In this document: piece by piece, positions 1 to 64,000 of the stretch
How the letters are laid out: each line of letters starts with the position of its first letter
Position numbering within the stretch: the first letter of the stretch is position 1
From: Loktanella sp. IMCC34160
GTDB taxonomy: Bacteria > Pseudomonadota > Alphaproteobacteria > Rhodobacterales > Rhodobacteraceae
Reading direction: 5' to 3'
Assembly (NCBI RefSeq): GCF_004145845.1
Contig: NZ_SELP01000001.1
Coordinates: 1-64,000, forward strand
DNA length: 64,000 nt
Program-made: the position numbers and the translations under genes
Notes under the pieces: generated by a model
The model's input: only the letters and a program-made list of their open reading frames with translations
Told to the model about the DNA's origin: nothing
Database searches by the model: none

Positions 1-196
1 TCACGCCGATCGAAACCGCAACGACCTCCTCGGCCTTGCCCGCTTCCTTCAGACGGATCGCCTCTTCAACCGCAATCTCGTCGAACGGGTTCATCGACAT
101 CTTCACATTGGCAAGATCAACACCCGTGCCGTCCGCCTTAACACGAACCTTCACGTTGTAGTCGATCACGCGCTTCACAGGCACCAAGACCTTCAT
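1..196 (-). CDS. etfB: Electron transfer flavoprotein subunit beta, 5' part (runs off left edge)
   Basis: The N-terminal 65 residues read [17 protein letters not shown] and later [19 protein letters not shown], the signature start of EtfB. EtfB pairs with EtfA to bind FAD/AMP and carries electrons from acyl-CoA and other flavin dehydrogenases to ETF-ubiquinone oxidoreductase. The ATG at 194-196 (minus) is preceded by a purine-rich stretch. The C-terminal three quarters lie outside the window, so etfA linkage cannot be seen. It shares direction with the cobalamin adenosyltransferase gene upstream of it, about 200 bp away. Confidence 0.93.
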
Positions 197-395
197 AAGC
201 GTAAATCTCCCAAGTTTGCTGTGCAGGATGCACTGACTCGAGGCTGGTGTTAGCAAGCGCGGCACGTCGAAAACAGTGCAAAATCGACGCGGCATGGATC
301 AGGGACGCCACGTCCGCCGTTTCGGTGACGCAAGGGAATGGGGCAGGGGCGCCGGTGTTAGCGGTCACGTCCCAATGTGGAAAGGAGATCCGCCC

Positions 396-968
396 CTAGC
401 GGGTCGCGCCCGGCACCCAAAGGACATCGTCCTGTCCATCGTTGTTCGCGATCCGCGCCGCGACGAAGAACCAGTCGGACAGACGGTTGAGGTATTTCAC
501 CGCCGCCGGGTTCACTGATTCCATCGTCGCCAGTTCGACGGCCTTGCGTTCGGCGCGCCGCGCCACGGTCCGGCACACATGCAGATGCGCCGACAGGGCC
601 GATCCGCCCGGCAGGATGAAGCTGCGCAGCGGTTGCAACTTTGCGTTCATCGCGTCGATCTCGCGCTCCAGCCGGTCCACCTGGCTGTCGACGATGCGCA
701 GCGGCGTGTATTCGGCCTCTGCGTCCTTTTCCATGTCGGGGCGGCACAGGTCCGCGCCCAGATCGAACAGGTCGTTCTGAATCCGCTCCAGCGCGGCGGC
801 GGTATCGCCGTCGGCCGCCAGCCGGGCGACACCGACGAAGCAGTTCAATTCGTCCGAGGTGCCATAGGCGGCCACCCGCATCGAATGTTTGGCCACGCGC
901 GCGCCGTTGCCAAGCGCGGTTTCGCCGTGGTCGCCGGTTTTGGTGTAAATCTTGTTCAGAACGACCAT
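396..968 (-). CDS. PduO-type cob(I)yrinic acid a,c-diamide adenosyltransferase
   Basis: The 190-residue protein matches PduO-type corrinoid adenosyltransferases, which transfer the adenosyl group of ATP to cob(I)alamin to make adenosylcobalamin. Visible hallmarks are the N-terminal ATP-binding stretch KIYTKTGDHGETAL (residues 5-18), the GTSDELN segment, the FILPGGS motif and the C-terminal CRTVARRAER helix followed by LNRLSDWFF. The ATG at 968 is preferred because a longer frame upstream would overlap the next gene. That gene, a HIG1-like protein, ends only 2 nt before this start, so the two are probably co-transcribed. In Rhodobacterales the cofactor feeds methylmalonyl-CoA and ethylmalonyl-CoA mutases (inference). 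Confidence 0.93.
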   Translation of the reverse strand: MVVLNKIYTKTGDHGETALGNGARVAKHSMRVAAYGTSDELNCFVGVARLAADGDTAAALERIQNDLFDLGADLCRPDMEKDAEAEYTPLRIVDSQVDRLEREIDAMNAKLQPLRSFILPGGSALSAHLHVCRTVARRAERKAVELATMESVNPAAVKYLNRLSDWFFVAARIANNDGQDDVLWVPGATR

Positions 969-970
969 GG

Positions 971-1180
971 TTACTGCCCCCCGCTGCGGCGCAGCCAGAC
1001 GAACAGCAGGATCAGCAGGACCGCCACGAACTGCGCCGCGATCCGGTAGCGCATGATCTTGTTGGCGTTCCGCTTGTTGTATTCCCCGCCCTTCGAAAAG
1101 GATCCGATGCCCCAAAGCAGAATGCCGGCCACCAGCAAACAGGACAGGGCGACGACAATGAACAGCGGGTCTTGCAGCAT
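971..1180 (-). CDS. Small two-helix membrane protein, HIG1 domain-like
   Basis: A 69-residue protein with two hydrophobic segments (about residues 5-25 and 47-63) separated by a basic loop rich in Lys, Arg and Asn (KGGEYNKRNANKIMRYRI). This hairpin, with an N-x-x-MR-R loop, is typical of the HIG1/twin-transmembrane family, whose mitochondrial members associate with cytochrome c oxidase and the bc1 complex. A role in respiratory complex stability is family knowledge, not shown here. The stop lies just upstream of the adenosyltransferase ATG, indicating an operon. Confidence 0.8.
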   Translation of the reverse strand: MLQDPLFIVVALSCLLVAGILLWGIGSFSKGGEYNKRNANKIMRYRIAAQFVAVLLILLFVWLRRSGGQ

Positions 1181-1246
1181 TTGGAACCTCGTGCGGGTCT
1201 GCGGTTTCGCCCCGATGTAGCAGGGCTGTCCCGAAAAGAAAGGGGG

Positions 1247-2074
1247 CTAGCCCCTGGAAATGATCCAGTCCAGCGCCCGGCTGGGCAACAACCGCTTGAG
1301 AAGGCCCATCGCATGGGTCGGCGTTGTGACATAGTAACGCGGCCTTGGGTTCGGGCTGTTCAGCGCCCGCAAAAGCACCTTTGTCACCGCGGCGGCAGGC
1401 AGTTCGAACCGGTCGGGTGCGCGCTCTTCATACAGACGGTTCCGCAGGGTTTCGTATTGTTGTGCCCGCGCCGAGGCCTGCCAGTCGATCCAGCGTTCAA
1501 AATGCGGGATGGCGTTCTGCCGGATCTTCGATGTGATCGGCCCTGGTTCGATCAGCACGACCTTGATGCCCGTCTCCGCCATCTCTAGCCGCAGCACGTC
1601 GGACAGCCCTTCCAGCGCGTATTTCGTGGACACATAGGCGCCACGCCATTTGTAGGGGACGAACCCGAGGATCGAGGAACATTGCACGATCCGCCCGTGG
1701 CCCTGTTGTCGCATGACCGGGATCACCGCCCGGGTCAGCTCATGCCAGCCAAAGACATTGGTTTCGAATATGGCCCGCAGCGCGTCGGTCGGCACATCCT
1801 CGACCGCGCCGGGGCAGGCATAGGCGCCGTTGTTGAACAGCGCGTCCAGCGTGCCGCCCGTGGCCTCCAGCACCTCGGCCAGCCCCTTCTGGATCAGCTT
1901 TGGATCGGTGTAGTCGATGCGCGGGCTTTCGAAGCCTTCGGCGATCCGCTTGTCACAGTCATATTGGGCGCGGCAACTGGCAAAGACCCGCCATCCGGCA
2001 GCCCGCAGCCCATGCGCCGCATCAAGACCGATGCCAGAGGAACAGCCAGTTATCAGGATGGATTTCTGCGTCAT
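1247..2074 (-). CDS. Short-chain dehydrogenase/reductase (SDR) family protein
   Basis: A classical SDR of 275 residues. The Rossmann signature ITGCSSGIG (TGxxxGIG, about residues 8-16) binds NAD(P), LFNNGAY (near 84) matches the NNAG structural motif, serines follow in CSSILG, and the catalytic YxxxK is present as YVSTK (near 150). EPGPITSKI fits the PG motif after beta strand 6. Substrate cannot be inferred; the wide C-terminal region resembles SDRs acting on lipids or steroids. It lies on the minus strand upstream of the HIG1-like gene, with 66 bp between them. Confidence 0.9.
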   Translation of the reverse strand: MTQKSILITGCSSGIGLDAAHGLRAAGWRVFASCRAQYDCDKRIAEGFESPRIDYTDPKLIQKGLAEVLEATGGTLDALFNNGAYACPGAVEDVPTDALRAIFETNVFGWHELTRAVIPVMRQQGHGRIVQCSSILGFVPYKWRGAYVSTKYALEGLSDVLRLEMAETGIKVVLIEPGPITSKIRQNAIPHFERWIDWQASARAQQYETLRNRLYEERAPDRFELPAAAVTKVLLRALNSPNPRPRYYVTTPTHAMGLLKRLLPSRALDWIISRG

Positions 2075-2122
2075 GGCGCAGTCATGCCGGGCGGACCGAT
2101 AGGGGGCAAGCGTTTTCGCGGG

Positions 2123-2719
2123 TCAGGCGCCGATCTCGACCAGCAGGCGTTCGGCCATCCAGCCGACCTTGCCGTCCTCGACCGTGCGGATCCGAGCCCA
2201 GCCGTTCAGGGTTTCCAGAACCTCGGCTTCGGTCCCGCGCGTCAGGGTCACGATCACGCCATAGCTGGTGCCGGGGCCGGACCGCATGTTCACCCGCGAC
2301 CCGGACACCGCCCGCAGGTCTGTCTGTGCCACCAGCGCGGGCGCGGAAGTGTCGATCAGGGGTTGGGCAAGCGACTGAAAGACCAGCGTCGTGGCTGCGG
2401 TCTCAGCTTCGGCTACCTCGGTCGGCGGGGCAGGCGGCACGGTGTCCTCACTGCTCATGGCAAGGGCCAGCGCCGCCTCAAGCGCCTCGGCGGGCGAGGT
2501 TTCAACAACTGGTGCCGTGAGTTCGGGGGCCATGGCGCTGGCAAGGACAACCTGCGCCTCGGGCACCGCCGGGGCCAGCGTTGATTTCGAGACGGCCGCC
2601 GGTTCGGCAGTTGTCGCGACGACGCGCTCGCGTTCTTGCGGCACAAACTCCGCCCCGCCGGACGCCTCGTAGAACGCCCATCCCATGAACACAAAAGTCA
2701 ACGGCACATAAACTTTCAC
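2123..2719 (-). CDS. Membrane-anchored SH3 domain-containing protein
   Basis: About 198 residues: a short N-terminal hydrophobic segment (VYVPLTFVFMGWAFY) acting as signal anchor, a long Ala/Pro/Glu-rich linker of roughly 90 residues, and a C-terminal bacterial SH3 domain with VNMRSGPGTSYGVIVTL and GWARIRT. Such domains often bind peptidoglycan or protein partners in the periplasm. The GTG at 2719 is chosen because GGGGGTGA lies just upstream and the product then begins MKVYVPLTF, usual for this family; a TTG at 2740 would add seven residues. The gene is divergent from parC. Confidence 0.75.
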   Translation of the reverse strand: MKVYVPLTFVFMGWAFYEASGGAEFVPQERERVVATTAEPAAVSKSTLAPAVPEAQVVLASAMAPELTAPVVETSPAEALEAALALAMSSEDTVPPAPPTEVAEAETAATTLVFQSLAQPLIDTSAPALVAQTDLRAVSGSRVNMRSGPGTSYGVIVTLTRGTEAEVLETLNGWARIRTVEDGKVGWMAERLLVEIGA

Positions 2720-2857
2720 CACGTCACCCCCAACCGGCAATTACAGCAGACACCAGAATATATTAGCGGGATTCGCAGATTTTTCGGAGGGAAAACCCAA
2801 AATTTCCTCCCCCCAACCCGTCTTTACGACGGTCGCGGGCGCCGCTACACAACATCC

Positions 2858-5308
2858 ATGAATGATCTTCCCGAAGACCCCAATATCGGCTCTGCCGTTG
2901 TCAGTGAACCGCTGCGCCGCGCCATTGGCGACCGCTACCTGACATACGCGCTGTCGACCATCATGAACCGGGCGCTGCCCGATGCGCGGGACGGGTTGAA
3001 GCCCGTGCACCGGCGGATTCTCTACGCCATGCGCGAGCTGAAGCTGTCGCCGACTGGTGGGTTCCGGAAATCGGCCAAGATCTCCGGCGACGTGATGGGG
3101 AACTATCACCCGCATGGCGACGCGGCGATCTATGACGCCATGGCCCGCCTCGCCCAGGATTTCGCGGTGCGTTACCCGCTGGTCGACGGGCAGGGGAACT
3201 TTGGCAATATCGACGGCGATAACCCCGCCGCCAGCCGCTATACCGAGGCGCGGATGACCGCCGCGGCCGAGGCCCTGATGGAAGGGCTGGACGAAAACGC
3301 CGTGGATTTCCGGGCGAACTATGACGGGACGCTGGAAGAACCTATCGTGCTGCCCGCCGCCTTCCCGAACCTTCTGGCCAATGGGGCCAGCGGCATTGCC
3401 GTGGGCATGGCAACCAACATCCCGCCGCATAATCTGCACGAACTGATTGACGCCTGCCTGCATCTGATCAAGACGCCCGATGCCCGCGACGATACCCTGC
3501 TGAACTATGTGCCCGGCCCGGATTTCCCGACCGGCGGCATCATCGTCGAACCACGCGAAAACATCGCGCAGGCCTATCGCACCGGGCGCGGATCGTTCCG
3601 TCTGCGCGCGAAATGGGAGGTCGAGGATCTTGGCCGTGGCCAGTGGCAGATCATCGTCACCGAAATCCCCTATCAGGTTCAGAAGTCGAAGCTGATCGAA
3701 AAGCTGGCCGAGGTCATCCAGACCAAGAAGGTGCCGCTTCTGGCCGATGTGCGCGACGAATCCGCCGATGATGTGCGCATCGTGCTTGAACCCCGGTCGC
3801 GGACTGTCGAACCCGACATGCTGATGGGGATGCTGTTCCGCAATTCCGATCTGGAAATCCGGTTCAGCCTGAACATGAACGTGCTGATCGACGGGCTGAC
3901 CCCCAAGGTCTGTTCGATGAAGGAAGTGCTGCGCGCCTTCCTGGATCACCGGCGCGACGTGCTGCAACGCCGCAGCCGCCACCGGATGGACAAGATCGAC
4001 AACCGGCTCGAGGTGCTGTCAGGCCTGATCACCGCCTTCCTGAACCTTGACCGGGTGATCGACATCATCCGCTACGACGACGACCCCAAGGCCGCGCTGA
4101 TGTACGAGGACTGGAGCACGCCGCACCAGTCTACCCTCCGCCGCGCCACCTCGGAACGGGATTACCTTTCGCCGCTTGCCGGTGTCGATGTGTCCGGCCT
4201 TGCGCTGATCGTTGACGAAGACGCCGTTGCGCCCGCCTTTGCCGAAGACAGCGAACGCAAGATCCCGTCGTCCTACGCGGGCCGGGAAAACGGGCTGTCG
4301 GATGTGCAGGCCGATGCGATCCTGAATATGCGGCTGCGCAGCCTGCGGCGGCTCGAGGAGGAGGCGCTGGTCAAGGAACGCGATGCCCTGATGATCGAGC
4401 GGGCCGACCTCGAGGACCTCTTGGACAGCGAAGACCTGCAATGGGCCAAGATCGCCGACCAACTGCGCGAGACCCGCAAGGCCTTTGGCAAGGACAGCCC
4501 CGGCGGCGCCCGCCGCACCCAGTTCGCCGAAGCGGGCGAGGTCGAAGAGGTGCCGCTTGAGGCGATGATCGAACGCGAGCCGATCACCGTCATCTGTTCC
4601 AAGATGGGCTGGATCCGGGCCATGACCGGCCACATCGACCTGACCCGCGAGTTGAAATTCAAGGACGGGGATGAAGGCCGGTTTGTCTTCCATGCGGAAA
4701 CCACCGACCGGTTGCTGATCGCCGGGCAGAACGGCCGGTTCTACACACTCTCGGCGGCGAACCTGCCGGGAGGGCGCGGCATGGGCGAACCCCTGCGGCT
4801 GATGGTGGACCTGCCCAACGACAGCGACATCGTTGATATCTTCAAGCACGACCCCGAGGGCAAGCTGCTGGTCGCTTCGAACGTGGGCAACGGCTTTGTC
4901 GTGCCGGAAACCGAGGTTCTGGCCCAGACCCGCACCGGCAAGCAGGTGTTGAACGTCAAAGACGGGGAAACCGCCTGCATCGTCCACCGGATCAGGGGCG
5001 ATCATGTGGCGGTCGTGTCGCAGAACCGCCGGTTCCTTGTCTTCCCGTTGGCCGAGGTGCCGGAAATGGGCCGGGGCAAGGGCGTGCGGTTGCAGAAATA
5101 CAATCAGGCGCGCGGCGCACAGGGCTTGCTGGAACTTGACGGCGGGTTGTCCGACCTCACCACCTTCAACATCGAAGAGGGGCTGAGCTGGACCATGGGC
5201 GGCGGCAACACCCGCACCGAAAAGGACCTTGGCCAATGGCTGGGCAAGCGGGCGGGCGTCGGAAAACAGCCCCCCCACGGCTTCCCACGCGACAACAAGT
5301 TTACCTGA
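2858..5308 (+). CDS. parC: DNA topoisomerase IV subunit A
   Basis: An 816-residue type IIA topoisomerase A subunit. The DNA-cleavage tyrosine is Y128 in AASRYTEAR, and GNYHPHGD and LVDGQGNFG frame the active-site winged helix. The length and the C-terminal beta-pinwheel region, with no GyrA-box, support ParC over GyrA. With ParE it decatenates sister chromosomes. The quinolone-determining region reads [12 protein letters not shown], so the positions equivalent to E. coli Ser80 and Glu84 are Ala89 and Asp93. The ATG at 2858 is chosen over in-frame upstream codons because family members start shortly before this DPNIG-type segment. It is monocistronic by appearance. Confidence 0.95.
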
Positions 5309-5379
5309 ACCGGCAGGCCGGGCTTGCCCCGGCACCGCTCTTTGGCGAAGATCAGGGTCAAAGAGCAATCGAGGCGTGT

Positions 5380-6756
5380 ATGACAGAGGGGCAGGGGCCG
5401 TGGGCGGCCGGCAAGAAACTGGACACCAGCACGCACCGCAGCCCCTGGCCCCATGCCGCGGGCGCTGATCCGTCCCCCCGAGTCACGCCGCAGGACGACG
5501 CGCGGCCGCGGTTTTCGGTTCCGCCGGCCAGCGGGCAATTGGCGACTGGTTTTGCGGGACGCCGGGGGCGGCTGTTCGGCCTTGCCTTTCGGACCAGCCT
5601 TCTGACGATCCTGACCCTTGGGATCTACCGGTTCTGGATGAAGACGCGGCTGCGGCGCTGGTATTGGTCGGCGGTGCGCCCGGGGGGAACCCCGCTCGAA
5701 TACACCGGCACCCCGATCGAGAAACTTCTGGGGTTCCTGATGGCCGTGGTCATCATGGCCTTTTACATCGGGGTCGTGAACCTGATCCTGATGTTCGTCA
5801 GCTTCGCGGTTCTTGCCGACAATTACGCGGCCTACCTGACCAGCTTCCTTGGGGTGATCCCCTTGTGGTTCTATGCCTCATACCGGTCCCGGCGCTATGT
5901 GCTGGCCCGGACCCGGTGGCGGGGCATCCGGTTCGGGCTGGAACCGGGGGCGTGGGGCTACACGTGGCGCGCGATCCTGCACTGGATGGTCACCATCCTC
6001 AGTCTTGGACTGCTCTGGCCGCGCATGACCTTCGCGCTTGAGAAATACAAGATCGACCGGACCTCCTTCGGCTCGGTCCGGCTGCATCAGGGCGGCAAGT
6101 GGACCATGCTCTACCGGATCGCGCTTTTGCCCATTCTGTCCGGGCTGACGATGGTCGGGATCGGTGTCTGGATCCTCTACCTTGATCCCATCGGGCCGAT
6201 GGTGCCGGACCCGTTCAGCGATGTGCGCCAACTTGGGCCACGCAACCCGGAGCGGATCTGGCTGCTGGTTCTGGCCGGGATGGTCGGATGTGTGGGGATT
6301 GTCCGCTATATCGTGCAGTCAAAGGCGATCATGGCCAATCACAAGACCGCCGGCGGCGTCGGGCTGATCGCGGCGCCGCGCACCGGCCGGGTGCTCTGGA
6401 TCTACTCGATGGGCTATTTCCTGACCTACCTGTGCATGGTGCTGCTGATGATCCCGCTTCTGATGCTTCTCGGGTTCTATCAGCTTGGGTTCGAACCCGA
6501 CTTCGGCGAGGGGCCAGTTTCCGCCATCCCGGAATGGGTGCTGATCGTCGCGGGGCTGATCCTGTATTTCTCCATCTTCCTGACATGGTCCGTGCTGCGG
6601 CACCCGCTGGTGACCCTGCCGCTGTGGCGGCACTACGCCGAGACGCTGACCATCACCGGAGAGGCGGAACTGGCGCAGATCCGGCAACGCGACCGCGACG
6701 AGTTTTCCGAGGCCGAAGGCTTTGCCGAGGCGCTGGACGTGGGAGCCGCCATATGA
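5380..6756 (+). CDS. YjgN/DUF898 family integral membrane protein
   Basis: A 458-residue polytopic membrane protein. After an approximately 45-residue hydrophilic start it shows FAGRRGRLFGLAFRTSLLTILTLG and YRFWMKTRLRRWYWSAV, the repeat signature of DUF898 (YjgN), then alternating hydrophobic helices and basic W/R-rich loops. The function is unknown. The ATG at 5380 begins MTEGQGPW. Its stop overlaps the start of the following M48 protease (ATGA), implying translational coupling; DUF898 plus M48 is a recurring pair in proteobacteria and suggests a shared envelope role. Confidence 0.85.
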   Translation: MTEGQGPWAAGKKLDTSTHRSPWPHAAGADPSPRVTPQDDARPRFSVPPASGQLATGFAGRRGRLFGLAFRTSLLTILTLGIYRFWMKTRLRRWYWSAVRPGGTPLEYTGTPIEKLLGFLMAVVIMAFYIGVVNLILMFVSFAVLADNYAAYLTSFLGVIPLWFYASYRSRRYVLARTRWRGIRFGLEPGAWGYTWRAILHWMVTILSLGLLWPRMTFALEKYKIDRTSFGSVRLHQGGKWTMLYRIALLPILSGLTMVGIGVWILYLDPIGPMVPDPFSDVRQLGPRNPERIWLLVLAGMVGCVGIVRYIVQSKAIMANHKTAGGVGLIAAPRTGRVLWIYSMGYFLTYLCMVLLMIPLLMLLGFYQLGFEPDFGEGPVSAIPEWVLIVAGLILYFSIFLTWSVLRHPLVTLPLWRHYAETLTITGEAELAQIRQRDRDEFSEAEGFAEALDVGAAI

Positions 6757-7880
6757 GCCTGTTTCCGCCCCGCACATTCGTCGACCGTGCCATCTATCAT
6801 GACGGGCAGACCGCCGCCGCCCGGCGCATTCAGGTCGAGGTTATGCCCCTCGAAAAGCTGCTTGTTCTGCACCTTGATGACGGCGCGAAACTGACCTGGC
6901 CGCTGGACGAGGTCCGGCAGGTCCCCGACCTTGCGGGCAAGGATCAGCTGGTGTTGCGGCGGGCCGGAACCGGGACCGAGCGGATCATCGTCGCCAATGC
7001 CACCGATATCGGGTTGATCCGGGCGACCGCGCCGAACCTTGGACGGAAAGACCCGGTTCCGCAAAAGGGGCGCATTCTGCGCTGGGCTTCTGCGGCGGTG
7101 GGGGCGGTTGCGCTGATCATCTTTGTCCTTGTCCCGGTCATGGCCGACCAATTGGCCCGATTCCTGCCGCCCGAAGGGGAAAAGGCGCTGGGCGATGCCA
7201 CCCTTCTTCAGATCCGGCGGGCGCTGGATGAAACGGGGTTCAGCGAACTGCCCATCTGCGACAGCCGCAAGGGAACCTATGCCCTGCGCCAGATCGAACG
7301 GCGGCTGGCGGCTAATGCCGACTTGCCCATCGATTTGACCGTGCATGTTCTGGATCACCCGATGGTCAACGCCTTTGCCCTTCCGGGCGGGCATATCGTT
7401 CTGTTCCGCGGGCTGATCGACGAGGCCGAGACCCCCGAGGAGGTCGCCGCCGTCTTTGCCCATGAAATGGGGCATGTCGAGGCCCGCGACCCGACCCGCA
7501 TCGCCCTGCGGTCCGCCGGGTCCATCGGGGTGCTGGGCCTGTTGTTCGGGGATTTCGCCGGTGGGGCGCTGGTGCTGTTCCTGACCGAACGGCTGATTCA
7601 GGCGGATTACACCCGCGAGGCCGAGGCCGCCGCCGATGCCTATGCCCATAGCCTGCTTCTGGCCGCCGACCTGCCGCCGCATGGCATCGCGACCTTCTTC
7701 GAACGGCTTCAGGACAGCTATGGCGACGAACCCGCAATCCTTCAGCATTTCCTGTCGCACCCGGAAATGGGCGACCGGATCGCCGCCGCCCGCGCCGCGA
7801 CCCCTGCTTTCTTCGAGGGGCGGCAGCTTCTGACCGAAACAGAGTGGCAGGCGCTGCGGGCGATCTGCGACCGCTACTAA
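6753..7880 (+). CDS. M48 family zinc metalloprotease with one membrane helix
   Basis: The 375-residue protein has a cytoplasmic-looking N-terminal domain (1-105), a transmembrane helix (about 110-132, AVGAVALIIFVLVPVMA), then a periplasmic M48 peptidase domain. The zinc-binding HExxH is seen as FAHEMGHVEARDPTR, and the third ligand lies in TREAEAAADAYA. NAFALPGGHIVLFRGLI is the conserved strand before the active site. Related proteases (HtpX, BepA, LoiP) handle membrane or outer-membrane protein quality control. The ATG overlaps the stop of the DUF898 gene by 4 nt. Confidence 0.93.
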   Translation: MSLFPPRTFVDRAIYHDGQTAAARRIQVEVMPLEKLLVLHLDDGAKLTWPLDEVRQVPDLAGKDQLVLRRAGTGTERIIVANATDIGLIRATAPNLGRKDPVPQKGRILRWASAAVGAVALIIFVLVPVMADQLARFLPPEGEKALGDATLLQIRRALDETGFSELPICDSRKGTYALRQIERRLAANADLPIDLTVHVLDHPMVNAFALPGGHIVLFRGLIDEAETPEEVAAVFAHEMGHVEARDPTRIALRSAGSIGVLGLLFGDFAGGALVLFLTERLIQADYTREAEAAADAYAHSLLLAADLPPHGIATFFERLQDSYGDEPAILQHFLSHPEMGDRIAAARAATPAFFEGRQLLTETEWQALRAICDRY

Positions 7881-7950
7881 TGGCCGGGTGATTGCCTGTC
7901 GGGGCAGGCTGGGCTAACCATGTCTGACCGGTTTCAAAAAGGGGGTCCAC

Positions 7951-8592
7951 ATGATCCGTCGCATTGCCGCACTTGCCTTCCTGTCGCTTCTGGCCGCCTG
8001 TGGCGGGGTGCGGGACGATCTGACCACCGCGCCTGACCCGATCGGCAACTTCCTTCTGGGTCATAACATCGCCGCGGCGGTCGACCCGCAAAAGGGCCCG
8101 TTCTCGCGCGATGCCACGAATGAGGAATGGAAGGCTGCGGTCGAACAGGCGGTGGCCGACCGGTTGGGCCGCTACGACGGGGACGCCTATTACCACGTCG
8201 CCATCGGCATACAGGGCTATGTCCTGGCCATGCCGGGCATCCCCGCGGTCTATGCCCCGAAATCCGTGCTGATCTTCGAAGTGACCTTTTTCGAGGACGC
8301 CACCCAGCGCAAGCTTAACGAAGAGCCGATCCAGCTGACTGTCTTCGAACCCTGCTGTTCGATTCCCTTCCTTGGGTCCGGCCTGTCGAAATCCCGAGAA
8401 GAACAGCTTGAAGGGCTGGCCTTCAACGCGGCGCGGGCCATCGAACGGACGATGCGCGAAAACGCCGATTGGTTCGGCGGCACGCCCGAGGTGCTCGAGG
8501 AGGATGCCACCATCCTGTCCGGCAACCGCATGGCCGAGATTCAGGCGGAGGCAGAGGCTGGGGCAGAGGCCGGGGCGGCCGAGGCCCAGTAA
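7951..8592 (+). CDS. Predicted lipoprotein of unknown function
   Basis: The 213-residue protein begins with a type II signal peptide, MIRRIAALAFLSLLAAC, with lipobox LAAC and the lipidated cysteine at residue 17. The remainder is soluble and ends in an Ala/Glu-rich tail (QAEAEAGAEAGAAEAQ). Two adjacent cysteines (FEPCCSIPFLG) stand out mid-protein. No enzyme motif is recognised. A ribosome-binding AAAGGGGG lies about 8 nt before the ATG. It sits 70 bp downstream of the M48 protease and may belong to the same envelope-related transcript. Confidence 0.8.
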   Translation: MIRRIAALAFLSLLAACGGVRDDLTTAPDPIGNFLLGHNIAAAVDPQKGPFSRDATNEEWKAAVEQAVADRLGRYDGDAYYHVAIGIQGYVLAMPGIPAVYAPKSVLIFEVTFFEDATQRKLNEEPIQLTVFEPCCSIPFLGSGLSKSREEQLEGLAFNAARAIERTMRENADWFGGTPEVLEEDATILSGNRMAEIQAEAEAGAEAGAAEAQ

Positions 8593-8636
8593 ATCTCCGC
8601 CGCGTCGGCCTCTCGCAATCTTGCGGGGATCGGTGC

Positions 8637-8664
8637 TTGATTTCCTCGCGGTTCGTCGATACAT
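8637..8664 (+). promoter_or_regulatory. Candidate promoter upstream of tuf copy 1
   Basis: TTGATT (8637-8642) and ATACAT (8659-8664) are separated by 16 bp. The -10 match is modest. An inverted repeat ACATCGC-CC-GCGATGT overlaps and follows the -10. Confidence 0.3.
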
Positions 8665-8733
8665 CGCCCGCGATGTCGAAACGGGCCGCAGGGAATGCAA
8701 TGCCGGGCCCCCGAACTTGCGAGGCCGAGCCAG

Positions 8734-9909
8734 ATGGCTAAGGAAAAGTTTGAACGTAATAAGCCGCACGTGAACATCGGGACCATTGGTCACGTTGACC
8801 ACGGCAAGACCACGTTGACCGCTGCGATCACGAAGTATTTCGGTGACTTCCGTGCGTATGACCAGATTGACGGCGCGCCGGAAGAGAAGGCCCGCGGGAT
8901 CACCATCTCGACCGCTCACGTGGAATACGAGACCGAGAACCGTCACTACGCCCACGTCGACTGCCCCGGCCACGCCGACTATGTGAAGAACATGATCACC
9001 GGTGCTGCCCAGATGGACGGCGCGATCCTGGTTGTGAACGCTGCTGACGGCCCGATGCCGCAGACCCGCGAGCACATCCTGCTGGGCCGCCAGGTGGGCA
9101 TCCCCTACATGGTCGTCTACATGAACAAGGTCGACCAGGTCGACGACGAAGAGCTGCTGGAACTGGTGGAAATGGAAATCCGCGAGCTTCTGACTTCCTA
9201 CGAATACCCGGGCGACGATATTCCGATCATCCGTGGCTCGGCCCTGGCCGCCATGGAAGGCCGCGACGCCGAGATCGGCGAGAACTCGATCCGCGCGCTG
9301 ATGGAAGCTGTCGACAGCTACATCCCGACCCCGGCCCGTGCGGTTGACCTGCCGTTCCTGATGCCGATCGAAGACGTGTTCTCGATCTCCGGCCGCGGCA
9401 CGGTTGTGACCGGTCGTGTGGAGCGTGGCGTGATCAACGTTGGCGACGAGATTGAAATCGTCGGCATCCGCGACACCAAGAAGACCACCTGCACCGGTGT
9501 GGAAATGTTCCGCAAGCTGCTGGACCGTGGTGAGGCCGGCGACAACATCGGCGCCCTGCTGCGTGGTGTTGACCGTGAAGGCGTCGAGCGTGGCCAGGTG
9601 CTGTGCAAGCCGGGTTCGGTGAAGCCGCACACCAAGTTCGAAGCCGAAGCCTACATCCTGACCAAGGAAGAAGGCGGCCGTCACACCCCGTTCTTCGCCA
9701 ACTACCGCCCGCAGTTCTACTTCCGGACCACCGACGTGACCGGGACCGTTGAACTGCCGGCCGGCACCGAGATGGTGATGCCGGGCGACAACCTGAAGTT
9801 CGGCGTCGAACTGATCGCGCCGATCGCCATGGAAGACGGCCTGCGCTTCGCCATCCGCGAAGGCGGCCGCACGGTTGGAGCAGGGGTGGTTTCCAAGATC
9901 ATCGAGTGA
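8734..9909 (+). CDS. tuf: Elongation factor Tu, copy 1
   Basis: A 391-residue EF-Tu that delivers aminoacyl-tRNA to the ribosome. GTPase motifs are GHVDHGKTT (P-loop), [11 protein letters not shown] (switch I), DCPGHADYV (DxxG) and MNKVD (NKxD). The ATG at 8734 is the family start [14 protein letters not shown]. The nucleotide sequence is identical to copy 2 (28450-29625) except for two synonymous changes (9141, 9195) and a cluster of synonymous changes over the last 37 nt. It is followed by a strong terminator and then tRNA-Trp. Confidence 0.98.
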
Positions 9910-9929
9910 TCCTTCGGGATATCGCGATA

Positions 9930-9955
9930 GGGGCCGCCTTCGGGCGGCCCTTTTT
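9930..9955 (+). terminator. Intrinsic terminator after tuf copy 1
   Basis: GGGCCGCC pairs with GGCGGCCC around a TTCG tetraloop (9939-9942) and is followed by TTTTT. It separates tuf from tRNA-Trp and secE. Confidence 0.9.
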
Positions 9956-10031
9956 CTTTGGGGGGAGGCCTTTTCGCGTCCGGACCCCCTTGATCTTGGT
10001 CGTAGGTGCCAGTAATTGCCTCCTTGGTCCT

Positions 10032-10107
10032 AGGGGTATAGCTCAGCTGGTAGAGCGACGGTCTCCAAAACCGTAGGTCGCGGGTTCGAACCCTGCTGCC
10101 CCTGCCA
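10032..10107 (+). tRNA. trnW: tRNA-Trp (anticodon CCA)
   Basis: A complete 76-nt cloverleaf including an encoded 3' CCA. The acceptor stem AGGGGTA pairs with TGCCCCT (one G-T pair), the discriminator is G, the D-arm contains AGCTCAGCTGGTAGAGC, the anticodon loop reads CTCCAAA with anticodon CCA, and the T-arm contains GGTTCGAACC. Its place between tuf and secE is the usual one in alphaproteobacteria. Confidence 0.98.
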
Positions 10108-10154
10108 CCACCTTTTCGGGCGCCACCGGGCGCATGTCCTGCCGAGAGGTTTTC

Positions 10155-11045
10155 TTGACCAACTTTCCCACCCTTGCCCTGCACGTCGGTCCGCACAAGA
10201 CCGCGACGACCCATTTGCAACGCGCGATGGAGCGGAACAAGGAGCGGCTGATCGCCCATGGGGTGCGGTTCTACGGCCCCGAGTACCTGCGCGACCGGGG
10301 GCGGAACGTTTCGGGCCTGTTCGGACTGGCCGGGGGCCGGGCGTCGCATCGGGCGCCTCACGACCAGTTGCGGTTTCTGGCAAAAGACGGGCATCGGGTT
10401 GTCCTGAGCGAGGAAAACTTCTTTGGGCGGCTGCGGGAAGACGACGGGTCGCTGCCCCGGCCCCTCTACCCTGATGGTCCGTCGCGGGTGGCTGACCTGG
10501 CCGCCGCCCTGCCCGGTGTCCGGCTGGAGGTGTTCATCAGCCTGCGGCACCCGCTCCGCATGATCGCTTCCATGTATAGCCAGCTGCTTTACAGCCATGT
10601 CTACATGACGCCCGAAGACTTCTGCACGGCCCATGATCCGGCGATTCTGGACTGGCTGCGGATCCTGACCGACCTGTCGAAGATCGACGGGTTGGCGGCG
10701 ATCAACGTCTGGCGCTACGAGGACTACAACCGCATTCAGAACCGCCTGATCCCGGCCTTCATCGGCGAGGCCGCGGCCGACGGGTTCGAGCCCGAACCGG
10801 GCCGCCCGAATGTCGGCCTGTCGCAAGAGGGGATGGAGTGGGTCTTTGCCCAGCTTGCCGCCGATCCGAACGCCGATCCGATCGACACGGCGCGCGCCCG
10901 CTTCCCGGTGGCGGGCGGCCGGGAACGGATGCAGCTTTATTCCGATGACATCCGCGCGGCGGAGGACCGCCGCTATACCGCGCAGATCGCCGCGATCCGG
11001 GACTTGTCCAAGGTCCGGTTCATCGACCCGGCCGCGCAGGCTTGA
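10155..11045 (+). CDS. Sulfotransferase-like protein (putative PAPS-binding)
   Basis: About 296 residues. The N-terminus reads LALHVGPHKTATTHLQRAM, matching the P-loop-like 5'-phosphosulfate-binding strand-loop-helix (H-x-G-x-x-K-T-x-T-T) of sulfotransferases. A second motif, VFISLRHPLRMIASMYSQ, fits the 3'-phosphate-binding segment (Arg then Ser on the next helix). The acceptor is unknown; related genes act on surface polysaccharides or small molecules. A TTG at 10155 is favoured because GAGAGGT lies 5 nt upstream; an in-frame ATG at 10134 lacks a ribosome-binding site. It interrupts the conserved tRNA-Trp/secE junction. Confidence 0.72.
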   Translation: MTNFPTLALHVGPHKTATTHLQRAMERNKERLIAHGVRFYGPEYLRDRGRNVSGLFGLAGGRASHRAPHDQLRFLAKDGHRVVLSEENFFGRLREDDGSLPRPLYPDGPSRVADLAAALPGVRLEVFISLRHPLRMIASMYSQLLYSHVYMTPEDFCTAHDPAILDWLRILTDLSKIDGLAAINVWRYEDYNRIQNRLIPAFIGEAAADGFEPEPGRPNVGLSQEGMEWVFAQLAADPNADPIDTARARFPVAGGRERMQLYSDDIRAAEDRRYTAQIAAIRDLSKVRFIDPAAQA

Positions 11046-11101
11046 AAACCGCGCCGCAACTGCGTATGTCGGCGAGCGTTCAAACAAGGAAGCAACAGCC
11101 C

Positions 11102-11338
11102 ATGGCACAAGGTGGCACCGCCCAACCGCAGGAAAAGCGCAAGCGCACCTCTCCGGTTCAGTTCATCCAACAGACCCGCGCGGAAATCGCCAAGGTGGTC
11201 TGGCCGACCCGCCGCGAGGTTTTGCTGACCACCCTGATGGTCTTCATCATGGCCGTGCTTCTGGCGTCCTTCTTCGCGCTGGTGGATATTCTGATCCGCA
11301 CGGGGCTGGATGGGGTCCTGACCTACTTCGGTAGCTGA
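11102..11338 (+). CDS. secE: Preprotein translocase subunit SecE
   Basis: A 78-residue short-form SecE: a charged N-terminal region, then the conserved amphipathic helix FIQQTRAEIAKVVWPTRREV, then a single membrane helix (about 45-70). SecE clamps SecY in the translocon. The ATG at 11102 is chosen because AAGGAAG lies upstream and the product MAQGGTAQ fits the family; the upstream in-frame extension runs into the previous gene's end. Confidence 0.96.
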   Translation: MAQGGTAQPQEKRKRTSPVQFIQQTRAEIAKVVWPTRREVLLTTLMVFIMAVLLASFFALVDILIRTGLDGVLTYFGS

Positions 11339-11363
11339 CGCCCAGGAAAGTGGGCTGACCCCC

Positions 11364-11392
11364 TTGAATTCATTGGCTTTGAGGGGTATCAG
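11364..11392 (+). promoter_or_regulatory. Candidate promoter for nusG and the rplKAJL genes
   Basis: TTGAAT (11364-11369), a 17-bp spacer and TATCAG (11387-11392). The predicted transcript would start near 11399, just before the hairpin at 11411. Confidence 0.5.
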
Positions 11393-11410
11393 CCAGCGAC
11401 TTCCGGATAG

Positions 11411-11449
11411 GGCGTGCGGCGAATCGTGTTGCACGCCGATTTTTGTTTT
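11411..11449 (+). terminator. Terminator or attenuator hairpin in the nusG leader
   Basis: GGCGTGC (11411-11417) pairs perfectly with GCACGCC (11431-11437) and is followed by GATTTTTGTTTT. It may end secE transcripts, or attenuate transcripts from the promoter at 11364. Confidence 0.6.
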
Positions 11450-11527
11450 CGGAAATATTCAGGTTAACGGCCTGAACAAAATGGAAATTTTTGCCTTCGG
11501 GCATTTGACGGCGAGGTGTCGAGGAAC

Positions 11528-12061
11528 ATGGCGAAACGGTGGTATTCGGTAAGCGTGCTCTCGAACTTCGAGAAGAAGATCGCCGAACAGATCCGCGCCA
11601 AGGTGGCTGAATCGGGGCTGGAAGACCAGATCGACGAAGTTCTGGTGCCGACCGAGGAAGTGATCGAGGTTCGCCGCGGCAAGAAGGTGACGACCGAACG
11701 CCGGTTCATGCCGGGCTACGTTCTGGTCCACATGGAAATGTCGGACGAGGGATATCACCTCGTCAACGGAATCAACCGGGTGACCGGGTTCCTTGGTCCG
11801 CAGGGCCGCCCGATGCCGATGCGCGACGCAGAGGTGCAGGCGATCCTTGGCCGGGTCGAAGAGGGCCAGGAAGCGCCGCGGACCCTCATCCACTTCGAAG
11901 TGGGCGAGAAGGTCAAGGTCAACGACGGCCCGTTCGAGGATTTCGACGGGATGGTCGAGGAAGTGGACGAAGACAACCAGCGCCTGAAGGTGACGGTGTC
12001 GATCTTTGGCCGGGCCACCCCGGTCGAACTGGAATTCACTCAGGTCTCCAAGCAGGCCTGA
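11528..12061 (+). CDS. nusG: Transcription termination/antitermination factor NusG
   Basis: A 177-residue NusG. The NGN domain starts [22 protein letters not shown] and contains [12 protein letters not shown] and VTGFLG; the C-terminal KOW domain reads [20 protein letters not shown]. NusG binds RNA polymerase and couples it to Rho or to ribosomal S10. The ATG at 11528 has CGAGGA directly upstream; a GTG four codons earlier is possible but less typical. The 189-bp gap from secE carries its own promoter and hairpin. Confidence 0.97.
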
Positions 12062-12119
12062 TGAACCTTGTGGGAGGCGAGGCGGTCGCGACCGTCGGAC
12101 CGGACCACGCAACGTAAGG

Positions 12120-12144
12120 CCCTGACCGGCGCGCCGGATCAGGG
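12120..12144 (+). promoter_or_regulatory. GC-rich hairpin in the rplK leader
   Basis: CCCTGACCGGC pairs with GCCGGATCAGGG with one bulged A, 22 nt before the rplK ATG. The position fits an L1 feedback site on rplKA mRNA, but the L1 recognition elements were not identified. Confidence 0.4.
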
Positions 12145-12165
12145 GTTGAAAGAAGGAGAGGCCAA

Positions 12166-12591
12166 ATGGCCAAGAAAGTCGTAGGGCAGCTGAAGCTCCA
12201 GGTGAAAGCCGGGCAAGCCAACCCCTCCCCGCCGGTCGGCCCCGCACTGGGTCAGCGCGGCATCAACATCATGGAATTCTGCAAGGCGTTCAACGCCAAG
12301 ACGCAGGAGATGGAGCCGGGTGCCCCGTGCCCGACCGTGATCACCTACTATCAGGACAAGTCGTTCTCGATGGAGATCAAGACTCCGCCGGCGTCCTACT
12401 ACCTGAAGAAGGCGGCCAAGCTGAAGTCCGGCGCCAACAAGCCGGGCAAGGAAACTGCGGGCACCGTGACCGTGGCTCAGGTTCGTGAAATCGCCGAAGC
12501 CAAGATGAAAGACCTCAACGCAAACTCCGTCGAGGCCGCAATGCAGATCATCCTGGGCTCCGCCCGGTCGATGGGCGTGGAGGTGAAGTAA
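12166..12591 (+). CDS. rplK: 50S ribosomal protein L11
   Basis: A 141-residue L11 at the GTPase-associated centre on 23S rRNA. It starts [20 protein letters not shown], with the family segments [11 protein letters not shown] and [24 protein letters not shown] precedes the ATG. The stop codon shares one base with the rplA start (TAATG), so translation of the pair is coupled, as expected for L1 feedback control. Confidence 0.98.
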
Positions 12592-13289
12592 TGGCCAAGC
12601 TTGGTAAGCGCACCCGCGCAGCCCGCGACGCATTCGCCGGCAAGGAAAACCTGTCGGTCGCCGATGCGGTTGAACTGGTCAAGGCAAACGCCAACGCCAA
12701 ATTCGACGAAACCGTCGAAGTTGCCCTGAACCTTGGTGTTGACCCGCGTCACGCCGACCAGATGGTTCGTGGCTCGGTCAACCTGCCGAACGGCACGGGC
12801 AAAACCGTCCGCGTCGCCGTGTTCGCCCGTGGCGACAAGGCCGACGAAGCCAAGGCCGCCGGTGCCGACATCGTTGGCGCCGAAGACCTGATGGAAACCG
12901 TGCAGTCCGGCAAGATCGACTTTGACCGCTGCATCGCCACCCCGGACATGATGCCGATCGTCGGCCGTCTGGGTAAGGTTCTTGGCCCGCGCAACCTGAT
13001 GCCGAACCCCAAGGTCGGCACTGTGACCATGGACGTCAAGGAAGCTGTCGAAGCTGCCAAGGGCGGTCAGGTCCAGTTCAAGGTTGAAAAGGCCGGTGTG
13101 GTCCATGCCGGGATCGGCAAGGCCTCGTTCGACGCCAAGAAGCTGGAAGAAAATCTGCTGGCTTTCGTCGACGCCGTGCAAAAAGCCAAGCCGTCGGGTG
13201 CCAAGGGCACCTACATGAAGAAGGTCGCGATCAGCTCCACCATGGGGCCGGGCGTGTCCGTCGACGTGTCCTCGGCGACCGGCAACTAA
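12591..13289 (+). CDS. rplA: 50S ribosomal protein L1
   Basis: A 232-residue L1 that forms the mobile L1 stalk and represses its own operon. Recognisable segments are [21 protein letters not shown] near the N-terminus, [15 protein letters not shown] in domain II, and [13 protein letters not shown] near the end. The start overlaps the rplK stop by one base. A 256-bp leader follows before rplJ. Confidence 0.98.
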
Positions 13290-13545
13290 GAGATTTGTTG
13301 CCCCGCAAGGGGTGACGAATGGCGGGGCCGCGAAACCGGCCCCGTCCTGTCCGAGACGGAGGGTTGGGAGACATCCCAATAATTCCTTCCCGAGATGGGG
13401 AACGAGACAAGATTTCCGTTTGGGCGCATCCGCGTTCCTTCGGGCGATCACGGCCTCGGGACCCTGAAATTGGACCCGAATGCCCCCAGAAGACCGGGGG
13501 TTAAATTGAGCCGGAGGGGAAACCCTCCAAACTTGGAGTGAAACT
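13290..13545 (+). promoter_or_regulatory. rplJ leader, candidate L10 autoregulatory region
   Basis: This 256-bp gene-free stretch holds several stem-loops: GGGGCC/GGCCCC near 13324-13343, TTGGGA-GACA-TCCCAA at 13364-13379, and CCCCC/GGGGG just before the gene. The long structured leader ahead of rplJ-rplL matches the known position of the L10(L12) translational feedback site. A covariance-model match has not been tested. Confidence 0.5.
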
Positions 13546-14058
13546 GTGGATAGAGCACAAAAAGAGAAGCTGGTCGACGAACTCGGCCAGATCTTTGAAA
13601 GCTCTGGCGTCGTGGTGGTTGCCCACTACGAAGGCATGACAGTTGCCGAAATGCAGGACCTGCGCGCGCAAATGCGTGAAGCGGGCGGGTCCGTGCGCGT
13701 TGCCAAGAACAAGCTCGCCAAGATCGCCCTTGAGGGAAAGCCCTGCGCAAGCATCGCTGACTATCTCACGGGCATGACCGTGCTGTCCTATTCTGAAGAT
13801 CCCGTGGCTGCGGCCAAGGTTATTCAGAAATACGCCAAGGGGAACGACAAGCTCGTGATCCTCGGCGGTGCAATGGGCGACACGGCGCTTGACGCCGCTG
13901 GTGTCAAAGCGGTCTCCGAAATGCCGTCGCGCGAGGAGCTTATTGCCTCCATCGTCGGCTGCATCGGTGCACCCGCTGCGAACATCGCCGGTGCCATTGG
14001 CGCGCCTGCTTCGAACATCGCGAGCATTCTTTCGACCATCGAAGAGAAAGCTGCATAA
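13546..14058 (+). CDS. rplJ: 50S ribosomal protein L10
   Basis: A 170-residue L10 that anchors the L7/L12 stalk. The GTG start at 13546 gives [17 protein letters not shown]; an N-terminal globular domain with [13 protein letters not shown] is followed by a C-terminal helix ending [15 protein letters not shown], the L12-binding region. A ribosome-binding CTTGGAGTG lies upstream. It precedes rplL by 72 bp, so both respond to the leader at 13290-13545. Confidence 0.97.
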
Positions 14059-14130
14059 GCAACCTGACTGCCCTCGTGGGGATCAAGTCCCACACGTTGG
14101 AACACACATCAAACGAACGGAAAGCATAAA

Positions 14131-14505
14131 ATGGCTGATCTGAAGAAACTTGCTGAAGAGATCGTGGGTCTGACCCTTCTCGAAGCCCAGGAACTGAAAA
14201 CCATCCTGAAAGACGAATACGGCATCGAGCCCGCCGCTGGCGGCGCTGTCATGATGGCTGGCCCCGCTGCTGAAGCTGGCCCGGCTGCCGAAGAAAAGAC
14301 CGAATTCGACGTCGTTCTGAAGGACGCTGGCGCCCAGAAGATCAACGTGATCAAGGAAGTCCGCGCCATCACCGGTCTTGGCCTGAAAGAAGCCAAGGAC
14401 CTGGTCGAAGCCGGTGGCAAAGTCAAAGAAGCCGCTGCCAAAGCCGAAGCCGAAGAAATCAAGGCGAAGCTGGAAGCCGCTGGCGCCACCGTCGAGCTGG
14501 CCTAA
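14131..14505 (+). CDS. rplL: 50S ribosomal protein L7/L12
   Basis: A 124-residue L7/L12. An N-terminal dimerisation helix pair (1-34) is followed by an Ala/Gly/Pro-rich hinge ([21 protein letters not shown], cut here to its key part) and the C-terminal factor-binding domain with [20 protein letters not shown] and LVEAGG. It recruits EF-Tu and EF-G to the ribosome. Hairpins downstream separate it from rpoB. Confidence 0.98.
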
Positions 14506-14542
14506 GCCAGACGACCGGGGCCGCTCTGGCCCTGCAAACACA

Positions 14543-14572
14543 GGCTGGGCCCGCGAAATCGCGGGTCCAGCC
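14543..14572 (+). promoter_or_regulatory. Long hairpin between rplL and rpoB
   Basis: GGCTGGGCCCGCG pairs with CGCGGGTCCAGCC (one G-T pair) around an AAAT loop. There is no U-run, so RNase III processing or partial attenuation between rplL and rpoB fits better than full termination. Confidence 0.55.
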
Positions 14573-14587
14573 GAACCTGTCTTAGCA

Positions 14588-14612
14588 GGGGGCGACGCAA
14601 TGGCCCCCTTCT
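14588..14612 (+). terminator. Weak attenuator-like hairpin before rpoB
   Basis: GGGGGC (14588-14593) pairs with GCCCCC (14603-14608), followed by TTCTT. It could reduce rpoBC expression relative to the ribosomal stalk genes. Confidence 0.45.
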
Positions 14613-14750
14613 TGGGTAGGTTCCAATGGTCGGGAGGTGTCCGGTGGGACGGACGCCAGGAATTGACCGGAAAGCCCGCTCTCAGATGGGTCTCGTGCCG
14701 TAGCCCAGCGGCGTGAACCCGCGACGAGATATGAAAAGGTGATGACGCAC

Positions 14751-18890
<4,140 letters not shown>

Positions 18891-18940
18891 GGCCCCGCGC
18901 CCCGCTCCCCCCACCTTCCCCTGATATGTAAGGACGCAAA

Positions 18941-23188
<4,248 letters not shown>

Positions 23189-23211
23189 TCGCGACTGACT
23201 CAAGAACAGCG

Positions 23212-23242
23212 AAAGGCCCCCACGGAAACGCGGGGGCCTTTT
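23212..23242 (+). terminator. Intrinsic terminator after rpoC
   Basis: AAAGGCCCCC pairs with GGGGGCCTTT, followed by further T residues. It closes the beta/beta' operon. Confidence 0.9.
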
Positions 23243-23293
23243 CGTTTTCGTCACGGCCCTTTTCTGCAAACCTCACCGTAGCGGCAGCGGGAA

Positions 23294-23313
23294 AGTTAGG
23301 ATCATAGCTAACT
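23294..23313 (+). promoter_or_regulatory. Operator-like dyad 1 upstream of arsR
   Basis: AGTTAG (23294-23299) and CTAACT (23308-23313) form a perfect inverted repeat with an 8-nt centre, directly upstream of the -35 hexamer. Its layout matches dyad 2 at 23343-23362: A-(G/C)-TTAG, centre containing CAT, then CTAA-(C/G)-T. Confidence 0.6.
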
Positions 23314-23317
23314 AATA

Positions 23318-23345
23318 TTGACAGGGGTCGGTTTCCGGTCATACT
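23318..23345 (+). promoter_or_regulatory. Promoter of the arsR-AHSA1 pair
   Basis: A consensus TTGACA (23318-23323), a 16-bp spacer and CATACT (23340-23345). The predicted start of transcription, 7-8 nt downstream, falls on or beside the arsR ATG at 23353, so the mRNA would be leaderless. Confidence 0.6.
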
Positions 23346-23362
23346 TAGCTACATGGCTAAGT
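23343..23362 (+). promoter_or_regulatory. Operator-like dyad 2 overlapping the -10 and start codon of arsR
   Basis: ATACTTAGC and GCTAAGTAT (23341-23349 and 23356-23364) are perfect 9-bp arms around the ATG. Occupancy would block both the -10 element and the start site, as expected for ArsR autorepression. Confidence 0.65.
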
Positions 23363-23700
23363 ATGGAGCGAATCTCGACCTCTGTTTCGCGGCGCTGAGT
23401 GATCCCACCCGACGCGCGATCCTTTCCCGCCTTGCGCGCGGCGAGGCAACCGTAAGCGAACTGGCGGCCCCACATGACATGGCGTTGCCGTCCTTCATGG
23501 GGCACCTGCGGCGGCTGGAAGAGGCCGGACTGGTTGCTACCCGGAAAAGTGGCAGGACAAGGTTCTGCACCCTCTCGGCCAATGCCTTTCTCCCGGCTCG
23601 GTCGTGGCTCGACGAACAGAAAGACCTCTGGGAACAACGCCTCGATACCCTCGACACCTATGTGACTTCACTTCTGAAAGACGATCCCGATGAACCTTGA
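23353..23700 (+). CDS. ArsR/SmtB-type winged-helix transcriptional repressor
   Basis: A 115-residue winged-helix protein. LCFAALSDPTRRAILSRLARGEATVSELAAP and MALPSFMGHLRRLEEAGLVATRKSGR (each in part) are the helix-turn-helix and wing of the ArsR family, subgroup of repressors that pair with AHSA1 proteins. No CxC metal site is present, so it is not a classical arsenic sensor. The ATG lies inside an inverted repeat and has no upstream ribosome-binding site, consistent with a leaderless transcript. The stop overlaps the downstream gene by 11 nt. Confidence 0.92.
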   Translation: MAKYGANLDLCFAALSDPTRRAILSRLARGEATVSELAAPHDMALPSFMGHLRRLEEAGLVATRKSGRTRFCTLSANAFLPARSWLDEQKDLWEQRLDTLDTYVTSLLKDDPDEP

Positions 23701-24157
23701 CCCTCAGACTGACCTCTCCTTCACCCGCACCCTTGCCGCGCCCCGGCAGCTTATCTGGGAATGCTGGACGACCCCCGAACACATCAAGAATTTCTTCATC
23801 CCCAAGCCCCACAGCGTCACCGCCTGCGACATCGACCTGCGGGTCGGCGGCCGGTTCAACACCACCTTCGAGGTGGAAGGGAACGTGATGGAAAACACAG
23901 GCGTCTATCTGGAAATCGTGCCGGGCACGCGGCTGGTCTTCACCGATGGCTACAGCGAAGGTTGGAAGCCAGCGGCCGACCCCTTCATGACCGCCATCAT
24001 TGACCTAGAGGACGATGGCAACGGCGGGACCATCTATACCGCAACCGCGCGGCACCGGTCGCAGGAGGCCGCCCAGAACCACGAAGCCATGGGCTTCTTC
24101 GATGGCTGGGGCACCGTCGTGACGCAGCTGGAGGCCTACGCGCAAAGCCTGTCCTGA
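23690..24157 (+). CDS. SRPBCC/AHSA1 (activator of Hsp90 ATPase homologue 1-like) family protein
   Basis: A 155-residue START-like protein. LSFTRTLAAPRQLIWECWTTPEHIKNFF is the family N-terminus, DIDLRVGGRF follows, and GFFDGWGTVVTQLEAYA is the C-terminal helix. These proteins bind hydrophobic ligands in a helix-grip fold; the substrate here is unknown. It overlaps the ArsR gene and is presumably repressed by it; the pair may act as a ligand-sensing or detoxification module. Confidence 0.9.
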   Translation: MNLDPQTDLSFTRTLAAPRQLIWECWTTPEHIKNFFIPKPHSVTACDIDLRVGGRFNTTFEVEGNVMENTGVYLEIVPGTRLVFTDGYSEGWKPAADPFMTAIIDLEDDGNGGTIYTATARHRSQEAAQNHEAMGFFDGWGTVVTQLEAYAQSLS

Positions 24158-24170
24158 CCCCAAAGGACAA

Positions 24171-24209
24171 AGCGGGCGATCCCTCTGGCGCCTCCCCGAG
24201 CCGCCCGCT
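24171..24209 (+). terminator. Possible terminator hairpin after the AHSA1 gene
   Basis: AGCGGGCG (24171-24178) can pair with CGCCCGCT (24202-24209). The loop is long and no clear U-run follows, so this is a weak call. Confidence 0.25.
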
Positions 24210-24221
24210 AATGCTTTGCCC

Positions 24222-25115
24222 ATGAAAGCCCTCAGTCCCAATATCACCGGCGCCCTCTTGATGATGCTGTCGATGGCCGCCTTCACGGTCAACGACACCT
24301 TCATGAAGGCGGCAGCGGCGCATGTGCCGTTCTATCAGGCGATCACCTTGCGGGGCGTGGGCATTTCCATCGGGCTGATCGGGCTGGCGCTGTGGCGGGG
24401 GCAATTGCGGGTCAACCTGCCCCGGCGCGACTGGGGCCGGATCGGGTTGCGCACCGCGGCCGAGATCGTCGGCACGCTTCTGTTCCTGACCGCGCTTGTG
24501 TATATGCCACTCGCCAATCTGTCGGCGATCCTGCAATCGCTGCCGCTGACCGTGACACTGGCCGCCGCGATCTTTCTGGGCGAACCGGTTGGCTGGCGGC
24601 GGATGACGGCGATCGGGGTCGGGTTTCTGGGGGTGCTGCTGATCGTGCGGCCGGGAACCGAGGGGTTCACCATATATTCGGTCCTTGGCGTCGGCGCGGT
24701 TCTGGCCGTGACAGTGCGGGATCTTGCCGCGCGGCGGCTGTCGGCGGGGGTGCCCAGCCTGATGGTTGCGGTCGTGGCCGCGCTCGGGGTGACCGCCTTT
24801 GGGGTCATTGGGGGGCTGCGCGAAGACTGGGTCCCGGTCGGCGGGGCAGGGGGGCTGATGCTCGCTGGCGCCGCGCTTTGCCTGATGGTCGGCTATGTCG
24901 CCTCGGTCTCGGCCATGCGGATCGGGGAAATCGCCATCGTCGCGCCGTTCCGCTACTCCAGCCTGCTGGTTGCGCTGGTCCTTGGGTTCCTTGTTTTCGG
25001 CGACTGGCCCGCCTGGCCGACGCTTCTGGGGGCGGCCATTCTTGTGGGCACGGGGCTCTATACCTTCCACCGGGAACGGCGGGTCGCGCGGCGAAATGCC
25101 CGGATGACCCCCTGA
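24222..25115 (+). CDS. DMT superfamily (EamA) transporter
   Basis: A 297-residue membrane protein with about ten hydrophobic helices arranged as two EamA repeats. Family features include the N-terminal LMMLSMAAFTVNDTFMKAA, LFLTALVYMPLANLSAILQSLPL, FLGEPVGWRRMTAIGVGFLGVLLIVRPG and, in repeat 2, EIAIVAPFRYSSLLVALVLGFLVFGDWP. Such proteins export metabolites or amino acids; the substrate is not predictable. The ATG at 24222 begins MKALSPNITG. It is plus strand, between the AHSA1 gene and the rpsL promoter. Confidence 0.9.
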   Translation: MKALSPNITGALLMMLSMAAFTVNDTFMKAAAAHVPFYQAITLRGVGISIGLIGLALWRGQLRVNLPRRDWGRIGLRTAAEIVGTLLFLTALVYMPLANLSAILQSLPLTVTLAAAIFLGEPVGWRRMTAIGVGFLGVLLIVRPGTEGFTIYSVLGVGAVLAVTVRDLAARRLSAGVPSLMVAVVAALGVTAFGVIGGLREDWVPVGGAGGLMLAGAALCLMVGYVASVSAMRIGEIAIVAPFRYSSLLVALVLGFLVFGDWPAWPTLLGAAILVGTGLYTFHRERRVARRNARMTP

Positions 25116-25128
25116 CGCCCGGGTGCTG

Positions 25129-25157
25129 TTGACAGGGGGAACGACTCCCCCTATACG
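25129..25157 (+). promoter_or_regulatory. Promoter of the str operon (rpsL-rpsG-fusA-tuf)
   Basis: A consensus TTGACA (25129-25134), a 17-bp spacer (25135-25151) and TATACG (25152-25157). The spacer contains the inverted repeat GGGGGA/TCCCCC. The predicted leader is about 215 nt and holds the attenuator at 25253-25293. Confidence 0.75.
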
Positions 25158-25252
25158 CCGCCCATCCGGGTCCGGGGGTCTTCCCGTGCCCGATATCAGA
25201 GTCGTCGTGGTCATGATCCGGGATACTACTTCCCCGATCCTCTGAAGACACA

Positions 25253-25293
25253 CCGCACCGATCCTCCGGTAAGGGATCGACTGCGGGTTTTTT
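25253..25293 (+). terminator. Attenuator-like intrinsic terminator in the rpsL leader
   Basis: CCGCA and CGATCC (25253-25264) pair with GGATCG (25274-25279) and TGCGG (25282-25286), followed by six T residues (25288-25293). Lying between the str promoter and rpsL, it would stop transcription unless antiterminated. Confidence 0.7.
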
Positions 25294-25350
25294 GTGCTGT
25301 TACGGACGCGTGCGGCACGTCATCGAAAACCGCGGACCTACGGGGCCGCT

Positions 25351-25364
25351 ACACTAGTGTAGGA
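25351..25364 (+). repeat. 14-bp perfect palindrome upstream of rpsL
   Basis: CTACACTAGTGTAG is its own reverse complement and ends 16 nt before the rpsL ATG. It could be a protein site or a hairpin that affects ribosome loading. Confidence 0.5.
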
Positions 25365-25380
25365 TAGGGAACAAAGCCCA

Positions 25381-25752
25381 ATGCCAACGATCCAGCAGCT
25401 GATCCGCAAACCGCGGCAGCCGAAAGTCACCAAGTCCAAGTCGCAGCACCTCGAGCGCTGCCCGCAGAAGCGTGGTGTTTGCACCCGCGTCTATACCACC
25501 ACCCCGAAGAAGCCGAACTCGGCCATGCGGAAGGTCGCCAAGGTGCGCCTGACCAACGGTTTCGAGGTGATCAGCTACATCCCCGGTGAAAGCCACAACC
25601 TTCAGGAACACTCGGTGGTTCTGATCCGTGGCGGCCGGGTAAAAGACCTTCCGGGCGTCCGTTACCACATCCTGCGCGGTGTCCTCGATACCCAGGGTGT
25701 CAAAGATCGTAAGCAGCGCCGTTCGAAGTACGGCGCCAAGCGTCCGAAGTAA
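25381..25752 (+). CDS. rpsL: 30S ribosomal protein S12
   Basis: A 123-residue S12 at the decoding centre. [20 protein letters not shown] and [17 protein letters not shown] carry the lysines whose mutation gives streptomycin resistance in other bacteria; here both are the susceptible type. It is the first gene of the str operon; rpsG follows after 12 bp. Confidence 0.98.
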
Positions 25753-26235
<483 letters not shown>

Positions 26236-26250
26236 GAGGAAGACCTTTCC

Positions 26251-28368
26251 ATGGCTCGCGATTATCCCCTCGACCGCTACCGCAACTTCGGCATCATGGC
26301 CCACATCGACGCAGGCAAGACCACCTGCTCCGAGCGGATCCTGTTTTACACCGGCAAATCCCACAACATCGGTGAAGTGCACGATGGTGCCGCCACCATG
26401 GACTGGATGGAGCAGGAACAGGAACGTGGGATCACGATCACCTCGGCTGCGACCACCACCTTCTGGGAACGCACCGAAGACGGCGTGACCCCGGACACGC
26501 CGAAGCACCGGATGAACATCATCGACACCCCCGGCCACGTTGACTTCACCATCGAAGTCGAACGTTCGCTGGCCGTGCTCGACGGTGCCGTTGCCGTGCT
26601 CGACGCCAACGCCGGTGTCGAACCCCAGACCGAAACCGTGTGGCGTCAGGCTGACCGCTACAAGGTTCCGCGCATCGTGTTCGTCAACAAGATGGACAAG
26701 ATCGGCGCCGACTTCTTCAACTGTGTTCGCATGATCGAAGACCGCACCGGCGCCCGCGCCGTGCCCGTTGGTATTCCGATCGGTGCTGAAAACGAACTGG
26801 AAGGCCTGATCGACCTCGTCACCATGAAAGAATGGGTCTGGCGCGGCGACGATCTGGGTGCGTCCTGGGTTCAGGAAGACATCCGCGACAGCCTGAAGGA
26901 CATGGCTGACGAATGGCGTGGCAAGATGATCGAAGCCGCCGTCGAAATGGACGACGACGCGATGATGGCCTACCTCGAAGGCGAAGAGCCCGACGTGCCG
27001 ACCCTGCGCAAACTGCTGCGCAAGGGCACGCTGTCGCTGACCTTCGTTCCGGTTCTTGGCGGTTCCGCCTTCAAGAACAAGGGCGTCCAGCCGCTTCTGA
27101 ACGCCGTAATCGACTACCTGCCGAGCCCGCTCGACGTGGTTGATTACATGGGCTTCAAGCCGGGCGACGAGACCGAAACCCGCAACATCGCCCGCCGTGC
27201 GGATGATGACATGCCGTTCTCGGGTCTCGCGTTCAAGATCATGAACGACCCCTACATGGGCACCCTGACCTTCACCCGGATCTACTCGGGAAAGCTGGCC
27301 AAGGGCGACACCCTGCTGAACTCGACCAAAGGCAAGAAAGAGCGCATCGGCCGTATGGTGATGATGCACTCCAACAAGCAGGACGAGATCACCGAAGCCT
27401 TCGCCGGCGACATCATCGCCCTGGCAGGTCTGAAAGACACCACCACCGGTGACACGCTCTGCGCCGTCAACGATCCGGTCGTGCTGGAAACCATGACCTT
27501 CCCGGATCCGGTGATCGAGATCGCGGTCGAACCCAAGACCAAGGCTGACCAGGAAAAGATGTCCCAGGGCCTGCAGCGGCTTGCCGCCGAAGACCCGTCC
27601 TTCCGCGTCGAAACCGACATCGAGTCGGGCCAGACCATCATGAAGGGCATGGGCGAACTTCACCTCGACATCCTCGTCGATCGTCTGAAGCGCGAATTCA
27701 AGGTCGAAGCAAACATCGGTGCTCCGCAGGTGGCCTACCGCGAAACCATTTCGCACGAGGTCGAACACACCTACACCCACAAGAAACAGTCGGGTGGTTC
27801 GGGTCAGTACGCCGAGGTCAAGCTCATCATCACCCCGACCGAGCCGGGCGAAGGCTACTCCTTCGAATCCCGCATCGTCGGCGGTGCCGTGCCGAAGGAA
27901 TACGTTCCGGGCGTGGAAAAGGGCATCACCTCGGTTATGGACTCCGGCCCGCTGGCTGGCTTCCCGGTGATCGACTTCAAGGTTGCTCTGGTCGACGGTA
28001 AGTTCCACGACGTGGACTCCAGCGTTCTGGCCTTCGAAATCGCTGCCCGTATGTGCATGCGCGAAGGGATGCGGAAAGCTGGCGCCAAGCTGCTGGAACC
28101 GGTGATGAAGGTCGAAGTGATTACCCCGGAAGAATACACCGGCGGGATCATCGGCGACCTGACATCGCGTCGGGGTCAGGTGCAGGGTCAGGACACCCGC
28201 GGCAACGCCATCGCCATCGACGCGATGGTGCCGCTGGCCAACATGTTCGGCTACATCAACACGCTGCGTTCCATGTCTTCGGGCCGCGCGCAGTTCACGA
28301 TGCAGTTCGACCACTACGACCCCGTCCCGCAGAACCTGTCGGACGAGATCCAGAAGAAATTCGCCTAA
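26251..28368 (+). CDS. fusA: Elongation factor G
   Basis: A 705-residue EF-G, the translocation GTPase. The G domain contains [29 protein letters not shown] and NKMDKIGAD; domain IV carries [13 protein letters not shown], and the C-terminus has [18 protein letters not shown]. It is 15 bp after rpsG and is separated from tuf2 by 81 bp containing three consecutive hairpins. Confidence 0.98.
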
Positions 28369-28373
28369 CTGCG

Positions 28374-28427
28374 GTGGGCCGTCTGGCCCACCCTACCACC
28401 CCTGTAGGGTGCGTGTTTCAACGCACC
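28374..28427 (+). promoter_or_regulatory. Three tandem hairpins between fusA and tuf copy 2
   Basis: GTGGGCC-GTCT-GGCCCAC (28374-28391), CCCTAC/GTAGGG (28391-28409) and GGTGCGT/ACGCACC (28408-28427) are perfect stems placed end to end. None has a U-run. They could stabilise or define processing between fusA and the highly expressed tuf. Confidence 0.5.
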
Positions 28428-28449
28428 GCGACACATCAAGGAGGCCACA

Positions 28450-29625
28450 ATGGCTAAGGAAAAGTTTGAACGTAATAAGCCGCACGTGAACATCGGGACC
28501 ATTGGTCACGTTGACCACGGCAAGACCACGTTGACCGCTGCGATCACGAAGTATTTCGGTGACTTCCGTGCGTATGACCAGATTGACGGCGCGCCGGAAG
28601 AGAAGGCCCGCGGGATCACCATCTCGACCGCTCACGTGGAATACGAGACCGAGAACCGTCACTACGCCCACGTCGACTGCCCCGGCCACGCCGACTATGT
28701 GAAGAACATGATCACCGGTGCTGCCCAGATGGACGGCGCGATCCTGGTTGTGAACGCTGCTGACGGCCCGATGCCGCAGACCCGCGAGCACATCCTGCTG
28801 GGCCGCCAGGTGGGCATCCCCTACATGGTCGTCTACATGAACAAGGTCGACCAGGTTGACGACGAAGAGCTGCTGGAACTGGTGGAAATGGAAATCCGCG
28901 AGCTTCTGACCTCCTACGAATACCCGGGCGACGATATTCCGATCATCCGTGGCTCGGCCCTGGCCGCCATGGAAGGCCGCGACGCCGAGATCGGCGAGAA
29001 CTCGATCCGCGCGCTGATGGAAGCTGTCGACAGCTACATCCCGACCCCGGCCCGTGCGGTTGACCTGCCGTTCCTGATGCCGATCGAAGACGTGTTCTCG
29101 ATCTCCGGCCGCGGCACGGTTGTGACCGGTCGTGTGGAGCGTGGCGTGATCAACGTTGGCGACGAGATTGAAATCGTCGGCATCCGCGACACCAAGAAGA
29201 CCACCTGCACCGGTGTGGAAATGTTCCGCAAGCTGCTGGACCGTGGTGAGGCCGGCGACAACATCGGCGCCCTGCTGCGTGGTGTTGACCGTGAAGGCGT
29301 CGAGCGTGGCCAGGTGCTGTGCAAGCCGGGTTCGGTGAAGCCGCACACCAAGTTCGAAGCCGAAGCCTACATCCTGACCAAGGAAGAAGGCGGCCGTCAC
29401 ACCCCGTTCTTCGCCAACTACCGCCCGCAGTTCTACTTCCGGACCACCGACGTGACCGGGACCGTTGAACTGCCGGCCGGCACCGAGATGGTGATGCCGG
29501 GCGACAACCTGAAGTTCGGCGTCGAACTGATCGCGCCGATCGCCATGGAAGACGGCCTGCGCTTCGCCATCCGCGAAGGCGGCCGCACCGTCGGCGCAGG
29601 CGTCGTGTCGAAAATCATCGAATAA
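28450..29625 (+). CDS. tuf: Elongation factor Tu, copy 2
   Basis: The second 391-residue EF-Tu, with the same protein sequence as copy 1. GTPase motifs [18 protein letters not shown] and MNKVD are present. It holds the classical last position of the str operon, behind AAGGAGG. DNA identity with copy 1 starts at the ATG and breaks at 29589, where a run of synonymous changes begins; flanks are unrelated. Confidence 0.98.
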
Positions 29626-29643
29626 TTCGGTGATTGCAATTTC

Positions 29644-29671
29644 GTGGGGCGGGCTGTAAGGCCCGCCCCAC
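29644..29671 (+). promoter_or_regulatory. Strong hairpin between tuf copy 2 and rpsJ
   Basis: GTGGGGCGGGC pairs perfectly with GCCCGCCCCAC around TGTAAG. Without a U-run it is more likely a 3'-end stabiliser or processing site than a full terminator, leaving rpsJ on the same transcript. Confidence 0.5.
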
Positions 29672-29751
29672 ACCGTTGAATTCGGGTTCGACGTGGCAGG
29701 GCAATCCCGCTCCTCTCACCTCTCAACCTTAAGCCGCGAAAGGCAATGAAA

Positions 29752-30066
<315 letters not shown>

Positions 30067-30080
30067 GGAGGGCACCAGCT

Positions 30081-30827
30081 ATGTTGCGCTCTGGCGTTAT
30101 CGCGAAAAAAGTCGGCATGACCCGACTGTTCATGGAAGACGGCAAGCAGATCCCTGTGACCGTTCTTCAGCTGGACAACCTGCAGGTTGTGGCCCAGCGG
30201 ACCCAGGACAAGGACGGCTACACCGCTGTTCAGCTGGGCGCCGGCACGGCCAAGGCCAAGCGGACGACGAAGGCCATGCGTGGCCACTTCGCCGCTGCCA
30301 AGGTTGAACCCAAGCGGAAGGTCGCGGAATTCCGCGTTTCCCCCGACAACCTCATCGAAGTCGGCGAAGAGATCGTCGCCAGCCACTACAACGAAGGCCA
30401 ATTCGTTGACGTGTCCGGCACCTCGATCGGTAAAGGCTTTGCCGGTGCCATGAAGCGGCACAACTTCGGCGGTCTGCGGGCCTCGCACGGTGTGTCGATT
30501 TCGCACCGTTCGCACGGGTCGGTCGGCCAGTGTCAGGATCCGGGCCGTATCTTCAAGGGCAAGAAAATGGCCGGTCACATGGGCGCTGCCCGTGTCACCA
30601 CCCAGAACCTGCAGGTCGTCCGCACCGATGTGGACCGTGGCCTGATCATGGTGAAGGGCGCCGTTCCGGGCTCCAAGGGTGGCTGGGTCACCATCAAGGA
30701 CGCCGTGAAAAAGCCGCTCCCTGAAAACCTGGTTACCCCGGCCGCGCTGCGGTCTGCCGTGACCGCTGCAACCGCTGCTGACGCCTCGGCTGAAGCCGCT
30801 GAAGGAGGCGAGAACAATGAAGGCTGA
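30081..30827 (+). CDS. rplC: 50S ribosomal protein L3
   Basis: A 248-residue L3, longer than the E. coli protein because of an Ala/Glu-rich C-terminal tail (about residues 220-248). [19 protein letters not shown] begins it, and the peptidyl-transferase loop shows [27 protein letters not shown] precedes the ATG. The end overlaps the rplD start by 11 nt. Confidence 0.97.
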
Positions 30828-31437
30828 AGCGATCAAGCTTGACGGCAAAGCCGCCGGCGCTGTCGATCTCTCGGACGAGATCTTCGGCCTCGAGCCCCGC
30901 GCCGACATCCTGCACCGCGTCGTTCGCTGGCAGCGGAACAAGGCCATGGCCGGGACTCACTCGGTCCTGACCAAGTCGGAAGTCAGCTACTCGACCAAGA
31001 AGATCTACCGCCAGAAGGGCACCGGTGGCGCACGTCACGGTTCCAAGAAGGCCCCGATCTTCCGTCACGGTGGCGTCTACAAGGGCCCGACCCCGCGGTC
31101 GCACGCCCACGACCTGACCAAGAAGTTCCGCAAGCTGGGCCTGCGCCATGCGCTGTCGGCCAAGCTGAAGGCGGGCGAGCTGGTCATCCTGGACGTGGCT
31201 GACGTGAAAGAAGCCAAGACCGGCGCGCTGGCCAAGCAGGTCAACGCTCTGGGCTGGAAGCGTGCACTCGTCATCGACGGGGCCGCGGTGAACGAAAACT
31301 TCGCCAAGGCTGCGCGCAACATCGCCAACCTGGACGTGCTCCCCTCGATGGGTGCCAACGTCTACGACATCCTCCGCAGTGACACGCTCGTGCTCACCAA
31401 GGCTGGTGTCGAAGCTCTGGAGGCTCGTCTGAAATGA
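30817..31437 (+). CDS. rplD: 50S ribosomal protein L4
   Basis: A 206-residue L4 with the exit-tunnel extension around [20 protein letters not shown]. In E. coli L4 represses the S10 operon by attenuation and translational control; no such leader was recognised ahead of rpsJ. It starts inside the end of rplC behind GGAGG and ends overlapping rplW (ATGA). Confidence 0.97.
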
Positions 31438-31730
31438 GCGCGAAAGCAGAACACTACGACGTGATCCGCAAGCCGATCATCACCGAAAAAGCGACCATGG
31501 CGTCGGAAAACGGTGCGATCGTCTTCGAAGTGGCCATGGACGCCAACAAGCCGCAGATCAAGGAAGCTGTCGAGGCTCTCTTTGGTGTGAAGGTGAAGGC
31601 CGTCAACACCACCATCACCAAGGGCAAGGTCAAGCGGTTCCGGGGCTCCCTCGGCAAGCGCGCTGACGTCAAGAAAGCCTATGTGACGCTGGCCGAAGGC
31701 AACACCATCGACGTGTCGACCGGCCTCTAA
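31434..31730 (+). CDS. rplW: 50S ribosomal protein L23
   Basis: A 98-residue L23 at the exit-tunnel mouth, the docking point for trigger factor and SRP. Family segments are [15 protein letters not shown] near the N-terminus and [18 protein letters not shown]. It is translationally coupled to rplD. Unlike most bacteria, rplB does not follow directly: a terminator and two unrelated genes intervene. Confidence 0.97.
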
Positions 31731-31754
31731 GGCCCGCACATCGGGAACGCATTG

Positions 31755-31785
31755 AACCCCGGCTGCGACAGCGGCCGGGGTTTTT
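31755..31785 (+). terminator. Intrinsic terminator after rplW
   Basis: AACCCCGGC (31755-31763) pairs with GCCGGGGTT (31774-31782), continuing into a T-run. It splits the S10 operon between L23 and L2. Confidence 0.88.
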
Positions 31786-31927
31786 CTTTGCGCGCGCCAT
31801 GGACCCGCAAGCGCACCAACTTGCCTTGGTCCTGCCGCGATATCGCCGTTTTTGGCTGGCGTAATCGGGGGTTGTAGTGCCCCGTGTGACCCAGAATGGG
31901 TCGGGCCAGATCAAAAGGTGGTCGAAC

Positions 31928-32362
31928 ATGGAATATGGTCGCATTGAACCGCTCTCCGGCGTTTCGGGCAAGGAAGAGACGGCTGTCACGCTGAAGTCGA
32001 TCAAAGAGCTGCTGGACGAGGAACTGGCACGGACCGGCGACAGGGCCGCCGTGCAAGAGGTGATCAAGCAGCAGGCCGCGACAGCCGAGCGGAAACAGGC
32101 CCCGGCCGTTGCCCCGCAGCCGGCCCCGAAACCTGCGCAGCCGCAGGCCCAGAAACCCTCCGCGTCGCATGTCCTGCCGTTGCAGACGCCGCCGCACATG
32201 CGCGCGCCCGCGAAACCGGTGGCCCCGGCCCGGCCCGTCACAACCGCACGGCCCGACACCCCGGCGACCAAACTTCAGTCCGCCGTCCCGCTGGCCCCGG
32301 CCCAGGACACCGCCCCCAGCCCCAAATCCGGCTCACTCCTGAAACGGCTTCTGGGCCGCTAG
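31928..32362 (+). CDS. Hypothetical Pro/Ala-rich protein inside the S10 operon
   Basis: A 144-residue protein not recognised. Residues 1-60 are mixed and charged, with a predicted helix (VTLKSIKELLDEELARTG). Residues 60-130 are low-complexity Ala/Pro/Gln/Lys, probably disordered, and the C-terminus is a short basic helix (SGSLLKRLLGR). The ATG at 31928 has AAGGTGG at good spacing; an in-frame extension upstream is possible. Codon use is like the host's, so it is probably an old resident rather than a recent arrival. It could be a nucleic-acid- or protein-tethering factor, but nothing proves this. Confidence 0.6.
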   Translation: MEYGRIEPLSGVSGKEETAVTLKSIKELLDEELARTGDRAAVQEVIKQQAATAERKQAPAVAPQPAPKPAQPQAQKPSASHVLPLQTPPHMRAPAKPVAPARPVTTARPDTPATKLQSAVPLAPAQDTAPSPKSGSLLKRLLGR

Positions 32363-32420
32363 GCAACAGCAGCGACGCGCCCGCCGTTGCCGGCGGTCAA
32401 ATTCGCCCCCTAGAAATGAC

Positions 32421-32456
32421 AAAGCCCCCTAGGCGAAAGCCCTCGGGGCCTTTTTG
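32421..32456 (+). terminator. Intrinsic terminator after the Pro/Ala-rich gene
   Basis: AAAGCCCC pairs with GGGGCCTTT (one bulge), with an inner GGC-GAAA-GCC stem, then TTTTT. It isolates the kinase gene from upstream transcription. Confidence 0.7.
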
Positions 32457-32507
32457 CTCTATTATGATGATTAGATTCGGTTCCGATACATTTGAGAGGC
32501 ACACGGC

Positions 32508-33656
32508 ATGAGAGGTCAGGTAGAATTCAACCGACCTATGAAATACAAGGTTGTCCGCAAGCTCGGAGAAGGAGCTTGCGGCGAGACGATACAGTTGCGC
32601 GACGAGTCGATGGCCGCAGATTTTGTAGCCAAGAAATATTCACCGCTCATCAGTGAAGATGACGACAAGGAACTATTTGGCGAGTTGTTCGAGCGGTTTA
32701 GAGATGAGGCACGAATACTGTTCAAACTCAACCACCCGAACGTCGTGCGGGTTTTCAACTTCTACGACTATAGCGAGAAGAAGACCGCCTACATATTGAT
32801 GGAATATGTTGAAGGGTCAGAGATATTGGCGTTTTTGGCGGAGAGACCGTCTGACGCTGATCGTGTTTTTGAAGGAATTGTCGAAGGCTTCATGCATCTT
32901 CAGCGTCAAGGCGTTCTTCATAGGGATATCCGTCCAGCGAACATTCTGGTTCAATCAGACGGCTCGCCCAAGATCATCGACTTTGGTTTTGGAAAAAGCT
33001 CGATCACTAGTGAAAGGTTGGCTGAAAGGAAGAGTATTTCGCTAAACTGGTGGTGCGAAACTCCCCCGGAGTTTGGAGTAGGTATCTACGATTTCCAAAC
33101 GGAAGTATATTTTGTGGGGAAACTATTTGAGCACGCATTGTCTGACGGAAAGCTCACCAATTTCCGATACAATAGCTTGGTCCAAAAAATGTGTGAGCTT
33201 GACCGTGAGCTTCGGATCGAAAGCTTCCAAGAACTGCAATCCGAAGTAAGCCGAGGAAAGTTTCAGGAGTTGTCATTTTCCAAGGAGGAGGTCTCCGTTT
33301 ATCGGTGCTTTGCAGACGGCCTTTCATCGGTGATTTCCACTGTGGGTTCAGATGCTCGATTTGAGCGCGATGCTGACAAAATTACCGCTGATCTTAGCAA
33401 TCTGTATCGGAATTCAATGTTAGAAGAGTTCCTTCCTGCGCCGAACCAACTTGTTAAGATCTTCGTCAAGGGGGAATTTCGATATTGGACCAATCGGTCT
33501 ATAGAGGTGCGGGCTATCCAGGACTTCCTTGAGTTCATCCGCAGTTTGCCCACTGAAAAGCGGGTGGTCGTAGTCGAGAATATCATTGCAAGGCTTGAAG
33601 CGTGTGAACGTACCAAGCCAAGTGAATACGACTTGGACGACGAAATCCCTTTCTAA
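32508..33656 (+). CDS. Hanks-type serine/threonine protein kinase
   Basis: A 382-residue soluble kinase. The glycine-rich loop is LGEGACGETI (19-28), the ATP lysine lies in VAKKY (42-43), the helix C glutamate in RDEARIL (67), the catalytic loop is HRDIRPANIL (138-147) and the magnesium loop DFGFGK (158-163); TPPEFG replaces the APE motif. Activity is therefore expected. Residues about 260-382 form an unrecognised C-terminal domain with no membrane helix or PASTA repeat. The gene is clearly AT-richer than its neighbours and uses rare codons such as ATA and TTA, indicating horizontal gain between rplW and rplB. Terminators stand on both sides. Confidence 0.88.
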   Translation: MRGQVEFNRPMKYKVVRKLGEGACGETIQLRDESMAADFVAKKYSPLISEDDDKELFGELFERFRDEARILFKLNHPNVVRVFNFYDYSEKKTAYILMEYVEGSEILAFLAERPSDADRVFEGIVEGFMHLQRQGVLHRDIRPANILVQSDGSPKIIDFGFGKSSITSERLAERKSISLNWWCETPPEFGVGIYDFQTEVYFVGKLFEHALSDGKLTNFRYNSLVQKMCELDRELRIESFQELQSEVSRGKFQELSFSKEEVSVYRCFADGLSSVISTVGSDARFERDADKITADLSNLYRNSMLEEFLPAPNQLVKIFVKGEFRYWTNRSIEVRAIQDFLEFIRSLPTEKRVVVVENIIARLEACERTKPSEYDLDDEIPF

Positions 33657-33661
33657 CGCCC

Positions 33662-33690
33662 TTGACCCCACCCCCATCCCCCTCTAAACC
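33662..33690 (+). promoter_or_regulatory. Candidate promoter for rplB and the rest of the S10 operon
   Basis: TTGACC (33662-33667), a 17-bp C-rich spacer and TAAACC (33685-33690). Transcription would begin near 33697, at the foot of the hairpin at 33700. Confidence 0.45.
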
Positions 33691-33699
33691 CCGCCCATC

Positions 33700-33735
33700 C
33701 ACAGCCCCGGATTCGTCCGGGGCCGTGTGTTTTTG
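33700..33735 (+). terminator. Intrinsic terminator between the kinase gene and rplB
   Basis: CCCCGGA (33705-33711) and TCCGGGG (33716-33722) close a TTCG tetraloop, with outer CACAG/CTGTG-like pairing, then TTTTT. It ends kinase transcripts and may also form the 5' structure of the rplB mRNA. Confidence 0.88.
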
Positions 33736-33805
33736 ACTATGGGGACCTTCGGGGCCCTTCACCTGCCGGGCCTTACCGCCCGCAAAGCAACGGAAGACAG
33801 AAAAC

Positions 33806-34645
33806 ATGGCACTCAAGTCGTATAAACCGACGACGCCTGGCCAGCGTGGGCTGGTGCTGATCGACCGTTCGGAGCTTTGGAAAGGTCGTCCGGTCAAGTC
33901 CCTCACCGAGGGTCTGACCAAAAAGGGCGGTCGGAACAACACCGGACGGATCACGGCACGTCGTCGTGGTGGTGGCGCAAAGCGTCTCTATCGCATCGTG
34001 GACTTCAAGCGGAACAAGTTCGACATCTCCGCGACCGTCGTTCGCATCGAATATGACCCGAACCGGACCGCCTTCATCGCCCTCGTCCAGTACGAAGACG
34101 GCGAACAGGCCTACATCCTTGCCCCGCAGCGTCTGGCTGTTGGCGACAAGGTCATCGCTTCGACCAAGGCTGACATCAAGCCGGGCAACGCGATGCCCTT
34201 CTCGGGGATGCCGATCGGGACGATCGTTCACAACATCGAAATGAAGCCCGGCAAAGGCGGCCAGATCGCCCGTGCTGCAGGCACCTACGCCCAGTTCGTT
34301 GGTCGTGACGGGGGCTATGCCCAGATCCGTCTGTCCTCGGGCGAACTGCGTCTGGTGCGTCAGGAATGCATGGCCACCGTCGGTGCCGTGTCCAACCCCG
34401 ACAACTCGAACCAGAACCTCGGCAAGGCCGGTCGCGTCCGCCACTACGGCAAGCGTCCGTCGGTCCGCGGTGTCGCGATGAACCCGATCGACCACCCGCA
34501 CGGTGGTGGTGAAGGCCGCACCTCGGGTGGCCGGACCCCGGTTACCCCCTGGGGCAAGGACACGAAGGGTCGTCGGACCCGCAACAAGAACAAGGCGTCG
34601 CAGAAGCTCATCCTTCGCTCGCGTCACGCCAAGAAAGGGCGCTAA
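33806..34645 (+). CDS. rplB: 50S ribosomal protein L2
   Basis: A 279-residue L2 close to the peptidyl-transferase centre. [18 protein letters not shown] starts it, [16 protein letters not shown] is represented as [19 protein letters not shown], and the histidine-bearing [20 protein letters not shown] is conserved. Normally it directly follows rplW; here 2 kb separates them. Confidence 0.98.
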
Positions 34646-34648
34646 CAC

Positions 34649-34927
34649 ATGGCACGCTCTGTTTGGAAAGGTCCGTTCGTTGACGCTTACGTGCTTAAGA
34701 AAGCCGAAGCTGTTCGCGAGTCGGGCAAGAACGAAGTCATCAAGATCTGGTCCCGCCGGTCGACGATCCTGCCCCAATTCGTGGGTCTGACGTTTGCCGT
34801 CTACAACGGCCAGAAGCACATTCCGGTCAACGTGACCGAGGACATGATCGGCCAGAAGTTCGGTGAATATTCGCCGACCCGTACCTACTACGGGCATGCT
34901 GCCGACAAAAAAGCGAAGCGGAAGTAA
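34649..34927 (+). CDS. rpsS: 30S ribosomal protein S19
   Basis: A 92-residue S19 in the 30S head. [36 protein letters not shown] and [20 protein letters not shown] are standard family segments. It starts 3 nt after the rplB stop and is followed closely by rplV. Confidence 0.98.
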
Positions 34928-34930
34928 GTC

Positions 34931-35311
34931 ATGGGCAAGGCACAGAACCCCCGCCGCGTGGCCGACAACGAAGCAATGGCAAAACTGCGCATGCTTCGCA
35001 CCAGCCCGCAGAAACTGAACCTCGTCGCCGGCATGATCCGTGGCAAGAAGGTGGAAAAGGCCCTGGCCGATCTGACCTTCTCGAAAAAGCGGATCGCGCA
35101 GGACGTGAAGAAATGCCTTCAGTCCGCAATCGCCAACGCCGAGAACAACCACAACCTGGATGTCGATGAACTCGTCGTCGCCGAGGCTTATGTCGGCAAG
35201 AACCTGATCATGAAGCGCGGTCGCCCGCGGGCGCGTGGCCGGTTCGGCAAGATCATCAAGCCGTTTTCGGAACTGACCATCACGGTGCGTCAAGTCGAGG
35301 AGCAAGCCTAA
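34931..35311 (+). CDS. rplV: 50S ribosomal protein L22
   Basis: A 126-residue L22 lining the exit tunnel. [20 protein letters not shown] and the hairpin tip [10 protein letters not shown] are visible. The usual MxxR tunnel loop region is intact, with no macrolide-resistance deletion. The stop overlaps the rpsC start by one base. Confidence 0.97.
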
Positions 35312-36018
35312 TGGGTAACAAAGTCAATCCCGTCGGGATGCGCCTTCAGGTCAACCGCACCTGGGACAGCCGCTGGTACGCCGACACCAAGGACTATGGC
35401 AACCTTCTGCTCGAAGACCTCAAGATCAAGGACTTCGTGAAGAAAGAGTGCAAGCAGGCCGGCGTCAGCCGCGTCATCATCGAACGTCCGCACAAGAAGT
35501 GCCGTGTGACCATTCACACTGCACGTCCGGGCGTGATCATTGGCAAAAAAGGCGCCGATATCGAAACGCTCCGCAAGAAGCTTGCGAACCTGACCTCGAG
35601 CGAACTGCACCTCAACATCGTTGAAGTGCGCAAGCCCGAACTGGACGCTGCCCTTGTGGGTGAATCCATCGCGCAGCAGCTTGAACGCCGCGTGTCCTTC
35701 CGCCGCGCCATGAAGCGCGCCGTGCAAAACGCCATGCGTATGGGTGCCCTCGGCATCCGCGTGAACGTTGCCGGCCGTCTTGGCGGTGCGGAAATCGCAC
35801 GGACTGAATGGTATCGCGAAGGTCGCGTGCCGCTGCACACCCTGCGTGCCGACATCGACTATGCTCTCTCCGAAGCAATGACCCCCTATGGTATCATCGG
35901 GATCAAGGTCTGGATCTTCAAAGGCGAGATCATGGAACATGACCCGAGCGCGCGTGACCGCAAAGCTGCCGAACTGCAGGATGGCCCCGCGCCCCGCGGT
36001 GCCGGTGGCCGTCGCTAA
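35311..36018 (+). CDS. rpsC: 30S ribosomal protein S3
   Basis: A 235-residue S3 at the mRNA entry channel. It has the KH domain ([20 protein letters not shown]) and the C-terminal domain with [20 protein letters not shown] and [16 protein letters not shown]. The start [12 protein letters not shown] is canonical and overlaps the rplV stop. Confidence 0.98.
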
Positions 36019-36030
36019 GGAGTAGAACAG

Positions 36031-36444
36031 ATGCTGCAACCGAAGCGCACGAAATTCCGCAAGATGCACAAAGGCCGGATCAAGGGTCAGGCGAAGGGCG
36101 GGTCTGACCTGAACTTCGGCACCTACGGTCTGAAAGCCACCGAGCCGGAGCGCGTCACCGCGCGCCAGATCGAGGCTGCCCGTCGTGCCCTGACCCGTCA
36201 CATGAAGCGTCAGGGCCGGGTCTGGATCCGCATCTTCCCGGACACCCCCGTCACCGCCAAGCCCATCGAAGTTCGTATGGGTAAAGGTAAGGGCTCCGTT
36301 GACCGGTGGACCTGCAAGGTCAAGCCGGGCCGCGTGATGTTCGAAATCGACGGTGTGAACGAAGAAATCGCTCGCGAAGCCCTGCGCCTCGCCGCGATGA
36401 AACTTCCGGTCAAGACCCGCACCGTCGTCCGGGAAGACTGGTAA
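36031..36444 (+). CDS. rplP: 50S ribosomal protein L16
   Basis: A 137-residue L16 near the A-site tRNA elbow. [19 protein letters not shown] and the [12 protein letters not shown] segment are diagnostic. TAAGGAG precedes the ATG. In most bacteria rpmC follows within a few bases; here hairpins, a terminator and two minus-strand genes intervene. Confidence 0.98.
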
Positions 36445-36445
36445 C

Positions 36446-36470
36446 CGGTCAAATCCATTGGATTTGACCG
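36446..36470 (+). repeat. 25-nt near-perfect palindrome directly after rplP
   Basis: CGGTCAAATCCA and TGGATTTGACCG are 12-bp perfect arms around a single T, starting 2 nt after the rplP stop. Confidence 0.7.
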
Positions 36471-36471
36471 T

Positions 36472-36510
36472 GCGGGGTAAAGCGATTGGCAAAGCCAATT
36501 GCGGCCCCGC
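36472..36510 (+). repeat. Second hairpin downstream of rplP
   Basis: GCGGGG (36472-36477) pairs with CCCCGC (36505-36510) outside an inner GCGATTGGC/GCCAATTGC stem with one mismatch. Together with the preceding palindrome and the terminator at 36535 it makes a three-stem 3' end. Confidence 0.55.
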
Positions 36511-36534
36511 CCGATCGGACCAGAGAAAAACTAG

Positions 36535-36561
36535 CCCCCGCCGAGAAATCGGCGGGGGTTT
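36535..36561 (+). terminator. Bidirectional terminator between rplP and the minus-strand pair
   Basis: CCCCCGCCGA (36535-36544) pairs with TCGGCGGGGG (36549-36558) around GAAA, then TTT on the plus strand; on the minus strand the stem is followed by CTAGTTTTT. It serves the convergent rplP and ACP-like genes. Confidence 0.85.
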
Positions 36562-36661
36562 CCTGTTTCCATGCCTGGCCATCCAGAACCCGCCGGGACG
36601 CCTGCGGCCCGGCACACGCCCGGCCCGCCACACGGCGGGCGTGTGCCTACTGGATCGATCG

Positions 36662-37018
36662 CTAAGGCTTTCGGCCCTGCTCGCGAGGCTTGGCGACTTT
36701 GGCAAAGAACGTTGTATCCCGGTCGACCTGAAAATCGATTCCGGTGAACTCCTGAATGGTCACCGTCAGGCGGGCGAACACCAGATCGGGATCGCCCCCC
36801 GTCTTGCCCGCTACCAGATCAACCATCTCTCCGACGGTATAGACCCTTTGGGCTTCGCCTTCTGCGAATGTGATGTCGAATGTCCGTTCGATTGCCGACA
36901 AGAGATAAAGATCGTCCAGATCATCGGACAGATCTACTGTATTGTAGCGCGTGATGACATGGCGCCGCGGACGAACCCGAAACAGTTCTTCCGCAATAGC
37001 CCTGAAAAGCCCCCTCAC
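36662..37018 (-). CDS. Acyl carrier protein-like protein lacking the 4'-phosphopantetheine serine
   Basis: A 118-residue protein. SAIERTFDITFAEGEAQRVYTVGEMVDLV (cited in part: SAIERTFDITF and TVGEMVDLV) matches helices II-IV of acyl carrier proteins, but where ACPs have D-S-L this protein has S-D-D-L-D, so the serine carrying phosphopantetheine is replaced by Asp. It extends about 40 residues past the usual ACP end. The GTG at 37018 overlaps the stop of the oxygenase gene (GTGA), so the two are coupled. A non-carrier, protein-docking role is an inference. Confidence 0.65.
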   Translation of the reverse strand: MRGLFRAIAEELFRVRPRRHVITRYNTVDLSDDLDDLYLLSAIERTFDITFAEGEAQRVYTVGEMVDLVAGKTGGDPDLVFARLTVTIQEFTGIDFQVDRDTTFFAKVAKPREQGRKP

Positions 37019-37635
37019 TCCCACCGGTAGTTGAAGCTCACCGAAATCCGGTCGTCCTCGGCCATGTTCATCGGCACCTCGTGCCGCAGCCAGCTTTCCC
37101 ATAGCAGCACCTCGCCCACCTTGGGCGCGGCGTAGACGAAGGTCTGCAGCCCTTCCCGCGCGCCCTTCTTGCGGGTCGGGGCGGCCATCATCCGGGCCGA
37201 CCGCGGGTCTTCCAGCTTCAGCGCGCTGGCCCCGTCGGGCATCTGCACATAGGTGGTGCCGGAAATCACCGAATGGGGGTGGATGTGCGACGAATGCATC
37301 CCGCCTTCCGGCAGGATGTTGATCCACAGGTCCTCCAGCACCAGCGCCCGCCCGTCCAGATCGAACTCCAGATCCTCGGCAAAGGCCGCGACATGCTGGT
37401 CCAGCGCATCGGCGATCTGCTTGAACACCGGGAACCGCCAGGGCAGGTCGGTCAGCGAGGCGTAAGAGGTGTATCCGGGGTATCCCTTCTCTTCGCACCA
37501 TTCCTGCCCGGCCTCGTCATCCTCCGCGATGGAATAGCAGGAGGCGACCAGTTCGTCATTGTCCACGGGGGTGCCGAACTCGGACAGTTCGGCACGGTAA
37601 AGGCGGGTCACGAAGAGGGATTTGATATCAGCCAT
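37015..37635 (-). CDS. TIGR02466-type putative 2-oxoglutarate/Fe(II) oxygenase
   Basis: A 206-residue protein of the TIGR02466 family (my recognition). LWINILPEGGMHSSHIHPHS supplies a clustered histidine site, SGTTYVQMPDGASAL follows in the jelly-roll core, and WLRHEVPMN with RISVSFNYRW provides the distal histidine and the 2-oxoglutarate arginine. This arrangement is like prolyl- or cupin-type dioxygenases; the substrate is unknown. It is translationally coupled to the ACP-like gene, and both run against the ribosomal genes. Confidence 0.75.
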   Translation of the reverse strand: MADIKSLFVTRLYRAELSEFGTPVDNDELVASCYSIAEDDEAGQEWCEEKGYPGYTSYASLTDLPWRFPVFKQIADALDQHVAAFAEDLEFDLDGRALVLEDLWINILPEGGMHSSHIHPHSVISGTTYVQMPDGASALKLEDPRSARMMAAPTRKKGAREGLQTFVYAAPKVGEVLLWESWLRHEVPMNMAEDDRISVSFNYRWE

Positions 37636-37758
37636 GCGCCCGTCATAGCGCAGGGCGTTTTCCGGCGCGAGAGGCTTTTGTTTATTGGCCTTCGTCCCGC
37701 GAACCGCTACATCTGGGGCGGGGACGGACGCCTCGGCAGGAAACCCGGAAAACAGTCC

Positions 37759-37787
37759 TTGCCAACCCCCCGGAACCCCCCTATACG
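37759..37787 (+). promoter_or_regulatory. Promoter restarting the operon at rpmC
   Basis: TTGCCA (37759-37764), a 17-bp spacer and TATACG (37782-37787), the same -10 and spacing as the rpsL and rplO promoters. The -10 follows a run of C. Confidence 0.65.
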
Positions 37788-37870
37788 GCCCACTTCTACA
37801 CCCACTCCACCGGAGAATCGGGTCACGCCCTTATGGGCGGCTCGCCGGTGATGTTGAAAGGAAAAAGGCG

Positions 37871-38077
37871 ATGAACGCCAATGAACTGCGCGACAAGACC
37901 CCGGACCAGCTCCGGGAAGAGCTTGTCAACCTGAAGAAGGAAGCCTTCAACCTGCGCTTCCAGCAGGCCACCGGCCAGCTTGAGAACACTGCACGCATGC
38001 GCACCGTCAAGCGGTCCGTTGCCCGTGTGAACACCATCCTGAACGAAAAAGCGGCCGCTGCCGCGTCGGAGGCCTGA
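37871..38077 (+). CDS. rpmC: 50S ribosomal protein L29
   Basis: A 68-residue L29 helical hairpin, contact point for nascent-chain factors. [21 protein letters not shown] and [16 protein letters not shown] are typical. The ATG at 37871 follows GAAAGGAAAAAGG; a longer in-frame opening upstream is non-coding leader. It begins the second half of the S10/spc block. Confidence 0.97.
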
Positions 38078-38080
38078 TCC

Positions 38081-38311
38081 ATGCCCAAGCGTATTCTTCA
38101 GGGTGTCGTGACGTCGAACCAGAACGCCCAAACCGTCACCGTTCAGGTCGAACGTCGTTTCAAGCACCCGCTGCTGCAAAAGACCGTCCGTAAGTCCAAG
38201 AAGTACCGGGCTCACGACGAGACCAACCAATTCAACGTCGGCGATACCGTCCGTATCCAGGAATGTGCGCCGAAGTCGAAGACCAAACGCTGGGAGGTCA
38301 TCGCCTCCTAG
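38081..38311 (+). CDS. rpsQ: 30S ribosomal protein S17
   Basis: A 76-residue S17, an early 16S rRNA binder. [20 protein letters not shown] and [20 protein letters not shown] are diagnostic. It starts 3 nt after rpmC; rplN follows after 79 bp. Confidence 0.97.
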
Positions 38312-38390
38312 GGGCGGGGACACTCCAGTTAATCGAAACCCTGGGGACTAGGGCAAACTGCAAGCCCCCCCAAAGGTCGGGAGAAACCAA

Positions 38391-38759
38391 ATGATCCAGA
38401 TGCAGACCAATCTGGATGTTGCTGATAACTCTGGCGCTCGCCGGGTTCAGTGCATCAAGGTTCTGGGTGGTTCGCACCGTCGCTATGCGTCGGTCGGCGA
38501 CATCATTGTCGTTTCCGTCAAGGAAGCCATCCCGCGTGGTCGCGTGAAAAAAGGGGACGTCCGCAAGGCCGTCGTCGTGCGCACCGCCAAAGAAGTCCGT
38601 CGTGAAGACGGCACCGCAATCCGCTTTGACCGTAACGCCGCCGTGATCCTGAACAACGCAGGTGAACCGGTCGGTACCCGTATCTTCGGGCCGGTCGTGC
38701 GCGAACTGCGTGCCAAGAACTTCATGAAGATCATCTCGCTCGCTCCGGAGGTGCTCTAA
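38391..38759 (+). CDS. rplN: 50S ribosomal protein L14
   Basis: A 122-residue L14 at the subunit interface. [20 protein letters not shown] and [20 protein letters not shown] are family hallmarks. GGTCGGGAGAAACC lies upstream. The stop overlaps the rplX start (TAATG). Confidence 0.98.
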
Positions 38760-39064
38760 TGGCCGCCAAGCTGAAAAAAGGTGACAAGGTCGTCGTTCTT
38801 GCCGGTAAGGACAAGGGCAAGACCGGTGAAATCGCGTCCGTCGATCCGAAGGCCGGCAAGGCCGTCGTCGAAGGCGTGAACATCGCCATCCGTCACGTCA
38901 AGCAAAGCCAGACCAGCCAGGGTGGCCGCACGCCGAAGGCGATGCCGATCGACCTGTCGAACCTGGCCATCGTCGATGCCAATGGCAAGGCGACCCGCGT
39001 TGGCTTCCGCGTGGAAGGCGACAAGAAGGTTCGTTTCGCCAAGACCACGGGAGACGTGATCTGA
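38759..39064 (+). CDS. rplX: 50S ribosomal protein L24
   Basis: A 101-residue L24, an assembly initiator with a KOW motif ([19 protein letters not shown]). [16 protein letters not shown] follows. It overlaps rplN at its start and rplE at its end by one base, indicating tight translational coupling. Confidence 0.98.
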
Positions 39065-39627
39065 TGCTCGATACCGCGAACTACACCCCGCGTCTGAAGG
39101 CCCAGTACGCTGCGTCGATCAAGGCCGCTCTGAAAGAAGAGTTCGGCTACAAGAACGACATGCAGATCCCGCGCCTGGACAAGATCGTGCTCAACATCGG
39201 CTGTGGTGCCGAAGCGGTGCGCGATTCCAAGAAAGCCAAGTCGGCTGTCGACGATCTGACCACCATCGCCGGTCAGCGCGCTGTCACCACCAAGGCCAAG
39301 AAGTCGATCGCCGGCTTCCGCGTCCGTGAAGACATGCCGCTCGGTGCCAAGGTCACCCTGCGCGGCGACCGGATGTATGAATTCCTCGATCGTCTGATCA
39401 CCGTGGCGATGCCCCGTATCCGCGACTTCCGCGGCGTTTCGGGCACCTCCTTCGACGGCCGCGGCAACTATGCCACCGGCCTGAAGGAACACATCGTCTT
39501 CCCCGAAATCAACTTCGACAAAGTCGACGAAGTTTGGGGGATGGACATCGTCATCTGCACCACCGCGAAAACCGACGCGGAAGCCAAGGCGCTGTTGAAG
39601 CTTTTCAACATGCCCTTCAACTCGTGA
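39064..39627 (+). CDS. rplE: 50S ribosomal protein L5
   Basis: A 187-residue L5 that binds 5S rRNA and forms a bridge to S13. [20 protein letters not shown] and [20 protein letters not shown] are characteristic. The start overlaps the rplX stop; 21 bp separates it from rpsN. Confidence 0.98.
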
Positions 39628-39648
39628 CGCGCGGGAGGAGATAGAGAA

Positions 39649-39954
39649 ATGGCTAAGAAATCCATGGTCGAACGCGAAAAGAAGCGTGAAAAGCTGGTGG
39701 CGCAATACGCCGCCAAGCGCGCCGCGCTGAAAGAAATCGCGAACGATGAAACGAAGTCGATGGAAGAGCGTTTCAAGGCGCGCCTGGCCCTGGCCAAGCT
39801 GCCCCGCAACAGCTCGCCCACCCGTCTTCACAACCGCTGCCAGCTGACGGGGCGTCCCCACGCCTACTACCGTAAGCTCAAGGTCAGCCGGATCATGCTG
39901 CGCGAGCTTGGCTCGAACGGCGAGATTCCCGGTCTGGTCAAGTCCAGCTGGTAA
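39649..39954 (+). CDS. rpsN: 30S ribosomal protein S14 (zinc-independent form)
   Basis: A 101-residue long-form S14 without the four-cysteine zinc site of short paralogues. [20 protein letters not shown] and the C-terminal [18 protein letters not shown] are diagnostic. A GGGAGGAG precedes the ATG. Confidence 0.98.
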
Positions 39955-39967
39955 GGAGGGTTGAGAA

Positions 39968-40360
39968 ATGAACGATCCTATCGGTGATATGCTGACCCGT
40001 ATCCGCAACGGCCAGATGCGTGGCAAGTCGACCGTGTCGACCCCCGCCTCCAAGCTGCGTGCGTGGGTTCTGGATGTGCTGGCCGACGAAGGCTACATCC
40101 GCGGCTATGAAAGCTCGACTGATGTCAACGGCCACCCGGCCTTTGAAATCAGCCTGAAGTACTACGAAGGCACCCCTGTCATTCGCGAACTCAAGCGGGT
40201 CTCCAAGCCCGGCCGTCGCGTCTACATGGGCGTCAAGGACATCCCGTCGGTCCGTCAGGGCCTGGGTGTGTCGATTGTCTCCACCCCCAAGGGTGTGATG
40301 TCGGATGCGAACGCTCGCGCCAACAATGTTGGTGGCGAAGTGATTTGCACGGTCTTCTAA
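39968..40360 (+). CDS. rpsH: 30S ribosomal protein S8
   Basis: A 130-residue S8 that binds 16S helix 21 and represses the spc operon in E. coli. [20 protein letters not shown] and [16 protein letters not shown] are conserved. GGAGG lies before the ATG, 13 bp after rpsN. Confidence 0.98.
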
Positions 40361-40372
40361 GGAGGATTGGCT

Positions 40373-40906
40373 ATGTCTCGTATTGGGAAAAAGCCGGTCG
40401 AGATGCCGTCGGGTGTTTCGGCGACCATCTCCGGCCAGACCATCGAAGTGAAGGGCCCGAAAGGGACCCGCAGCTTCACCGCAACCGACGATGTGACCCT
40501 GACCGTTGAAGACAACGTCATCAAGGTCACCCCGCGTGGCATGTCCAAGCGGGCCCGTCAGCAGTGGGGCATGTCCCGCAGCCAGGTGGAAAACCTTGTG
40601 ACCGGCGTGACCGAGGGCTTCAAGAAAGAGCTCGAGATCACCGGGGTTGGTTACCGTGCCAACATGCAGGGCAACACGCTCAAGCTCGCTCTCGGCTACA
40701 GCCACGACGTGGATTTCGAAATCCCCGCTGGCGTGACCGTGACCGCGCCCAAGCAGACCGAAATCGTTGTGGAAGGTATCGACCAACAGCTGGTGGGGCA
40801 GGTTGCTGCCAACATCCGCGAGTGGCGCAAGCCCGAGCCCTACAAGGGCAAGGGTATCCGCTACAAGGGCGAGTACATCTTCCGCAAGGAAGGCAAGAAG
40901 AAGTAA
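40373..40906 (+). CDS. rplF: 50S ribosomal protein L6
   Basis: A 177-residue L6 with its two repeated domains. [15 protein letters not shown] opens it and the C-terminus has [13 protein letters not shown] in the form [15 protein letters not shown]. The ATG at 40373 is preferred over a TTG two codons earlier because GGAGG is then at optimal distance. Confidence 0.98.
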
Positions 40907-40917
40907 GGACCAGACAG

Positions 40918-41277
40918 ATGGCAAACAGCAAACGTACCCTGTTTCTGAAGCGTCGCCTGCGCGTCCGGAACAAGCTTCGCAAGGTCAACGACGGCAAGAT
41001 GCGCGTGTCGGTGCACCGTTCGAACAAGAACATCAGCGCCCAGTTGATCGACGATGTGAACGGCGTCACCCTCGCTTCTGCCTCCTCGCTCGAGAAAGAT
41101 CTCGGCGTGGTCGGCAAGAACAACATCGAAGCCGCCGCCAAGGTTGGTGCCGCTCTTGCCGAGCGTGCCAAGAAAGCTGGCGTGACCGAAGCCTACTTCG
41201 ATCGTGGCGGGTTCCTGTTCCACGGCAAGGTGAAGGCCCTGGCCGACGCCGCGCGTGAAGGCGGCCTGAAGATCTAA
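40918..41277 (+). CDS. rplR: 50S ribosomal protein L18
   Basis: A 119-residue L18 that binds 5S r[36 protein letters not shown] and [20 protein letters not shown] are standard. The start follows rplF by 11 bp. A 112-bp gap then precedes rpsE. Confidence 0.97.
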
Positions 41278-41389
41278 ATGTCTTGCGGGGGGCGTTCGCG
41301 CCCCCCCGATGATCCGGGCCCGCGCCTGTCGCGTGCACCAAGGATCGAGTTGAACGGCGCGCCCGTCGCGCCTTGAGAGAGGAAGCCAA

Positions 41390-41953
41390 ATGGCTCGTGA
41401 ACCGCAACAGCGTGGGAATCGTCGCGAACGCGAAGAAGCCCCCGAATTCGCCGATCGCCTCGTCGCGATCAACCGTGTGTCCAAGACCGTGAAAGGTGGT
41501 AAGCGCTTTGGCTTCGCCGCTCTCGTCGTCGTGGGCGACCAGAAAGGCCGCGTCGGCTTTGGTAAGGGCAAGGCCAAGGAGGTCCCCGAGGCCATCCGTA
41601 AAGCCACCGAACAAGCCAAGCGCCAGATGATCCGCGTGCCGCTGCGCGAAGGCCGCACGCTGCACCACGACATCGAAGGCCGTCACGGCGCCGGTAAGGT
41701 CATCATGCGCACCGCGCCGACCGGGACCGGGATCATCGCCGGTGGTCCGATGCGTGCCGTGTTCGAAATGCTGGGTGTTCAGGACGTCGTCGCCAAGTCG
41801 AACGGCTCGCAGAACCCCTACAACATGATCCGCGCCACCCTCGACGGCCTGCAGAAGTCGCAGTCGCCGCGCAACGTCGCTCAGCGTCGTGGCAAGAAGG
41901 TCGCTGACATCCTCGGCTCCAAGGGCGATGCCCCTGCCGAAGCCGAAGCGTAA
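41390..41953 (+). CDS. rpsE: 30S ribosomal protein S5
   Basis: A 187-residue S5 involved in decoding fidelity. [39 protein letters not shown] and the glycine-rich [15 protein letters not shown] are diagnostic. GAGAGGAAG lies upstream. rpmD follows after 12 bp. Confidence 0.98.
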
Positions 41954-41965
41954 GGAGACGGACCC

Positions 41966-42154
41966 ATGGCAAAAACCATCGTCGTCAAGCAGATCGGCTC
42001 GCCGATCCGCCGCCCCGCCAAACAGCGTGCCACGCTGGTTGGCCTTGGCCTGAACAAGATGCACAAGACCCGCGAGCTGGAAGACACCCCGTCGATCCGC
42101 GGCATGGTCGAAAGCATCCCGCACCTCGTCGAGATCATCGAAGAGCGCGGCTAA
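41966..42154 (+). CDS. rpmD: 50S ribosomal protein L30
   Basis: A 62-residue L30. [19 protein letters not shown] and [20 protein letters not shown] are diagnostic. It ends this part of the spc operon; rplO normally follows directly but is about 2.8 kb away. Confidence 0.97.
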
Positions 42155-42181
42155 GTCATCGGTTGCACAGCAACCATGCAG

Positions 42182-42212
42182 CGCCCCGGCCAGAAATGGT
42201 CGGGGCGTTTCT
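42182..42212 (+). terminator. Intrinsic terminator after rpmD
   Basis: CGCCCCGGCCA pairs with TGGTCGGGGCG (one G-T pair) around GAAA, then TTTCTTGTTT. A small GGTTGC/GCAACC hairpin precedes it. Confidence 0.85.
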
Positions 42213-42249
42213 TGTTTCTGAACTCAGGGTTTTCTGATTTCCTAGTTCA

Positions 42250-43167
42250 ATGAACGCGATTCTTTGGTTTCTTGTTATCGTTGGCTTATGCGCACTGGTC
42301 GTTATTGGTGCGTTGCTGCTGATCCCGAAGCCATCCGCAGACGGTGCAGTCAAAGCCACCGCTCGCAAGAGCGCCAGTTTGCTTTCATTTATCTTTGCGA
42401 CCCTGGCTATTACCGAGATCTGGTTGCTCGGGTGGATCTTCCTCCCGAAAATCTACGGAAATCCGGAGAATGTCGGCGTTGCGGGCGATATGTTTGGCGT
42501 CCTCACGTCTCTATTCTCTGGTTTCGCGTTCGCGGGCCTAATCTCGACACTGCTGATGCAGAGACAAGAGCTCGAATATCAACGACAAGAATTGCGGGAC
42601 ACACGTGAAGAGTTTTCAAGACAGCGTTTTGAGAGTTCATTGTTCTCAATAGTTGGCCTTTGGACACAGCATATTGATGGTCTGGTCCTAAAAAACGACT
42701 CAGATATCACTCTACATGGGAGGGCTGTCCTAGACTACTATGCGAGCGAGTTGCCTAACCAGGTGCAGATTATCTTGGATTCAGATGAAGAGGGCCCTTT
42801 CTGGGAGTTGGTCCCGATCCCGATATTTGATGATTATGTTGATCAGGTTCTCGAATACGAAGAGTACTACGAAAGGGAGCTAGAGACAGATCTCGGCCCC
42901 TACTTCAGGCTGCTTTATCATGCTATTCGCCATATTGAACGTTCCAACTTGGACGAGAGCGACAAGCAAAAGTACTCCAAGATTGTTCGTGCACACCTAA
43001 GCTCGCCCGAATTGGATCTGCTTTTTTTCAATTGCTTCTCGAAATGGGGATATGGCTTTAGAGATTGGATATGTGACTATAGACTTCTCAAGCATATTCG
43101 GCCCAAAACGAAGCAAACCAACCCCTTGTTGGTTGAGGACCTGGGTCCTGATGCATTTTCCGATTGA
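42250..43167 (+). CDS. PutAbiC-type putative phage abortive infection membrane protein
   Basis: A 305-residue protein with three membrane helices (about 4-24, 45-66 and 83-103), the last reading FGVLTSLFSGFAFAGLISTL, then a coiled coil (MQRQELEYQRQELRDTREEF), then a soluble domain with FESSLFSIVGLW, LGPYFRLLYHAIRHIERS, IVRAHLSSPELDLLFFNCFS and DYRLLKHI. This order matches the PutAbiC (PF16872) family of putative abortive-infection proteins (recognised from memory). Base composition is AT-rich, with ATA and TTA codons, unlike the flanking ribosomal genes, so it was probably acquired. The ATG follows a TTCCTAGTTCA without a strong ribosome-binding site. Confidence 0.8.
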   Translation: MNAILWFLVIVGLCALVVIGALLLIPKPSADGAVKATARKSASLLSFIFATLAITEIWLLGWIFLPKIYGNPENVGVAGDMFGVLTSLFSGFAFAGLISTLLMQRQELEYQRQELRDTREEFSRQRFESSLFSIVGLWTQHIDGLVLKNDSDITLHGRAVLDYYASELPNQVQIILDSDEEGPFWELVPIPIFDDYVDQVLEYEEYYERELETDLGPYFRLLYHAIRHIERSNLDESDKQKYSKIVRAHLSSPELDLLFFNCFSKWGYGFRDWICDYRLLKHIRPKTKQTNPLLVEDLGPDAFSD

Positions 43168-43276
43168 GCAACCTGCTTCCCATGCGTTCTCTGCATTCCG
43201 GGGCTTCGGGATTGGCGGTGGTGCGGCGCGGACGGTGGGCGTAGGCAGCGGTCAACCCCAGACAAAAGGCACCCCA

Positions 43277-43384
43277 ATGACCTTCCTCCGCACCCTCGCC
43301 GCCAAGATCAAAACCACCTGGGCCAACGGCCCCGTCCCCTGCTGGACTGAATACCTGCACCAGACCCAAGGCGCCCGTCAGTAG
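43277..43384 (+). CDS. Possible 35-residue small protein
   Basis: The short frame reads MTFLRTLAAKIKTTWANG then PVPCWTEYLHQTQGARQ: an amphipathic N-terminal helix and a Trp/Pro/Cys-containing tail. AAAAGGC lies 7 nt before the ATG, and host-like third-position GC is evident. No family is recognised and the length gives little statistical support. Confidence 0.35.
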   Translation: MTFLRTLAAKIKTTWANGPVPCWTEYLHQTQGARQ

Positions 43385-43469
43385 GGATCACACCCCACCA
43401 GCGCAAAGGTGATTGGGAACCGAACCCGGTTGTGGCAATGCTGGGGGCACCCCAACGAAAGCCCCGCCG

Positions 43470-44327
43470 ATGCGTCTGTTCCTGCTGACCAGCCTCACCA
43501 TGATCGCCTTCGCGGCGAATTCCCTGTTGAACAGGGCAGCCCTGTCAGGCGGACACATCGGCGCCTCTGAATTCGCCTCGGTCCGGGTTCTCAGCGGCGC
43601 GGTCATGCTTTGGCTGCTCATGACGCTCCAGTCCCGGACGCGACCGGTCCTGCTCCGCCCGGATTGGCGCGGTATCGCGGGGCTGGTGGCCTATCTGGTC
43701 GGGTTTTCCTACGCCTACCTACATGTCGACGCCGGTCTTGGCGCGCTGGTGCTGTTCGCAGGCGTCCAGCTGACCATGTTTGCCGGGGCCTTGGCCGAAG
43801 GGGAAAGCCCGCCGGCGGCCCGTTGGCTTGGCATGGCCGTGTCGCTGGCGGGGCTGACCTATCTGGTCTGGCCGACCGAAACCGTCGCCCTGCCGCCCCT
43901 TTCCATCGGGTTGATGGTGATCGCCTCGGTCGGATGGGGCGTCTATTCGCTGGCCGGGCGGCGGGTGTCGGACCCGCTGGCCGCCACGACCACCAATTTC
44001 TTCTATGCCAGCCCCGTGGTGGTTCTGGCCGGTCTGGCGCTGCATCCAAGCCCGGCGCTGTCGGCACCCGGGATCTGGCTGGGCGTCCTCTCCGGCGCCA
44101 TCACCTCGGGGCTTGGCTATGCGCTCTGGTATCGGGTTCTGCCGTCGCTTGGGGCCACCAAAGGCGCAATCGCGCAGCTGTCCGCCCCGGTTCTCGCGCT
44201 CATCGGCGGCGCGCTGTTCCTGTCGGAACCGCTGACAACGCGGGCCGTGCTCGCGTCGGTCTTGGTTCTGGGCGGTATCGCATTGGGTGTCGTGCAGCTC
44301 ACCACAAGGACGAAACCGGGTCGCTAG
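43470..44327 (+). CDS. DMT superfamily (EamA) transporter
   Basis: A 285-residue, roughly ten-helix membrane protein with two EamA repeats: FAANSLLNRAAL and ASEFASVRVLSGAVMLW in repeat 1, and SGAITSGLGYALWYRVLPSL with ALIGGALFLSEPLTTRAV in repeat 2. It probably exports a small metabolite. The ATG at 43470 starts MRLFLLTSL; the upstream extension is hydrophilic and unlikely. Its codon use is host-like, so it is part of the cargo between rpmD and rplO but not obviously foreign. Confidence 0.88.
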   Translation: MRLFLLTSLTMIAFAANSLLNRAALSGGHIGASEFASVRVLSGAVMLWLLMTLQSRTRPVLLRPDWRGIAGLVAYLVGFSYAYLHVDAGLGALVLFAGVQLTMFAGALAEGESPPAARWLGMAVSLAGLTYLVWPTETVALPPLSIGLMVIASVGWGVYSLAGRRVSDPLAATTTNFFYASPVVVLAGLALHPSPALSAPGIWLGVLSGAITSGLGYALWYRVLPSLGATKGAIAQLSAPVLALIGGALFLSEPLTTRAVLASVLVLGGIALGVVQLTTRTKPGR

Positions 44328-44398
44328 AAGCCCGCGTTGGTATCTTGCGGTGCACGCGCCGGTGTCTAACATGGCTTCACCGCAATCGAGGGGCGAAC

Positions 44399-44818
44399 AT
44401 GATCACAAGGTTGGTTACGAGTATTGTCTTTGCCGTCGGCTTTGCCGGGGCGACGTCGGCCTATGACCTCAGACAGATGGTCGACCTGATCGAAAGGACG
44501 CCCTGGGGCTGGACCACCGTTGAAAACGTCTGCGTCGAACAGGTCCGCTATTTCACGTTCAACGACGAAATGGACATCATGTTCAGCGACATTGCCGAAC
44601 TGGATGAACCGCTGGTCTACCGGGTTCACGAATACAGCTCATATTCCATCACAATGGAAATCGACGGTGAAACCAGAATGACGGACGAAGGCGTCCCGGT
44701 GGTCTGGGAACTCCGATTTGGGGGACCCGACGGTATTTGTTGGCGGGCAACGCATTGGAGCTTCTTTGACTGCTCTCCGTTTCTGGTCCGGTGCCCGGAG
44801 TTGTCGCCGACTTCCTGA
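44399..44818 (+). CDS. Secreted protein of unknown function
   Basis: A 139-residue protein with a Sec signal peptide (MITRLVTSIVFAVGFAGATSAY, cleavage expected after ATSA) and a soluble domain of about 118 residues with five cysteines that could form disulfides (VCVEQV, GICWRATHW, FFDCSPFLVRCPE). GAGGGGCG precedes the ATG. No family is recognised. It is the last cargo gene before the rplO promoter, which begins just after its stop. Confidence 0.65.
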   Translation: MITRLVTSIVFAVGFAGATSAYDLRQMVDLIERTPWGWTTVENVCVEQVRYFTFNDEMDIMFSDIAELDEPLVYRVHEYSSYSITMEIDGETRMTDEGVPVVWELRFGGPDGICWRATHWSFFDCSPFLVRCPELSPTS

Positions 44819-44853
44819 ACCCGGCAGACCCGGCGCGACAGCACACAGAGGGC

Positions 44854-44882
44854 TTGAACGTCCCGGCCCCAACCCGTATACG
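44854..44882 (+). promoter_or_regulatory. Promoter restarting the operon at rplO
   Basis: TTGAAC (44854-44859), a 17-bp spacer and TATACG (44877-44882), 96 bp before the rplO ATG. The -10 and spacing equal those of the rpsL and rpmC promoters. Confidence 0.65.
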
Positions 44883-44977
44883 CCCCCGGTGGCCTCGTGA
44901 TGGGGCCCGACTCAATTGGAAAAGCCGTGTTTGCCCGTTCCGTCGCTGGGGGGCAGTTCCGGCAAAGGAGAAGCGAC

Positions 44978-45448
44978 ATGAAACTTCACGAACTTCGTGA
45001 CAACGAAGGCGCAACCAAGAAGCGTATGCGCGTTGGCCGCGGCCCGGGCTCTGGCAAGGGTAAAATGGGTGGCCGTGGTATCAAGGGTCAGAAATCCCGC
45101 TCGGGTGTGGCGATCAAGGGCTACGAAGGTGGCCAGATGCCGCTCTACCAGCGTCTGCCCAAGCGTGGCTTCAACAAGCCGAACCGCAAGAAATTCGCCG
45201 TCGTCAACCTGGGCCTGATCCAGAAGTTCATCGACGACAAGAAGCTCGACGCCGCCAACATCAACGAGGACACCCTCGTGGAATCCGGTCTGATCCGTCG
45301 CAAGCTGGACGGTATCCGCGTTCTGGCCAAGGGCGAACTGACCGCCAAGGCGACCATCACCGTGACCGGTGCCTCCAAGGGTGCTGTCGAAGCGGTGGAG
45401 AAGGCCGGCGGCTCGCTGACGGTCACTTCCGCGGTGGCGGCCGAGTAA
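44978..45448 (+). CDS. rplO: 50S ribosomal protein L15
   Basis: A 156-residue L15. [32 protein letters not shown] and [17 protein letters not shown] are diagnostic. AAAGGAGAAG lies before the ATG at 44978; a longer in-frame opening belongs to the leader. secY follows after 105 bp. Confidence 0.97.
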
Positions 45449-45499
45449 AAGGGTTGTCGGCGCCGCACGCGGCGCTTACATCGCTTACAGAGTTTTCCC

Positions 45500-45533
45500 A
45501 ACGCCGCCGCCCGGGGACCCGGTTGGCGGCGTT
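45500..45533 (+). promoter_or_regulatory. Hairpin between rplO and secY
   Basis: AACGCCGCC (45500-45508) pairs perfectly with GGCGGCGTT (45525-45533), followed by TC. The U-run is too short for efficient termination; attenuation or processing is possible. Confidence 0.4.
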
Positions 45534-45553
45534 TCAGCGAAAAGAGATCCTAA

Positions 45554-46921
45554 ATGGCTTCAGCAGCAGAACAAATGGCGTCAAACCTGAGCTGGTCTGC
45601 CTTCGGCAAGGCAACCGAGCTTCGGCAACGCATCCTGTTCACCATCGGCCTTCTCATGGTCTACCGTCTTGGCACCTATATCCCGGTTCCCGGGATTGAC
45701 ACGGGCGCCCTGCGTGACTTCATGGAACAGGCGGCAAGCGGTATCGGGGGCATCCTGTCGATGTTCACCGGCGGCGCGCTCAGCCGGATGGGGATCTTCG
45801 CACTGGGGATCATGCCCTATATCTCCGCCTCGATCATCGTGCAGCTTCTTGGGTCCATGTACGAACCCTGGAAGCAGCTGAAGAAAGAAGGCGAGCAGGG
45901 CCGCAAGAAGCTCAACCAATACACCCGCTACGGCACCGTGGTGCTGGCCACCTTCCAGGCCTTCGCTCTTGCCCGCAGCCTTGAGGCCGGCAGCCTCGCG
46001 TCCGATCCGGGCCTGTTCTTCCAGGCCTCCTGCGTCCTGACCCTTGTCGGGGGCACCATGTTCCTGATGTGGCTGGGCGAACAGATCACCTCGCGCGGGA
46101 TCGGTAACGGGATTTCGCTGATCATCTTCGTGGGCATCGTGGCCGAACTGCCCGCCGCCGCCGCGCAATTCCTGTCGACCGCCGCCGCCAACCGGGAAAC
46201 CGGCGCGCTTCTGATCATCGGCGTGATCATTGGTCTTGCCCTGCTGCTGGCCTTCGTCGTCTTCATGGAACGCTCGCTGCGCAAGATCCACATCCAGTAT
46301 CCCCGCCGTCAGGTGGGCATGAAGGTTTATGATGGCGGGTCCAGCCACCTGCCGATCAAGGTCAACCCGGCGGGCGTGATCCCGGCGATCTTCGCCTCGG
46401 CCCTGCTGCTGCTGCCGACCACCCTGTCGACCTTCTCGGGCGGCTCCGCCGGGCCGGTCATGTCGTGGATCCTTGCCTACTTCGGGCCGGGCCAGCCGCT
46501 CTATCTGCTGTTCTTCACCTCGATGATCGTCTTCTTCACCTACTTCTACACCAAGGAAGTGGCGTTCAAGGTCGATGACGTGGCCGACAACCTGAAGAAC
46601 CAGAACGGCTTTGTCCCCGGTATCCGCCCGGGCAAGCGGACCGCCGAATACCTCGACTACGTGGTGACCCGCGTGCTGGTCCTCGGCTCCGCCTACCTTG
46701 CGCTAGTTTGTCTCATGCCCGAGATTATCCGCTCGCAACTCTCGATTCCTTTCTACTTTGGCGGTACGTCAGTGCTGATCATCGTGTCCGTGGGGATGGA
46801 CACGATCCAACAGATCCAGTCCCACCTGCTGGCGCACCAGTACGAAGGGCTGATCGAGAAATCGCAACTGCGCGGAAAGCGTGGAACCAAGAAACGGACG
46901 AAGGGACCGTCGCGTCGATGA
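45554..46921 (+). CDS. secY: Preprotein translocase subunit SecY
   Basis: A 455-residue protein with ten membrane helices forming the Sec channel. [20 protein letters not shown] is TM1, [20 protein letters not shown] is TM2, and [20 protein letters not shown] is the C4 loop region. The basic tail [14 protein letters not shown] ends at a stop that overlaps the adk start (ATGA), coupling SecY and Adk. Confidence 0.98.
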
Positions 46922-47496
46922 ACATCATTCTTCTCGGACCGCCGGGGGCGGGCAAAGGTACTCAGGCTGCACGGCTTGTGGATGAACGCAACATGGTGCA
47001 GCTGTCGACCGGTGACATGCTGCGCGCCGCCCGCACGTCCGGGACCGAGATGGGCAAGATCGTTGCCGGGGTCATGGACCGCGGTGAACTTGTCACCGAT
47101 GAGATCGTGATCGGCCTGATCCGCGAACAGCTTGAACAGGGCGGCGATCACGGCGGGTTCATCTTCGACGGCTTCCCGCGCACACTGGCGCAGGCCGATG
47201 CGCTGGGTGCGCTTCTGAACGAACTGGGCCAAAGCCTTGATCACGTGATCGAGCTGCAGGTCAATGACGACGTGCTTGTCGAACGGATTCTTGGCCGCGC
47301 GGCCGAGGCCGTGGCCGCCGGCGGCACAGCCCGCGCGGACGACAACGAAGACAGCCTGCGGGTCCGCCTGATGGCCTATTACAAGCAGACCAGCCCGCTG
47401 ATCGGCTATTACCACGCCAAGGGTCAGCTGCAGTCGGTCGATGGTCTGGCCAGCATGGACGACGTCGCCGCCAGCATCGCCAAGGTGCTTGGTTAA
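46918..47496 (+). CDS. adk: Adenylate kinase (short type)
   Basis: A 192-residue adenylate kinase (ATP + AMP to 2 ADP). The P-loop is [10 protein letters not shown] (7-16), STGDMLRAA binds AMP, and [14 protein letters not shown] is the NMP-site signature. The LID is reduced, so this is the short form without the zinc-binding LID. It is coupled to secY, as in many bacteria. A candidate promoter for rpsM lies 18 bp downstream. Confidence 0.97.
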
Positions 47497-47514
47497 GAAC
47501 GGGCGGGCAGGGGC

Positions 47515-47543
47515 TTGACCCTCTGCCCAATCCCCTCTAATCA
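47515..47543 (+). promoter_or_regulatory. Candidate promoter for the alpha operon (rpsM-rpsK-rpoA-rplQ)
   Basis: TTGACC (47515-47520), a 17-bp spacer and TAATCA (47538-47543). The arrangement resembles the rplB promoter candidate. The leader would be about 150 nt. Confidence 0.45.
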
Positions 47544-47657
47544 GCCCCATCCCGCAAGGGAATCAAACTGTTGGTTCCGGGTCGCTCCCGCATCTGACAA
47601 TCACCTCGAATGACAGCGGCCCGTGGGGAAACCCGTCGGGCCTCCGTTGTGAAAAAA

Positions 47658-47677
47658 GGTTCCGGGAATACGGAACC
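47658..47677 (+). promoter_or_regulatory. Hairpin directly before rpsM
   Basis: GGTTCCG (47658-47664) pairs with CGGAACC (47671-47677), with outer CGTTG/CAACG pairing possible. It ends 20 nt before the GTG start and could control rpsM translation. Confidence 0.45.
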
Positions 47678-47697
47678 GCAACGAAAGGAAGCTAAAC

Positions 47698-48066
47698 GTG
47701 GCACGTATTGCCGGCGTGAACATCCCGACTGCAAAGCGGGTTCCCATCGCCCTCACCTACATCACCGGTATCGGTAACACCTCGGCCGTCGCAATCTGCG
47801 AAGCCGTTGGCATCGACCTGACCCGCCGGGTCAACGAACTGTCCGACGCCGAAGTGCTCGCCATCCGCGAACATATCGACGCCAACTACACTGTCGAAGG
47901 CGACCTGCGCCGCGAAGTGCAGATGAACGTCAAGCGCCTGATGGACCTCGGCTGCTACCGTGGCCTGCGTCATCGCCGCAACCTCCCCGTCCGCGGCCAG
48001 CGGACCCACACCAACGCTCGCACCCGCAAAGGCCCCGCAAAGGCCATTGCCGGTAAGAAGAAATAA
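47698..48066 (+). CDS. rpsM: 30S ribosomal protein S13
   Basis: A 122-residue S13 in the 30S head. [20 protein letters not shown], the ARVREHID-equivalent [20 protein letters not shown] and [20 protein letters not shown] are family hallmarks. Translation starts at a GTG with AAAGGAAG upstream. It is the first gene of the alpha operon; rpsD is not in this cluster. Confidence 0.97.
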
Positions 48067-48081
48067 GGGAGGGCTGCAATC

Positions 48082-48474
48082 ATGGCACGTGATACCCGCC
48101 GCGGGGGCAAGAAAAAGGTCTCCAAGAACATCGCCGCCGGTGTGGCGCATGTGAACTCCACCTTCAACAACACCAAGATCCTGATCTCGGACGTGCAGGG
48201 CAACGCAATTGCCTGGTCGTCGGCCGGGACCATGGGCTTCAAGGGCTCGCGGAAATCGACCCCTTACGCCGCTCAGCTTGCTGCTGAAGACGCTGGCAAG
48301 AAAGCCCAGGAACACGGTGTTAAGACGCTGGAAGTCGAAGTGCAGGGCCCCGGTTCGGGCCGTGAATCGGCACTGCGCGCTCTGGCTGCTGTTGGCTTCA
48401 ACATCACCTCGATCCGCGACGTGACGCCGATCGCGCACAACGGCTGCCGTCCGCCGAAGCGCCGCCGCGTCTAA
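48082..48474 (+). CDS. rpsK: 30S ribosomal protein S11
   Basis: A 130-residue S11 on the platform. [40 protein letters not shown] and the C-terminal [20 protein letters not shown] are diagnostic. GGGAGGG precedes the ATG. Confidence 0.98.
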
Positions 48475-48488
48475 GCGAATTTTTATGG

Positions 48489-48518
48489 CTGGGGCCCGCC
48501 CGTTTGGTGCGGCCCCAG
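48489..48518 (+). promoter_or_regulatory. Hairpin between rpsK and rpoA
   Basis: CTGGGGCC (48489-48496) pairs perfectly with GGCCCCAG (48511-48518). No U-run follows, so processing or mild attenuation ahead of rpoA is likelier than termination. Confidence 0.45.
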
Positions 48519-48587
48519 TCCGTCATTTTGAAACCTCGGGCGTCTGGGCCAATCGGACATGGGGCACAGACAGGAATGGAGGGACGC

Positions 48588-49604
48588 ATGATCCACAAGA
48601 ATTGGGCAGAACTGATCAAGCCGAACCAGCTTGAAGTAAAGCCGGGCAATGACCCGATGCGGTCCGCGACCGTTGTCGCCGAACCGCTGGAGCGCGGCTT
48701 TGGTCTGACGCTGGGCAACGCGCTGCGCCGCATCCTGATGTCGTCGCTGCAGGGCGCCGCCATCACCGCCGTCCAGATCGACAACGTCCTGCACGAGTTC
48801 TCCTCGGTGCCGGGGGTGCGTGAAGACGTGACCGACATCGTGCTGAACCTCAAGGGTGTCGCGATCCGTATGGAAGTCGAAGGGCCGAAGCGCCTGACGG
48901 TTCAGGCCAAGGGCCCGGGCATCGTCACCGCTGCTGACATTTCGGAAAGCGCCGGGATCGAGATCCTGAACAAGGATCACGTGATCTGCCACCTCGACGA
49001 AGCCGCCGACCTCTACATGGAACTGACCGTCAACACCGGTAAGGGCTATGTCGCGGCCGACAAGAACAAGCCGGAAGACGCGCCGATCGGCATGATGGCC
49101 ATCGACGCCATCTACTCGCCGGTCAAGAAAGTCAGCTACGACGTGCAGCCGACCCGCGAAGGTCAGGTTCTGGACTATGACAAGCTGACCATGAAGGTCG
49201 AAACCGACGGCTCGATCAGCCCCGAAGATGCCGTGGCCTATGCCGCTCGCATCCTTCAGGACCAGCTCGGGATCTTCGTCAACTTCGACGAGCCGGAAAG
49301 CGCCTCTGCGTCCTCCGACGACGACGGTCTGGAATTCAACCCGCTCCTCCTCAAGAAGGTGGACGAGCTGGAACTCTCCGTCCGTTCGGCGAACTGCCTG
49401 AAGAACGACAACATCGTCTACATCGGCGACCTGATCCAGAAAACCGAAGCCGAGATGCTCCGCACCCCGAACTTCGGCCGCAAGTCGCTGAACGAGATCA
49501 AGGAAGTTCTGTCGGGCATGGGCCTGCACCTTGGCATGGATGTCGAGGATTGGCCGCCGGACAACATCGAAGACCTGGCCAAGAAATTCGAAGACCAGTT
49601 CTAA
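48588..49604 (+). CDS. rpoA: DNA-directed RNA polymerase subunit alpha
   Basis: A 338-residue alpha subunit. The N-terminal assembly domain shows [26 protein letters not shown] (cited in part); a linker near 240 leads to the C-terminal domain with [20 protein letters not shown] and [13 protein letters not shown] in the form [14 protein letters not shown], which binds UP elements and activators. GGAGGG precedes the ATG at 48588. Confidence 0.98.
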
Positions 49605-49610
49605 GGATTT

Positions 49611-49638
49611 TCGGCCCCCGATTTCGGTTGGGGGCCGA
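49611..49638 (+). promoter_or_regulatory. Strong hairpin after rpoA
   Basis: TCGGCCCCC (49611-49619) pairs perfectly with GGGGGCCGA (49630-49638). It lacks a U-run and is immediately followed by a second inverted repeat. Confidence 0.55.
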
Positions 49639-49676
49639 TGTACAAATCGGGCGTTTCACCGTCCCGAATTTGTACA
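49639..49676 (+). repeat. Inverted repeat TGTACAAAT/ATTTGTACA between rpoA and rplQ
   Basis: Perfect 9-bp arms TGTACAAAT (49639-49647) and ATTTGTACA (49668-49676), extended inward by CGGG/CCCG with one bulged A. It is AT-rich relative to its surroundings and lies 97 bp before rplQ. Confidence 0.65.
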
Positions 49677-49772
49677 AACCGGGCAAAACGCCCCAAGGAG
49701 AGCGGCTGACACGCATCGGCTGCCAGACAAAGCAAAAACGCCCGTAGAGGGCACCAGATTGGAGACTAGACA

Positions 49773-50192
49773 ATGCGCCACGCACGCGGATACCGCCGCC
49801 TGAACCGGACCCACGAACACCGTAAGGCCCTCTGGGCCAACATGGCCGGTTCGCTCATCGAACACGAACAGATCAAGACCACCTTGCCGAAAGCCAAGGA
49901 ACTCAAGCGGATCATGGACAAGATGATCACCCTTGGGAAGCGTGGCGATCTGCATGCCCGCCGTCAGGCCGCGGCGCAGCTCAAGCAGGACCAGCACGTT
50001 GCCAAGCTGTTCGAAGTGCTCGGGCCCCGCTATGCCGAACGCAACGGCGGTTACACCCGCGTCCTGAAGGCCGGCTTCCGCTACGGCGACATGGCCCCGA
50101 TGGCCATCATCGAACTGGTCGACCGTGACCCGGCCGCCAAGGGTGCCGCCGACAAGGCCCGCCTTGCCGAAGAAGAAGTCGCGGACGAATAA
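49773..50192 (+). CDS. rplQ: 50S ribosomal protein L17
   Basis: A 139-residue L17. [20 protein letters not shown], the [20 protein letters not shown] segment and [20 protein letters not shown] are diagnostic. It closes the alpha operon and is followed by an intrinsic terminator. Confidence 0.97.
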
Positions 50193-50220
50193 TAGCCGCG
50201 TTTCACGGCACGAAATTCTG

Positions 50221-50251
50221 AAGGGCTCTGTCGAATGACAGGGCCCTTTTT
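50221..50251 (+). terminator. Intrinsic terminator after rplQ
   Basis: AAGGGCTCTGTC pairs with GACAGGGCCCTT (one G-T pair) around GAAT, followed by TTTTT. It ends the alpha operon. Confidence 0.9.
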
Positions 50252-50268
50252 GCTTTACCCTACGTCAA

Positions 50269-50451
50269 TCAATTCCGCGGGCTGCTACTTTCCGCCGCGG
50301 TGTTCGTTTCTTGGGCCGACGATTCCACAAGGAAATCGTTCAATTCATTCCCCAGCCCAAGAAATGAAATGATTTCAGCGCGTTGCGCCAATTCCAATTT
50401 TTCAAATGCATGTTCCAGATCGCGATCTTGCGCACCCATACCGCTACTCAT
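50269..50451 (-). CDS. Possible 60-residue small protein divergent from luxR
   Basis: The frame encodes a hydrophilic peptide beginning MSSGMGAQDRDLEHAFEKLE with a likely helix (AFEKLELAQRAEIISFLGLG) and an acidic Ser/Thr-rich tail. No ribosome-binding site is visible. It would share its upstream region, including the dyad at 50480-50500, with luxR. A regulatory partner is conceivable, but chance cannot be excluded. Confidence 0.3.
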   Translation of the reverse strand: MSSGMGAQDRDLEHAFEKLELAQRAEIISFLGLGNELNDFLVESSAQETNTAAESSSPRN

Positions 50452-50479
50452 TGTTTATTTCGACAAAGCACAATTTAAG

Positions 50480-50500
50480 GTTGACCGAGATTCGATCAAC
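50480..50500 (+). promoter_or_regulatory. 21-bp dyad upstream of luxR, candidate lux box-like operator
   Basis: The sequence has the symmetric pattern GTTGA-n-CGA-nnn-TCG-n-TCAAC, 14 nt before the luxR ATG. Size and symmetry fit a dimeric regulator such as LuxR acting on its own promoter and possibly on the divergent frame. Confidence 0.45.
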
Positions 50501-50514
50501 TTGTCTAAAAAGGC

Positions 50515-51126
50515 ATGTCCTTGAGATCTGGAATCGAAGCGCACACCACCAAACTCGCTCTCATTGCTCCGGGCGGGTTCTTCTATGCCTTGCACATCCG
50601 CTTCGCGCTGCCGCTGCTTCACCACCAGACCTATCCCAAGGGTTGGACCGACAGATATACAGAGGAGGCCTATGCGCTTCGCGACCCGATCATCGCCTGG
50701 GGGTTTAGCCAGATCGGGGCCGCACGCTGGAGCGAGATCGAGATCCCGGACCCGTTCAACATTCTTGGACAGGCACGCGAATTTGGCATGATCTATGGTG
50801 TGGCAGTGTCCTATGGGCCCATGCAATCCCGCACCATTGCCTCTGCCGCACGTGCTGACCGAGAGTTCAACGATGATGAAATCGCGGACTTCGCGGGCGA
50901 GATCGCCAAGCTCCACGACATAACGGAACCCCCAAAGTCCTTGACGGACGCCCAAGTAGAGGCCCTGCGGTGTGTCGCCGAAGGGGATCGTCACGCAGCT
51001 GCCGCAGCACGATTGGGGATATCCGAAAGCGCATTCAAGGCCAGGCTTTCATCGGCGCGCAGCGCCCTCCTGGCCAGAACCACCGCCGAAGCGATCCAGC
51101 GGGCAAGGGACAACCGGCTGCTCTGA
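50515..51126 (+). CDS. LuxR family AHL-responsive transcriptional regulator
   Basis: A 203-residue quorum-sensing regulator. The autoinducer-binding domain (about 1-135) keeps the residues equivalent to TraR Trp57, Tyr61, Asp70, Pro71, Trp85 and Gly113: W44, Y48, D57, P58, W72 and G95, at identical spacing over the first five. The C-terminal domain (143-203) starts LTDAQVEALRCVAEGDRH and has the recognition helix ISESAFKARL, but the usual Glu of the LTxRExE motif is Gln147. The dimer with AHL is expected to regulate the adjacent luxI. Start ATG 50515 follows AAAAAGG. Confidence 0.9.
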   Translation: MSLRSGIEAHTTKLALIAPGGFFYALHIRFALPLLHHQTYPKGWTDRYTEEAYALRDPIIAWGFSQIGAARWSEIEIPDPFNILGQAREFGMIYGVAVSYGPMQSRTIASAARADREFNDDEIADFAGEIAKLHDITEPPKSLTDAQVEALRCVAEGDRHAAAAARLGISESAFKARLSSARSALLARTTAEAIQRARDNRLL

Positions 51127-51148
51127 CCATCCTTCGCGATGTGACGGC

Positions 51149-51164
51149 AGGGTCGTGTGACCCT
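51149..51164 (+). promoter_or_regulatory. 16-bp palindrome upstream of luxI
   Basis: AGGGTC (51149-51154) and GACCCT (51159-51164) flank GTGT, 20 bp before the luxI ATG. It may be a regulator site or an mRNA hairpin near the ribosome-binding site. Confidence 0.4.
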
Positions 51165-51183
51165 AACCCACTCGCTGGAGACG

Positions 51184-51777
51184 ATGATGTACAGCACCAC
51201 GCTATCTTTCGCCAACATGCACAACCATGGCGAGCTATTTGTTAACATTCTGCGCGCCCGGCGGGAATCCTTCATAGTTCGCAACCAATGGGATCTGCCC
51301 GAAACCATGGGCATGGAATACGATCAGTACGATACCCCGCAAAGCCGATGGCTTGCCGTCCACGACGATACCGGCCGGGTTTTGGCCGGGGTCCGGCTGA
51401 CCCCGACAACCGCACGCTGCGGCATCTATTCCTACATGATCCGGGACGCGCAGAACGGATTGCTGGACTCGATCCCCGAGGATCTATTGTTCGAGACCGC
51501 CCCAGTGGACGAAGGCACATGGGAAGTGACCCGGGGGTTTGTGGCCCATGACATCCCCGCGTCCATCCGGCACCGTGTCCGGATGCGGTTGGTGCTGCAA
51601 ATGCTGCGCACCTCGCGCGAGGAGGGCATCCGCCGCATGCTGGCGCTCTTGCCATCGAACTGGCACCGTTGGGCGGCCCGGTGCAGCCTTGAAATGAGCG
51701 CGGCGGGGCGGAACATGAACATGGGCGGGATCGACTATCAGGCGGTCTGGATCGACTTCTCCACCCAGCTTCACTGA
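51184..51777 (+). CDS. Acyl-homoserine-lactone synthase, LuxI family
   Basis: A 197-residue LuxI homologue that joins an acyl group from acyl-ACP to S-adenosylmethionine to form an N-acyl-homoserine lactone. The invariant residues are present with correct spacing: R26, F30, W36, D47, D50, R71, E114 and R117 (WEVTRGF). ATGs at 51184 and 51187 are both possible with GGAG upstream; a GTG at 51157 is less likely. It is 57 bp downstream of luxR in the same direction, a standard cognate pair. Confidence 0.92.
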   Translation: MMYSTTLSFANMHNHGELFVNILRARRESFIVRNQWDLPETMGMEYDQYDTPQSRWLAVHDDTGRVLAGVRLTPTTARCGIYSYMIRDAQNGLLDSIPEDLLFETAPVDEGTWEVTRGFVAHDIPASIRHRVRMRLVLQMLRTSREEGIRRMLALLPSNWHRWAARCSLEMSAAGRNMNMGGIDYQAVWIDFSTQLH

Positions 51778-51815
51778 GCCTTTCCAAGCCCATGGTGGCG
51801 GCATAGTCTGCGGCC

Positions 51816-53138
51816 ATGGCAGACCTGTTCGATACCGCGGCAAGCGCCGACACACCAAAGGGGCCGCGGCCCCTGGCCGACCGGTTGCGGCCGCGCACCC
51901 TGTCCGAGGTGATCGGTCAGGAACAGGTGTTGGGTCCTGATGCGCCGCTTGGGGTCATGCTGGCCTCTGGCTCGCTGTCGTCGCTGATTTTCTGGGGGCC
52001 GCCCGGGGTGGGCAAGACGACGATCGCCCGGTTGCTTGCCCGCGAAACCGATCTGCATTTCGAACAGATCAGCGCGATTTTCACGGGCGTGCCAGAGTTG
52101 CGAAAGGTGTTCGAGGCGGCGAAGCTGCGCCATCGAAACGGCAAGGGAACTCTCTTGTTCGTGGACGAAATTCACCGCTTCAACAAGGCGCAGCAGGACG
52201 GGTTCCTTCCGCATATGGAGGACGGTACGATCCTTCTGGTCGGGGCCACGACCGAAAACCCCAGCTTTGAACTGAACGCCGCCCTGCTGTCGCGGTCGCA
52301 GGTTCTGGTCCTGACCCGCCTGACCCTTGCCGATCTGGAGCGGTTGGCGCAGCGAGCCGAGAAAGAGCTGGGCCGCGCCCTGCCACTGGATGGCCCCGCG
52401 CGCGAGGCGCTGCTGGAAATGGCCGATGGGGACGGGCGCGCGCTGCTGAACCTGATCGAACAGGTCGCGGCGTGGAAGGTCGACGGGAAACTGGGGCCGG
52501 ACGCGCTGACCACCCGGCTGATGAAGCGCGCGGCGAAATACGACAAATCGGGCGACGAGCATTACAACCTGATTTCGGCGCTGCATAAGTCCGTGCGCGG
52601 GTCCGACCCGGACGCGGCGCTTTACTGGTTTTCCCGGATGCTGGAAGGGGGCGAAGACCCAAGGTTCTTGGCCCGCCGCCTGACCCGCATGGCGGTCGAA
52701 GATATCGGCCTGGCCGACCCGCAGGCCCAAACAATCTGCCTGCATGCCTGGGAAACCTACGAACGGCTGGGCAGCCCGGAAGGGGAGTTGGCCCTGGCGC
52801 AGGCGGTTACCTACCTCGCGCTCGCGCCGAAATCCAATGCGGGCTATGTCGCCTACAAGGCGGCCCGCGCGGCCGCAAAGAAGACCGGTTCGGAGCCGCC
52901 GCCGAAACACATCCTGAACGCCCCGACCAAACTGATGGAAGATCAGGGCTACGGGGCCGGTTATGCCTATGACCACGACGCGGAAGATGGATTTTCGGGG
53001 CAGAACTATTTCCCGGACGGGATGAAGCGCGGGGTCTATTACCAGCCCGTCGATCGAGGCTTTGAACGCGATCTGAAGAAGCGGGTCGATTTCTTCGCGG
53101 GGCTGCGGGCAAAGCGGCAGGCCAAGGGCCGGAATTGA
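51816..53138 (+). CDS. rarA: Replication-associated recombination protein RarA (MgsA)
   Basis: A 440-residue AAA+ ATPase of the clamp-loader class acting at stalled forks. Walker A is GPPGVGKTT (61-69), Walker [11 protein letters not shown] (D118-E119), sensor 1 [13 protein letters not shown] and the arginine finger region follows in [10 protein letters not shown]. The C-terminal tetramerisation domain carries [20 protein letters not shown] and [17 protein letters not shown]. The gene is 38 bp downstream of luxI. Confidence 0.96.
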
Positions 53139-53169
53139 CTCTTTCCCCCCAAAGGGCCAAGGGGTGCGC

Positions 53170-53547
53170 ATGATGACAACACTCCTTTCCATTGCCGCTG
53201 GCGGGGCCATTGGCGCCACGGCCCGCTACCTGACCAACACGGCCGTGATGCGCCTTGTCGGGCCGGGATTTCCATGGGGCACGGTCGTGGCCAATGTGGC
53301 CGGATCGTTCCTGATGGGCGTCTTGGTCGTGGTGCTGGCCCATAAGGGCGGAATGCGGTTCGCGCCCTTCCTGATGACCGGGGTTCTTGGTGGGTTCACC
53401 ACGTTTTCGGCGTTTTCGCTGGACACGATGACCCTGATCGAACGGGGGGCAACGGCGCAGGCGGGGGCCTATGTGCTTGGGTCGGTTGTTCTGTCTGTCA
53501 CGGCATTGGCCGTCGGCATGGTCTTGGCACGGGGGATAGTGGCATGA
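53170..53547 (+). CDS. crcB: Fluoride exporter CrcB/Fluc
   Basis: A 125-residue, four-helix membrane protein. AAGGAIGATARYLTN (N-terminal R), WGTVVANVAGSFLMG (Asn of the pore) and GGFTTFSAFSLDT (TM3 break and Phe box) are hallmarks of Fluc channels, which act as dual-topology dimers. The ATG at 53170 has AAGGGG upstream; GTG 53164 and ATG 53173 are alternatives. The stop overlaps the following gene (ATGA). No fluoride riboswitch was recognised. Confidence 0.95.
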   Translation: MMTTLLSIAAGGAIGATARYLTNTAVMRLVGPGFPWGTVVANVAGSFLMGVLVVVLAHKGGMRFAPFLMTGVLGGFTTFSAFSLDTMTLIERGATAQAGAYVLGSVVLSVTALAVGMVLARGIVA

Positions 53548-54599
53548 GTGGCGTTCAGAACCGGAAGATCGGCCCCGATGACGCCGAACAGCGGCTGGAT
53601 CGCTGGCTGAAGAAACAGTTCCCGCACCTGACCCAGGGCCGCATTGAAAAGATGTGCCGCAAGGGCGAGTTGCGGGTCGATGGTGGCCGGGTCAAACCGG
53701 CAACCCGGCTGGACGAAGGGCAGACCGTGCGCATCCCGCCGCTGGGCGATGCCGCCGACCAGCCCGCGCCCAAGATGGAGCGCAAGATCAAACCGACCGA
53801 CGCGCAAATGATCCAATCCTGCGTGTTGTGGAAAGACGAACACATCATCGCGCTGAACAAACCCTCTGGCCTGCCGTCGCAGGGGGGATCGGGGCAGGGG
53901 GATCGCCACGTCGATGCCCTCAGCGAGGCGCTGAAATTCGGCTACAAGGAGCGGCCCAAGCTGATCCACCGGCTTGACAAGGACACCTCGGGCCTTCTGC
54001 TGCTGGCCCGGACCGACCGGATTGCCCGCCGCCTGTCCGAGGCGCTGCGCCACCGCAATGTGCGCAAGATCTACTGGGCCGCCGTGGCGGGCACGCCGCA
54101 CCCCCGCGCGGGCACGATTAAATACGGTCTGGTCAAGGCGCCGGGTCGCGGACGCGGCGGTGAGGGCGAAAAGATGCTGTGCATCCACCCCAAAGAGGTG
54201 GAGGCGACTGAAGGCGCAAAGCGGGCGGTCACCGACTATGCCGTGCTGACCTCGCTTGGGACCCGGATGGCCTGGCTTGCCATGGTTCCCGTGACGGGCC
54301 GGACGCACCAGCTGCGCGCCCATATTGCCGAAATCGGCCACCCGATCATCGGCGATGGGAAATACGGCGGCTCGGCGCAGGAAAATCAGGGCGATGGCTG
54401 GGGCGCTGGCGTGGGCGGCGGCGTGTCGGATGCGCGGCTTCACCTGCACGCGCGGACGCTGATCTTTGAACATCCCATCACCAAGAAGATGATCACGCTC
54501 GAGGCGCCGCTGCCGCCCCATATGCAGGCCACATGGGACTATGTAGGCTGGGATGTGACCCACGCGCCGCTTGATCCGTTCAACATGCCCGATGAGTAA
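53544..54599 (+). CDS. RluA-family pseudouridine synthase (RluC/RluD-like)
   Basis: A 351-residue enzyme isomerising uridine in 23S rRNA. An S4 RNA-binding domain (LDRWLKKQFPHLTQGRIEKM) occupies residues 18-80; the catalytic domain shows HRLDKDTSGLLLLAR with the catalytic Asp, and later TGRTHQLRAHIAEIGHPI. The S4 domain plus length fit RluC best, but the exact target uridines cannot be assigned. It overlaps crcB by 4 nt and the HAD gene by 8 nt. Confidence 0.92.
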   Translation: MSGVQNRKIGPDDAEQRLDRWLKKQFPHLTQGRIEKMCRKGELRVDGGRVKPATRLDEGQTVRIPPLGDAADQPAPKMERKIKPTDAQMIQSCVLWKDEHIIALNKPSGLPSQGGSGQGDRHVDALSEALKFGYKERPKLIHRLDKDTSGLLLLARTDRIARRLSEALRHRNVRKIYWAAVAGTPHPRAGTIKYGLVKAPGRGRGGEGEKMLCIHPKEVEATEGAKRAVTDYAVLTSLGTRMAWLAMVPVTGRTHQLRAHIAEIGHPIIGDGKYGGSAQENQGDGWGAGVGGGVSDARLHLHARTLIFEHPITKKMITLEAPLPPHMQATWDYVGWDVTHAPLDPFNMPDE

Positions 54600-55263
54600 A
54601 CTGCGGCTGGTTTTGTTCGATGTCGACGGCACGCTGGTCGACAGTCAGGCGGATATCCTTTCGTCCATGGCCGCCGCATTCGGGGCCGAAGGGCTGGCCG
54701 TACCATCGCGCGAGGACGTGCTATCCATCGTCGGCCTGTCCCTTCCCGTTGCGATGGAACGGCTGTTGCCCGGTGTCGACGAGGTCCAGCGCGACAGGAT
54801 GGTCGAGACCTATAAGGATGCCTATGTCAGCCTTCGACAGGCGGCGCCTGTCGAACAGACCAGCCCGCTTTACCCTGGCATCCGCGACGTGCTGGATGGG
54901 CTTCGGGCCGATCCCTGGACGGTGCTGGGGGTGGCAACCGGAAAGTCCCTGCGCGGTCTGACCAAGTTGATCGAGGGTCATGGGCTGGAGCAGTATTTCA
55001 CAACCCAGCAGGTGGCCGACCATCACCCCTCCAAGCCGCACCCGTCGATGGTTCTGGCGGCCCTATCCGAAACCGGAATGGCGGCGCGCGATACCGTCCT
55101 GATCGGGGACACCAGCTACGACATGGACATGGGGCGCGCGGCGGGCGTCAAAACAATCGGGGTCGGCTGGGGGTATCACCCGGCGGACAGGTTGCAGGCG
55201 GATGCCGTCGCGCGGACGGCGGCAGAGCTTCCCGGCCTGATCGCACAAGTTTTGGAGCAGTAG
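54592..55263 (+). CDS. HAD superfamily hydrolase, phosphoglycolate phosphatase-like
   Basis: A 223-residue HAD phosphatase with a helical cap. Motif I is FDVDGTLVDS (nucleophile Asp), motif II ATGKS, motif III the lysine in SKPHPSM, and motif IV IGDTSYDMDM. This order fits Gph/PGP-type enzymes; the physiological substrate is not determined. The ATG at 54592 lies within the end of the pseudouridine synthase gene. ATP12 follows 2 bp after its stop. Confidence 0.9.
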   Translation: MSKLRLVLFDVDGTLVDSQADILSSMAAAFGAEGLAVPSREDVLSIVGLSLPVAMERLLPGVDEVQRDRMVETYKDAYVSLRQAAPVEQTSPLYPGIRDVLDGLRADPWTVLGVATGKSLRGLTKLIEGHGLEQYFTTQQVADHHPSKPHPSMVLAALSETGMAARDTVLIGDTSYDMDMGRAAGVKTIGVGWGYHPADRLQADAVARTAAELPGLIAQVLEQ

Positions 55264-55265
55264 AG

Positions 55266-55982
55266 ATGAGCAACTGGAAGCCCAAACGGTTCTGGAAGGA
55301 CGCCACGGTCGCAGAGGCTGACGGCGGCTGGCAGGTTCTGCTTGACGGGCGTCAGGTGCGCACGCCTGCCAAAGCGGTTCTGATCGTCCCGACGAAGGCC
55401 TATGCCGAGGCAGTGGCCGCCGAATGGGACGGGCAACAGGATCTGGTTGACCCGACCACCATGCCGGTGACCCGGTCGGCCAATGCCGCCATCGACAAAT
55501 TGTCGATCCAGCGGGAAGAGGTGATCGACATGCTGGCCGCCTATGGCGAGACGGACCTGCTGTGCTACCGCGCCACCGGTCCGCAGGAACTTGTCACCCG
55601 CCAAGCAGAACAATGGGATCCGGTCTTGGCTTGGGCGAATGCCAGATTCGGCACCGCCCTGCGTCCGGTCGCGGGGGTCATGTTTGCCGAACAACCGGCC
55701 GAAAACCTGTCCCGGATTCGGGACGAACTTGCCTCATTCGATTCGTTTTCCCTCGCCGCGGCCCATGATCTGATCGCCTTGTCGGGCTCTCTGGTGCTGG
55801 CGTTCGCGGTAACATCCGGCCATCTGGACGCAGCTGCGGCCTGGCAATTGTCACGGTTGGACGAGACCTGGCAGGCGGAACAATGGGGCGTCGATGACGA
55901 GGCAGCCGAGGCCGCCGCGATCAAAGAACAGGCGTTTCTGACCGCTGCGGATATTTTCACGCTGTGCGCCAGACGGGCATGA
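55266..55982 (+). CDS. ATP12-type F1-ATPase assembly chaperone
   Basis: A 238-residue homologue of ATP12, which in mitochondria binds the F1 alpha subunit before assembly with beta. KPKRFWKDATV, VLLDGRQVRTPAKAVLIVPT, VAAEWDGQQDLVDPTTMPVTR and DLLCYRATGPQELV are family segments. Alphaproteobacteria are the usual bacterial carriers. It is the last gene of the crcB-rlu-HAD-ATP12 run. Confidence 0.92.
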   Translation: MSNWKPKRFWKDATVAEADGGWQVLLDGRQVRTPAKAVLIVPTKAYAEAVAAEWDGQQDLVDPTTMPVTRSANAAIDKLSIQREEVIDMLAAYGETDLLCYRATGPQELVTRQAEQWDPVLAWANARFGTALRPVAGVMFAEQPAENLSRIRDELASFDSFSLAAAHDLIALSGSLVLAFAVTSGHLDAAAAWQLSRLDETWQAEQWGVDDEAAEAAAIKEQAFLTAADIFTLCARRA

Positions 55983-56195
55983 CGGGACGATTGGCTGCAA
56001 ATTCGGGCAAGGTCGGGCCGATTTCCTGTTGAACGTGGTGTTAAATCCCGCCAGCGCCCTTGACCATCCGGTATGAATCCGAACACTCTGTGACCTGTTG
56101 AGAGGGGAGAAACTTCTCAAGTATCGCCACCGTTCACCTGAACGGAAGATAACTGCCGCCCCATCCAAGGGGCGGAAACTCAGGAAGAGGTAAAA

Positions 56196-57215
56196 ATGAA
56201 AAAATCCGTAATCCTCGGCGCCCTGACCGTTGCTGGTCTTGCCGCCGGTGCTGCCTCGGCGGCCACGCTTGACGATGTGCGCGCCCGCGGCAAGCTGAAC
56301 TGCGGCGTCACCACCGGCCTGACCGGCTTTGCGGCCCCCGATGCGAATGGCGTCTGGGAAGGCTTCGATGTCGGCATGTGCCGCGCCGTTGCCGCAGCCG
56401 TCCTTGGCGACGCAACCGCCGTTGAATTCGTTCCGACCACTGGTCAGACCCGCTTTACCGCTCTTGCTTCGGGCGAAGTCGACATGCTGGCCCGGAACAC
56501 CACCTGGACCTTCTCGCGCGACGTCGACCTGAAGTTCGAATTCACCGGCGTGAACTACTACGACGGTCAGGGCTTCATCGTGCCCCGTTCGCTCGGCGTG
56601 TCTTCGGCCAAGGATCTGGACGGCGCGACCGTCTGCATTCAGACCGGCACCACCACCGAACTGAACCTCGCGGACTTCTTCCGCGCCAACAACATCAGCT
56701 ACGAGCCGGTGCCGATCGAAACCAACGCCGAAGGTCAGCAGCTGTATCTGGCTGGCTCCTGCGACACCTACACCACCGATGCGTCCGGCCTTGCCGCGAC
56801 CCGCGCCACCTTCGAGAACCCGGGCGATCACGTGATCCTGCCGGAAATCATCTCGAAAGAGCCGCTGGGCCCGCTGGTTCGCCACGGCGACAACGAGTGG
56901 GGCGACATCGTGCGTTGGACCCTCAACGCTCTGGTCACCGCAGAAGAGCTTGGCGTGACTTCGGCCAACGTTGCTGAACTGGCCGCTGGCCCGACCGGCA
57001 ACCCCGAAGTGAACCGTCTGCTCGGCACCGAAGGTGAACTGGGCGCCATGCTCGGCCTCGAAGCTGACTGGGCCGTCAAGGCCATCGCAGCTGGCGGCAA
57101 CTACGGCGAACTGTTCGAAACCAACATCGGTGAGAACACCCCGATCGGTCTGGCCCGTGGCCTGAACGCCCAGTGGACCGAAGGTGGCCTGATCTACTCG
57201 CCGCCGTTCCGGTAA
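56196..57215 (+). CDS. aapJ: General L-amino acid ABC transporter, periplasmic binding protein (AapJ/BztA)
   Basis: A 339-residue solute-binding protein with a Sec signal peptide (cleavage near residue 22, ASA-ATL). TLDDVRARGKLNCGVTTGLT begins the mature protein, and GQTRFTALASGEVDMLARNT and NEWGDIVRWTLNAL are typical of the large Aap/Bzt receptors for glutamate, glutamine, aspartate and other L-amino acids. A 213-bp upstream region holds no recognised gene or clear promoter. A strong terminator follows, so the receptor is likely more abundant than the permease. Confidence 0.95.
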   Translation: MKKSVILGALTVAGLAAGAASAATLDDVRARGKLNCGVTTGLTGFAAPDANGVWEGFDVGMCRAVAAAVLGDATAVEFVPTTGQTRFTALASGEVDMLARNTTWTFSRDVDLKFEFTGVNYYDGQGFIVPRSLGVSSAKDLDGATVCIQTGTTTELNLADFFRANNISYEPVPIETNAEGQQLYLAGSCDTYTTDASGLAATRATFENPGDHVILPEIISKEPLGPLVRHGDNEWGDIVRWTLNALVTAEELGVTSANVAELAAGPTGNPEVNRLLGTEGELGAMLGLEADWAVKAIAAGGNYGELFETNIGENTPIGLARGLNAQWTEGGLIYSPPFR

Positions 57216-57227
57216 GATACAGAACGG

Positions 57228-57258
57228 AAAAGGGCGCGGGATATCCCGCGCCCTTTTT
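57228..57258 (+). terminator. Intrinsic terminator between aapJ and aapQ
   Basis: AAAAGGGCGCGGGAT pairs almost completely with ATCCCGCGCCCTTTTT. Partial read-through would explain expression of aapQMP behind abundant aapJ. Confidence 0.92.
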
Positions 57259-57347
57259 CCAACAAGACGATGCACGCAGTCCCGTGAAACTGGGTCACGC
57301 CGGATCAACCGGTGGGCCGCACCAAGGGACGCCGGGGAGAGACATCA

Positions 57348-58625
57348 ATGACGACCCTATCCGACCCGCCGAAACCGGGGTTTCGGCCTAGTCAGCTTAT
57401 CTACGACACCCGCTATCGGTCGATGACGATCCAGACCGTTGCCTTCATCCTGTTGATGGCGGCGATCTTCTGGCTCGTGTCGAACACGATCGAAAACCTC
57501 AATGCGCTGGGCAAGGACTTCAACTTCGGGTTTCTTGGGCAGCCGGCGGGCTATGACATCAACCAGCGGCTGATCGAATACGACAGCCAGGCCAGCCACG
57601 GGCGCGCGGCGCTTGTCGGCATCCTTAACACGCTTCTGGTCGCGGTTCTGGGCTGTGTCGCCGCCACGATTGTCGGTGTGATCGCCGGGGTCCTGCGTCT
57701 GTCGAAGAACTGGATCGTGTCGCGGCTGATGTCGGTCTATGTCGAAGGCTTCCGCAACGTTCCCCTGCTTCTGTGGATCGTGCTGATCTTTGCGGTCTTC
57801 AACGAATCCACGCCGCAGCCCCGCGATTTCCGGGGCGAAGACCCGGCGGCCTCGATGATCTTCGGGGACACCGTCGCCATCACCAACCGCGGCACCTATG
57901 TGCCCGAGCCGCTGTTCTCCAACGGCCTTGGCGATGTCGACGTGAAGCCGGGTTGGATTTTCTCTGACCTGTATTTCGCGATCAGCATTGATCTGGCGGC
58001 AATCGTCCTGACGATCATCGCCAGTATCCTGCTGATCCGTCTGATCAATCAACGTGCGCACCGGATTCAGGACGCCACGGGGGTCAGGCCGACGACGTGG
58101 TGGGTGAACCTGCTGGTGTTCTTCGTGCCGGTCGGGCTGCTGCTTTGGTATCTCGGGTTCCACCTTGGCTATCCTGAACTTCAGGGCTTCAACTTCTCGG
58201 GCGGTACGCACATCCGTAACTCGCTCATGGCGTTGTGGCTGGCGCTGACGCTTTATACCGGCGCCTTCATCGCTGAAATCGTCCGGGGCGGTATCCTTGC
58301 CATCAACAAGGGCCAGACCGAGGCCGCGTTTGCATTGGGTCTGCGTCCCAGCAAGACGATGAACCTTGTCATCCTGCCGCAGGCAATGCGGGTCATCATC
58401 CCGCCGCTGATCTCGCAGTATCTGAACCTGACCAAGAACTCCTCGCTCGCCATCGCCGTGGGTTACATGGATGTCCGCGCCACCCTGGGCGGCATCACCA
58501 TCAACCAGACGGGTCGAGAGCTGGAAGGGATGCTTCTCTTGGGCCTGTTCTACCTGATCCTCAGCCTGCTGATCTCGGGTGGGATGAACATCTACAACAA
58601 TAGCGTCAAGCTGAAGGAGCGTTGA
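57348..58625 (+). CDS. aapQ: General L-amino acid ABC transporter permease (AapQ/BztB)
   Basis: A 425-residue permease with about eight membrane helices. The HisMQ-type domain carries LWIVLIFAVFNE, the EAA loop region GILAINKGQTEAAFALGLRPS, and MRVIIPPLISQYLNLTKNSS. An enlarged periplasmic loop of roughly 100 residues separates helices, as in Aap/Bzt permeases. The ATG at 57348 has GGGGAGAG upstream. aapM starts 2 nt after its stop. Confidence 0.95.
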   Translation: MTTLSDPPKPGFRPSQLIYDTRYRSMTIQTVAFILLMAAIFWLVSNTIENLNALGKDFNFGFLGQPAGYDINQRLIEYDSQASHGRAALVGILNTLLVAVLGCVAATIVGVIAGVLRLSKNWIVSRLMSVYVEGFRNVPLLLWIVLIFAVFNESTPQPRDFRGEDPAASMIFGDTVAITNRGTYVPEPLFSNGLGDVDVKPGWIFSDLYFAISIDLAAIVLTIIASILLIRLINQRAHRIQDATGVRPTTWWVNLLVFFVPVGLLLWYLGFHLGYPELQGFNFSGGTHIRNSLMALWLALTLYTGAFIAEIVRGGILAINKGQTEAAFALGLRPSKTMNLVILPQAMRVIIPPLISQYLNLTKNSSLAIAVGYMDVRATLGGITINQTGRELEGMLLLGLFYLILSLLISGGMNIYNNSVKLKER

Positions 58626-58626
58626 T

Positions 58627-59934
58627 ATGAGTACTACCGACCTCAGCTACGTCCGCACCGAGATGCTGCCCCAGCAAGAACCGCCGCTGGCGGAAAAGGG
58701 GGTGTTCAAGTGGATGCGGGAAAACCTGTTCAGCTCGTGGATCAACGGGCTGCTCACCATCGCGTCGCTTGTCGTGATCTATGTGGTCATCTCGACCCTC
58801 GCGCCCTGGCTGCTCAATTCGGTCTGGGATGCAAACAGCCTGACAGAATGCCGGGACATCCTTGCCGAACAGGGGTTGGATAGCCACGGCGGCGCCTGCT
58901 TTGCGGTTCTTGGGGATCGCTGGCACCAGCTTGTGTTTGGCTATTACCCCAGCGAATTGTACTGGCGTCCGGCGCTGGCACTGGTGATCTTCCTGGCCGG
59001 GCTTGCGCCCGTTCTGTTCACCGGCTTGCCCCGCAAGATGCTTATCCTGACCGCGCTTGTCCCCTTCGTCGCCTTCTGGCTGCTTTGGGGCGGGTCGATC
59101 TGGCTGCCGGTTTCGGTGGCGCTGGGCTTTGTGGTGGGCTTTCTTGCCCTCAAGTTCCTGACGCCGATCGTCGGCACGCTTGCCGGAACGATCCTGATCT
59201 TCGTGCTGCCGATCCTGTATTGGCTGTTTGTTGCGGGGCCGCTGGCCAGTGGGCTGGCGAGCGCGGTGCCGATCGAGATCCAGTTCGTTGAATCCCGGGC
59301 TTTTGGGGGCTTCATGCTTTCGGCTGTTATCGGGCTTTCGGCCATCGTTCTGTCGCTGCCACTGGGTATCCTTCTGGCGCTTGCGCGTCAGTCGAACCTG
59401 CCGATCATCAAGTATTCCTCCGTCACCTTTATCGAAGTGATCCGGGGCATTCCGTTGATCGTCTGGCTGTTCACCGCCCAGCTTCTGCTGAACTACTTCC
59501 TGCCGCCGGGGACGAATTTCGACCTGACCCTGCGGGTGATCATCATGGTGACCTTCTTCTCCTCGGCCTATATCGCCGAGGTGATCCGGGGCGGTCTCGC
59601 CGCCTTGCCGAAGGGCCAGTATGAAGGGGCCGACAGTCTTGGCCTGAACTACTGGCAATCCATGCAGTTGATCGTCCTGCCGCAGGCGCTGAAGATCTCG
59701 ATCCCGGGGATCGTGAACACCTTCATCGGCCTGTTCAAGGACACCACCCTTGTCGTCTTCATCGGCCTGTTCGACCCGCTTGGGATCGCATCGGCTGTCC
59801 GTGCAACCACGGACTGGAACGGCGTCTATTGGGAACTGTTCATCTTCATCGGCCTGATGTTCTTCATCGCCTGCTTCAGCATGGGCCGCTACTCACTTTT
59901 CCTGGAGAAGAAGCTCCAGCGCGAACACCGCTAA
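58627..59934 (+). CDS. aapM: General L-amino acid ABC transporter permease (AapM/BztC)
   Basis: A 435-residue second permease with about eight or nine helices. Its EAA loop reads AEVIRGGLAALPKGQYEGAD and continues SLGLNYWQSMQLIVLPQALK. An intramembrane pair of cysteines, DILAEQGLDSHGGACF, sits in the first large periplasmic loop. It dimerises with AapQ (family knowledge). The ATG follows GGAGCG; aapP follows after 12 bp. Confidence 0.95.
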   Translation: MSTTDLSYVRTEMLPQQEPPLAEKGVFKWMRENLFSSWINGLLTIASLVVIYVVISTLAPWLLNSVWDANSLTECRDILAEQGLDSHGGACFAVLGDRWHQLVFGYYPSELYWRPALALVIFLAGLAPVLFTGLPRKMLILTALVPFVAFWLLWGGSIWLPVSVALGFVVGFLALKFLTPIVGTLAGTILIFVLPILYWLFVAGPLASGLASAVPIEIQFVESRAFGGFMLSAVIGLSAIVLSLPLGILLALARQSNLPIIKYSSVTFIEVIRGIPLIVWLFTAQLLLNYFLPPGTNFDLTLRVIIMVTFFSSAYIAEVIRGGLAALPKGQYEGADSLGLNYWQSMQLIVLPQALKISIPGIVNTFIGLFKDTTLVVFIGLFDPLGIASAVRATTDWNGVYWELFIFIGLMFFIACFSMGRYSLFLEKKLQREHR

Positions 59935-59946
59935 GGGAGACCATAA

Positions 59947-60738
59947 ATGTCTGAACTTGCTATCGAACGAGAAATCAACCGCAGCCAAATGCAGGTCTCT
60001 GACGAGGTCGCGATCCAAATCACCAACATGAACAAGTGGTATGGAACCTTCCACGTCCTGCGGGATATCGACCTGACGGTTCATCGCGGTGAACGGATCG
60101 TGATCTGTGGCCCGTCCGGGTCCGGAAAATCCACCCTGATTCGCTGCATCAACCGGCTTGAGGAACATCAGGCAGGGCAGATCGTGGTGGACGGGACGGA
60201 ACTGTCGTCGGACCTCAAGAACATCGACAAGATCCGGTCCGAGGTTGGTATGTGCTTTCAGCACTTCAACCTGTTCCCGCATCTGACGATCCTTGAGAAC
60301 TGCACGCTTGCGCCGATCTGGGTCCGCAAGGTGCCCAAGAAGGAAGCCGAAGAAACGGCGATGCACTTCCTTGAAAAGGTGAAGATCCCCGAACAGGCCA
60401 ACAAATATCCCGGCCAGCTTTCGGGCGGTCAGCAGCAGCGTGTGGCCATCGCCCGCTCGCTGTGCATGAAGCCGCGGATCATGCTGTTCGACGAACCGAC
60501 CTCGGCGCTTGACCCCGAGATGATCAAGGAGGTTCTCGACACCATGATCGAACTGGCCGAGGAAGGCATGACCATGCTGTGCGTCACGCACGAGATGGGC
60601 TTTGCCCGGCAGGTGGCGAACCGCGTGATCTTCATGGATCAGGGCCAGATCGTCGAACAGAACGAGCCGGAACCCTTCTTCAACAACCCGCAGTCGGACC
60701 GGACCAAGCTGTTCCTCAGCCAGATCCTGGGCCACTAA
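59947..60738 (+). CDS. aapP: General L-amino acid ABC transporter ATP-binding protein (AapP/BztD)
   Basis: A 263-residue ABC ATPase. Walker A is GPSGSGKST, the Q-loop [10 protein letters not shown], the signature LSGGQQQR, Walker [15 protein letters not shown] and the H-loop [10 protein letters not shown]. It energises the AapQM channel. GGGAGACC precedes the ATG. A GC-rich terminator follows. Confidence 0.96.
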
Positions 60739-60757
60739 GCGATTGGAATGAACGACA

Positions 60758-60785
60758 GGGGCGGGCCATCTGGCCCGCCCTTTTT
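60758..60785 (+). terminator. Intrinsic terminator after aapP
   Basis: GGGCGGGCCA pairs perfectly with TGGCCCGCCC around TC, followed by TTTTT. It sits between aapP and the convergent SixA-like gene. Confidence 0.92.
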
Positions 60786-60792
60786 CGTTGTC

Positions 60793-61299
60793 CTAACCGA
60801 TCAGGTCACGGGGGGTCGTGAAATCCACCACCCGCCCGGTGCCGGGGCGCACATCGGCCCAGCTGTCGGCGTCAAAGTCAAAGATGGTCGTCGCCGCAGT
60901 TGGATAGTCGTGGAATCGAGGATGGGCCGGGGGCGTGGCCGCCAGCCCAGAGGCGAAATCCCCGATACCCGGATTGTGCCCAACCATCAGGACCGTGTCG
61001 GCCCCGGCCATGGCCAGAGTTGCCAGCATCCGGGTGGCGGGCGCATGGTACAGCCGGTGGAAATACTCGGCCTGTGGCGGGTCGGGCAGTTCCGCCGCGA
61101 TCAGCGCCCAGGTTTCGGCCGTTCGCACGGCATCGGAACACAGCACTTCCTGCGGCAGGTAGCCATTGCTGGTCAGCCATTTGCCGATCGCGGTGGCCGA
61201 TGCCCGGCCGCGTGCATTCAGCACCCGGGCGTGATCTTCGGCGAGGGGATCGTCCCAGCTTGATTTCGCATGGCGGGTCAGGATCAGGCGCAGGGTCAT
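60793..61299 (-). CDS. SixA-like histidine phosphatase
   Basis: A 168-residue single-domain phosphohistidine phosphatase of the RHG branch. LILTRHAKSSWDD contains the catalytic RH-x-K, and VLMVGHNPGIGD carries the second histidine. E. coli SixA acts on phosphohistidine of the nitrogen PTS; the partner here is unknown. The ATG at 61299 overlaps the stop of the ferredoxin-like gene (ATGA). Confidence 0.92.
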   Translation of the reverse strand: MTLRLILTRHAKSSWDDPLAEDHARVLNARGRASATAIGKWLTSNGYLPQEVLCSDAVRTAETWALIAAELPDPPQAEYFHRLYHAPATRMLATLAMAGADTVLMVGHNPGIGDFASGLAATPPAHPRFHDYPTAATTIFDFDADSWADVRPGTGRVVDFTTPRDLIG

Positions 61300-61934
61300 C
61301 GGTGAAACCGTCCCATGTGATAAGCGGATTGTTCGGGCAGTCGCCGGTCTTGCCCGACCGGACAAGCGCGACGCACAAGGCAGCCCCGGGTCAGGCAGTC
61401 CGCCCCCTCTGTTGCGTCCAGATGTGCGTGGCATGCAGGCACGTCATATCCCGCGTCCGTCAGGGCGCCCACGGGGCAGGCGGCAAGGCAGGGTTGCGCG
61501 CAGGTATCGCAGGGGCGGGTTCCGGAGTTGGAGGGCAGGGCATAGGGCAGGGCGATGGCGCCCCTAAAGGAAATGAACAAGCCTGCAACGTCGTGGACGA
61601 GCAGGTTCACTGGCGAGGCCCAGCAGCGCCCGCTTTGCAGCGCCCATGTGAAGAAGGGCGCGTAGGGCGGCCCATCGCTGGGAAAGATCGCGGTGCCGCC
61701 CAGCGTCTGCGCCAGACTGCCGATGATCCGCTTGGACCAGCGGTCAATCGGATCGGACCGCCCGTCCTGCCATTCGGGGCTGTCGGTCATCCGGGGCCAG
61801 AAGGCGGGTTCGTCCGGGGCCAGAAGGATCAGGCTTTGCGCGCCTTTGGGAAGAGTCTCGACCCCGCCGACGACCCCGGCCACCATAAGGTGGTTGCGGG
61901 CGGCCCGGGCCTCGATCTCGGCCAGCGGCGTCAT
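61296..61934 (-). CDS. Short QueG-like ferredoxin-type protein
   Basis: A 212-residue protein. The C-terminal half has two cysteine clusters, [15 protein letters not shown] (CxxCxxxCxxxCP) and [15 protein letters not shown], suited to two 4Fe-4S clusters as in epoxyqueuosine reductase QueG. It is much shorter than QueG and lacks an obvious complete cobalamin-binding part, so a different redox role is likely. It overlaps argB upstream and the SixA-like gene downstream, each by 4 nt, giving a tight three-gene operon. Confidence 0.72.
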
Positions 61935-62809
61935 CCCCGGCGGGGCTTTACGCTTGGTTCCGTGGACCGGATGATCGACCCGGCACCGTGTTCGGTGAAC
62001 AGTTCAAGCAGCGAGGCATTGGGCAGTCGACCGTCAAGGATGACCACGGCGCGCACGCCCTCCTCGATCGCCTTGAGCGCGGTTTCGGTCTTGGGGATCA
62101 TGCCGCCTGCGATCACGCCCTTGGTGGTCATGTCGCGCACCTGATCGGGGGCCAGCTGGGTCACCACTTCGCCGCTGTCGTCCTTCACGCCCGCGACGTC
62201 CGTCAAAAGTAGAAGGCGGTCGGCCTTCAGCGCCCCGGCAATGGCACCGGCGGCGGTGTCACCGTTGACGTTGAAGGTTTCATTGTCGGCCATACCGGTG
62301 GCAACGGGGGCCACAACCGGGATGATTCCGGCATTGAACAGGTCGCGCAGCACCTGCACGTTCATTTCCACGGGGCGTCCGACAAATCCCAGTTCCGGGT
62401 CGTCGGCCTCGCAGACGATCATGTCGTCGTCCTTGCCCGACAGGCCCACGGCGCGGCCACCCTGATCGTTGATGGCCTGCACGATACGCTTGTTCACAAG
62501 GCCCGACAGGACCATTTCAACCACTTCAACGGTTGCCTTGTCGGTGACGCGCTTGCCCCGCACAAAGTTCGATTCGATCCCCAGTTTGCCCAGAAGATCG
62601 TTGATCATCGGGCCGCCGCCGTGGACGACGACGGGGTTCACGCCGACCTGCCGCATCAGCACGATATCACGGGCGAAATCGGCCATGGCCTTATCGTCGC
62701 CCATGGCGTTGCCGCCGAATTTGATGACGACGACCGCGCCGGAATATCGCTGCAAATAGGGCAGCGCTTCGGAAAGGGTGCGGGCGGTGGCGATCCAGTC
62801 ACGGTTCAT
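61931..62809 (-). CDS. argB: Acetylglutamate kinase
   Basis: A 292-residue ArgB, the second step of arginine synthesis (N-acetylglutamate to its 5-phosphate). [13 protein letters not shown] is the phosphate-binding Gly loop, VHGGGPMI the second glycine motif, and [20 protein letters not shown] the C-terminal site. The N-terminal helix ([13 protein letters not shown]) marks the hexameric, arginine-inhibited form. The ATG at 62809 has GAGG upstream; a GTG five codons earlier is possible. It is 39 bp from engB. Confidence 0.96.
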
Positions 62810-62848
62810 GTTCTGCGTCCTCACGGGCGTCTTGTCCTTGTTCCTGCG

Positions 62849-63499
62849 CTAGTCCAGCGCGGCGATGATAGCGCGAAGCGTCTCGATCCCATCGCCTTTT
62901 TCCGAACTCGTCAGGACGATTTCGGGAAAGGCGGCGGGGTGGCGGTTCAGGGCTGCACGGGTCTTGGTCAGGCTGGCATCCAATTCCGATTTACGGACCT
63001 TGTCGGTCTTGGTCAGCACCGCCTGAAAGGCCACGGCGGATTTGTCCAGCAGGCTCATGATCTCTTCATCGACGGGTTTTACCCCGTGCCGTGCGTCGAT
63101 CAGGACAAAGGCGCGGCGCAGGGTCGGACGGCCCGACAGGTAGGATTTCAGCAGGCGCTGCCATTTTTCGACAACGGCCACCGGCGCATTGGCAAAGCCA
63201 TAGCCGGGAAGGTCCACCAGGTACCGTTCGTCGCCCAGCCCGAAAAAGTTGATCTCTTGCGTGCGCCCGGGCGTGTTCGACGCCCGTGCCAGCCCCTTGC
63301 GCCCGGTCAGCGCGTTGATCAGCGAAGATTTCCCGACGTTCGACCGCCCGGCAAAGCAGAACTCGATCCGGTCGGCCGGGGGCATCCCGGACATCGCCAC
63401 GACACCTTTCAGGAAATCGCAGGGCCCGGCGAACAGCTTGCGCCCGGTTTCCAGTGCGGCATCGCTTGGTGTTTCCACCTCGGGAAAGGGGAGTTGCAT
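62849..63499 (-). CDS. engB: Ribosome biogenesis GTP-binding protein EngB/YsxC
   Basis: A 216-residue GTPase assisting 50S assembly. G1 is GRSNVGKSSLIN, the switch I threonine lies in NTPGRTQEINFF, G3 is DLPGYGFA, G4 TKTDK and G5 TSSEKGDGI. The ATG at 63499 is 2 nt after the MOSC gene stop, with GGAG-like purines upstream, and gives MQLPFPEVETP. Confidence 0.96.
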   Translation of the reverse strand: MQLPFPEVETPSDAALETGRKLFAGPCDFLKGVVAMSGMPPADRIEFCFAGRSNVGKSSLINALTGRKGLARASNTPGRTQEINFFGLGDERYLVDLPGYGFANAPVAVVEKWQRLLKSYLSGRPTLRRAFVLIDARHGVKPVDEEIMSLLDKSAVAFQAVLTKTDKVRKSELDASLTKTRAALNRHPAAFPEIVLTSSEKGDGIETLRAIIAALD

Positions 63500-63501
63500 G
63501 G

Positions 63502-64000
63502 TCAAAGAACCTCCAGCGGGTCGCCAACCCGGATGTCGCCACCCGTGGTGACCTCGGCATAGACCCCGAAATTCCGGTGGCCCCAGCCGTCTTCCAATGT
63601 GCCCAGCGTATCGGTATCGCGCTTGCCCGTCACGGGGTTCGCGGCGGTGTGCAGGCAGCGCACCACCTCTTCGCGGATGGTCAGGGCCGCAGCGCCGATC
63701 CGGATGCTTTTCCCGATCCACTCCCGCTCTTCCCATGGGGCAAGCCCGTCGACCCAGATGTTGCCGCGCCAGCGCTCTTCCTCGATCGGGCGGCCCAGTC
63801 GCTGCGACACGGCGCGGTGCGAGGCCCGGTTCATGATCGTGACCGAGGGGAAATCGGTATCGGTCCAGCCGCGGCCACCCTTGGTGCGGACAATGGCAAC
63901 CGGGCGGGCCCGGTCAGCGGGACACAGCGGCGCTGTCCACGCGGTAAGGGTGCTGCTGGCGTCGGGCGCGTCGGGATCAAAAGTAAGGCTGCCAAGATCC
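63502..64000 (-). CDS. MOSC domain-containing protein, C-terminal part (5' end beyond right edge)
   Basis: The frame is open to the window edge, giving 165 C-terminal residues. PVAIVRTKGGRGWTDTDFPS, VTIMNRASHRAVSQRLGRPI, RWRGNIWVDGLAPWEEREWI and the conserved cysteine in EEVVRCLHTAANPVTGKRD define a MOSC protein, related to molybdenum cofactor sulfurase and mARC-like proteins. The cysteine could carry sulfur for Moco. The stop is 2 bp from the engB start, implying one transcript. Confidence 0.9.
   Translation of the reverse strand, partial: DLGSLTFDPDAPDASSTLTAWTAPLCPADRARPVAIVRTKGGRGWTDTDFPSVTIMNRASHRAVSQRLGRPIEEERWRGNIWVDGLAPWEEREWIGKSIRIGAAALTIREEVVRCLHTAANPVTGKRDTDTLGTLEDGWGHRNFGVYAEVTTGGDIRVGDPLEVL

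Follow-up and report, generated by a model that had tools for sequence, protein, structure and literature searches.

How does a gene for a putative anti-phage protein come to lie among the ribosomal-protein genes of Loktanella sp. IMCC34160? The stretch of DNA analysed here (64,000 nucleotides, hereafter the window) contains an AT-rich gene for a PutAbiC-like protein between rpmD and rplO (Table 1). The gene orders rpmD-rplO and rplW-rplB are highly conserved. An earlier note on this DNA regarded rpmD-rplO as normally unbroken and the gene as embedded in the spc operon, at the head of 2.8 kb of intervening DNA; the measured distance from the last to the first matched codon is 2826 nt, in agreement with its estimate.

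Table 1 Features of the rplW–rplB and rpmD–rplO joints in the window. The genes secY, adk, rpsM, rpsK, rpoA and rplQ of the rplO unit were named by eye from their translations
Feature	Position	Strand	Evidence and remarks
rplW (L23), final gene upstream of the break	31434..31730	+	PF00276, 3e-34
Terminator stem after rplW	31754..31783	+	stem scan
161-aa ORF, possibly spurious, with no assigned family	31877..32362	+	ORF call
AT-rich protein-kinase gene, PADLOC mad6 / PD-T4-6 like	32508..33656	+	profile match
L2-Alphaproteobacteria r-protein leader	33741..33803	+	RF03142, 58.1 bits
rplB (L2)	33806..34645	+	PF03947, PF00181
rpmD (L30), final gene of the upstream unit	41966..42154	+	PF00327, 1.2e-18
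Rho-independent terminator 3' of rpmD	42180..42219	+	13-bp stem 42180-42209, interrupted T tract
PutAbiC-like gene, 305 aa	42250..43167	+	N-terminal helices (presumed membrane), long helix, C-terminal PF16872 domain (42883-43101)
35-aa ORF	43277..43384	+	ends ...PVPCWTEYLHQTQGARQ; putative micro-protein recurring at the rpmD–rplO joint
EamA/DMT-type transporter gene	43470..44327	+	PF00892, 3.9e-20; GC 0.67, host-like
139-aa ORF	44399..44818	+	no family above cut-off
Conserved rplO promoter, TTGAAC-N17-TATACG	44854..44882	+	comparative conservation
Candidate rplO leader RNA	44917..44980	+	P1, P2, pseudoknot; covariation model
rplO (L15), first gene of rplO-secY-adk-rpsM-rpsK-rpoA-rplQ	44978..45448	+	PF00828, 3.9e-19

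The distance between rpmD and rplO was compared across Alphaproteobacteria. It amounts to 7-130 nt in 53 of 53 members of other families, in which rplW-rplB is tight as well. Within the family, which we infer to be the Rhodobacteraceae, 43 of the 68 contiguous joints measure at least 400 nt, their length and content vary strongly, and the rplO unit has been relocated away from rpmD in several genomes. These counts refer to genomes with both genes; they omit one genome (G032) whose 18-residue rpmD piece (E 1.5e-4) lies on a contig other than that of rplO, as well as an additional rpmD/rplO pair on contig C658 of G096, whose genes are separated by about 31 nt, and loci L105, L107, L109, L111, L113, L115, L117 and L176-L183 were left out of the analysis. 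With the joint broken throughout the family, the idea of a one-off insertion into an otherwise intact spc operon was rejected. A similar break is known from Ruegeria pomeroyi: in the excerpted text of that report the joint spans 1.8 kb and carries two novel co-transcribed genes, which RT-PCR linked together without connecting them to either rpmD or rplO, and one of the encoded proteins was abundant (PMC3305630). According to the same excerpt, Roseobacter members differ in the sequence of this region and in its size (0.1-1.5 kb) (PMC3305630). The locus studied here resembles it in the joint affected and in the terminator after rpmD, whereas the excerpted account mentions neither a leader RNA nor a promoter, names no second joint and draws no comparison with other Alphaproteobacteria (PMC3305630).

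Both edges of the joint carry transcription signals. The terminator that the earlier note had placed before the PutAbiC-like gene was found directly 3' of rpmD, and a perfect-stem scan detected terminators at this position in 37 of the 43 family gaps that measure at least 400 nt and in 45 of the 63 that measure at least 100 nt; as a control, 30 of 300 windows taken from inside long gaps contained such a stem. The promoter proposed to follow the cassette is backed by conservation, with TATA[CTG] occurring 70-150 nt 5' of rplO in 42 of 52 gaps of at least 200 nt versus none of 16 shorter ones (Fisher 3.6e-9). A generic promoter scan of positions 41900-45200 returned zero sites and missed this conserved promoter too, so its silence carries little weight. 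Since the joint is broken family-wide and edged by terminator, promoter and leader, the PutAbiC-like gene appears to lie in the interval that separates two transcription units, not within an operon. We consider it probable, taking the explanation as a whole, that the PutAbiC cassette represents cargo at an operon joint. Sequence comparison shows the ribosomal-protein cluster of this family to be split at the rpmD–rplO joint: the first unit ends in the terminator, and the second, from rplO to rplQ, is headed by its own promoter and a candidate pseudoknot leader. In a tree of the rpmD and rplO proteins (80 rows), several short-joint genomes stood near the drawn base and the long joints needed at least five changes on starred branches. 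Given its midpoint root and 30 open branches among 77 inner ones, the tree is no more than consistent with an order in which a short joint with leader came first and terminator and promoter later. The leader model matched 12 of the 16 joints shorter than 200 nt, three of them weakly; secondary shortening of short joints may also have occurred.

The candidate leader in front of rplO comprises helix P1 (44924-44927/44960-44963), helix P2 (44931-44936/44951-44956) and a pseudoknot (44942-44947/44972-44977) adjoining AGGAG at 44966-44970. The hairpin loop is predicted to pair with the bases between the ribosome-binding site and the start codon. Its model matched 68 of 74 family rplO regions, once each and always at rplO, three matches being weak (E 0.001-0.007); the other six regions gave no match. 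Counted by match whatever the position, the model was found in 263 of 295 family genomes and was absent from 32. A search of 240 genomes of the class yielded 11 matches, with strong ones in three family members and eight weak ones outside the family, those in G127, G102 and G105 not being on the rplO contig. The pair counts lean towards the model because alignment A3 was fitted to it and contains its 28 seeds; they came to 107 cells with changes on both sides, compared with 33.8 after shuffling and 8-25 in slid controls. The covariation is strong in P2, where all six pairs change on both sides, and moderate in the pseudoknot, where few positions carry the signal; P1 is nearly invariant. The number of pairs with such changes was 8, only slightly above the 6.2 in shuffles, 44 of 500 of which scored as high. 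Complementarity between each loop and its own start region reached 6.34, against 5.54 in shuffles (sd 0.09; maximum 5.86 of 1000). The loop GACGC is paired with GCGTC in 7 of 8 cases, and GTCGC with GCGAC in 23 of 26 and with GCGTC in none, while the other 35 of the 69 loops belong to neither class.

Known RNA families at this position were rejected by a search of Rfam 15, which gave no match at E≤5 within 44917-44980. The element is not listed in Table 1 of PMC7247131, and a literature search on rplO start sites returned no title naming rplO among the matches listed. To judge from Rfam 15, that Table 1 and further literature searches, a bacterial leader at the head of an rplO (uL15) operon has yet to be described. 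With the described ribosomal-protein leaders the element shares a conserved structure with covariation and a consistent place 5' of a ribosomal-protein operon (68 of 68 matches in the 74 loci), without belonging to an Rfam family already described. On this comparative evidence we propose it as a candidate new ribosomal-protein leader with a pseudoknot, through which a ribosomal protein of the rplO operon, with L15 as the first candidate, would most likely shut off translation. Alternatively, the element could be a simple structure at the translation start or a riboswitch for a metabolite. We regard this as unlikely, although it overlaps the ribosome-binding region and its single-sequence fold is unremarkable (by free energy the window leader, taken singly, fails to reach the consensus fold, z 0.73). 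The changes on both sides of every P2 pair argue against this alternative, as does the fact that all matches in the loci examined precede a ribosomal-protein operon and that the sister joint contains a listed leader (RF03142).

This sister joint, rplW–rplB, shares the plan of the rpmD–rplO joint, built around the known L2 leader. The two genes are 5-68 nt apart in 50 of 50 genomes of other families, and at least 400 nt apart in 28 of 70 family genomes (genomes with rplW and rplB; two rplW pieces of G022 merged). A terminator stem follows rplW in 26 of these 28 joints, and RF03142 was detected in 23 of the 27 long joints fetched and in the window. The likeness to the L2-Alphaproteobacteria leader (RF03142; PMC7247131, in its Table 1) lies in an RNA leader heading a split-off ribosomal-protein unit; in the window this leader stands directly 5' of rplB, with cargo and terminator upstream. 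The rplO element differs from it in sequence and in having a pseudoknot. The cargo here includes the kinase gene, which the PD-T4-6 profile matches over the kinase domain only (1.1e-30). Scans of 40 ORFs of this joint (39 of 48 heuristic ORFs and the window kinase) brought up, besides that kinase, a Csa3-like regulator among the PADLOC families listed (25 of 38).

The product of the PutAbiC-like gene matches PF16872 over aa 212-284 (E 1.1e-20) with 74.3 bits, above the gathering cut-off of 22 bits, and with 77.3 bits in the genome-level search, which upholds the family assignment of the earlier note. The profile phrog_8999 covers most of its length (aa 46-285, profile positions 11-245 of 270, E 2.2e-26). 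All 20 aligned members match phrog_8999 and have a GDxFG...LFxGxAF stretch, Q104 and Q111 in common. At a GC content of 0.482, compared with 0.622 (sd 0.038) for 52 heuristic window ORFs, the gene is AT-rich, as had been noted, and foreign in composition. The AlphaFold2 model places helices at residues 2-23 and 36-69 and a long helix at 77-143, in line with the three membrane helices and the coiled coil proposed before, their membrane and coiled-coil character being presumed. Foldseek found no match to the model at E≤0.001 in BFVD or PDB; the best VIA match (Z 7.9) concerned a helical stretch only and is not meaningful. A sequence search of the PDB with alignment A5 gave fusion-partner chains at a best E of 0.24, and single-protein pattern searches of genome contigs and viral contigs gave nothing useful.

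Homologs were found at 26 IMG/VR loci, in an inovirus and in 7 plasmid records, the closest of them (44% identical) being plasmid-borne in Falsirhodobacter algicola; the window gene differs from this PF16872/phrog_8999 system in its place at a chromosomal ribosomal-protein joint. The profile of lactococcal AbiP matches aa 215-263 locally (2.5e-9; positions 111-159 of 223, i.e. 49/223), and that of AbiC aligns at positions 174-233 of 306 only (E 3.2e-4). Full-length membership in AbiC or AbiP was rejected, the matches being local. In the excerpted text of PMC10127798, lactococcal AbiP and PdpSau of S. aureus are membrane-anchored proteins tied to abortive infection, and the PutAbiC-like protein may work in a similar way. 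PdpSau has a single membrane helix at its N terminus and a part resembling an OB fold (PMC10127798, same excerpt), in contrast to the additional N-terminal helices and almost all-helical model of the window protein. As the model is without a fold match and a literature search found no paper naming PF16872 or putAbiC, the defence reading draws on the family name, the mobile-element context and the local resemblance to AbiP. By analogy, the gene product is most likely a membrane-anchored anti-phage protein whose gene landed in the operon joint, and it would act in superinfection exclusion or abortive infection. Its N-terminal helices and coiled coil may hold an oligomer at the inner membrane, while the PF16872 part would sense a phage component, upon which the protein would damage membrane function.

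The joint might instead be a gap that is neutral and tolerated, with the PutAbiC-like gene either encoding a membrane protein without a role in defence or decaying. We judge this improbable. The cargo was surveyed as 98 ORFs in 42 of the 43 long joints, called heuristically and thus including false frames. Consistent with a neutral gap, 60 of them had no relative at this joint in another genome by BLAST, and no paper testing PF16872 was found. The other 38 did have such relatives, so the cargo is not simply random, and the 35-aa ORF next to the PutAbiC-like gene is conserved at the joint. Furthermore, the reading frame is intact over 305 aa and retains the family motifs, its homologs reside on viral contigs, an inovirus and plasmids, as is often the case for superinfection or defence genes, and the R. 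pomeroyi joint encodes an abundant protein (PMC3305630, excerpt).

The earlier note had further suggested that a defence gene is deliberately kept in a translation operon, where it is protected from loss or can sense disturbed ribosomal expression. Only 40 nt separate the terminator stem from the ATG of the PutAbiC-like gene, so read-through from rpmD is possible and could tie the gene to the operon; moreover, an AT-rich defence-like gene is present at each of the two joints in this genome. Nevertheless, we consider this suggestion very improbable. The comparison with relatives that the note had proposed located the gene at the joint in 1 of 68 contiguous family genomes and in none of the other 67. 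PF16872 occurs in 10 of 295 family genomes, the other nine having it elsewhere, and a protein search of 147 genomes recovered homologs in six, namely this genome and five whose homologs lie away from the joint. Protection from loss is unsupported because of this single occurrence and because, in several genomes, the rplO unit has left the neighbourhood of rpmD. Of the embedding in the spc operon, the position between rpmD and rplO stands and the special arrangement does not. The cargo of the broken joints also speaks against a defence function kept there: in scans of 80 ORFs (77 of the 98 and 3 from the window), the Pfam families listed (25 of 52) were mostly metabolic or unknown. PADLOC matched 76 families, each of the 25 listed by two members, and two matching members accord with two DEAD helicases reported by Pfam; no defence enrichment was apparent among these 25 of 76 families. 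That a mobile element integrates site-specifically at the joint is hardly credible, despite the strongly variable gaps and an rve integrase core and an HTH_38 domain in one each of the 40 ORFs at rplW–rplB, since a repeat search of 41900-45200 found none flanking the cassette, no integrase was among the listed Pfam families (25 of 52) of the rpmD–rplO joint, and terminator and leader persist at both ends whatever the cargo.

A wider statement has about an even chance of holding: that the S10-spc-alpha cluster of this family is breaking into autonomous modules exactly at RNA leaders, the known L2 leader at rplB and the new pseudoknot at rplO, and that the joints before them become landing places for genes. 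The leader would free the downstream unit from its upstream neighbours and so open the joint to incoming genes. Anti-phage genes that land there may receive leak-through transcription from the cell's strongest operons, the PutAbiC-like gene perhaps by read-through of the rpmD terminator. With both conserved gene orders falling apart in one family at leader-headed points, the dismantling of a conserved operon becomes testable, and the rplO element, with its defined helices and covariation, lends itself to study as a candidate new feedback RNA in ribosome synthesis. For defence biology, operon joints would be places away from integrase sites in which to seek lone anti-phage candidates, such as PutAbiC and the PD-T4-6-like kinase.

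Joints may also grow their own residents. The stretch between the rpmD and rplO units varies freely and carries a mixture of many one-off genes and a few recurring ones, the latter including those for DUF1127-like small proteins and for the putative 35-aa micro-protein. A BLAST cluster of six minus-strand joint ORFs is probably antisense, because a plus-strand DUF1127-like motif is present in four of the source genomes (G031, G039, G075 and G082); the motif also occurs in G076. The seven best matches of the 35-aa ORF elsewhere (G082, G086, G070, G064, G053, G012 and G079; E 1e-7 to 0.008) are all situated at the rpmD–rplO joint, that of G064 just 5' of rplO on its contig. Judged by these matches, the PVPCWTEYL micro-protein appears to be a recurring resident of the joint and offers a defined small protein for testing.

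An earlier note had observed that 2.8 kb with a PF16872 (PutAbiC) gene separates rpmD from rplO in the window, and this is correct, as is the claimed terminator 3' of rpmD. The AT-richness claimed for the PutAbiC gene was also confirmed, with a GC content of 0.482 against a mean of 0.622 and a third-position GC of 0.55 against 0.745 (52 heuristically called window ORFs of at least 150 aa). Its composition is foreign. A Rhodo-rpoB RNA in the window, together with the agreement with what is described for Ruegeria pomeroyi, points to Rhodobacteraceae as its family. The PutAbiC gene is a new member of a known family, and its location is unusual yet explained. The main interest lies in the joint, a leader-headed interruption of the operon that is open to cargo, and in the candidate rplO leader itself.

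Features of the rpmD-rplO and rplW-rplB joints (coordinates refer to the window; L-numbers are loci in the compared genomes, G-numbers)
Feature	Position or locus	Strand	Remark
AT-rich protein-kinase gene	32508-33656		PADLOC mad6 3.6e-33, PD-T4-6 1.1e-30, kinase domain only
rpmD	41966-42154		
PF16872 (PutAbiC) gene	42250-43167		305 aa
35-aa ORF	43277-43384		ends PVPCWTEYLHQTQGARQ
EamA-type transporter gene	43470-44327		
139-aa ORF	44399-44818		no family
rplO	44978-45448		
DUF1127-like ORFs (presumed label)	L048 (G086, three copies), L049 (G038), L075 (G006), L040 (G031), L046 (G075), L047 (G039), L051 (G082), L073 (G076)	+	

The positions of rpmD and rplO were determined in 147 genomes and their spacing was computed. 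In the 53 Alphaproteobacteria of other families that were counted the two genes are 7-130 nt apart, whereas in the 68 contiguous Rhodobacteraceae genomes the spacing ranges from 45 to 5143 nt, reaching at least 400 nt (long joints) in 43 and at least 1000 nt in 30 of them. In 11 further family genomes the genes lie on separate contigs or strands. Some of the different-contig cases are possibly assembly breaks; in G023, G042 and G071 the genes are split although they lie well within long contigs, and in G034, G043 and G088 they share a contig in opposite orientations. In all six genomes the rplO unit appears displaced from rpmD like an autonomous module. Internal stop codons were reported in the rplO matches of G059, G072, G076 and G118, perhaps by mere read-through at the gene end.

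A variable rpmD-rplO region is already known from R. pomeroyi proteogenomics. According to the passages of that study on this region (PMC3305630), it spans 1.8 kb in R. pomeroyi, varies among Roseobacter members and holds a terminator and two co-transcribed genes, one of them abundantly translated, which RT-PCR did not link to rpmD or rplO. To this, the present comparison adds the contrast between this family and others, the rplO promoter, a candidate pseudoknot leader, a second joint, a recurring micro-protein and the PutAbiC cargo.

Predicted transcription signals mark both borders of the joint. A perfect-stem terminator directly follows rpmD in 37 of the 43 long joints, compared to 30 of 300 internal windows. 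The promoter upstream of rplO follows the pattern (C)TTG(A/C)-N17-TATACG, and TATA[CTG] precedes rplO in 42 of 52 joints of at least 200 nt but in none of 16 shorter ones.

Downstream of this promoter follows an RNA-like element in which GCCG is succeeded by a hairpin arm that varies, its loop, the complementary arm, CGGC and the ribosome-binding site. The loop contains TCGCTTC, GTCGC or GACGC, and GAAGCGA, GCGAC or GCGTC stands after the ribosome-binding site, immediately 5' of the rplO ATG. This pattern was recognised in 68 of 74 family upstream regions; a covariance model built from 28 of these matched 68 of the 74 regions, once each and always at rplO. With the pseudoknot between loop and start region included, 91.4% of the alignment cells were paired (81.7% after shuffling, 32-49% after sliding), and 107 cells showed changes on both sides (33.8 shuffled, 8-25 slid). 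Such changes occurred in all six pairs of the hairpin stem P2, and the pseudoknot showed 85% pairing. The number of pairs with both-side changes, a less telling measure, was 8 against 6.2, with 44 of 500 shuffles as high. In an alignment-free comparison, loops fitted their own start region better (6.34) than those of other genomes (5.54, sd 0.09, maximum 5.86 of 1000). Among 69 loops, GACGC was paired with GCGTC in 7 of 8 cases and GTCGC with GCGAC in 23 of 26, never with GCGTC; 35 loops belong to neither class. The consensus fold of the window's own leader was not obtained by free energy alone, which counts against the structure. In the window this candidate leader occupies 44917-44980. The element was found in 263 of 295 family genomes. 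Class-wide, 11 of 240 genomes gave matches, strong in three family members and weak in eight others (7e-5 to 6e-3). No Rfam 15 family matched the leader, Table 1 of a 2020 r-leader survey (PMC7247131) contains no bacterial rplO leader, and among the titles, abstract openings and some passages covered by literature searches no publication was recognised as describing one.

The cargo of the joint is diverse. Of 98 heuristically called ORFs within 42 of the 43 long joints, 38 (33 genomes) had a relative by BLAST in the rpmD-rplO joint of at least one other genome, forming 13 clusters of 2-6 genomes, and 60 had none there. A Pfam scan of 80 joint proteins gave mostly metabolic or unknown functions among 25 listed of 52 families, including cytochrome P450, metallo-beta-lactamase fold and RraB with three members each as well as ectoine synthase, DEAD helicase and DUF4202. 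In the PADLOC scan of these proteins, the 25 listed of 76 families had two members each, which agrees with the two DEAD helicases. A defence island is thus without support among the families listed. One joint holds a PIN-domain protein and another a SUKH protein.

The window's 35-aa ORF was searched in the 147 genomes. The seven best matches elsewhere (G082, G086, G070, G064, G053, G012 and G079; E 1e-7 to 0.008) sit between rpmD and rplO, except that of G064, which is just upstream of rplO on the contig carrying that gene. They were followed by G025 and G005 elsewhere in the genome and then G002 at the joint; other matches up to E 1, found in 80 of the 147 genomes, resemble noise. Thus at least one small gene is resident at the joint. 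The micro-protein (...PVPCWTEYL...) recurs at the joint in other genera. Small ORFs with a motif that we take to be DUF1127-like occur in 8 of 68 joints.

A protein search detected homologs of the PutAbiC-like protein in 6 of the 147 genomes including the window's, and none of the other five was at the rpmD-rplO joint. Ten of the 295 family genomes have a PF16872 match that exceeds the cut-off; judged against the positions of rplO or its leader, only the window's copy lies at the joint, the next nearest (G366) being about 43 kb away. The protein matches phrog_8999 along most of its length. Homologs were found on a Falsirhodobacter algicola plasmid (44%, with an IS3 transposase gene nearby), in six other plasmid records, in a Vibrio inovirus (35%) and at 26 loci of IMG/VR contigs, two of them similar to the Vibrio inovirus. 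Twenty aligned members share G76, G79, D80, F82, G83, L88, F89, G91, A93, F94, Q104 and Q111. In the AlphaFold2 model (pLDDT 81.6, pTM 0.60) residues 2-23 and 36-69 form helices, a long helix spans 77-143 and the C-terminal part is helical; fold searches with this model gave no match. AbiP and PdpSau are described in passages of PMC10127798 as membrane-anchored proteins linked to abortive infection, PdpSau also to altered membrane potential. By analogy, we infer that the PutAbiC-like protein is probably a membrane-anchored anti-phage or superinfection-exclusion protein.

The S10 operon of the window is split in like manner at 31434-34645, where rplW is followed by a terminator, an unassigned ORF, the kinase gene, an L2-Alphaproteobacteria leader and rplB. 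The kinase and PutAbiC genes have the two lowest third-position GC values among the 52 window ORFs. The rplW-rplB spacing is 5-68 nt in all 50 genomes counted from other families and ranges from 14 to 5520 nt over the 70 contiguous genomes of this family, reaching at least 400 nt in 28; in seven more family genomes the genes are split. RF03142 precedes rplB in 23 of 27 long joints examined and in the window; 26 of 28 long joints have a terminator after rplW. The lengths of both joints correlate across 62 genomes (Spearman 0.52, p 1.4e-5, kinship ignored): 22 genomes have two long joints, 5 have a long one at rplW-rplB alone, 16 at rpmD-rplO alone and 19 at neither place. BLAST at E 1e-5 revealed no cargo relative common to the two joints. 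Internal stops in the rplB matches of G090, G094, G096, G100, G104, G123, G139, G141 and G146 may reflect gene-end read-through. By eye, a hairpin around CCCCGGATTCGTCCGGGGC was seen shortly 5' of the L2 leader or rplB in many long joints (e.g. L184-L210), and in the window at about 33705-33730.
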